Assembly (NCBI GenBank): GCA_013152485.1
Contig: JAADGG010000050.1
Span: forward strand, 74,090-107,889
Length of the DNA: 33,800 nt
Origin: Nitrospirota bacterium
GTDB taxonomy: Bacteria > Nitrospirota > Thermodesulfovibrionia > Thermodesulfovibrionales > JdFR-85
Direction: 5' to 3'
The notes beneath the pieces are model-generated. The model worked only from the letters and a program-made list of their open reading frames with translations. It had not been told where the DNA came from and did no database searches. The translations under genes were made by a program, and so were the position numbers. Shown here in pieces: positions 1-33,800 of the stretch (positions are counted from its first letter, which is position 1; the number at the start of each line of letters is the position of its first letter).

Positions 1-870
1 CACAGGCGGCGCAATCCAGTTCAGGTCCTTCACCAGGACCTCTCTGTGAAACGCCATATGCCTCGGTCCCACATGTATTGCATTGTTTTCAGCATCGATC
101 CTTATCACGTAGAGAGGCTCCGCGGAAGAGACGTTCAGTCCCCGCCTCTGGCCCACCGTGTAGTTGAATATGCCCTGGTGGGTCCCCAGCACACTGCCGT
201 CGGGACCGATCACGGGGCCGGACCTCGCCGCCTCCGGTACGATACCCCTTATGAATGAAGGATAGTCTCCTTCCGGAATGAAACATATCTCCACGCTCTC
301 AGGCCTGCGTGCAGCAGGCAGGTTCAGCCCCCGGGCAATATCCCTCACTCGCTCTTTGGTGTGGTATCCGAGGGGGAAGAGCAGTCTGCCCATGATGTCG
401 CGGTCAAGAACATAAAGGAAGTACGTCTGATCCTTGCCCGGATCAAATCCTTTTTTCAGCAGCCACGCCCCCTCATCCTTCTCCACCCTTGCATAATGCC
501 CCGTGGATATGCACTCAGCGCCTGCCTCGTCGGCCGCCTTCACCAGGTAAGGAAACTTGACATGAAGGTTGCAGAGCACACACGGATTGGGGGTCATTCC
601 GCGAAGATAGGAATCAACGAAGGGCTCTATGACCTTCTCGATGAACTCCCCCCTGACATCTACCACCCTGTGAGGGATCCCGAGAATCCTCGCCGTCTCC
701 GAAGCCCCGTTTATAGCCTCGACGGAACAGCACGTCCTGAAGTCTGTCCTGTCACGCGTCTCCCAGAGCATGAAGCTCACCCCTGTCACATCATGTCCCT
801 GCTCCCTGAGCAGGTGTGCAGTGACAGAGGAATCAACCCCACCGCTCATTCCGACGATCACCTTCGACAT
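1..870 (-). CDS. mnmA: tRNA-specific 2-thiouridylase MnmA (3' end cut by window edge)
   Basis: Transfers sulfur to U34 of tRNA Glu/Gln/Lys in the cytoplasm, using ATP and a persulfide relay. The first 290 residues are visible and the C-terminus lies beyond base 1. The N-terminal PP-loop GMSGGVDSS (residues 7-15) is intact. The catalytic cysteine pair is C100 in NPCVLCN and C196 in ESVEICFI. The family motifs TGHYAR and KDQTYFLY lie between them. C97 occupies the position that is Asp in E. coli, a common variant. The start is ATG at 870; a weak AGAGG lies about 10 nt upstream and no in-frame alternative lies close by. No convincing promoter was found in the roughly 370 bases upstream. Identification is secure from the motifs. 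Confidence 0.96.
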   Translation of the reverse strand, partial: MSKVIVGMSGGVDSSVTAHLLREQGHDVTGVSFMLWETRDRTDFRTCCSVEAINGASETARILGIPHRVVDVRGEFIEKVIEPFVDSYLRGMTPNPCVLCNLHVKFPYLVKAADEAGAECISTGHYARVEKDEGAWLLKKGFDPGKDQTYFLYVLDRDIMGRLLFPLGYHTKERVRDIARGLNLPAARRPESVEICFIPEGDYPSFIRGIVPEAARSGPVIGPDGSVLGTHQGIFNYTVGQRRGLNVSSAEPLYVIRIDAENNAIHVGPRHMAFHREVLVKDLNWIAPPV

Positions 871-1237
871 GCCATCACAACCTCTTTCCAGACTCAAGTC
901 GTCCGGTCGGGCCCGTCCCATGGACAAACAGCCCGCGAACGCTCACGGACCAGCGATTGGACCGAACCAGGCTGCTGCGTAGAGAGAACGACAAGACCAC
1001 GAGCATCATTGCCGCAACCATGAAGCGCTGTACAAGCACCGTGACGGCTCCGGGCGGCCCTGTCCCCGTGCCGGAGCCGGGTATCTAATGATACCATTGC
1101 CGCGAGATCAAATGCCACGATCCGCGACAGCGCGCATCATCTATTCCGATATAAAGACCGTCGAGCCCGCAGCCCGTCCGGAGCTGAAACGGCCGCTTCC
1201 GGTGGGTCACCCTTTCCCTCCATGCACCGAGCACTCC
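871..1237. other. Intergenic region between divergent mnmA and usp genes
   Basis: I see no convincing gene here. A minus-strand frame of 74 codons (894-1118) has no recognisable domain, low-complexity composition and no good ribosome site. The one structured element is an inverted repeat, CGGCTCCGG at 1045-1053 with CCGGAGCCG at 1071-1079 (9-bp stem, 17-nt loop). It has no T-tract and an unknown role. Confidence 0.4.
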
Positions 1238-1266
1238 TTGTCATCCTAACACGCGTGTGCTATGAT
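1238..1266 (+). promoter_or_regulatory. Sigma70-type promoter for the usp-V4R-GGDEF operon
   Basis: TTGTCA (1238-1243), a 17-bp spacer and TATGAT (1261-1266) give a near-consensus promoter. The expected start is near 1273, about 27 nt before the usp start codon. A strong AGAGGAGGGGG ribosome site lies at 1286-1296. Confidence 0.7.
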
Positions 1267-1299
1267 TAGATTAGACCAGTTGGTAAGAGGAGGGGGACG

Positions 1300-2208
1300 A
1301 TGAAGATTTTGCTTGCCACAGACGGGTCTGTCTATTCGGAGATTGCGGCAGGGTTCCTGTCCCATCTCGAACTTTCCCCGGATGACGAGATTCTCATCCT
1401 CCATGTGCTGAGCTGGGGCCCTTACCATGACGAGAGGGAGTCCTATTACGTCAGCCTCAAATACTTCAAGGAGAAGATCGCTCCAAGAATCCTGGATTCA
1501 GCGCTCAATATCCTGAAGCCTCTCGAGACGAGGATCAGCACGGCCTTGGTCGAGGGGGCCCCCGACAAGGCCATCATCGACGCTGCGACAGAGTCGGGCG
1601 CCGACCTGATCGTAATGGGGGCACGCGGGATCAAGGGCATCAAGTCACTCTTCATCGGCAGTGTCACGAGGTCTGTTGCAACAAACTCTCCGATACCCGT
1701 CCTCGTAACCAAGCCTCTGCTGCGGGAGGTTCCCGGAAGGCTGAAGGTGCTGTTTGCCACGGATGGCTCTGACTCCGCCCAAGCAACGGCCGAACTTCTC
1801 GCCTCGATCCCGTTCCCTGACGATACCGAACTTCTTATCATGAACGTTGTCTGGTCGGCCGTATCCGACATACCGGAAAGGTTTATCCTCGAGATAGACG
1901 ACAAGATCAAGGAGGACGTTGCAAGGGTGAGACAGGCCGAGTTTGAAAGGTCCTCTGAGATCATCGAACAGGCAAGGCCCTATCTCGAGGGGAGGTTTTC
2001 GAAGATCGAGGGACTCACGAAGGCAGGAGATCCCTCCATGGAGATACTGCATGCGGCCGGGATATTCGGGGCGGACCTGATAGCCGTGGGATGCAGGGGG
2101 CTGAGGGGGATCAGGGGGATGATGGGCAGTGTCTCAAGAAGGATACTCAGCCAAAGCCAAAGCCCTGTACTGATAGGAAAGCTACATGAAAGACAAAATA
2201 AGGCTTGA
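1300..2208 (+). CDS. Tandem universal stress protein (two UspA domains)
   Basis: Cytoplasmic stress/nucleotide-binding protein of 302 residues built from two UspA folds (about 1-140 and 148-295). The first domain starts MKILLATDGS. It has the ATP-binding signature G-2x-G-9x-G(S/T) at G107, G110 and G120-S121. The second domain starts KVLFATDGSDSA. Its equivalent loop, GCRGLRGIRGMMGS, is one residue shorter (eight residues between the glycines), so its nucleotide binding may differ. It is the first gene after the promoter at 1238 and overlaps the next gene by 23 nt, which suggests coupled translation. The family is certain; the specific stress or ligand is not visible. Confidence 0.93.
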   Translation: MKILLATDGSVYSEIAAGFLSHLELSPDDEILILHVLSWGPYHDERESYYVSLKYFKEKIAPRILDSALNILKPLETRISTALVEGAPDKAIIDAATESGADLIVMGARGIKGIKSLFIGSVTRSVATNSPIPVLVTKPLLREVPGRLKVLFATDGSDSAQATAELLASIPFPDDTELLIMNVVWSAVSDIPERFILEIDDKIKEDVARVRQAEFERSSEIIEQARPYLEGRFSKIEGLTKAGDPSMEILHAAGIFGADLIAVGCRGLRGIRGMMGSVSRRILSQSQSPVLIGKLHERQNKA

Positions 2209-2638
2209 GGACATAAGCAATACCGACAGGCCTACACTTGGTGACGAGGTTCCCGTAGAGGTTTTCCGGCTGCTGAGGGTGATAGGCATGTACAGCATCC
2301 TGGGTGAAGGCTCCGGCTACACACTCTACCTGGCCGGCAAAGAACTCGGTGAAGAGCTCGGCGTCAACACCTTTGAAGAGCTCTCCGCCCTCTTCGGGAG
2401 GCTGAAGATAGGCATACTGAAAGTCCTGGAGACCTCAGGAGACAAGATCACCGTGAGGGTCGACGAATGCATAACCTGCTCCGGCCTTCCGTATACCGGA
2501 AAGATGATCTGCCATTTTGAAAGCGGGATCATCGCCGGAGCCATCGGGAAGGTATTGAAGAGACCAACGAAGGCTGTTCAGACCAAGAGCCACACTTCGG
2601 GATTCGACCACTGCGAATTCCTCGTCTACCTGTTATGA
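2186..2638 (+). CDS. V4R-domain (4-vinyl reductase-like) small protein
   Basis: A 150-residue protein matching the V4R domain, a small-molecule-binding fold found in BchJ-like proteins and in the sensor part of XylR/DmpR-type regulators. The conserved cysteine pattern is C95-x2-C98, then C109, then C143 in the terminal HCEF, with glycines in FESGIIAGAIG. No DNA-binding or enzymatic domain is attached. Its start lies inside the end of usp, and the GGDEF gene begins 19 nt after its stop. It may therefore act as the ligand or redox input of this small signalling operon (inference). It could bind a metal or a hydrophobic ligand; the sequence does not say which. Confidence 0.8.
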   Translation: MKDKIRLEDISNTDRPTLGDEVPVEVFRLLRVIGMYSILGEGSGYTLYLAGKELGEELGVNTFEELSALFGRLKIGILKVLETSGDKITVRVDECITCSGLPYTGKMICHFESGIIAGAIGKVLKRPTKAVQTKSHTSGFDHCEFLVYLL

Positions 2639-2657
2639 ATCCAACCGAGACTGTCCG

Positions 2658-3929
2658 ATGAAACACCACGGGAAAGAGAATGAGCTGGCAGAGAAAGATC
2701 GAGAGATCAGCTCCCTGAAACTCCAGCTCGAGGAAGTCAGGAAGCTCGCAGCCATCAACGAAAGGCTGCTGCTGGCCAGCATCAGGGAACAAGAAAGGCT
2801 CCTGAACGAACTCTCGAAGAGGTCGGAGCTGATCATGAAAAAGGGACTGGAGATAAGGGAACTCCAGGCCTTCAACGACATAATCGCCGCAGCCAGCAAG
2901 CATCTCTACATCAAGGATATCCTCGAAAACAGCCTCAAGGTGATCATCGGGTCACTCGAATCCCTCGAGAAGGCCGTCGGCAGAAAAGTAAAGACAACGG
3001 GCGGCATCTTCCTCGTGGACGAAGACGCAGGGGAGCTCGTGCACTACACTTCTTTCGGAATTTCGGCAGACGACCTCGGCTGCAAGGGAAGGATACCCGT
3101 GGGCGAGTGTATCTGCGGCATGGTTGCACAGACCGGCGAGGTCGACATCATCCCCTACTGCAAGGCTTCACTGCATCAGGAAAGCATGCAACCTGTCTGC
3201 ATGGAGGAAGACCATGCGCACGTAAGCATTCCCCTGAAGTCGGGCAACAAGGTGCTCGGCCTCATCTACCTCTACTTCGTCCCTCCCGGGTACCTCCAGC
3301 TCGCCTCTGACGCCACCATATTCACTTCGATCGGGAACTATCTCGGGCTGCGCATCGAAAAGGCGAGACTTTACGAGAAGGTGCAGGAGCTCGCCATACT
3401 TGACGGTCTCACCGGACTGTACAACTACAGGGAATTCCACAACCGTCTCGAACACGAGTTCAAGAGGGCCAAGCGGTACAAGAAAACACTGCCTCTCCTG
3501 ATGATCGACATAGACCACTTCAAGCGGTTCAACGACACATACGGCCATATGGCAGGAGATGAAGTCCTGAGGACCATCGGGAGGCTCATCAAAAACCTGG
3601 TCCGCAATGTAGACATCCCTGCAAGGTACGGAGGGGAGGAGTTCGCCGTAATCCTTCCTGAAACGTCACCGGAGCAGGCCGAGGTGGTGGCGGAAAGGCT
3701 GCGCTCCTCGGTTTCCTCTCACCCGTTCTCCATAGAGGACAGGACCGTATCACTGACCATCAGCCTTGGACTCGCCTCGTTTCCGGAGGATGCCGACACA
3801 AAGGAGGGACTCGTGAAGGCTGCAGACCGTGCCCTCTATTGCGCAAAGAGCGGGGGACGGAACAGGACGTATCGGTTCAACAGGGGGAAGAGGCCCTGCA
3901 GGAAGGTCACGAGGGTGAAACAGGAGTGA
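2658..3929 (+). CDS. Diguanylate cyclase with coiled coil, GAF and GGDEF domains
   Basis: Makes the second messenger c-di-GMP from two GTP. Residues 5-70 form a charged coiled coil, about 75-240 a GAF domain and 255-410 the GGDEF domain. The active site is GGEEF (325-329), and an inhibitory I-site RNVD (316-319) lies exactly five residues upstream, so both catalysis and product inhibition look intact. The GAF domain carries an unusual set of Cys and His (GCKGRIPVGECICG, YCKASLH, VCMEEDHAHV), which may form a redox or metal sensor (inference). There is no membrane segment, so it is cytosolic. It is the third gene of the usp operon. Its ribosome site is weak, and its stop lies 4 nt from the convergent RND gene. 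Confidence 0.95.
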   Translation: MKHHGKENELAEKDREISSLKLQLEEVRKLAAINERLLLASIREQERLLNELSKRSELIMKKGLEIRELQAFNDIIAAASKHLYIKDILENSLKVIIGSLESLEKAVGRKVKTTGGIFLVDEDAGELVHYTSFGISADDLGCKGRIPVGECICGMVAQTGEVDIIPYCKASLHQESMQPVCMEEDHAHVSIPLKSGNKVLGLIYLYFVPPGYLQLASDATIFTSIGNYLGLRIEKARLYEKVQELAILDGLTGLYNYREFHNRLEHEFKRAKRYKKTLPLLMIDIDHFKRFNDTYGHMAGDEVLRTIGRLIKNLVRNVDIPARYGGEEFAVILPETSPEQAEVVAERLRSSVSSHPFSIEDRTVSLTISLGLASFPEDADTKEGLVKAADRALYCAKSGGRNRTYRFNRGKRPCRKVTRVKQE

Positions 3930-3933
3930 CGGC

Positions 3934-6900
3934 TCACGAACCATGATCCGCAGCCTCGTCACTGCGGCCGGTATGAACGGCACGGAGGCCGAGGGCCTTC
4001 CGTACATCCTCAAGAACAAGATAGAGCGAAGGGATTATCAGCAGGGTAATGCCTGTAGCGAACAGGATCCCGAAGGCGAGGCTGATTGCCATCGGAATTA
4101 GGAACTGAGCCTGCACGCTCGTTTCGAGGATCATGGGGGTAAGGCCGAAGAACGTGGTCAGCGATGTAAGCAGAATGGGTCTGAAGCGGCGCATGCAGCC
4201 GTCAACCGTGGCCTGGAACAGCTCGGAGCCCTCCATGCGGTTCCTGTTCACCTTGTCGATCAGCAGGAGCGAATCATTGACGACGACTCCGGAGAGGGCA
4301 ACGAGCCCGAACATGCTGAGTATACTGAGTTTGAATCCCATGATCAGGTGTCCGGCAACAGCCCCGACCATGCCGAACGGAATAGCCGCCATTATCAGCA
4401 ACGGCTGGCTGTAGCTCTTGAACGGGATGGCCAGCAGCGCGAACATGGCGATCAGTGCCAGCGTGTATCCCTCGAGCATGCTTCCCATGGACTCCATCCG
4501 CTCCTTCTCCTCCCCACCCATCCTGAATGTCAGACCCGGATAATCATTCGACAGGTCCCTGAGTACGCCCTGCTTGAGGTCGGAGAGGATCTCTTCGGCG
4601 TTTGCCCTCTTGTCATCTACGCTCGCAGTGACATTTATCACCCGCTTCCTGTCCGTCCTGTTGATCTCGCTGAACCCCCTCCCCTCCATGATATAGGCGG
4701 CCCTGGCCAGGGGAAGCTCCCCGCCGCCCGGAGTCCGAATCCTCATCGACCGGAGGTTCCAGAGGCTCTTCCGGTCCTTCTCCGGATACCGCACCACGAC
4801 CTTGACCTCGTTGCGGCCACGCTGAAACCTTAGGGCCTCTGCGCCGTAGAAGGCGCCGCGGAGCTGACGGCCGAGGTCCTCCTCTGTAAGGCCGAGCGTG
4901 CGGGCCTCCGGTGTGAGACGGAACTTGAGCTCCCGCTTCCCCTTGAAATAGTTGTCCTCTATATCTCCGACACCGGGATACTGCGCCAGCGCCTCCTTGA
5001 TCCGTTCGGAGGCGATATCGAGGACACGGAAGTCCTCATGGGCGAGTTGTATGTCTATGTTGGCCCCCATCCTGACCACATTGGACGCAAAAACGATCGA
5101 CTCAACCCCCGGGATCTCGCCCACCTTTGCACGCCACCGGTTTGCAATCTCCACAGCGGGAATGCCCCGTTCTTCGCTCTGTTTCAGGAAGAGGGCCATG
5201 TCGGAAAGGTGAGTACGCGAGTCAACGGTGGAGCCGAGACTGCCCGCCTCGATCATGGTACCTCCCACCACGGCATAGACATCGCGCAGTATGGTGTCTC
5301 CCTCGGGGCGTTGTCTGTCGTACTCGGCCACCACCTCCATGGCCTTCTCCTCAAGGAACTTCTGCACCTTGGCTGTCTCCTCCACGGGAGTGCCCGGAGG
5401 CATCTTGAGGGACACCGTGATCACGTCCCCGTCGACGACGGGCATGAAGTGAAACTTCAGTATCCCCCCCTTGACGACTCCTACGGCAAGGAAGAGAACG
5501 GCGACGCCCGCAGCGACGGTGGTATAGCGGTTTCTCAGGCACAGCCTCAGGAACCGCTGATACGGCCCGGCAATGAACATCTCGAGCCTCCTGCCGAAGG
5601 CTGTACGGATACGGTCTATGGCCCCGATGAGTCCTCCCGACACCTGACGGGGACCGCCAGTGGCGAGATGGGAGGGCAGCACGAAGAGGGATTCCACGAG
5701 CGACAGCAGGAGCAGCGCGATCACCACCAGAGGTATGACCCTGATGAATTTTCCGATCATTCCGCTGACGAAGACGAGCGGTAGAAAGGCCACCACGGTG
5801 GTCAGGACGGAGAACGTGACTGGCACGGCCACCTCAAGTGCCCCGTCTATGGCGGCCTTGAGATATGGCTTGCCCTTCTGACGCTGTTCGTAGATGTTCT
5901 CTCCCACTATAATGGCATCGTCCACCAGAATTCCCAGCGCAAGAATGAACGCAAACAGTGATATCATGTTTATGGAGACGTCCATATACGGAAACAGCAG
6001 CATGGCTCCGAGGAATGATATGGGAATACCCAGCATGACCCAGAGGGCCAGCCTTATCTCGAGGAACAGCCCGAGTATGATGATCACCAGTATCAGGCCT
6101 AAAACGGCATTCTTCTCGAGCAGGCTCATGCGGCTGTGCAGGAGCTCCGAGGTATCGTTCCAGGTGGCGATGTTCAGCGATTCAGGCAGAGACGCCCTCT
6201 TCTGCTCCACATATTTCTTTACGACCTCGGATATCGTTATGGGCTTCTGATCTCCCACCCTGAACACCTTGACCATGGCCGCCGGCTTGCCGTCAAACCT
6301 GGCGAACATGCCTGTATCGGCAAAACCGTCCTTCACCTCCGCTATGTCGCCAAGCCTCAGCCGGGTGCCGTCAGGCCGTGTAAGAACGGTTATGTCGGCG
6401 TATTCCGCCCCAAGATAGCGGCGGCCCTTGGTACGAAGAAGGATCTCCGAGCCCCGGGTCTTGACCGTACCTCCGGGAAGGTCGATGGAGGCCCGTCTCA
6501 CCTGCCTGGCCACTTCATCCATGGTAAGATTGTAGCGTCTGAGGTTGTCCTCGGGTATCTCTATGGATATCTCGTAGGGCCGAACACCGCTGAGCTCCAC
6601 CTGGGTAATCTCCGGATGGCTCAGGAGTTCCTCGCGTATAATCTCAGCCTGTTCCCTGAGGGTCCTGTCGGTGGCATCACCGTATACCACTACAGAGATC
6701 ACCTCGTAGCGGTTGAGGAGCTTTGTAATCACCGGCTTTTCTGCGTCAGCCGGAAAGGTGACGATCCGGTCCACCTCGCTCTTTATCTCCTGGAGCTTCA
6801 GGTCTGGGTCTTCACCCGGCATAAGCTCTGCCCTGACCATGCCCAGTCCCTCCTTTGCCACGGACCTTATCTCCTTTATCCCGTCAACACCGGTGAGATT

Positions 6901-7110
6901 CTCCTCGATCTGAAGGAGAATCCCCTCCTCCACCTCTTCAGGCCCTGCACCCGGATACGCGACTGTAACCTGTATGGTATCGAGGCTGATCTCGGGAAAG
7001 ACTTCCTGTTTTATGGAAGAGGCCCTTATCAGACCGCCTGCCACAAGGACTATCATCAGCAGGTTGGCGGCCACATGGTTGCGAGCCATCCACTTTACGG
7101 CACTCTTCAC
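3934..7110 (-). CDS. RND efflux pump, inner-membrane transporter (AcrB/MexF-like)
   Basis: Proton-driven inner-membrane pump of 1058 residues, the usual length for hydrophobe/amphiphile RND transporters. After the first membrane segment (about 13-30) comes the periplasmic porter domain. TM4 carries the proton-relay pair in ILVDDAIIV, and the second half repeats the layout with GVVVNDSLLLID in TM10. The start is GTG at 7110, overlapping the fusion-protein stop by 4 nt (GTGA). With the adaptor and outer-membrane factor upstream this makes a complete tripartite pump. The substrate cannot be read from the sequence. Metal-exporter (CusA) landmarks were not evident, so a drug, solvent or lipid-like substrate is more likely (inference). 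Confidence 0.95.
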   Translation of the reverse strand: MKSAVKWMARNHVAANLLMIVLVAGGLIRASSIKQEVFPEISLDTIQVTVAYPGAGPEEVEEGILLQIEENLTGVDGIKEIRSVAKEGLGMVRAELMPGEDPDLKLQEIKSEVDRIVTFPADAEKPVITKLLNRYEVISVVVYGDATDRTLREQAEIIREELLSHPEITQVELSGVRPYEISIEIPEDNLRRYNLTMDEVARQVRRASIDLPGGTVKTRGSEILLRTKGRRYLGAEYADITVLTRPDGTRLRLGDIAEVKDGFADTGMFARFDGKPAAMVKVFRVGDQKPITISEVVKKYVEQKRASLPESLNIATWNDTSELLHSRMSLLEKNAVLGLILVIIILGLFLEIRLALWVMLGIPISFLGAMLLFPYMDVSINMISLFAFILALGILVDDAIIVGENIYEQRQKGKPYLKAAIDGALEVAVPVTFSVLTTVVAFLPLVFVSGMIGKFIRVIPLVVIALLLLSLVESLFVLPSHLATGGPRQVSGGLIGAIDRIRTAFGRRLEMFIAGPYQRFLRLCLRNRYTTVAAGVAVLFLAVGVVKGGILKFHFMPVVDGDVITVSLKMPPGTPVEETAKVQKFLEEKAMEVVAEYDRQRPEGDTILRDVYAVVGGTMIEAGSLGSTVDSRTHLSDMALFLKQSEERGIPAVEIANRWRAKVGEIPGVESIVFASNVVRMGANIDIQLAHEDFRVLDIASERIKEALAQYPGVGDIEDNYFKGKRELKFRLTPEARTLGLTEEDLGRQLRGAFYGAEALRFQRGRNEVKVVVRYPEKDRKSLWNLRSMRIRTPGGGELPLARAAYIMEGRGFSEINRTDRKRVINVTASVDDKRANAEEILSDLKQGVLRDLSNDYPGLTFRMGGEEKERMESMGSMLEGYTLALIAMFALLAIPFKSYSQPLLIMAAIPFGMVGAVAGHLIMGFKLSILSMFGLVALSGVVVNDSLLLIDKVNRNRMEGSELFQATVDGCMRRFRPILLTSLTTFFGLTPMILETSVQAQFLIPMAISLAFGILFATGITLLIIPSLYLVLEDVRKALGLRAVHTGRSDEAADHGS

Positions 7111-8297
7111 TGCAGCATCCCCTGTTCGCGCGGCCTGAGCCTCATGCCTTCAGCCGCTCCTGAAATCGTGGTGAGGACTATGCGCTCACCATCCTCCAGT
7201 CCGTCCCTCACCAGCAGGGTCTCCTGCTCTCGCCGCACCACGGTCACGGGCCGGATATCGAGCTTGTCTTCACCGTCAACGACCCACACGGTGTCTCCCT
7301 CTCGCAGTGCCTGAGCCGGTATGGGGAACACTCCCGAAAGCGTCTCTCCATAGAGGATGACGTCCACGAACATCCCCAGCTCAAGGTCAGGCCAGCCGCT
7401 CTCCTTACGGCCTTTCAGGTGATAGGGGTCGTCCACCGAGACGACGACGCGCGTCATACGCCCTTTCGGGTCAACCTCTCCGAGTGAACGCACAATCCTT
7501 CCCTGCCGGTCGAAGGTCTCACCACCGACTGAAATCCGAACCGTTGCAGGAGAGCCCTGCCTCTTCGTCCCCTGGCGGGGGATATTCAGCCACCTTGTCT
7601 CCTCGAGGGGCAGGGGCACGACGACCTCGGCCGTTGCGGTTCCCGCCACAACGGCTACAGTGCTGCCGGCACGCACGTACTGGCCGGTCTCCACGCTCTC
7701 GGAGCGGACCCTGCAATCGAAAGGGGCACGGATGCGGGTTCGCCGCAGATCGAGCTCAGCCTGCTCGAGTGCAGCACGTGCAGCAGCCACATCAGCCTCG
7801 GCCTTCCTCAGCTGCGGCTCGTACAGGACAAGAGGGTTGGGTTCCTCCACACCGTCATCCGCAAGGGCCTCCCATTCGCGGCGTGCCACGACGGCATTGC
7901 TGTTGACCCTGGCGAGCTCGAGCTCGGCCTGTGCCAAGGCGGCCCTGGCCCGCACCACCGCGAGCCGATAGTCTGCCTGCTCTATCTCGAACAGCAGCTC
8001 CCCCTTTCTGAAAAACCCACCGGCGACAAAGGCAGGAGATACATAGATAACCCGACCGCTCACCCTGGGCGTGATGCCAGCCTCCCTGCTGGCCTGTACG
8101 GTGCCGGTCCCGTAGACCTTCACCTGGTGATCCTTCCTGCTGACCGCAAGAACCTCCACCAGTGCCCCGGGCTTGCTCCTTGCCTCCTTCTGGGGGGCGG
8201 AGCGCGACAGCACCAGCATCCTCATGATTACAAACCCAGTCGTCAGTATTAAAAGCGGGACTAAGACCCTGAAAAACCTGCTGCTCCTGAGACTCAC
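7107..8297 (-). CDS. RND efflux periplasmic adaptor (membrane fusion protein)
   Basis: Periplasmic adaptor of 396 residues linking the RND pump to the outer-membrane channel. The N-terminus has one membrane anchor (about residues 9-28). A split lipoyl-like domain (GTVQASREAGITPRVSGRV and RIRAPFDCRVRSESVETGQ) flanks an Ala/Glu-rich alpha-hairpin (about 110-175). Beta-barrel and membrane-proximal domains follow (EDKLDIRPVTVVR and DGLEDGERIVL). The GTG start at 8297 is preceded by GGAGGGGG and overlaps the outer-membrane-factor stop by 4 nt. Confidence 0.94.
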   Translation of the reverse strand: MSLRSSRFFRVLVPLLILTTGFVIMRMLVLSRSAPQKEARSKPGALVEVLAVSRKDHQVKVYGTGTVQASREAGITPRVSGRVIYVSPAFVAGGFFRKGELLFEIEQADYRLAVVRARAALAQAELELARVNSNAVVARREWEALADDGVEEPNPLVLYEPQLRKAEADVAAARAALEQAELDLRRTRIRAPFDCRVRSESVETGQYVRAGSTVAVVAGTATAEVVVPLPLEETRWLNIPRQGTKRQGSPATVRISVGGETFDRQGRIVRSLGEVDPKGRMTRVVVSVDDPYHLKGRKESGWPDLELGMFVDVILYGETLSGVFPIPAQALREGDTVWVVDGEDKLDIRPVTVVRREQETLLVRDGLEDGERIVLTTISGAAEGMRLRPREQGMLQ

Positions 8298-9718
8298 GAT
8301 CCCCCTCCTTTATGATTGTTGCCGGCCAGACGGTTTTCCATCTCGCGTTCCATCCATCTGCCGCCGACCGCCCTTGCCAGGGTGATACGGTCAGAGATGA
8401 GCTGGCGGCGGGCTGTCAAGAGCTGACTCTCGGTCTCGTAGAGCAGAGTCTGCGCATCGAGCACCTGCAGGTAGCTTGAGAGCCCCTGGACGTATCTCTG
8501 CCGGGAAAGGCGGAAGGCCGCCTCAGCGGCCTCGGTCTGTTCCTGCAACTGCTTGATGCGCTCTTCGGAAGTCCGGTTCCTTACGAGTGCGTCCTCCACT
8601 TCCTGAAACGCCCTCAATACGGCCTTGCGGTATAGGGCGAGGTTTTCACGGAAGACGGCCCTTGAACGCTCCACTTCCGCCCTGCGCCTTCCTCCGTCCA
8701 GCAGAGGCTGGGACAGGCCTATGATGAGCTTCCAGAAGTTGCCGACTATGTCACCGGTGCTGAAAACCAGGCTCGACGTGCCATAGCTGCCGAGCAGATT
8801 GAACGACGGAAAGCGCTCTGCAATAGCAGCAGCCACTCTCGCATCACTCGCCTTCAGACGCAGGAGGGCCGCCCGCACATCAGGGCGGCGTGAAAGGACC
8901 TCCGAGGGAAGCCCCGCAGGAAAGGCCTGCGGGGTCTCGGGCAGCTCGATGACTCCTCCTGCGGTCCCGCCCTCGGGATAGCGGCCCACGGCCACCGCAA
9001 GGGCATGCTCCGTCACCCTGAGAGAAACCTCGAAAAGGACCTTCCGTGCCTTGGCGCCGGCAAGGGCCTGCCGCGCCCGGTAAACATCGGCGGCAGGGGT
9101 GAGGCCGGCGCGGTACCGCTGCTCCACCAGCGACAGGACGTCTGCATAGGCCCTGACGCTCTGTTCCGCCAACCTCAGCTGGGCACGCTGCTCAGCAGCC
9201 AGATAGTACAGGTCCGCGATCTGTGCAGAGAGGCTGATATAAAGCGTCTTGACCTCCTCTCCGAGGGCCTCCATGTCGAGGACTGCGGCCCTGGTGCGGG
9301 ATTTGAGCTTCTGCCACAGGTCCAGCTCGTAACGTGCCGCTGCCGACAGGATGTAACTGTCACCCGTATTGTTTCCGAAAAAGCTCGGCGTATCCTCCCT
9401 GCTCCATTCACCCTGAAGGTCGAGGGACGGTCTGCCGGCAGCCACGGCACTCCTGTACACGGCCCGGCTCTGCTCGAAACGTTCATATGCGGCGGCAAGA
9501 TCCGGATTGCCGGCGAATGCTTCCTCCATGATGCGGTTCAAGTCCTTGTCGCCGAACGCCTCCCACCAGCGTTCCACCGGGGCACCCGGCGCACTCTCCC
9601 CCTTAAAGGATGCAGGCACAGTGACCGGGGGCTCGACGGACAGCGGACCGTGTACGGCACAACCCGCCGACAGCACTACAAATATCATGAAAAGTGAACG
9701 TTTTATTCCTCGGCTCAC
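8294..9718 (-). CDS. Outer-membrane efflux lipoprotein, TolC/NodT family
   Basis: Forms the outer-membrane channel of the pump (474 residues). The signal peptide ends in the lipobox LSAGC, with C20 as the lipidation site, typical of the NodT/OprM branch. Two repeats of the outer-membrane-factor fold follow, each with long Ala/Gln-rich helices (for example NPDLAAAYERFEQSRAVYRS and the second-half PSFNLLGSYG and QPLLDGGRRRAEVERSRA). The GTG start at 9718 overlaps the regulator stop by 4 nt. Gene order, regulator then channel then adaptor then pump, is unusual compared with acrAB or mexAB-oprM, where the channel is last or elsewhere. Confidence 0.94.
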   Translation of the reverse strand: MSRGIKRSLFMIFVVLSAGCAVHGPLSVEPPVTVPASFKGESAPGAPVERWWEAFGDKDLNRIMEEAFAGNPDLAAAYERFEQSRAVYRSAVAAGRPSLDLQGEWSREDTPSFFGNNTGDSYILSAAARYELDLWQKLKSRTRAAVLDMEALGEEVKTLYISLSAQIADLYYLAAEQRAQLRLAEQSVRAYADVLSLVEQRYRAGLTPAADVYRARQALAGAKARKVLFEVSLRVTEHALAVAVGRYPEGGTAGGVIELPETPQAFPAGLPSEVLSRRPDVRAALLRLKASDARVAAAIAERFPSFNLLGSYGTSSLVFSTGDIVGNFWKLIIGLSQPLLDGGRRRAEVERSRAVFRENLALYRKAVLRAFQEVEDALVRNRTSEERIKQLQEQTEAAEAAFRLSRQRYVQGLSSYLQVLDAQTLLYETESQLLTARRQLISDRITLARAVGGRWMEREMENRLAGNNHKGGGS

Positions 9719-10353
9719 GGTCTCTCCAACCCCGTTGCGGCAAAATCTATCAGCAAGGCGGTAAGCGACTCCACGTCATCCACCGGGGTCACGCCCGCCG
9801 GCAAGGCATATTTGTAGTTCTTTCCCGTCATGCATATGACATGTCCCATGGCTCCGATGACAAACTGGAGCCTCCAGAAGACCGTGTCCGGGGTAAGCTC
9901 CGGCAGAGCCTCGCACAGGGTCTCAAACAGCAGGTGAAACAACGGCGCAATGTGGCGGATGAAGACATCCCTGACCGTATCCTCGGGGTCTGACATCGAC
10001 CTGGCCACCAGTGTTATGAAGTCTTCGGCCCCTGTGCCGGATTTGCGGAAGGCGAGCGTCGGCTCGATAAAGGCCCGCAAGGCCTCATCCACCGCAGGTC
10101 TCCTGCCTTCCCTGCGGGCTGTCTCTCGAACCGCCTCGAGATTGTCACGCCTGATCCTGTTCAGCGGCACGAGACGCCTCTGGAAGACCGCCTCAAGAAG
10201 CGCATCCTTTGAGCCGAAGTGGTAGTTTACGGCCGCCAGGTTCACCCCTGCCCGGCTCGTAATAGCCCTGAGAGAGGTGTTGTGGAACCCCCTCCTGGCA
10301 AAAAGGTACTCTGCAGCGTCAAGGATCTTCTCCTTTGTGTCACTTATGCTCAC
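9715..10353 (-). CDS. TetR/AcrR-family repressor of the efflux operon
   Basis: DNA-binding repressor with an N-terminal TetR helix-turn-helix (ITSRAGVNLAAVNYHFGSKDA) and a ligand-binding C-terminal domain containing FVIGAMGHVICMTG. It is the first gene of the efflux operon, so it probably represses its own operon until a pump substrate binds. A perfect TetR-like palindrome sits in its promoter. The start is uncertain: GTG 10365 would leave a leader of about 9 nt with no ribosome site. I favour GTG 10353, which begins MSISDTKEKIL as relatives do. Its GTGA overlaps the stop of a 7-codon ATG frame starting at 10373. Confidence 0.92.
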   Translation of the reverse strand: MSISDTKEKILDAAEYLFARRGFHNTSLRAITSRAGVNLAAVNYHFGSKDALLEAVFQRRLVPLNRIRRDNLEAVRETARREGRRPAVDEALRAFIEPTLAFRKSGTGAEDFITLVARSMSDPEDTVRDVFIRHIAPLFHLLFETLCEALPELTPDTVFWRLQFVIGAMGHVICMTGKNYKYALPAGVTPVDDVESLTALLIDFAATGLERP

Positions 10354-10380
10354 GACTCCTTCCACTCGATCATACGTTCA

Positions 10381-10409
10381 ATTAAAACACATGTTTTAAA
10401 AAAAGTCAA
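10381..10409 (-). promoter_or_regulatory. Promoter of the efflux operon
   Basis: Read on the minus strand: TTGACT (10409-10404), a 17-bp spacer and TTTAAT (10386-10381), predicting transcription from about 10374. This is very close to the regulator's start codons. The spacer and -10 box are occupied by the operator palindrome. Confidence 0.7.
10382..10399. promoter_or_regulatory. TetR-type operator palindrome
   Basis: A perfect 18-bp inverted repeat, TTAAAACA-CA-TGTTTTAA (8-bp arms, 2-bp centre), lies between and over the -35 and -10 elements of the efflux promoter. Size and position fit a TetR-family dimer that blocks RNA polymerase. The match to this repressor is inferred from position. 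Confidence 0.75.
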
Positions 10410-10422
10410 GCCGCCGCGCAAG

Positions 10423-10445
10423 GCCGGTCCCTCCAGCGGACCGGC
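10423..10445 (-). terminator. Hairpin after aspS
   Basis: GCCGGTCC (10423-10430) and GGACCGGC (10438-10445) form an 8-bp GC-rich stem with a 7-nt loop downstream of aspS. The T-run on the minus strand comes only about 18 nt later, inside the tetR promoter, so it is not a textbook intrinsic terminator. It would separate aspS from the efflux operon. Confidence 0.45.
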
Positions 10446-10492
10446 TCGATGTCGAACGGGGTGTCCGTATATGGCCGCACATTCAGGAGCAC

Positions 10493-12274
10493 TCACTCCA
10501 CAACCGCATCCAGCCTTATATGGAGGTCTTTCAGCTGTTTCTCGTCCACCGGCGACGGGGCTCCGCTCAACAGACAGACGGCCTTCTGAGTCTTCGGAAA
10601 GGCTATGACGTCCCTTATGGAACCGGCACCGAGCATGAGCATCACGAGCCTGTCGAGTCCAAGGGCTATGCCGCCGTGCGGTGGGGCGCCGAAACGGAGG
10701 GCGTCGAGCAGGAAACCGAACTTCATCCTTGCCTCTTCGCCGGAGATCCCGAGCAGCTCGAGCATCTTCCCCTGGAGATCGGGGTTGTGAATACGTATAC
10801 TGCCGCCGCCGATCTCGTTACCGTTGAGCACCAGGTCGTAGGCCTTCGCCCTGAGGGAGGAGAGCCCCTCACGGTCGCTTATATCCCCTTTCAGCATCCG
10901 TTCGATATCGGCATCGGCAGGTGAAGTAAACGGGTGGTGCATGGCCTGAAACCGGCCTTCTTCGTCATTCCACTCAAGAAGCGGATAGTCGACGACCCAC
11001 AGGAACCTGAACCCCTCGGAGACGAGGCCCTGCCGCCTTGCTATCTCCAGCCTCAGCCTGCCGAGGACATCGAGCACCACGTCCTCCCTGTCTGCAACGA
11101 AGAGCATCATATCGCCCTCTTCCGCCTCGAGCCTGAGGGCCATCTCCCTGAGTACGCCTTCTGGAAAGAACTTCGCAATAGGGGATTCAAAACCGTCCTT
11201 GATCTTTATCCAGGCCAGCCCCTTTGCACCGAAAGACCTCACCTCGTCGGTCAGGAGGTCGATCTCCTTTCTAGAAAGCCCCGCCATGGACTTGCCGCAG
11301 ACGGCCTTGACCCTGCCCCCGGAATCGAGTGCGGAGAGGAAGACCTTGAAGCCGCCCTCCCTGGCGAGGTCACCCATCTCCTTCAGCTCGAGGCCGAACC
11401 TGAGGTCCGGCTTGTCAGAGCCGAACCGCTCCATTGCGTCCTTGTAGGAGAGCCTCGGCATCGGTGTCTCTATCCCTACACCGAGGGCCTCACTGAAAAG
11501 GCGTGACAGCATGCCCTCGACCACCGAGATCACGTCGTCGGGTTCAACGAACGACATCTCCATGTCGACCTGGGTGAATTCGGGCTGGCGGTCCGCCCTC
11601 AGGTCTTCATCCCTGAAGCACTTCACGACCTGGAAATACCTCTCGAGTCCCGACATCATCAGTATCTGCTTGAAAAGCTGGGGGGACTGGGGAAGGGCGT
11701 AGAAATGGCCGGGATTGAGCCGGCTCGGCACCAGGTAGTCCCTCGCACCCTCGGGAGTCGACTTCGTGAGCATCGGGGTCTCTATCTCTATAAAACCCTC
11801 CGAGTCGAGGTAGTCACGCATCAGCTTCGTGACACGGTGCCTGAAGACGAGGTTTCTCTGCATCTCCTGCCTCCTAAGGTCGAGGTACCGGTACCTGAAC
11901 CTCAGGGACTCCGATATATCCGCGGCGTCTTCCAGAACGAACGGCAGCGTCTCGGACCTGCTCAGTATGGTCAGCGCCGAGACGTAGAGTTCAACCGTGC
12001 CGGTCGGGATATCGGGGTTCTCCGTGCCCTCGGGTCTCCTGCTCACCTTGCCGCTGACCCTTATTACGAATTCGGAACGGAGCTGATGGGCCGCGCCGTG
12101 GGCCTCGGCAGACACGTCGGGACTGAAGACCACCTGGACGAGGCCGCTTCTGTCCCTGAGGTCGACGAATATCAGACCGCCATGATCACGCCTCCTGAAG
12201 ACCCATCCCGAAAGGGTGAGTTCCCTGCCTATGTCAGCCTCTGAAACCTCCCCGCAATTCATGTCTCTGTACAT
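10493..12274 (-). CDS. aspS: Aspartyl-tRNA synthetase (bacterial type)
   Basis: Charges tRNA-Asp with aspartate (class II synthetase, 593 residues, normal bacterial length). The N-terminal OB anticodon-binding domain begins [19 protein letters not shown]. The catalytic core has motif 2 ([23 protein letters not shown] region) and motif 3 ([15 protein letters not shown]). The bacterial GAD insertion lies between them. The His in RRRDHGG is the residue seen in non-discriminating enzymes such as that of Pseudomonas, where E. coli has Leu. It may therefore also make Asp-tRNA-Asn for the GatCAB route (inference). The start ATG has CAGGAGG about 4 nt upstream. Confidence 0.97.
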
Positions 12275-12436
12275 GACTCCTCCTGAAATCTTAACGGAGC
12301 TATGAAGCCTCGGAGAGATGAAGAATCAAGAAACTCCCGGCCTGCATGAACTCCGGTTATGTTTTTCCAAATCCCGCAGCAAAGATGCTTCCTCCGGCGG
12401 AATCAGGAGAGTGAGCGAAGCCCCCAACCCCGCGTT

Positions 12437-13186
12437 TCATTCCCGTATCCGTTTATTGCTCTGCATCTTGAGGCTTTTCTTCAGCCTCTTCAGCTCATCC
12501 TCACGCAGATACCTCCACTGCCCGGGACCGAGTCCGCCGAGTTCCAGGCCGTCGATCCTGATCCTCCTGAGCTTGAGCACCGTGTGACCCACCCGCTCAA
12601 ACATCCTCCTTATCTGTCTCTTCCTGCCCTCGTGGATCGTCACCTCAACCCAGGAGTTCTTCTCCGCCTTCGGCATCCTGACCCTCTTCACCCTTGCCGG
12701 TGCGGTCATGCCGTCGTCGAGCATCACACCCCTGCGCAGCCTGTTCAAGTCTTTCTCGTCGATCACTCCCTTTATCTTTACGAGATACGTCTTGGGTACC
12801 TTGTGAGAGGGATGTATTATCCTGTATGCAAGATCTCCGTCATTCGTAAGGAGCAGCAGCCCCTCCGAGTTGAAGTCGAGCCTCCCGACCGGGTATACCC
12901 TGTATTTCAGCCTGCCGATGAGCTGCTTCACCGTAGGTCTGCCCTCGGGATCCTCCAGGGCCGTAAGGACGCCCGGAGGCTTGTTCAGTATGATGTAAAC
13001 CTTCGGTTCGGGCCTGCGCAGCAGCTTGCCGTCGACCCTGATGTGGTCCTTCTCGGGATCCGCCTTCATCCCGGGGACAGCGGGCTTTCCGTTTACAAGC
13101 ACCCTGCCCTCGGCGATCATCTCCTCTGCCTTGCGCCTCGAGGCAATCCCCATTCTTGCAAGTATCTTCTGAATACGTTCTTCCAT
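12437..13186 (-). CDS. rluB: rRNA large-subunit pseudouridine synthase, RluB/RsuA family
   Basis: Isomerises a uridine in rRNA to pseudouridine (249 residues). An N-terminal S4 RNA-binding domain (1-60, MEERIQKILARMGIASRRKAEE) precedes the catalytic domain. The signature GRLDFNSEGLLLLTNDG holds catalytic Asp104. HEGRKRQIRRMFERVGHTVLKLRR closes the fold, as in RluB-type enzymes. The C-terminal Lys/Arg tail is short. The ATG has AGGGTG upstream, and a possible promoter lies at 13256-13285. aspS follows after 162 bases with no clear terminator, so the two may be cotranscribed. RluB rather than RsuA or RluE is a best guess from similarity. Confidence 0.9.
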   Translation of the reverse strand: MEERIQKILARMGIASRRKAEEMIAEGRVLVNGKPAVPGMKADPEKDHIRVDGKLLRRPEPKVYIILNKPPGVLTALEDPEGRPTVKQLIGRLKYRVYPVGRLDFNSEGLLLLTNDGDLAYRIIHPSHKVPKTYLVKIKGVIDEKDLNRLRRGVMLDDGMTAPARVKRVRMPKAEKNSWVEVTIHEGRKRQIRRMFERVGHTVLKLRRIRIDGLELGGLGPGQWRYLREDELKRLKKSLKMQSNKRIRE

Positions 13187-13255
13187 GCACCCTGAAATCG
13201 TCTGCTCCCGGTTTGTTGATGATAGGCTTGCATCTTCAGGAGATCACGAACATAT

Positions 13256-13285
13256 ATATTACCCCGAACCCGGCAAGGATGTAAA
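13256..13285 (-). promoter_or_regulatory. Possible promoter for rluB
   Basis: On the minus strand, TTTACA (13285-13280), an 18-bp spacer and TAATAT (13261-13256) lie about 70 nt upstream of the pseudouridine synthase start. It is a moderate match only. Confidence 0.4.
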
Positions 13286-13375
13286 ATGACACCTGATGAC
13301 ACGCGGGATTGAACGGACCTGCAAGCTGTGCGGCACTTCGAGGATGTATGCAAACAGCGCACCGGCGACAGGACA

Positions 13376-14248
13376 TCATGCTGCCTTCCGGAAAGCGCCG
13401 AGGAGCCGTCCCCCTGCCGTCATGGTCAGCACGTACAAGGCGACACCGCCCAGCACGTCCACCACGTAGTGATACCTGCAGTACACGGTGGCAAACAGCA
13501 GCAGGGCCGTTACCGGCAGGTAGATATAGAAGAGCCTCTTTTCATAACGGTACGCAAGGTGCAGGACCACCAGTGTGACCGCCGTGTGCCCGCTCGGAAA
13601 GGCATCCCTCTTTATGCCCTCTATGCTGTTCAGTATGCCGTATACCTTCTCGAAGACAAAGGCCCCCTCGAGCGGGACCGACTGGAGATGATTCATGGTG
13701 TATCTGGGTCCGAGGGCCGGAAACAGGACATAGCCGACATAGGAGAGGTAGAAACAGAGCACGATATAGGTGAGGCTGTCGTCGAACTCCTTGTACCTGT
13801 TCTTCATCTTGAGAGCGATGCCGAGAATGACCGGCAGGAAATAGTAGCTCGTATACGCCAACTGCAGCACCTCGGTAAGCAGGGGATTCACGACCCTCTC
13901 GAGCCAGACCGTTGGATAGCCTCCAAGGAGCCAGTAGTCCGCGCGTATGAGCATGAAGTCGATGTCTCGGGGGTTTACGCCCGGAACGAGTTCGGTCATG
14001 GTGTCGAACACAAGAAACACTGCGGTCACGGGGAAGGCAAGATCATGAATGAATTTCATGAAGCCCCGTTCCGGGGAATACCTCGTCAGCAGGACCTGAG
14101 CGGAAAGCAACGAGACATAGGTTGCAAGCACCCTGCCGGCCGATGCGGTGGAGTCGTAGTAGATCAGCGTCAACAGCGCAAACAGGGAAACAAAGAAGAC
14201 GGTTATGGCGTCCGCAGGCCTTACCCTTCCTGGAAAACGCCACTTCAC
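13376..14248 (-). CDS. PAP2-superfamily membrane phosphatase/transferase
   Basis: Integral membrane protein of 290 residues with about six hydrophobic segments. Two of the three PAP2 motifs are clear: DAFPSGHT (P218-H221) and CRYHYVVD near residue 250, giving the catalytic His-Asp pair. The first motif (KX6RP) is replaced by FPALGPRYT. This is the arrangement of the AUR1/inositol-phosphorylceramide-synthase-like branch (PAP2_3), which transfers or removes phosphate head groups on lipids. The active site would face the periplasm. The GTG start overlaps the NYN nuclease stop by 4 nt. The exact lipid substrate is unknown. Confidence 0.85.
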   Translation of the reverse strand: MKWRFPGRVRPADAITVFFVSLFALLTLIYYDSTASAGRVLATYVSLLSAQVLLTRYSPERGFMKFIHDLAFPVTAVFLVFDTMTELVPGVNPRDIDFMLIRADYWLLGGYPTVWLERVVNPLLTEVLQLAYTSYYFLPVILGIALKMKNRYKEFDDSLTYIVLCFYLSYVGYVLFPALGPRYTMNHLQSVPLEGAFVFEKVYGILNSIEGIKRDAFPSGHTAVTLVVLHLAYRYEKRLFYIYLPVTALLLFATVYCRYHYVVDVLGGVALYVLTMTAGGRLLGAFRKAA

Positions 14249-14775
14249 AACTTTTTCAAGGCCCTGTCAACGGCCTTCCGGCGTTTTGACGGCCTGCGGG
14301 AGGAGCCTTTTCCGGACGACCGTACCGTCTCCTCCTCTTCGTCGGCGAGCATCTTCCAGGCCAGGTCATCCATCAAGTCCTCGCCCGCCGGTCCTTTCTC
14401 CTCCGTCAAAGCGCCTTCGAGCTTCCTGAGGAAGGCTTCCGAGTCAACCGGCACAGACCCCCGGGCCCATGCGAAGTCAGCGATCTCCCTGTCGGAGCTG
14501 ATCACGATAAAGTGATCCTTCTCCCGCACGAGCATCTCCTTTATCACGTCGTCGGCCTTCCTGGCGATCCTCGAGAATATTATCCTGACACCCCCGTCGG
14601 CTCCTATAGTCTCCATGGGCGAAAGCCCTCCGTGACCATCGAAGACGACGGTTATGTCGTGTCCCCTGACCGCCCTGTATCTCACGAGTCTCTTGACGAG
14701 CCGGTTCCTCTGGGATGCGAGGTCCCTGTGCTGAGTCCCGATGAGATTGTAACCGTCGATGATCAAGCGGGACAA
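14245..14775 (-). CDS. YacP-like NYN-domain ribonuclease
   Basis: A PIN-fold NYN-domain protein; the Bacillus relative Rae1/YacP cleaves mRNA on the ribosome. Recognised by LIIDGYNLIG at the N-terminus, TVVFDGH, and FIVISSDREIADFA with conserved acidic residues. A basic, Ser/Arg/Lys-rich C-terminal tail could hold RNA. I place the start at TTG 14775, because GGGGGAGG lies 7 nt upstream and the family begins at this point. A longer frame from ATG 14859 would add 28 residues with no family resemblance. The stop overlaps the PAP2 gene start (GTGA). Confidence 0.85.
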   Translation of the reverse strand: MSRLIIDGYNLIGTQHRDLASQRNRLVKRLVRYRAVRGHDITVVFDGHGGLSPMETIGADGGVRIIFSRIARKADDVIKEMLVREKDHFIVISSDREIADFAWARGSVPVDSEAFLRKLEGALTEEKGPAGEDLMDDLAWKMLADEEEETVRSSGKGSSRRPSKRRKAVDRALKKL

Positions 14776-14862
14776 TCCCGTACCTCCCCCACAGGCAACC
14801 CGGACCCCGGTCTTGATGGAACGGTCGATCGACGTCCTGCCGAGATCAGACGGGTTCACCCT

Positions 14863-14891
14863 TTGTCGTTATCGTCGAAATATATTATACT
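14863..14891 (+). promoter_or_regulatory. Promoter for the rhomboid-SDH protease operon
   Basis: TTGTCG (14863-14868), a 17-bp spacer and TATACT (14886-14891), about 70 nt before the rhomboid start. Confidence 0.55.
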
Positions 14892-14913
14892 TGACTTATA
14901 GCGGGGTTTGAAA
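14884..14913 (-). promoter_or_regulatory. Possible divergent promoter for the NYN/PAP2 operon
   Basis: A perfect TATAAT on the minus strand (14889-14884), with only a weak TTTCAA at the -35 position (18-bp spacer). It overlaps the opposite promoter, so the two directions may compete. Confidence 0.35.
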
Positions 14914-14968
14914 GGTGTTGGTCCGCAGTCCAGCTGCATGTACAACCGAAGGGGGTTGAGGGACAGGA

Positions 14969-15700
14969 ATGTTTCCGGTCAAAGACACGGTACCGCGCAG
15001 GGAGTTTCCGTTCATCACGTGGACGATCATCCTCATCAACGGGATGGTCTTCCTCTTCGAGCTCTCCCTGCCCAAGGAGATCCTCGAGCGTTTCATATAC
15101 CTGTTCGGCGTTGTACCAGCGCGGTACTCTCATCCGGAATGGGCGGTCCTGTTCGGCCTGCCGCTCGACGATTACTGGCCGTTCATAACAAACATCTTTC
15201 TGCATGGCGGATGGGTCCACTTCGTCGGCAACATGTGGATGCTCTACCTGTTCGGTGACAACGTCGAAGACCGGATGGGCCACGGAAGGTTCTTGATCTT
15301 CTACATGTTGTCCGGTCTCGCCGCCAGCGTCACGCACTTCGTCTTCAACATGCACTCCACCGTACCGGCCATCGGCGCATCCGGGGCAATCGCCGGTGTG
15401 ATGGGTGCTTACTTCGTGATGTTTCCAACCGCCAGGGTCATCACACTCATCCCGATCTTCTTCCTGCCGTACTTCGTCGAGATTCCGGCGTTCGTATATC
15501 TCGGCATATGGTTCGCCTCGCAGATATTCTCGGGCACGTTCTCCCTGCTGAGCCCCCAGGCCGGCGGGGGAATAGCCTGGTGGGCCCACATAGGCGGTTT
15601 CGTTGCAGGGATCGCGCTGCTGCCGGTCTTCAGGAAGAAAAGGCATTCATACCGGAGGTACTTTCCTGACGAGGAGTACTCCAACCTGTACAAACCATGA
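14969..15700 (+). CDS. Rhomboid-family intramembrane serine protease
   Basis: Cleaves transmembrane segments within the inner membrane. The protein has 243 residues and about six membrane helices. The catalytic dyad is Ser138 in GASGAIAG and His207 in WWAHIGGFVAG. The oxyanion/loop motif HGGWVHFVGNMWML is also present. It belongs to the family common in anaerobes and Nitrospirota-like bacteria, with the extra FFLPYFVEIPAFVYLGIWF segment. It is first in an operon with a second membrane-associated protease, 18 nt downstream. GGACAGGA precedes the ATG. Substrates are unknown. Confidence 0.95.
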   Translation: MFPVKDTVPRREFPFITWTIILINGMVFLFELSLPKEILERFIYLFGVVPARYSHPEWAVLFGLPLDDYWPFITNIFLHGGWVHFVGNMWMLYLFGDNVEDRMGHGRFLIFYMLSGLAASVTHFVFNMHSTVPAIGASGAIAGVMGAYFVMFPTARVITLIPIFFLPYFVEIPAFVYLGIWFASQIFSGTFSLLSPQAGGGIAWWAHIGGFVAGIALLPVFRKKRHSYRRYFPDEEYSNLYKP

Positions 15701-15718
15701 AAACTTCAAGGAGGTAAC

Positions 15719-16567
15719 ATGAATTTCGACATATTCAGCATATTCTGGCTCTTCTTCATGATAAGCGCACTCCAGCCCGTCCTGAAGCAGCGGCTCCTCG
15801 AGGCATCGAGGCAGAAGCTCATCGCAAAGATCGAGAAGAAGCACGGCTCGAGGGTGATCCTGCTCGTGCACAGGCAGGAGACGATGAGTCTCCTCGGCTT
15901 TCCCATCTTCAAGTATATCAACATCAACGACTCCGAGGAGGTGATCAGGGCCATCCACCTGACCGACCCCGAGATGCCGCTAGACCTCGTTCTGCATACA
16001 CCCGGCGGGCTTGTGCTCGCTTCTTACCAGATCGCTCATGCAATAAAGAAACACCGGGGAAAGGTCACGGTCTTCGTGCCCCACTACGCAATGTCCGGGG
16101 GCACCCTGATCGCCCTCTCCGCAGACGAAATAGTGATGGGAGAGCACGCCGTGCTGGGCCCGGTCGATCCACAGCTCGGCGAATATCCGGCGGCCTCCCT
16201 CGTCAGGCTCGTCGAGTCCAAGCCGGTCTCCGAGGTCGATGACAGGACCTGGTTGCTCGCCGACATCGGCAAGAAGGCATTGACCCAGCTCAAGAAGCAG
16301 GTCAGGTACCTGCTCGAGGGGAAATACCCCCCTGAGAAGGCCGAAGAGCTCGCAACAATACTCTCGGAGGGCAGGTGGACGCATGACTATCCCATAACAT
16401 ACGAAGAGGCAAGGTCACTCGGGCTCAACGTCAGCAACAACATACCACCGGAGTTCTACCAGCTCATGAGCCTCTATCCGCAGCCCGTAAGGCAGCAGCC
16501 CTCTGTCGAGTATCTGCCTGTACCGAGGTTTCGGGGACCGACGAACCAGAAGACCGACAAGGGATAA
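15719..16567 (+). CDS. SDH/SppA-like ClpP-fold serine protease with N-terminal membrane anchor
   Basis: A 282-residue protease of the serine dehydrogenase proteinase family (ClpP/crotonase fold, Pfam SDH_sah), probably tethered to the inner membrane by the N-terminal helix FSIFWLFFMISAL. The oxyanion motif is VLHTPGGLVLAS and the nucleophile is Ser126 in AMSGGTLIAL; GEHAVLGPVDPQLG follows as in the family. A strong AAGGAGG lies 5 nt before the ATG. It follows the rhomboid gene closely, which suggests it degrades the fragments the rhomboid releases, or other membrane peptides (inference). The gene ends 11 nt from the convergent penicillin-binding protein gene. Confidence 0.88.
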   Translation: MNFDIFSIFWLFFMISALQPVLKQRLLEASRQKLIAKIEKKHGSRVILLVHRQETMSLLGFPIFKYININDSEEVIRAIHLTDPEMPLDLVLHTPGGLVLASYQIAHAIKKHRGKVTVFVPHYAMSGGTLIALSADEIVMGEHAVLGPVDPQLGEYPAASLVRLVESKPVSEVDDRTWLLADIGKKALTQLKKQVRYLLEGKYPPEKAEELATILSEGRWTHDYPITYEEARSLGLNVSNNIPPEFYQLMSLYPQPVRQQPSVEYLPVPRFRGPTNQKTDKG

Positions 16568-16578
16568 GGGATAGAGGC

Positions 16579-18363
16579 TCAGCGGTAGTTCTTCATGAAC
16601 TCTATCCATATGGGCAGGGCCGCCCTTGCGCCGGTCTCCTTGTCACCGATCGGGGTATGGTCATCCCTGCCGACCCATACACCCACGGCCAGGCTGTCGT
16701 CAAAACCGACAAACCACGCATCCGTGTAGTCGTTGGTCGTCCCGGTCTTTCCATAGACAGGCCGGTCTATCACCTTCGCCATCCTTCCTGTACCATCGAG
16801 GATGACCGACCGCAGCATGTCCCTGATCTCATCCACCACTGCCTCATCAATGACCCTCTCGGCTCCGGGATAATGCTCCTCGAGCGTCAAGCCGTCCCTG
16901 TCCGTGACCCTGTCAATAAAGAGCGGCTTCAGCCTGTAGCCCTGTGCAAGCGTTGCATAGCCGTACACAATGTCCATGAGCGAGGCCTCCGACGCTCCGA
17001 TAGCCGACGATAGGTAGGGATTGACCTTGCGGCGTATGCCCACTTCTCTCGCTGTCCTGACGACGTTCTCGATCCCTATAAGGTCGGCGAGGCATACGGT
17101 CGCCGCATTCAGGCTGTGTGCGAGCGCGTATCTGAGGGTCACCTCCCCGTTGTACTGTTTTTCATAGTTCCGAGGGGACCAGACATCCTGGCGGTCAGGG
17201 GTCGGGTAGCCGACCTCGGTATCGACGATCTTGTCCTCGGGGATGAACCCCATCTGGAGGGCCGTAAGGTATACGAACGGCTTGAATGCGGAACCGGGCT
17301 GCCTCAGTGCCTGAGTCGCCCTGTTGAACTGCGTCTGCCAGAAGTCCGTCCCTCCAACCATCGCCCTTATCTCCCCTGTCTCGAGATCCACGGCGAGCAG
17401 GGCGGCCTGCACGCCCGGTGAGACTCTCTTCTCGAGATTCTCGACCCCTCGGCTCACTGCCTCTTCCGCAACCTCCTGCATATGCATGTCGAGGGTCGAA
17501 TAAACCCTCAAACCGGCGGAGTAGAGGTTCTCCGAATACCTCCCCTCGAGTATCTCCCGAAGATACTCGATGAAATACGGCGCCTTGTAACGTCTCCTGT
17601 GGACCTTGTCGGGCAGGGGCTCTTCTATTGCCGCGCGGTAGTCCTCTTCGGAGATGTAACCGAGCTTCAACATCTTTCTCAGTACGAGGTTCCGCCGTGT
17701 CAGCGCCTTTTCGGGATTCTTGAACGGCGAATAGTATGAGGGAGCCCTGGGGATGGCTGCCAGGAGGGCTGCTTCTGCGAGTGTCAGCTCTTCGGTGGAC
17801 TTGTTGAAATACGTGTGGGATGCCGCCTCGATACCGTATGCCTTCGTGCCGAAGTATGCCTGATTCAGGTAGAGCCCTATTATCTCGTCCTTGGTATACC
17901 TCTTCTCAATCTGTATGGACAGGGCCGCTTCCTTTATCTTCCTCGATATATTCCTCTCCGGTTTGAGGAACAGGAGCTTTGCAAGCTGTTGCGTTATGGT
18001 GCTGCCGCCCTGCACTATCCTGCCCGCCTTGATGTCATAGAGCAGGGCCCTGGCTATGCCTATGAAGTCGATACCATGATGCCTGTAGAACCTCTCGTCC
18101 TCGATCGCAACGAATGCATTCTTGACATGGTCTGGAATCCTGTAAAACGGCACAAAGGTGCGCCGCTCCACATAGTATTCGGCGATAACGTCACCGGAGG
18201 ATGAATAGACCTTCGACGCCTCGATGGGATTGTACTCCTCGAGCGCCTCGATGCGGGGCAGGTCCGAGAGACTCCTGAAGACCACCCCCGAGAGCACGCC
18301 CGCCAGTATGCCTAAAAGGCCTACGATTATCAAACCTCTGAACATCAGAATATTATACCTCAT
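16579..18363 (-). CDS. Class A penicillin-binding protein (PBP1A-type, short form)
   Basis: Bifunctional peptidoglycan glycosyltransferase/transpeptidase acting in the periplasm, anchored by one N-terminal helix (residues 8-30). The GT51 domain has [10 protein letters not shown] (catalytic Glu about 88-90), [11 protein letters not shown] and [21 protein letters not shown]. The transpeptidase has Ser358-x-x-Lys361, S417-L-N419 and K539-T-G541. At 594 residues it lacks the OB insertion and long tail of enterobacterial PBP1A. No ribosome site precedes ATG 18363. A perfect TATAAT lies inside codons 3-4, so ATG 18345 (7th codon) may be the real, leaderless start. Confidence 0.94.
18352..18357 (-). 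promoter_or_regulatory. TATAAT -10 element at the PBP1A start
   Basis: A perfect -10 hexamer on the minus strand. Standard spacing puts transcription start at base 18345, exactly the A of an in-frame ATG. No good -35 box is visible. Confidence 0.4.
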
Positions 18364-18446
18364 TTCTGCCGCGGGCTACCGCAGTCCCGTCAAAGAAGAC
18401 GGTCCGGATCCCTCCCGGAACCGCGAGTTGAAGACGCGGTACAACC

Positions 18447-18475
18447 TTGAAAAAAAAGGCCCTTTGTGTTAAGTT
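18447..18475 (+). promoter_or_regulatory. Possible promoter for the YeiH/sensor operon
   Basis: TTGAAA (18447-18452), a 17-bp spacer and TAAGTT (18470-18475), with an expected start near 18482. That is just before ATG 18484. The -10 match is weak. Confidence 0.35.
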
Positions 18476-18483
18476 TAAGGGTA

Positions 18484-19425
18484 ATGTTAAGGAAACTCTC
18501 AGGCCTGATCATATCCGTGGTTATTGCCGTTATTGCCTTCATTCTCTCATATGTGCATCCCTCGTTCGAAGCACTGGCGATATCGATAATACTCGGCATG
18601 CTGTTCTCCAACATCCTGCAGGACAGGCAGTTCCTGAATGACGGGATAGAGCTCACGATCAAGGTATTCCTGCCGGTGGGAATAGCGCTGTACGGGACAC
18701 AGCTGTCCATAAGGTCGCTCGATCCCGCGATGACCCCCCTCGTGTTCCTCACCTTCATTGCCGTCTTCAGCCTCGTCTATCTTGTTTCGAAGTGGTCCGG
18801 CCTGAAAAACAATATCGGAATACTCCTTGCCACTGGGATATCGATCTGCGGGGCCTCTGCAATCGCAATCGTCTCTCCCCTTATAAAGTCGGACGGGGAG
18901 GAGACCTCCATATCCCTGATAGTCGTGATGATCTACGGCCTGTTCGGGATGATAGCCTATCCATTGCTCGCGAACTTTCTCGATCTCGGCATGAAGGAAT
19001 TCGCGTTCGTCTCAGGGACGACACTGCCGATGATCGGACAGATAAAGGTGGCGGCATCGGCCTACGGGACTGAATGCGTAACCACGGCCCTCAAGTACAA
19101 ACTGCTGCGGATGTCCTTTCTGGTCTTCCTTGTAACCCTCACGCTCTTCCTCTCCAGGAAGGAGGACCGTCGTATATACATACCCTGGTTCATAGCCGTA
19201 TTCGTCCTTCTCGCCCTCGTCGTGAACATATTCAGGTTGGACCGGCTTTCGGAGATCTCCGCACCCGTCAGCCGTTTCTCCCTCTCCACGGCACTGGCCG
19301 CAATCGGCTTGTCGGTCGACTTCGAGTCCATTACCGAGGAAGGGATCAAGCCCCTGATAATAGTGGTACTGTCAATAGCTGCCATCCTGTCAGCCCAGTT
19401 CCTGATCTTCCGTGTAATAATGTAA
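18484..19425 (+). CDS. YeiH-family (UPF0324) membrane transporter
   Basis: A putative inner-membrane anion or sulfonate exporter of the YeiH/UPF0324 family, with about ten hydrophobic helices over 313 residues. Recognised by NDGIELTIKVFLPVGIALYG, the ISICGASAIAIVSPLIKS motif, GTTLPMIGQIKVAA, and a repeated second half ending ALAAIGLSVDFESITEEGIKPL. The start may be ATG 18484, where the possible promoter points, or GTG 18466 six codons earlier; neither has a clear ribosome site. It lies 16 nt upstream of a large sensor kinase, an unusual partner, since E. coli yeiH sits near a LysR regulator. The substrate is not known. Confidence 0.85.
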   Translation: MLRKLSGLIISVVIAVIAFILSYVHPSFEALAISIILGMLFSNILQDRQFLNDGIELTIKVFLPVGIALYGTQLSIRSLDPAMTPLVFLTFIAVFSLVYLVSKWSGLKNNIGILLATGISICGASAIAIVSPLIKSDGEETSISLIVVMIYGLFGMIAYPLLANFLDLGMKEFAFVSGTTLPMIGQIKVAASAYGTECVTTALKYKLLRMSFLVFLVTLTLFLSRKEDRRIYIPWFIAVFVLLALVVNIFRLDRLSEISAPVSRFSLSTALAAIGLSVDFESITEEGIKPLIIVVLSIAAILSAQFLIFRVIM

Positions 19426-19441
19426 AGTCTGGGTATTCATA

Positions 19442-22327
19442 ATGTTCAAGACGAAACTGATATATAAGTTCCTCATCAACTTCCTGATTTTCTCGATTGC
19501 ACTCATGCTGCCGCTTTCGTTTTCTCTGCGTAAGGACCTGAAGACGGTGTTTACGAACATGGATGCCCTCATAGCGAAGGACGACCTCGGCGATGCCCGT
19601 GCAATCCAGGAGGAGTTCTTCAGGGAGACGTTCGCACACCTGATGAGTATAGCTTTCTATGCATTCTTCCTCGCCTTCATTCTCGCGCTTTTCTCCTCAA
19701 GGAGGTTCCTCAAGCCCATAAAGGCCCTCTATGCCGGGGCCGAAGCCGTGAAAAAGGGGCGGCTCGACATAAAGATACCGGTCTACACGGAAGACGAACT
19801 CGGAGAGGTCACGGCCATATTCAACGACATGCTCGCCAATCTCAGGACCAAAACAGAGGAGCTGCAGAACAAGGACACGTATGTGAAGACCATGATGGAT
19901 GCACTATGGGTGGTCGACAAGAACGACATGGTCATCGACGTAAACCCGGCCTTCACAAAAATGTTCGGTTACGAACGCGACCAGGTAGTGGGTTCATCGA
20001 TTTACGACTTTCTCGACGCAGAGAACGCAATGATAATGAAGAGGGAGCTCGGATTGAAGAGACAGAGGGGGGAACACTCCACGTACGAGATCAACATCAC
20101 CGCCAAAGACGGCTCCCAGATCCCGGTGCTCATCACCGGAGCCCCCATAATCAGGAAAGGCGAAATCATCGGCAAGATCGGCATCATAAAGGACTTCAGG
20201 GAACAGGCGAAGCTGGTCAGGGAGCTGAAGGAGTCGAGGGACTACCTCGAAACCGTCATGAACAGCATAGAAGACTCGATCCTGATAATAAATACCGACT
20301 ACAGGATCCTCAAGGCCAATGTCGCGGCACTCACCAGATACGGAGACGGCATTACCGGAAAGAAGTGCTACGAGATAACCCACAACTCTTTCAGGCCCTG
20401 CTGGATGGAAGGCGAGGACTGCCCCATTCAGGGGGTCTTCACCACGGGCGGTACGTGGAAGACGATACACGAGCATTATGACGAAAGCGGAGCAAAGCGT
20501 TATGCAGAGGTCATAGCATCCCCGATCAGGGACTCCGAGGGCAGGATCGTAGAGGCCCTTGAGGTCATGAGGGACGTAACAGAACGGATGATGCACATGG
20601 ACGAGATAAAGAGGAGAAACAGGGAGCTGGTCCTCCTCAATTCCATCGCTTCCATCATAAACCAGTCTCTGAAGGCGGAGGAGATATTCTCCAGCGTGAT
20701 AGACAGGCTCTTGGAGGCGCTCGATATGGACGGCGGCTGTGTATTCATCATAGACGAGGCGACCCGAACCCTCGAATGCTCGTGTCAGAGAGGGAAAGCC
20801 GAGCAGTGTACTTCAAAGGCCGTGAGGGTGAAACTCGGTGACGACATTCCCGGAAGGGTCGCTGTTACCGGTGAGGTGATGACCTCGTCGAACCTCGGCT
20901 CCGACAGCAGGGTCTCCGTCTCCGTGTTCAAGGACACGAAGGTAAAGGGCTATTGCTGCATCCCCGTAACCGGCAAAGACCGCATCCTCGGCGTATACTG
21001 CCTGTTCAAGCTCAAGGAACACTTCTTTACGAGCGAGGAAGAGAAGATATTGCGCGCAGTGGGTGAAATGACCGGGCTCGCACTCGAAAACAGCAGACTG
21101 TATGAAGAGATGAGAAGCATGTTCGAGACACAGAAGAGCCGGCGGCTTCAGGAGCAGCGGGACCTCATCGAGCTGTCCTCGAAACTCACGTCCGCAAGAA
21201 ACATCGACGAGGTCATCCACGGTACGGCCTCCCACATAAAGGCATATCTCGGCTCTGACGCCGTCCTCTTCTGGAGGAAGAAGGACGAGGGATCACTCGC
21301 CCTGATATATTCTTCAGGACTCGAGCCGCAAACCGGCACCCTGAGGACGGATATGCCGTCCACAGAGGCCTACGCTGCCGTCAAGGGTATGCACGTGTGC
21401 ATTCAGGACATCAACACCGATGAGCGTTTCCATTTCACGGACGACCTGAAAAAAACGGGCATCAGGTCGGTCCTGTCAATGCCCGTAATGGTCGGAGACG
21501 ACATCCTCGGCGTCTTCACTTCCATGTCTAGGACCCCCAGGCAGTACCGTGATGACGAGATACACTTTATACGCATAATATCCAGCATCTTCGGCGTGGC
21601 ACTGGAAAGGAGCCAGCTCTCTGAAAAGCGTGAGATGGACCGGATGAAGACCGACATAATCAGCTCCGTCTCCTACGAGCTGAGGACCCCCCTGTCGGCG
21701 ATCGTCGGCCTGACAGAGATGCTCATGGACGGGGAGATAGAAGGGACAAGGGCGGGAAAATACCTTGAGACGATCTACGCCGAAGGAATGAGGCTCTCCG
21801 ACATGGTCTCCGACCTGCTTAACATCTCAAGGCTCGAAAGCGGCGAGGAACCGATACGGTTCAGCAACGTCGATTTCTCCGAGATGGTCGAGTCGGTGAG
21901 AAGGTCCCTCGACGCCATCATCGAAGAGAAGCACATCACCCTCCTTACAGAGGTCGACCCTGACGTAAAGGGATTTCACGGCGACAGGGAGAGGCTCCGG
22001 CAACTCCTCTTCAATCTCGTCGACAATGCCGCCAGGTACTCCGACGAAGGCTGCTACATAAATCTGAAGGTAAGATATTCAGAAGAATATGTTATACTTG
22101 AAGTATCCGACACGGGATGGGGGATTCCGGAGAGGGACATTCCAAACCTGGGAAAGCGATTCTACAGAGGAGATCATGGCAGCAGGACCAAGGGCACCGG
22201 TCTCGGGCTCGCCCTGTGCAGGGAGATCGTGCGGATACACCTTGGAAGCATCGAGATCAAAAGCAGGTTAAACAAAGGAACAACCGTTATTGTCACCCTT
22301 CCTTACAGGAGACTGAAAGATGCCTAA
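19442..22327 (+). CDS. Membrane sensor histidine kinase, HAMP-PAS-PAS-GAF-GAF-HisKA-HATPase, with Tyr in place of the phosphoacceptor His
   Basis: A 961-residue sensor. Two membrane helices (about 10-30 and 66-86) enclose a short periplasmic loop. HAMP follows (about 87-140), then two PAS (150-255, 270-385), two GAF (400-560, 575-735), a HisKA dimerisation domain (735-800) and a HATPase (845-955). The ATPase boxes look functional: NLVDNAARYS, DTGWGIP and GTGLGLAL. The H-box reads SVSYELRTPL, so Tyr745 (TAC at 21674-21676) replaces the His that is normally phosphorylated. DivL of Caulobacter has the same change. The protein may be a pseudokinase, a phosphatase or an allosteric partner (inference). 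The second PAS carries C309, C320 and C327. A receiver and an HD-GYP gene follow with overlaps. Confidence 0.94.
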   Translation: MFKTKLIYKFLINFLIFSIALMLPLSFSLRKDLKTVFTNMDALIAKDDLGDARAIQEEFFRETFAHLMSIAFYAFFLAFILALFSSRRFLKPIKALYAGAEAVKKGRLDIKIPVYTEDELGEVTAIFNDMLANLRTKTEELQNKDTYVKTMMDALWVVDKNDMVIDVNPAFTKMFGYERDQVVGSSIYDFLDAENAMIMKRELGLKRQRGEHSTYEINITAKDGSQIPVLITGAPIIRKGEIIGKIGIIKDFREQAKLVRELKESRDYLETVMNSIEDSILIINTDYRILKANVAALTRYGDGITGKKCYEITHNSFRPCWMEGEDCPIQGVFTTGGTWKTIHEHYDESGAKRYAEVIASPIRDSEGRIVEALEVMRDVTERMMHMDEIKRRNRELVLLNSIASIINQSLKAEEIFSSVIDRLLEALDMDGGCVFIIDEATRTLECSCQRGKAEQCTSKAVRVKLGDDIPGRVAVTGEVMTSSNLGSDSRVSVSVFKDTKVKGYCCIPVTGKDRILGVYCLFKLKEHFFTSEEEKILRAVGEMTGLALENSRLYEEMRSMFETQKSRRLQEQRDLIELSSKLTSARNIDEVIHGTASHIKAYLGSDAVLFWRKKDEGSLALIYSSGLEPQTGTLRTDMPSTEAYAAVKGMHVCIQDINTDERFHFTDDLKKTGIRSVLSMPVMVGDDILGVFTSMSRTPRQYRDDEIHFIRIISSIFGVALERSQLSEKREMDRMKTDIISSVSYELRTPLSAIVGLTEMLMDGEIEGTRAGKYLETIYAEGMRLSDMVSDLLNISRLESGEEPIRFSNVDFSEMVESVRRSLDAIIEEKHITLLTEVDPDVKGFHGDRERLRQLLFNLVDNAARYSDEGCYINLKVRYSEEYVILEVSDTGWGIPERDIPNLGKRFYRGDHGSRTKGTGLGLALCREIVRIHLGSIEIKSRLNKGTTVIVTLPYRRLKDA

Positions 22328-22688
22328 AGTGATGGTAATCGACGATGAACCGTTTATCTTGATGATGATCGAGGACAAGCTGAGGCGTGGGGGGCTTGAT
22401 GTGGTCACGCTGAGAGAGAGCAAGAACGCCGTCGAAGTGATTCGGAGGGAGAAGCCGGACCTGATAATTCTCGACTGGATGATGCCTGAAATCAGCGGGA
22501 TAAACATCTGCAAGACGATAAAGACCGACCCCGATCTCTCGAGAATACCGGTCTTCATGTTGACGGCAAAGGGACAGGAAGACGACGAAAAGCTTGGAAT
22601 AAGCTGTGGCGTCGACCGCTACATAACAAAGCCCTTCAGCCCGAGAATCCTGCTGGAGTTGGTGCTTGAGCAACTTGGAAGCAGATAG
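22320..22688 (+). CDS. Single-domain response regulator (CheY-like receiver)
   Basis: A 122-residue receiver domain with no output domain. The phosphorylation site is complete: D8-D9, phosphoacceptor D52 in IILDWMMP, T82 and K104 in TKPFSP. It overlaps the sensor gene by 8 nt and has AGGAG 8 nt before its ATG. It also overlaps the HD-GYP gene by 23 nt. It therefore most likely relays a signal between its two neighbours. As the adjacent sensor lacks the usual His, its phosphodonor may be another kinase (inference). Confidence 0.94.
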   Translation: MPKVMVIDDEPFILMMIEDKLRRGGLDVVTLRESKNAVEVIRREKPDLIILDWMMPEISGINICKTIKTDPDLSRIPVFMLTAKGQEDDEKLGISCGVDRYITKPFSPRILLELVLEQLGSR

Positions 22689-23799
22689 GATAAAGGAAGA
22701 CCTCAAAGCCACGGTAACCGAGTTGAGCGACACATACGAAGAGCTGTCCCTCCTGTACAGGCTCTCCGAAGAGTTCACAGGACTCGGCGTCGACGGGATA
22801 TGCCGTCTGCTTCTCCAGAAGGCCGTATCGTTGCTCGGCATAAAGACCGGGGCCATACTCTTCCTGGACTCAGACTCCGGACGTCTGTATACACGGGCGT
22901 ATACCGGCAGATGGAAAGCGGACACATCCTTCAAGAAAGAGGACAGCATACTCTGGCGGGCGATCCTGTCGAACAAGGCGATCACCGTCTGCAACCACAA
23001 CACCCACAGAGAGAGACTGGAAAGGATCAGTTGCGATTCCCTCCTGATAATCCCTCTGAACGGCAAGAAACAGACCATAGGCGTATTCCTGGTTGCAGAC
23101 AAGGCGGACGGAAGGGAGTTCTACTCGGGAGACATGAAGCTGCTTACCACCATCGCCTCGCAGGCTGCACTCTTTATCGAAAACGCCCTGCTGACTCAGG
23201 AGATGCAGACCTTTCTGATAGAGACCATCAGGTCGTTCGTAAAGGCCCTCGAGGCCTCGTCCCTATGGACCGCAGGGCATACGGAGAGGGTGACACGCTA
23301 TGCATTGTCCATTGCCGAGCTGCTCCGCCTCGATGCCCACGAGATAGAGAAACTTAGGATCAGCAGCCTCCTGCATGACATAGGCAAGATCGCCACCCCG
23401 AAAGAGATACTGAACAAAAACGGCAAACTGGACGACTCGGAGTGGTCCGAGATAAGGCGTCATCCGATCGTCGGTGCAGAGATACTCTCTGGACTGAGCA
23501 GCTTCAGGGAAGTCATCGAGTGCATAAGGTACCACCATGAACACTTCGACGGCACAGGCATTCACGGTCTCTGCGGCGGGGACATACCGCTCATGGCGAG
23601 GATCCTCGCTGTTGCGGATGCCTTTGATGCAATGACCTCCGACAGGCCTTACCGGAAGAAGAAGTCAATCGAAGAGACGATCGATGAAATACTGGACTGT
23701 GCAGGCAGGCAGTTCGATCCGGTGGTGGTACGGGCATGCATAGAGTGGCTCAAGTCACCCGACTACATTGTACCTCCTGAGCCTGAAGCCCGCGCCTAA
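22666..23799 (+). CDS. GAF/HD-GYP domain protein, putative c-di-GMP phosphodiesterase with altered GYP motif
   Basis: A 377-residue cytosolic protein: a short helix (1-30), a GAF sensor (about 35-190) and an HD-GYP domain (about 195-370). HD-GYP enzymes hydrolyse c-di-GMP. The metal-binding His237-Asp238 (LLHDIGK) and HHE (290-292) are present, as is DAFDAMTSDRPYR. The GYP loop reads DGTGIHGL (295-302) instead of DGxGYPxGL, with a change and one residue missing, so activity or partner binding may be altered. The start is TTG 22666, with GGAG 7 nt upstream, inside the receiver gene. The last 45 nt overlap the convergent TatD/radical-SAM gene. Confidence 0.92.
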   Translation: MSNLEADRIKEDLKATVTELSDTYEELSLLYRLSEEFTGLGVDGICRLLLQKAVSLLGIKTGAILFLDSDSGRLYTRAYTGRWKADTSFKKEDSILWRAILSNKAITVCNHNTHRERLERISCDSLLIIPLNGKKQTIGVFLVADKADGREFYSGDMKLLTTIASQAALFIENALLTQEMQTFLIETIRSFVKALEASSLWTAGHTERVTRYALSIAELLRLDAHEIEKLRISSLLHDIGKIATPKEILNKNGKLDDSEWSEIRRHPIVGAEILSGLSSFREVIECIRYHHEHFDGTGIHGLCGGDIPLMARILAVADAFDAMTSDRPYRKKKSIEETIDEILDCAGRQFDPVVVRACIEWLKSPDYIVPPEPEARA

Positions 23800-25164
23800 T
23801 TCACGGGCGATCTCCTCACACCTCTCCACGTCGACCCCGGGGGCATCGACGACCGTTACGGTCACATCCGGTATGTATTTCACGGCCTCCTTCACAAAGG
23901 CTATGACGCCACTGTAGGCACCATTCAGGGACGGCTTGCAAACGGCCGTGTAGGTCTCCTCATCCTGAGCATCGAGGCTTATCGACATGGAATCGACCAT
24001 TCCCGCAAGTTCGGGCAGTATATTCCTGCCGTAGATGAGGTTTCCGTGACCATTGGTGTTTATCCTCACTCTGCCTCCCCTCTCCTTTATCCATGCCGCC
24101 AGGGCCTTTACGAGGTCGAGCCGCAGCAGGGGCTCGCCGTATCCGCAGAATACCACCTCCCTGTATTCGGAAGGATCACCTATGGCCTCCTTCAGCTCGG
24201 AGAGATCCGGCTCGTGGCCGAGTCTCAGGTTATGGCCCTTTACATAGTCGGAGTGGAACCTGATGCAGAAAGAACACGCATTGGTACACCTGTTAGTGAT
24301 ATTCAGATAGAGGGAATCCCTGATCTTGTAGGCGATCTTTCCCTCTCGGGGATATCGTCCTATACCGAATAGTCTCCCTGCATTCAATGTTGTGATCCTT
24401 GCTATGTCGTCGACCGATACACCCCTGAGCTCTGCAAGTTTCCGGGCTGTATGAAGCAGAAACGACGGTTCGTTTCTTTTGCCCCTCAGGGGAACAGGTG
24501 TGAGGTAGGGGGCGTCGGTCTCGATCAGCAAGTATTCATCGGGTATGGACGACGCCGTCTCCTGAAGACTCCTTGCGTTCTTGAACGTCACGGGACCGGC
24601 AAACGAGACGTACAGGCCCATCGCCATCACCTGCTCGGCCATCTCCATGTCTCCGGAAAAACAGTGCATGACACCGCGGCTGACGCCCGACGCAGAAAGG
24701 ATCTTCAGTGTATCAGCCTTCGCGTCTCTAGAATGTATTATAACGGGCAGCCCGAGTTCGAGCGCGAGATCGAGATGTTTCTCGAACACCCTCCGCTGTA
24801 TATCCCTCGGAGAGTGATCATAATGGTAGTCGAGACCGGTCTCACCGATTGCAACGACCTTCTCCTCTCTCGACCATATCCTTATCCTCTCTGCCGCCTC
24901 CGGGGCATAGTCCCTTGCATCATGGGGATGTATACCTACGGATGCATAGACGAAGTCGTACTTTCCCGCCAGCATCACCGCCTTTTCAGAGCCCTCCAGG
25001 TCAGACCCGACGGTGACGATCGCCGCGATACCGGCATTCCTCGCCCTCTCCATGACGCCGTCCCTGTCCGGGTCGAAAGCCGACATCTCGAGGTGGCAGT
25101 GCGTGTCTATCAGTGGTCGGTTGTTTTCTGCTGACGGCCGGTTCTTGTCCATCGAAAGATTCAT
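23755..25164 (-). CDS. TatD-family metal hydrolase fused to a radical SAM domain
   Basis: A 469-residue two-domain protein. The N-terminal part is a complete TatD nuclease-like amidohydrolase: DTHCHLE (H22, H24), GETGLDYHYD, IIHSRDA, MHCFSGD and IETDAPYLTP. The C-terminal part, from about residue 285, is a radical SAM domain with C293-x3-C297-x2-C300 (TNRCTNACSFC) for the 4Fe-4S cluster. CGYGEPLLR and SISLDAQDEETY follow. The two families are known as neighbours or fusions (TatD-associated radical SAM family). The product of the SAM reaction is unknown. The gene is third in an operon with phosphoglycerate mutase, 40 nt upstream, and its end overlaps the HD-GYP gene. No frameshift is needed, so the fusion looks genuine. 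Confidence 0.92.
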   Translation of the reverse strand: MNLSMDKNRPSAENNRPLIDTHCHLEMSAFDPDRDGVMERARNAGIAAIVTVGSDLEGSEKAVMLAGKYDFVYASVGIHPHDARDYAPEAAERIRIWSREEKVVAIGETGLDYHYDHSPRDIQRRVFEKHLDLALELGLPVIIHSRDAKADTLKILSASGVSRGVMHCFSGDMEMAEQVMAMGLYVSFAGPVTFKNARSLQETASSIPDEYLLIETDAPYLTPVPLRGKRNEPSFLLHTARKLAELRGVSVDDIARITTLNAGRLFGIGRYPREGKIAYKIRDSLYLNITNRCTNACSFCIRFHSDYVKGHNLRLGHEPDLSELKEAIGDPSEYREVVFCGYGEPLLRLDLVKALAAWIKERGGRVRINTNGHGNLIYGRNILPELAGMVDSMSISLDAQDEETYTAVCKPSLNGAYSGVIAFVKEAVKYIPDVTVTVVDAPGVDVERCEEIARELGAGFRLRRYNVVG

Positions 25165-25204
25165 CGCTACCTGCAGCGGTCAATGCAGGAACTTCATTCC
25201 CGGT

Positions 25205-26413
25205 CTATGCACCGAACTTCTTGAGCCTGCCTGAGTTGGCGAGTGCAAGGGGCAGGATATTGGTGGCGGGAATGATTCCGAGCTCTCCCCTCAGACACTC
25301 CCTCTCGGTGAATGCCTGGCTCAGTCCGCCCAGCACGTATGGAGAGTTCAGGAGTACCGGCACAGGGTGCCAACTGTGGGACTTCATCACGGAAGGGGTC
25401 GAGTGGTCTCCGGTTATGATCAGGACATCAGGATTCAGCTCCCGTATGGCCGGAAGATACGAGTCGAACTCCTCGAGCTTCCCTGCCTTGCCCTCGAAGT
25501 CCCCGTCCTCGCCGTAGGAGTCGACCTTTTTTATGTGGACGAAGAAGAAGTCGTAGTCTGCGAGGTTCTCCCGCATGAAGTCTATCTCTTCCTTTATGTC
25601 ACCATTGACGGGGGGCGTATCCATTCCTATAAGCCTCGCCAGCCCCCTGTACATCGGATACACGGCGATCGCGAGGGCCTTTAGACCAAAGACCTCTTCA
25701 AATGTCGGGATAGACGGCACCTGAGCAATGCCCCTCAACAGTATGAAGTTTGCCACATCCTCTCCCTTCAGTATCTCTCTCGCCCTGTCGACGAGCTTCT
25801 CTGCAATCCTTGCAACCCGTTCGGACTGATGGTTTGAGGGCACCGGCCTGAGCGGCGGCTTGCCTGTCTTCTGGGGATCGGTATCGTTGACCTCTGCCGA
25901 ACCCTCTTCAAGGGGTTCCGGGAACCTGAAGACCACGGCAAACCTGTATTCCATCCCATGTGTAAAGATGATCTCGGCCTCGTCTATACGATTTATCTCC
26001 TTCTGCAGTCTCTCCGTAAGTTTCCTGCCCTTCTCAGTGGGGATCCTGCCGGCACGCCTGTCCTTTATCAATCCTTCCTGAACGGTGGCATAGTTGCATC
26101 TGACGGCAACATCCGTGTTCTTCAGCTCAACGCCGAGACCGAGTGCTTCGAGCACACCCCGCCCTATCTGCCACCTGAGCGGGTCGTAGCCGAATATGCC
26201 GAGGTGCCCCGGACCGCTTCCAGGTGTAATCCCGTATGCGACCGGCATGTGCAACCCCGTCGCAGACGCCCTTGCAAGTGAATCGAGGTTTGGAGTCCTT
26301 GCCGTCTCGAGCTCTGTACGGCCATCCATCGGCAGCCCGCCGAGCCCGTCCAGGACGATCATGAAGATCTTGGTATTGTTTTTCTGTACAAGTCCCTTGA
26401 TTATATCCTGCAT
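25205..26413 (-). CDS. apgM: 2,3-bisphosphoglycerate-independent phosphoglycerate mutase, archaeal type
   Basis: Interconverts 3- and 2-phosphoglycerate in glycolysis/gluconeogenesis using an alkaline-phosphatase-like metal site. It has 402 residues, typical of the archaeal-type family (about 400) rather than the roughly 510 of GpmI. Visible are the metal ligand D22 (IVLDGLGG), catalytic Ser66 (PGSGPGHLGIFGYDP), D298 (KKVDSYGEDGDFEGK), D336-H337 (TGDHSTPS) and H349 (HSWHPVP). Where relatives usually have His (GHDGD) there is Glu302, an altered metal ligand. The gene begins 6 nt after the upstream membrane-protein gene. No other mutase is visible in the window. Confidence 0.92.
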   Translation of the reverse strand: MQDIIKGLVQKNNTKIFMIVLDGLGGLPMDGRTELETARTPNLDSLARASATGLHMPVAYGITPGSGPGHLGIFGYDPLRWQIGRGVLEALGLGVELKNTDVAVRCNYATVQEGLIKDRRAGRIPTEKGRKLTERLQKEINRIDEAEIIFTHGMEYRFAVVFRFPEPLEEGSAEVNDTDPQKTGKPPLRPVPSNHQSERVARIAEKLVDRAREILKGEDVANFILLRGIAQVPSIPTFEEVFGLKALAIAVYPMYRGLARLIGMDTPPVNGDIKEEIDFMRENLADYDFFFVHIKKVDSYGEDGDFEGKAGKLEEFDSYLPAIRELNPDVLIITGDHSTPSVMKSHSWHPVPVLLNSPYVLGGLSQAFTERECLRGELGIIPATNILPLALANSGRLKKFGA

Positions 26414-26419
26414 AGTGGC

Positions 26420-27157
26420 TTACCCCCCCTTCTGCCCGGTCAGTCCTTCCCTTGGAAACCCTGCTCCCCCTTCTTTGAACTGTTGGTATGCCTTTACAAA
26501 AACCACGTAAGTGTACCCCATGTAAGCGCCGGTGAATGCCATCGATGCGAGAAGACCGAGAAGGGAAAGCCGGCTCAGCACCACATTGAGGATCATCAGT
26601 AAGAAGCCTATGCCTATTATGGCGGCAAATAGCTTCAGTGTGTAGGAAAAGTTGCTCCTCACTATCTGCACGCTCCTCTTCATTGCATCGATGGGCCCCC
26701 TCTTTTCGAGCATAACAACCACAAAGGTGAACACAAATACAAAAGCAACGACCAGGCCGGGCACAAAGAACAACATAAAGCCGACAAGCAACAAGACTCC
26801 GAGAATAAGCCCGGCAACCGCAAGGCTTACTATCATCTCGTTGGCCCGGCCGAACCCGTAACCGATCGAGGTCTTTCCTTTATCACGGAGTTCCGTCATC
26901 ATGGAGGTCACCATCCCCTGAGCAAAACTGTAAAGTATCCACCCGATCACCGACAGGACGGACCTCGCCAGCACAAGGTTTGTCATCTCCTCCCCCGCAT
27001 TGCCCATTCCATCCGGCTCTGTCGCCGACATCCTGATCCCTATTATGAGGATCGAGAGGCAGCCGATGATGAAAGAGGCGATTACAGGAGGCATGATCAC
27101 GATGGTATGCTTCCTCGTCAGGCCCAAACTCTCCCTCAGCAAGTCACCTACGCCCAT
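26420..27157 (-). CDS. Multi-pass membrane protein of unknown function
   Basis: A 245-residue inner-membrane protein with about five or six hydrophobic helices (near 22-40, 62-82, 105-150 as two passes, 185-205, 210-230). It resembles the broad group of glycerophosphodiester-phosphodiesterase membrane-domain and DUF-type proteins with a conserved Arg/Lys loop (EKRGPIDAMKRSVQIVRSN) between helices. I do not recognise a specific family, and no catalytic motif is evident. It is first in the operon with apgM and the TatD/SAM gene. A small 25-codon frame overlaps its start and might control its translation. Confidence 0.7.
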   Translation of the reverse strand: MGVGDLLRESLGLTRKHTIVIMPPVIASFIIGCLSILIIGIRMSATEPDGMGNAGEEMTNLVLARSVLSVIGWILYSFAQGMVTSMMTELRDKGKTSIGYGFGRANEMIVSLAVAGLILGVLLLVGFMLFFVPGLVVAFVFVFTFVVVMLEKRGPIDAMKRSVQIVRSNFSYTLKLFAAIIGIGFLLMILNVVLSRLSLLGLLASMAFTGAYMGYTYVVFVKAYQQFKEGGAGFPREGLTGQKGG

Positions 27158-27221
27158 GGGTTCTCTCTCTCAGACAATGTTCGTCTCCTTGGATTCCCGG
27201 GTTGTCAAAACAGCCCGCCAT
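27144..27221 (-). CDS. Possible 25-residue leader peptide overlapping the membrane-protein start
   Basis: ATG 27221 is preceded by AGAGGAG at a 5-nt spacing, the strongest ribosome site on this transcript. It opens a frame that stops at TGA 27144-27146, 14 nt past the start codon of the next gene and in a different frame. It lies downstream of the promoter at 27261-27290. It could be a coupled leader peptide. It resembles no protein I know. Confidence 0.3.
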   Translation of the reverse strand: MAGCFDNPGIQGDEHCLRERTHGRR

Positions 27222-27260
27222 TACTTCTCCTCTTTCAGAAGACACCAGCAGGTGAATTGA

Positions 27261-27290
27261 ATAATATCAGTTTGCTCCGAACGGTGTCAA
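27261..27290 (-). promoter_or_regulatory. Promoter of the membrane protein-apgM-tatD/SAM operon
   Basis: Minus strand: consensus TTGACA (27290-27285), an 18-bp spacer and TATTAT (27266-27261). The expected start is near 27254, leaving a leader of about 97 nt that contains the small frame at 27144-27221. Confidence 0.65.
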
Positions 27291-27389
27291 TCTCGACATG
27301 GACAGCCCTGAAACTGCCGCCGTCATAACCATGACCGCTCCGGTGCAGTATTGAACGCACAACTGCATTATCCGTCCCGGCTTTTAGGG

Positions 27390-27395
27390 TATAAT
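27390..27395 (+). promoter_or_regulatory. -10 element upstream of rsmA
   Basis: A perfect TATAAT. The -35 region (about 27367-27372, ATTATC) is weak. Expected transcription from about 27402 rules out the longer rsmA frame starting at 27351. Confidence 0.5.
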
Positions 27396-27428
27396 GTAGT
27401 AACCACGACAAAAGCGAGAGGTGCCGCA

Positions 27429-28232
27429 TTGAGGAAACGCAGACTCGGACAACACTATCTCTTCGACCGATCCATACTGGCAAGACTGATGGAGGCCGCA
27501 GAGCTCTCACCAGAGGACACCGTGGTGGAGATAGGCCCCGGCAAGGGGCACCTCACGCTGATGTTGTCAGAAAAGGCAAGGGAGGTCGTGGCCATCGAGC
27601 TCGACCCGTATCTATGTGAAGAGCTCAAGAGGAAGGTCCGTACAGTAAAGAACATACGGCTCTTCTGTGGAGACGCCCTGAAGTATCCGTACCACACTCT
27701 CGCGCCGTTCAAGGTGGTGGCCAATATCCCCTACTATATAACAACACCGATACTCTTCAGGCTGCTCGCCCACAGGGACAGACTCCTGTCTGCCACACTC
27801 ACGGTCCAGAAGGAGGTGGCCGAAAGAATAGTGGCCCCTCCAGGAGGAAAGGACTACGGGGTGCTGTCGCTCATGATCCAGTACTATGCCGACGCCGCCA
27901 TAGTATTCCGTATATCAAAGAAGGCGTTCAAGCCCCCGCCGAAAGTGGACTCCGCAGTGGTTCATCTCAGGATCCTGGCTGAACCGCGCGTCTCCGTCGC
28001 TGACGAGAGGATATTCTTCAGGGTGATCAAGACGGCTTTCTCACAAAGGAGAAAGACCCTTGCCAACTCTCTCAGGCCGATGGGAGAAGACATCAAGGAC
28101 GTCCTGCTTGCTGCAGGGATCGATCCCCGCAGAAGGCCCGAGACACTGAGCATGGAAGAGTTCGCCATGATAACCGACGCATTCGTTCAATCCGGGCTCC
28201 AGCGCAAAAACAAGCCTGTGACAAGTGAGTGA
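27429..28232 (+). CDS. rsmA: 16S rRNA dimethyladenosine transferase RsmA (KsgA)
   Basis: Dimethylates two adjacent adenosines near the 3' end of 16S rRNA during small-subunit maturation. With a TTG start at 27429 (AGAGG 7 nt upstream) it has 268 residues, the family norm. It begins RKRRLGQHYLFD as relatives do. The SAM site is VVEIGPGKGHLT, followed by AIELDPYL and GDAL. The catalytic motif is ANIPYYITTP (NIPY in place of the usual NLPY). The C-terminal domain has FKPPPKVDSAVVHL and FSQRRKTLANSL. A longer frame from 27351 starts upstream of the promoter and is not supported. Confidence 0.95.
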   Translation: MRKRRLGQHYLFDRSILARLMEAAELSPEDTVVEIGPGKGHLTLMLSEKAREVVAIELDPYLCEELKRKVRTVKNIRLFCGDALKYPYHTLAPFKVVANIPYYITTPILFRLLAHRDRLLSATLTVQKEVAERIVAPPGGKDYGVLSLMIQYYADAAIVFRISKKAFKPPPKVDSAVVHLRILAEPRVSVADERIFFRVIKTAFSQRRKTLANSLRPMGEDIKDVLLAAGIDPRRRPETLSMEEFAMITDAFVQSGLQRKNKPVTSE

Positions 28233-28236
28233 ACGG

Positions 28237-28253
28237 ATCACGGCAACCGTGAT
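28237..28253 (+). terminator. Hairpin after rsmA
   Basis: ATCACGG-CAA-CCGTGAT, a perfect 7-bp stem with a 3-nt loop just after the rsmA stop, between convergent genes. There is no T-tract, so it is a weak terminator or an RNA-end stabiliser at best. Confidence 0.35.
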
Positions 28254-28306
28254 GTCGAACAAGGAGTCTGCCGCATTGAGACAGTCCCGAAGCCCGACGT
28301 GTAGAT

Positions 28307-28774
28307 TCAATCCGTCTCACAGGGAGGGATCCTGCTCCTCAATGCCTTCATCCTCTCATCCGTGAGTTCAGGCTTCACTGCATAGTCCGCAAGTGCATAT
28401 TCGTCCTTCTTCTTGATCAGGAGCCACTCGTTCTTCCTCCCCCTCAGCCTCGTCAGGACGAATCCCCCCTTCAGCTTCCTACCCCTCAGGACAAACTCCA
28501 ACCTTCCCGCCTCCGGACTCCCGGCCGTGATTTCACATTCTCCCGAGTCCCATATCAGCACGGGTCCGGCACCATAATGGCCTTCGGGAATTATGCCTTC
28601 AAACTTTCCGTACTCGATCGGATGGTCATCGACCATTATCGCGAGCCTCTTGTCCTTTGGAGACATTGAAGGCCCTTTCGGGACGGCCCAGGACTTCAAC
28701 ACCCCGTCCATCTCGAGCCTGAAGTCATAGTGGAGGCGCTTCGAGTGATGTTCGTGTACAACGAATACTGACAT
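28307..28774 (-). CDS. Stand-alone LigD-type 3'-phosphoesterase domain protein
   Basis: Matches the 3'-phosphoesterase module of DNA ligase D, a manganese enzyme that removes a 3'-phosphate or 3'-ribonucleotide from nucleic-acid ends. The catalytic set is present: [13 protein letters not shown] (the first His, the LHYD His and Asp) and [24 protein letters not shown] follows. At about 155 residues it is only this module, with no ligase or polymerase in the window. I take the start at ATG 28774 ([10 protein letters not shown]); a frame from 28789 adds five residues and neither has a ribosome site. A TATTAT at 28785-28780 may be its -10. It diverges from archease-rtcB. Confidence 0.88.
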
Positions 28775-28823
28775 GGAATATAATAGCATTTGAAGCCCTT
28801 TTCGGGAGCAGGGCAGCCCTGGA

Positions 28824-28852
28824 TTGACATCCTCGCAGGCTGGTGTTAATAT
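28824..28852 (+). promoter_or_regulatory. Promoter of the archease-rtcB operon
   Basis: Consensus TTGACA (28824-28829), an exact 17-bp spacer and TAATAT (28847-28852). The expected start is near 28859. It removes GTG 28853 as a possible archease start. Confidence 0.7.
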
Positions 28853-28915
28853 GTGGATAGACTGCGGGAGGCGTTACCCTGCGAGGCTGCAACGAGTGAA
28901 GTTCCGGGACTGCAC

Positions 28916-29338
28916 ATGATGAACCGTAGATTCGAGATTCTTGACATATCCGGAGACGTGGGACTGAGGGTCGAGGGCCGGAGCCTCGAGGATCTCTTCA
29001 TGAACAGCGCCCTCGGACTCTACAGCCTCATCACCGACCTCTCGGGTGTCGAACCTTCGGACTCGATCGCCGTAAGGCTCGAGAGCGAGTCGCTCGATCG
29101 CCTCTTTGTCGGGTGGCTCAATGAGTTGATCTTCCGATTCGACACCTACGGTTTCATCGGCAAGGAGGTCCGGATCAACAGTATCAACGAAAACAGGCTC
29201 GAGGCGGACATAAGAGGCGAGGAGTTCGATCCCGAAAGACACGAAAGGGGACTCCTGGTGAAAGCCGCCACATACCATAACCTCGTGATCGGGAAAAAGG
29301 ACGGCATCTGGACTGCCGAGGTGGTGCTCGACATATAG
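28916..29338 (+). CDS. Archease, activator of RtcB RNA ligase
   Basis: A 140-residue metal-binding protein that speeds guanylylation and turnover of RtcB. Similarity to archaeal archease runs end to end: DVGLRVEGRSLEDLF, then RHERGLLVKAATYHNLVIGKKDGIW, ending VVLDI with the conserved terminal Asp. The usual N-terminal HTAD is ISGD here, so the His is lost while the Asp remains. The start is ATG 28916 (or 28919), because the promoter lies over the earlier GTG and relatives begin here; no clear ribosome site. rtcB follows after 115 nt on the same strand. Confidence 0.9.
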   Translation: MMNRRFEILDISGDVGLRVEGRSLEDLFMNSALGLYSLITDLSGVEPSDSIAVRLESESLDRLFVGWLNELIFRFDTYGFIGKEVRINSINENRLEADIRGEEFDPERHERGLLVKAATYHNLVIGKKDGIWTAEVVLDI

Positions 29339-29453
29339 CGGGATGACGGCGAGTATCCGAGACATTTACGCCGGTTACTCAACAACCGTTGTTTCCTGGA
29401 AAAGATCCGTTACTGCAGCGAAGACATCCTCGACATAAAGCAGGAGTGACCAT

Positions 29454-30896
29454 ATGGCGGAAGGATTGAGAAGAATAGACGAAACGCGGCTGGAGGTTCC
29501 GAAGGGCTATACCGGTGGAATGCTTGTCGGAGGGATCATATATCTGGACAGGGAGCTCGAGGCCTTCCTCGAAGAGGGAGCCGTAAGACAGGTCGCAAAT
29601 GTGGCCACGCTTCCCGGCATAGTAAAGAGGTCCCTTGCCATGCCGGATATCCATACGGGCTACGGCTTTGCAATCGGCGGGGTGGCTGCCTTTGACCTGG
29701 AAAGCGGCATAGTCTCTCCGGGCGGCGTGGGTTACGACATAAACTGCGGGGTCCGTCTGATCCGCAGCAACCTCACGCGTACTGAAATCCTTCCCCGGAT
29801 GAAAGAACTCGTTGTGAGGCTCTACAATGAGGTCCCTTCCGGCGTCGGCTCCAAGGGCAGGCTGAGGCTGACGAGAGAGGAGGAGAGGGTGATTCTCATG
29901 AAAGGGGCCCGCTGGGCGGTCGAACGGGGCTACGGCACCACGGAAGACCTCGAGAGGACTGAATCCGGCGGGTCGATGGACGGTGCAGACCCCTCACTGG
30001 TAAGTGACAGGGCCTTCGAGCGAGGCAGGGCGCAACAGGGCACGCTCGGCTCCGGCAATCACTTCCTCGAGATACAGTACGTTGCAGAGATCTACGACGA
30101 GAAGGCAGCCGGCATGCTCGGACTGTTTCAGGACCAGATAACGGTAATGATCCACACGGGGTCACGGGGGCTTGGACACCAGGTATGCACGGACTATCTC
30201 GAGGTGATGGAAAGGGCCGTCAGGAAGTATGGAATTACACTGCCGGACAAGGAACTCGCATGTGCCCCTGTAAACAGCCCCGAGGGCCGGGACTACCTCT
30301 CGGCCATGAAGGCTGCGGCAAACTACGCTTGGGCCAACAGGCAATGCATAATGCACTGGACCATGGAAGCGCTCATGAAGGTTATGCAGGCATCCGCGGA
30401 AGAGCTGGGCCTGAAGCTCGTCTATGATGTCGCCCACAACATAGCAAAGATAGAGGAGCATACGGTCGACGGTGTCAGGAAGAGGCTGATGGTCCACAGG
30501 AAGGGGGCCACGCGGGCCTTTCCGCCGGGTCATCCCGAACTCCCCGAGGTTTACAGGGAGCTGGGCCAGCCCGTCCTGATCCCCGGAGACATGGGAAGGG
30601 CGTCTTTCGTCCTGACCGGCACTGAACGGGCCATGGAAGAGACCTTCGGCTCCACATGCCACGGCGCCGGCAGGGTGATGTCGAGGCACCAGGCGATAAG
30701 GCAGGCGAAGGGCCGCGCCATATGGCGGGAGATGGAGGATGCAGGGATAATCGTTATGAGCGCAGGCAAACGGACTCTTGCCGAGGAGATGTCAGAGGCA
30801 TACAAGGATGTATCAAACGTCGTGGACGTGGTGCACAGGGCGGGCATCTCCAGAAAGGTGGCGAAGCTGAGACCGCTCGGCGTGGTGAAGGGATAG
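29454..30896 (+). CDS. rtcB: RNA-splicing ligase RtcB
   Basis: Joins RNA 2',3'-cyclic phosphate or 3'-phosphate ends to 5'-OH ends using GTP and Mn. It has 480 residues, normal length. Metal and guanylylation residues are visible in order: GVGYDINCGVRL (Asp, Cys), GSGNHFLEIQ, IHTGSRGLGHQ, DVAHNIAK and STCHGAGRVMSR, whose His takes the GMP. The ATG has AGGAG 7 nt upstream. It is cotranscribed with archease, the pairing found across bacteria and archaea. Likely roles are tRNA or rRNA repair after damage by toxin nucleases, as no intron-containing tRNA is visible here (inference). Confidence 0.97.
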   Translation: MAEGLRRIDETRLEVPKGYTGGMLVGGIIYLDRELEAFLEEGAVRQVANVATLPGIVKRSLAMPDIHTGYGFAIGGVAAFDLESGIVSPGGVGYDINCGVRLIRSNLTRTEILPRMKELVVRLYNEVPSGVGSKGRLRLTREEERVILMKGARWAVERGYGTTEDLERTESGGSMDGADPSLVSDRAFERGRAQQGTLGSGNHFLEIQYVAEIYDEKAAGMLGLFQDQITVMIHTGSRGLGHQVCTDYLEVMERAVRKYGITLPDKELACAPVNSPEGRDYLSAMKAAANYAWANRQCIMHWTMEALMKVMQASAEELGLKLVYDVAHNIAKIEEHTVDGVRKRLMVHRKGATRAFPPGHPELPEVYRELGQPVLIPGDMGRASFVLTGTERAMEETFGSTCHGAGRVMSRHQAIRQAKGRAIWREMEDAGIIVMSAGKRTLAEEMSEAYKDVSNVVDVVHRAGISRKVAKLRPLGVVKG

Positions 30897-30944
30897 GCGC
30901 GGGATGGAAAGGGGAGCGCTTCCCTGGACGGACATCTGTCCAAT

Positions 30945-30974
30945 TTGACAATGAAAGCCCCGTTAGGATATGAT
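30945..30974 (+). promoter_or_regulatory. Promoter of the initiator tRNA gene
   Basis: Consensus TTGACA (30945-30950), an 18-bp spacer and TATGAT (30969-30974). Predicted transcription starts within a base or two of the tRNA 5' end. Confidence 0.65.
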
Positions 30975-30981
30975 AGTAGCC

Positions 30982-31058
<77 letters not shown>

Positions 31059-31270
31059 AAACCCGTCACACATGTTGTCTGCAAATCCCTGACATAGCTG
31101 CTGATCCCTCTTGAACGGTCACTTCTCTACCCGTCCCTTTGTTCCTACTGCTCAAAACCCTCTTCCGCTCTCATGGAACGACATGGCTTCCAGCATCTCC
31201 GATCAACCAGCCACAGGCTGCATCGCCTTTCATTTCGTCATTGTCGATTCCCGGGGGAATTTCGGACAGA
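31059..31270. other. Intergenic region between tRNA-fMet and the hflK promoter
   Basis: No gene is supported between the tRNA and the hflK promoter. A plus-strand frame at 31111-31323 has no ribosome site, no recognisable domain and runs through the hflK promoter. No clear tRNA terminator is visible. Confidence 0.4.
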
Positions 31271-31299
31271 TTGACAAAACCACAGGGTACGGTTACAAT
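31271..31299 (+). promoter_or_regulatory. Promoter of hflK-hflC
   Basis: Consensus TTGACA (31271-31276), an exact 17-bp spacer and TACAAT (31294-31299). It predicts a long 5' leader of about 225 nt before hflK. Confidence 0.7.
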
Positions 31300-31444
31300 G
31301 AACTGTACATATCCTGTCACTGAGAAAGGGTGGTTTCACGTAACAGCCCGTCATCCTTGATTCCGGGGGGATAAACGGCGGCTCTGATCAATCTTCACCG
31401 TCACGATCAAATGTTCATGCTTTGCAGCAGCCGGATCCGGGGCT

Positions 31445-31480
31445 GAAAGGCCGTGTCACACCGACAACAGGGGGCCTTTC
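31445..31480 (+). promoter_or_regulatory. Hairpin in the hflK 5' leader
   Basis: GAAAGGCC (31445-31452) and GGCCTTTC (31473-31480) form an 8-bp stem with a 20-nt loop, about 50 nt before the hflK start. It matches no riboswitch class I know; the role is unknown. Confidence 0.3.
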
Positions 31481-31530
31481 CTGCTTGGATCCCGGCGCAG
31501 ACTCAATAAACTAAGAGGGGGTAACGGCTC

Positions 31531-32514
31531 ATGGAGCAAAAAGTACCGTTTGATCTGAAAGACTTACGTCCGCCCAAAATCAACGTCAAAACAGTTGCGG
31601 GCGTCGCGGCCGCAATCCTGCTTGGAATCCTTCTGTTCTCCTCCTACTTCACCGTGGATACGGAAGAGGTCGGAGTCGTCCTGAGGTTCGGAAAATTCGT
31701 CCGCACGGTCAATCCAGGACTGAACTTCAAGATGCCCTTTGGGATCGAGAAGGTCTACAAGGTACCCGTCGAGCGGCAACTGAAGCTCGAGCTCGGGTTC
31801 CGAACGACCAAGCCCGGGATCAGGACCGAGTACTCCTCCAAAAAATACCAGGAGGAATCCTTGATGTTGACTGGAGACCTGAATGCCGCTGAAGTGGAAT
31901 GGATCGTACAGTACCGGATCAAGGACCCCTACAAGTTCCTGTTCCGCGTGAGAAACGCCGTGGGGACGTTCCGCGACATCAACGAGGCCGTCATGCGTGA
32001 GGTCGTCGGAGATCGCACGGTGGACGAGGTCCTCACAGTCGGCCGCCAGGAGATTGCAAGCACGGTTACCCTGAAAGTTCAGCAGTTGTGTGACCAGTAC
32101 GAGACAGGGATAAAGGTGGAACAGGTGGTGCTTCAGGACGTGAACCCCCCTGAACCCGTGAAACCCGCCTTCAACGAAGTCAACGAGGCCCAGCAGGAGC
32201 GCGAGAAACTCATCAACCAGGCCCTGTCCGAATACAACAAGGTGATCCCGAGGGCGAGGGGCGAGGCGGAGAGGACCATCGAGAAGGCGAAGGGATATGC
32301 GCTTGAACGCGTCAACAACGCACGAGGTGAGGCTGCAAAGTTCAACTCCGTGTTCAAGGAGTACATGAAGGCAAAAGAGGTGACTCGTCAGCGTATATAC
32401 CTCGAGACAATGAACGATGTCATGCAGAAGGTCGGAAGGAAGTTGATAACAGATGAGGATGTCACGGGAATACTGCCCCTGTTCCAGCTCGAAAAGGGAG
32501 GTACCGGAAAATGA
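31531..32514 (+). CDS. hflK: HflK, SPFH-family subunit of the FtsH-associated membrane complex
   Basis: Inner-membrane protein (one helix, about residues 22-42) with a large periplasmic SPFH/band-7 domain. In E. coli it assembles with HflC into a cage around FtsH protease. The pattern SSYFTVDTEEVGVVLRFGKFVRTVNPGLNFKMPFGIEKV is typical. A charged coiled-coil stretch (about 215-290, with EAQQEREKLINQA and RARGEAERTIEKAKGYA) follows. The N-terminus is shorter and less Gly-rich than in E. coli. GAGGGGG lies about 9 nt before the ATG. Its stop overlaps hflC by 4 nt. Confidence 0.93.
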   Translation: MEQKVPFDLKDLRPPKINVKTVAGVAAAILLGILLFSSYFTVDTEEVGVVLRFGKFVRTVNPGLNFKMPFGIEKVYKVPVERQLKLELGFRTTKPGIRTEYSSKKYQEESLMLTGDLNAAEVEWIVQYRIKDPYKFLFRVRNAVGTFRDINEAVMREVVGDRTVDEVLTVGRQEIASTVTLKVQQLCDQYETGIKVEQVVLQDVNPPEPVKPAFNEVNEAQQEREKLINQALSEYNKVIPRARGEAERTIEKAKGYALERVNNARGEAAKFNSVFKEYMKAKEVTRQRIYLETMNDVMQKVGRKLITDEDVTGILPLFQLEKGGTGK

Positions 32515-33464
32515 ACAAAACCAAGTATGCAGTGATCGCGGCAGTTGCAGCCTTCGCACTGGTCATCGTGGCCTCCTCAGCCTTCATCGTGAATGAGACG
32601 GAGCAGGTCATAATCACACAGTTCGGCAAACCGGTAAGCAAGCCGATCGTGACACCGGGTGTCCACTTCAAGATACCCATCATCCAGCAGGCGAACTTCT
32701 TCGACAGGAGATTTCTCGAGTGGGACGGCAGCCCCAACCAGGTGCCGACAAAGGACAAGCGGTTCATATGGGTCGACACCTATGCGAGGTGGAGGATAAA
32801 AGACCCCCTGCTCTTCTTTCAGCGAGTACGGGACGAACGGGGCGCACAGTCGCGCCTGGACGACATCCTCGACGGCGAGACGAGAAACGCAATCGCCAAG
32901 CACGTCCTCGTCGAGATAATCCGTACGACTAACCGCGAGTACCAGACGAGCGAAGCACTGCTCGCCGGGGAAGCGGCCAAAAGCCTGGTGCGGATCAAAT
33001 ACGGAAGGGAGAAGATAGCGCGATCCATCGTGGACGCAGCCTCGGCCCGCACGCTCGAACTCGGAATCGAATTGCTCGACCTGAGATTCAAACGGATCAA
33101 CTACGTGGAGGAAGTGCGCAAAAAGATATTCGAACGCATGATCACGGAACGCAAGCGCATAGCGGACAAGTTCCGCTCCGAAGGTCAGGGCGAGGCATCC
33201 AAGATCCTGGGCAACAAGGAACGCGACCTGAAGAAGATACAGTCCGAGGCGTACAGAACGGCTCAGGAGATCATCGGCAAGGCCGATGCCGAAGCGGCCG
33301 CGATCTATGCCGAGGCGTACAACCAGAACCAACAGTCTCGCGACTTCTATGTCTTCCTGAAGACACTGGAGACTTACCAGACGACCCTGTCCGAAAAGGA
33401 CTGGCTTATACTCTCCACAAAGAGCGACTTCTTCAAGTACCTTCGGACCCAATCGGGCAAATAG
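32511..33464 (+). CDS. hflC: HflC, SPFH-family partner of HflK
   Basis: Membrane-anchored SPFH protein of 317 residues with one N-terminal helix (about 7-27), then FIVNETEQVIITQFGKPVSKPIVTPGVHFKIP. The coiled-coil GQGEASKILGNKERDLKKIQSEA and the C-terminal ending FYVFLKTLETYQTTL are diagnostic of HflC. ATGA overlap with hflK means coupled translation and equal amounts of both subunits. No ftsH or hflX gene is nearby. A GC-rich palindrome follows the stop by 7 nt. Confidence 0.95.
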   Translation: MNKTKYAVIAAVAAFALVIVASSAFIVNETEQVIITQFGKPVSKPIVTPGVHFKIPIIQQANFFDRRFLEWDGSPNQVPTKDKRFIWVDTYARWRIKDPLLFFQRVRDERGAQSRLDDILDGETRNAIAKHVLVEIIRTTNREYQTSEALLAGEAAKSLVRIKYGREKIARSIVDAASARTLELGIELLDLRFKRINYVEEVRKKIFERMITERKRIADKFRSEGQGEASKILGNKERDLKKIQSEAYRTAQEIIGKADAEAAAIYAEAYNQNQQSRDFYVFLKTLETYQTTLSEKDWLILSTKSDFFKYLRTQSGK

Positions 33465-33471
33465 TGTTCAT

Positions 33472-33493
33472 CCGGGAGCCGTACGGCTCCCGG
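33472..33493 (+). terminator. Palindromic hairpin after hflC
   Basis: A perfect 22-nt palindrome: stem CCGGGAGCC/GGCTCCCGG (9 bp) with loop GTAC, 7 nt after the hflC stop. A T- and C-rich stretch follows rather than a clean T-run, so termination is likely but not textbook. Confidence 0.6.
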
Positions 33494-33558
33494 TGTTCCC
33501 TCCTTCATCGGGTTCACCGTCTTCTCCGTCAAGGTTTCCTCTCAAGGCGATCATGGGC

Positions 33559-33587
33559 TTGACAAAGGCGGTCCAGATACGTATAAT
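33559..33587 (+). promoter_or_regulatory. Full-consensus sigma70 promoter
   Basis: TTGACA (33559-33564), a 17-bp spacer and TATAAT (33582-33587) match the consensus at all twelve positions. The predicted start is near 33594, inside the Fur box. Confidence 0.85.
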
Positions 33588-33601
33588 GATAATCGTTATC
33601 A
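33587..33601. promoter_or_regulatory. Fur box over the promoter start site
   Basis: TGATAATCGTTATCA is a 7-1-7 inverted repeat with one mismatch to the Fur consensus TGATAAT-N-ATTATCA. A further upstream ATAA extends it towards the 19-bp box. It covers the -10 end and the transcription start, the classic position for iron-dependent repression. Confidence 0.75.
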
Positions 33602-33604
33602 AGA

Positions 33605-33800
33605 AAGGCGCCCGGTCGGGCCTTGATCACCTGAACCTGAATCTGGTGCTATTACTTCGGCAATTAGAAACACTGTAACCCTTTCATGACGCGGGATGAA
33701 GTCCGGCAGGACAAACCGCTGCTGCCTGGATACAGGGATAAAGAGGCCCGGTTATGGAAAGGGAGTGATCTGACAGACTCTGAACGGTTTCAAGTATCAC
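33605..33800 (+). other. Fur-controlled transcribed region of unclear content, running off the window
   Basis: The transcript begins with a hairpin (33605-33624: GCCCG/CGGGC core flanked by AAG/CTT). A second stem-loop core is GGCAG/CTGCC near 33705-33726. Neither has a T-run. The only open frame runs from ATG 33686 past the edge (38 codons, MTRDEVRQDKPLLPGYRDKE...). It has no ribosome site and no recognised domain. It may be a gene leader or a small regulatory RNA. Confidence 0.35.

Follow-up and report, generated by a model that had tools for sequence, protein, structure and literature searches.

A Nitrospirota sensor histidine kinase with tyrosine at the phosphoacceptor position, probably kept for a non-kinase role, and repeated catalytic losses among its orthologues

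Is a sensor histidine kinase in which the phosphoacceptor histidine is replaced by tyrosine an artefact, a decaying gene or a protein kept for another purpose? This question is raised by a two-component locus in a Nitrospirota MAG of 2.06 Mb and 96 contigs (G000:C25), from which a stretch of 33,800 nucleotides, referred to here as the window, was analysed. The open reading frame at 19442..22327 on the plus strand reads DRMKTDIISSVSYELRTPLSAIVG around codon 745, and the presence of tyrosine in place of the phosphoacceptor histidine in this 961-residue protein is confirmed as a real observation. The description given in an earlier note was borne out: translation gives the H-box SVSYELRTPL with TAC at 21674-21676; the N, G1, F and G2 boxes of the ATP-binding domain are all present; Pfam finds HAMP, two PAS, two GAF, HisKA and HATPase_c domains, in agreement with the HAMP-PAS2-GAF2 architecture that had been read from the sequence; and the CheY-like receiver next door, at 22320..22688, retains its phosphorylation residues. 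The features of the locus are listed below.

18466..19425, plus strand: YeiH/UPF0324-type membrane protein (Pfam PF03601), first gene of the conserved block and upstream of the kinase in most loci examined
19442..22327, plus strand: Tyr-type sensor (pseudo)histidine kinase, 961 aa (ORF and Pfam; G001 orthologue 82% identical, also with Tyr)
19694..19849, plus strand: HAMP, residues 85-136 (Pfam)
19898..20197, plus strand: PAS1, residues 153-252 (Pfam)
20261..20587, plus strand: PAS2, residues 274-382 (Pfam)
20678..21088, plus strand: GAF1, residues 413-549 (Pfam)
21203..21604, plus strand: GAF2, residues 588-721 (Pfam), the least conserved domain in the Tyr pair
21620..21643, plus strand: putative scar of a missing PAS3 of ~110 aa (ERSQLSEKREMDRMK), from orthologue comparison, with PAS3 of G004 identified by Pfam
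21647..21844, plus strand: HisKA (DHp), residues 736-801 (Pfam, 59 bits against a cut-off of 26.9)
21665..21694, plus strand: H-box SVSYELRTPL, with E746 (H+1) and T749 (H+4) kept
21674..21676, plus strand: Tyr745 codon TAC at the phosphoacceptor position (translation; Tyr in G001 too)
21980..22309, plus strand: HATPase_c, residues 847-956 (Pfam, 98 bits, above the cut-off), all boxes intact
22320..22688, plus strand: single-domain CheY-like receiver (Pfam), its start overlapping the end of the kinase gene, with intact phosphorylation residues
22666..23799, plus strand: GAF-HD (HD-GYP-like) protein whose gene overlaps that of the receiver; HD and HHExxDG retained, GYP reading GIH
23755-25164, minus strand: TatD nuclease-radical SAM fusion, conserved beside the locus across the order

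The window protein possesses the HisKA and HATPase_c domains of an active HisKA sensor kinase and lacks, at Tyr745, the phosphoacceptor histidine of one. Its ATP-binding boxes read NLVDNAARYSD (N), DTGWGIP (G1), RFYRGD (F/lid) and GTGLGLAL (G2), and T749 supplies at H+4 the Thr or Asn that, by sequence, is expected of a HisKA protein with phosphatase and without kinase activity. No alternative histidine is present in the DHp helices of the translated sequence, and so no neighbouring histidine can stand in for Tyr745. Among the other histidine kinases of the same genome, the H-box could be read in 23, and all 23 have histidine at the acceptor position. In L120 (G000:C19), also a histidine kinase of the MAG, glycine follows the acceptor histidine (LAHGVRNPL).

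A recent mutation or a sequencing error had been put forward as a caveat, and an error in sequencing or assembly would account for the TAC codon through one C-to-T difference in a MAG. The nearest orthologue, however, from G001 (isolate HyVt-450; L010/L039/L048), is 82% identical over all 961 residues and also reads SVSYELRTPL; it belongs to a separately assembled species, and dS between the two kinase genes is 0.75. A neighbouring Arg codon differs between the Tyr genes (AGG and AGA), and three derived features, S741, L747 and the loss of PAS3, co-occur with the tyrosine. Both Tyr genomes are MAGs, and the Tyr call rests on their assemblies. The two proteins are sisters with 100/100 support on a 28-row tree. 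Since the tyrosine is common to separate species, lies on one well-supported branch and is accompanied by purifying selection, the caveat of recent mutation falls away and a sequencing error, for which the remaining chance is minute, is excluded for practical purposes.

In the alignment of homologues that had been proposed as a check on the conservation of the tyrosine, the residue is shared by G001, whereas the remaining four members of the six-species genus have histidine on the 28-row tree. The search for further Tyr H-boxes in the phylum was limited to the context YE[LF][RS]TP, which as a DNA pattern gave 47 matches in 45 of 396 Nitrospirota genomes; all were inspected, and only two lie in HisKA domains, namely the window gene and its G001 orthologue. 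The other 45 are chance matches outside HisKA domains. The corresponding His pattern gave 312 matches in 61 relatives, a figure summed per genome from matches that were not inspected singly.

In most other orthologues, with open frames of ~1,060-1,230 codons, GAF2 and HisKA are separated by a third PAS domain; in the G004 protein this PAS3 is found as Pfam PAS_8/PAS_7 at residues 738-848. PAS3 is missing from both Tyr proteins, where the junction LSEKREMDRMK joins the similar coiled-coil stretches LYEKRRIDRG and REKEIDRMK. Given the likeness of the joined stretches, PAS3 is likely to have been removed by an in-frame deletion between them. The tree contains one origin of the tyrosine, and the association of tyrosine with PAS3 loss is therefore a single event.

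The closest precedent for the tyrosine is DivL of Caulobacter and other alphaproteobacteria, which has a Tyr acceptor in an H-box core, VSYELRTPL, identical to that of the window kinase (the H-box of the solved DivL structure, PDB 4q20, reads VGNVSYELRTPLTTIIGYSELLE), and which also shares the HisKA fold, a multi-PAS sensor and a single-domain receiver partner, in that case DivK. The window kinase thus has a non-phosphorylatable acceptor residue, as a DivL should, and both Tyr proteins lack the PAS domain that should directly precede DHp. The two systems differ in that the window kinase is of HAMP-PAS2-GAF2 architecture and has lost its DHp-adjacent PAS, whereas DivL needs its PAS domain for specificity towards the phosphorylated response regulator, and in that the window receiver is co-encoded and has an HD-GYP-like neighbour. 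The identity in YELRTPL is striking; ELRTPL, however, is the usual form in HisKA domains, and the Tyr H-box arose from HEFRTPL. The Tyr pair is nested, with 100/100 support, within His-type Nitrospirota orthologues at a conserved locus, which argues against common descent with DivL; the argument rests on this nesting, DivL itself not being among the tree rows. The window kinase is best regarded as convergent with DivL and not as a DivL, and the term convergent pseudokinase that the earlier note had offered fits a tyrosine that arose within a His-type Nitrospirota family.

DivL is not the best PDB sequence match of the window kinase, and HK853-type chains lead both the sequence and the structure searches. 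The core predicted from a 13-row alignment (mean pLDDT 82) fits DivL about as well as it fits HK853-type kinases, and the model thus shows no more than that the fold is retained. The bifunctional HisKA kinases HK853, CrdS and EnvZ resemble the window kinase in their DHp/CA fold, Glu at H+1, Thr at H+4 and an adjoining cognate receiver; however, the kinase-dead, phosphatase-competent mutants of this type are point mutants, whereas the loss of histidine described here is natural, fixed and combined with the loss of a PAS domain.

Nei-Gojobori counts, taken as point values without confidence limits, give dN/dS of 0.14 for the whole gene, 0.101 for HisKA and 0.104 for HATPase in the Tyr pair, and 0.15, 0.085 and 0.100, respectively, in the His pair G004-G005. 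Identity within the Tyr pair is highest in HATPase (93%) and lowest in GAF2 (72%). In the kinase core, 62 columns are conserved across 26 His orthologues at a level of 90% or higher, and the two Tyr proteins break with this set at just three of them (R741S, H745Y and F747L). The protein therefore has the properties of a pseudo-histidine kinase, in which a catalytic residue is lost and the fold and gene are under purifying selection. On the Tyr stem, the stem/G004 branch ratio is 0.95-1.6 for the kinase domains versus 0.37 for neighbouring genes, and on the two Tyr tips HATPase stands at 0.025 and 0.076 versus 0.082 and 0.102 for the neighbours; these branch rates, from one locus and without a statistical test, suggest a functional shift that may have been followed by renewed constraint. 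The faster kinase on the stem, together with the PAS domain lost on the same branch and one genus left with the sensor part only, could also be read as gene decay, with the kinase on its way out and the tyrosine a passenger of relaxed selection. This explanation is disfavoured and very improbable, as both Tyr frames are open across 961 codons, dN/dS is 0.14 overall and ~0.10 in the core, just three conserved core positions have changed, and the receiver and HD-GYP-like genes are intact.

Orthologues were collected from the order, 54 in total and 53 of them distinct. The acceptor position is His in 49, Tyr in two, Gln in two (G277, G331) and Glu in one (G366); the H+1 position is Glu in 46, Gln in seven and Gly in one; and Thr is found at H+4 in 49. 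Parsimony on a quick 54-row tree, in which G366 forms a long branch, counts three changes at the acceptor, three at H+1 and four at H+4, and eight switches between canonical and non-canonical states in all. The acceptor histidine was lost three independent times, to Tyr, to Gln in two species and to Glu, and the catalytic Glu at H+1 was lost three further times, twice to Gln and once to Gly. The Gln proteins (L162, L163) read VSQEFRDPL and VSQEFKDPV and the Glu protein (L164) reads VSEEFRSPL, each beside an intact receiver and each also with a changed H+4 Thr; the orthology of these diverged proteins is based on sensor similarity and the adjacent receiver, with gene order as a further basis in the case of G277 and G331. 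Gln at H+1 occurs in six genomes of one family (L125, L126, L128, L155, L156, L054) and independently in G285 (L137/L170), and Gly at H+1 occurs in G039 (L173); these H+1 variants are predicted to be kinase-dead and phosphatase-competent. By the yardstick of CrdS, kinase activity should be absent from 13 of the 54 rows, through six independent losses; the H+4 Thr is kept in four of the six, the Gln and Glu types being those in which it is not. In the Gln pair, dN/dS is 0.29 in the kinase core, 0.30 in the sensor and 0.06 in the receiver, and the agreement of core with sensor points to looser constraint on the kinase core. As a control, one PhoR-like kinase family of the same genome has His, Glu and Thr at the three positions in 30 of 30 orthologues across the order. 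His-type Nitrospirota orthologues, from genus to order, resemble the Tyr pair in gene order, in the sensor domains and in the docking helix and receiver; they differ in their HEFRTPL motif and in a further PAS upstream of HisKA, and several sister lineages bear other catalytic losses (HQ, HG, QE..D, EE..S). The several independent catalytic losses in one orthologous gene matter more than the single Tyr substitution; neither these losses nor that of PAS3 had been noticed in the earlier note.

Some loci have departed further. G019 and G060 (L165:6161-8356, L166) encode the sensor half alone, HAMP-PAS-PAS-GAF-GAF-like, and no kinase core was found in either locus; in G019 the frame stops after GAF2, without HisKA, so that an orphan sensor stands with a hisS-like gene on one side and TatD on the other, and no receiver was found near it. 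The same-genus orthologue in G002 (L050:2180-5632) has lost GAF2, has stops in its N-terminal part and an alanine at H+4 (HEFRAPL), and the G002 HD-GYP-like gene lacks the greater part of its HD domain; this is either a degenerate locus or a poor assembly.

The gene order over much of the order Thermodesulfovibrionales is YeiH, kinase, receiver, HD-GYP-like, TatD-radical SAM and phosphoglycerate mutase, although in some families the locus lacks the HD-GYP-like gene. The window receiver keeps DD, D52, T and K, its dN/dS in the Tyr pair is 0.026, and the DD, phosphorylatable Asp, Thr/Ser and Lys residues are kept in 27 of 27 loci read. The receiver-docking helix lies within the DHp stretch RTPLSAIVGLTEMLMDG, which shows no difference between the Tyr proteins and His-type G004, and inspection by eye found no receiver substitutions of the Tyr pair in the docking helix or KPF loop. 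The natural reading is that the Tyr protein would still dock on its receiver. As the GYP signature of the HD-GYP-like protein reads GIH, its hydrolysis of cyclic-di-GMP is uncertain; GIH is also seen in several orthologues.

Because the tyrosine is common to two species and the same gene has suffered several separate catalytic losses, the window protein is probably a kinase-dead sensor histidine kinase that is kept for a non-kinase job. It would still bind ATP and dock on the co-encoded receiver, and would neither autophosphorylate nor pass phosphate to the receiver. Signals received by the HAMP, PAS and GAF domains may set the conformation of the Tyr protein, which would then remove phosphate from the phosphorylated receiver or selectively hold it. 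Another kinase or a small-molecule donor might supply the receiver phosphate, and the target of the receiver may be the HD-GYP-like protein or lie elsewhere. The same genome was searched for a kinase that shares the docking helix and might donate the phosphate; there was no match, and the nearest candidate, L005, has its own receiver.

An active tyrosine autokinase, in which Tyr745 itself would be phosphorylated, is very unlikely. Kinase activity requires the H+1 Glu, which is intact, as is the ATP site, and the PDB title of DivL still reads 'tyrosine kinase'; however, phosphotyrosine is a poor phosphate donor to Asp. Gln or Glu occupies the same site in other lineages, and no autokinase activity of DivL was seen in vitro (PMC4211667). 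As for the non-kinase job, a phosphatase-leaning role is a serious candidate, if somewhat short of an even chance, and is favoured by the retention of Thr749 and by the kinase-disabling changes seen in sister lineages, E-to-Q and E-to-G, which should spare phosphatase activity. In CrdS, E372Q and E372G lose kinase activity and keep phosphatase activity, H371A lowers phosphatase activity without abolishing it, and T/N at H+4 is required for this activity (PMC3510030). Phosphatase data for EnvZ H243Y were not found in the literature searched, in which subscription journals were partly covered. The retained Thr is no proof of phosphatase activity, since DivL, with the H-box YELRTPL, acts neither as a kinase nor as a phosphatase. 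Nor is such activity a feature that the whole family preserves, since the Gln and Glu sisters have changed the H+4 Thr.

The protein may instead resemble DivL in function, without enzymatic activity, using the histidine kinase fold to bind the phosphorylated receiver and to inform another kinase or an effector in a reverse flow of signal; this reader role, at about one chance in three, is nearly as likely as the phosphatase-leaning one, and sequence cannot separate them. DivL steers a second kinase, CckA, and no partner of the CckA kind came to light for the window kinase. DivL, which has neither activity, shields DivK~P from decay (PMC4211667). The same Tyr and the same YELRTPL H-box, a predicted core that superposes on DivL 4q20 with a TM-score of about 0.74-0.78 (one of many histidine kinase matches) and a single-domain receiver as partner, as with DivK, are all consistent with the reader role, as are the Gln/Asp and Glu/Ser sisters, which appear to lack both activities beside intact receivers. 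However, the PAS domain attached to the DivL core confers specificity for DivK~P (PMC5361649), and the DHp-adjacent PAS has been lost in the Tyr lineage; moreover, DivL binds ATP weakly (PMC4211667), whereas the ATP-binding domain is the most conserved part of the window kinase.

Approximately 1% of histidine kinases lack the acceptor histidine, and whether pseudokinases and reversed signal flow occur elsewhere was asked by the authors of the DivL work (PMC5361649). No earlier report on this Nitrospirota kinase family was found in the literature searched, which covered subscription journals in part and is weak evidence of novelty. The locus lies outside Alphaproteobacteria and combines a co-encoded receiver with His-bearing sister species and six independent predicted kinase losses, and the evolution from kinase to pseudokinase is experimentally tractable here because Tyr, Gln, Glu, His-Gln and His types can be compared on closely similar receivers. 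It is tentatively proposed that this Nitrospirota two-component locus has been drifting repeatedly and independently away from phosphotransfer, with the 'kinase' acting as an ATP-gated phosphatase for, or a reader of, a receiver that takes its phosphate from another source. If this is true, loss of the histidine, of the catalytic Glu or of the whole transmitter would be tolerated or favoured at the locus, and systems other than DivL, outside Proteobacteria, would indeed run a reversed or kinase-free flow of signal.
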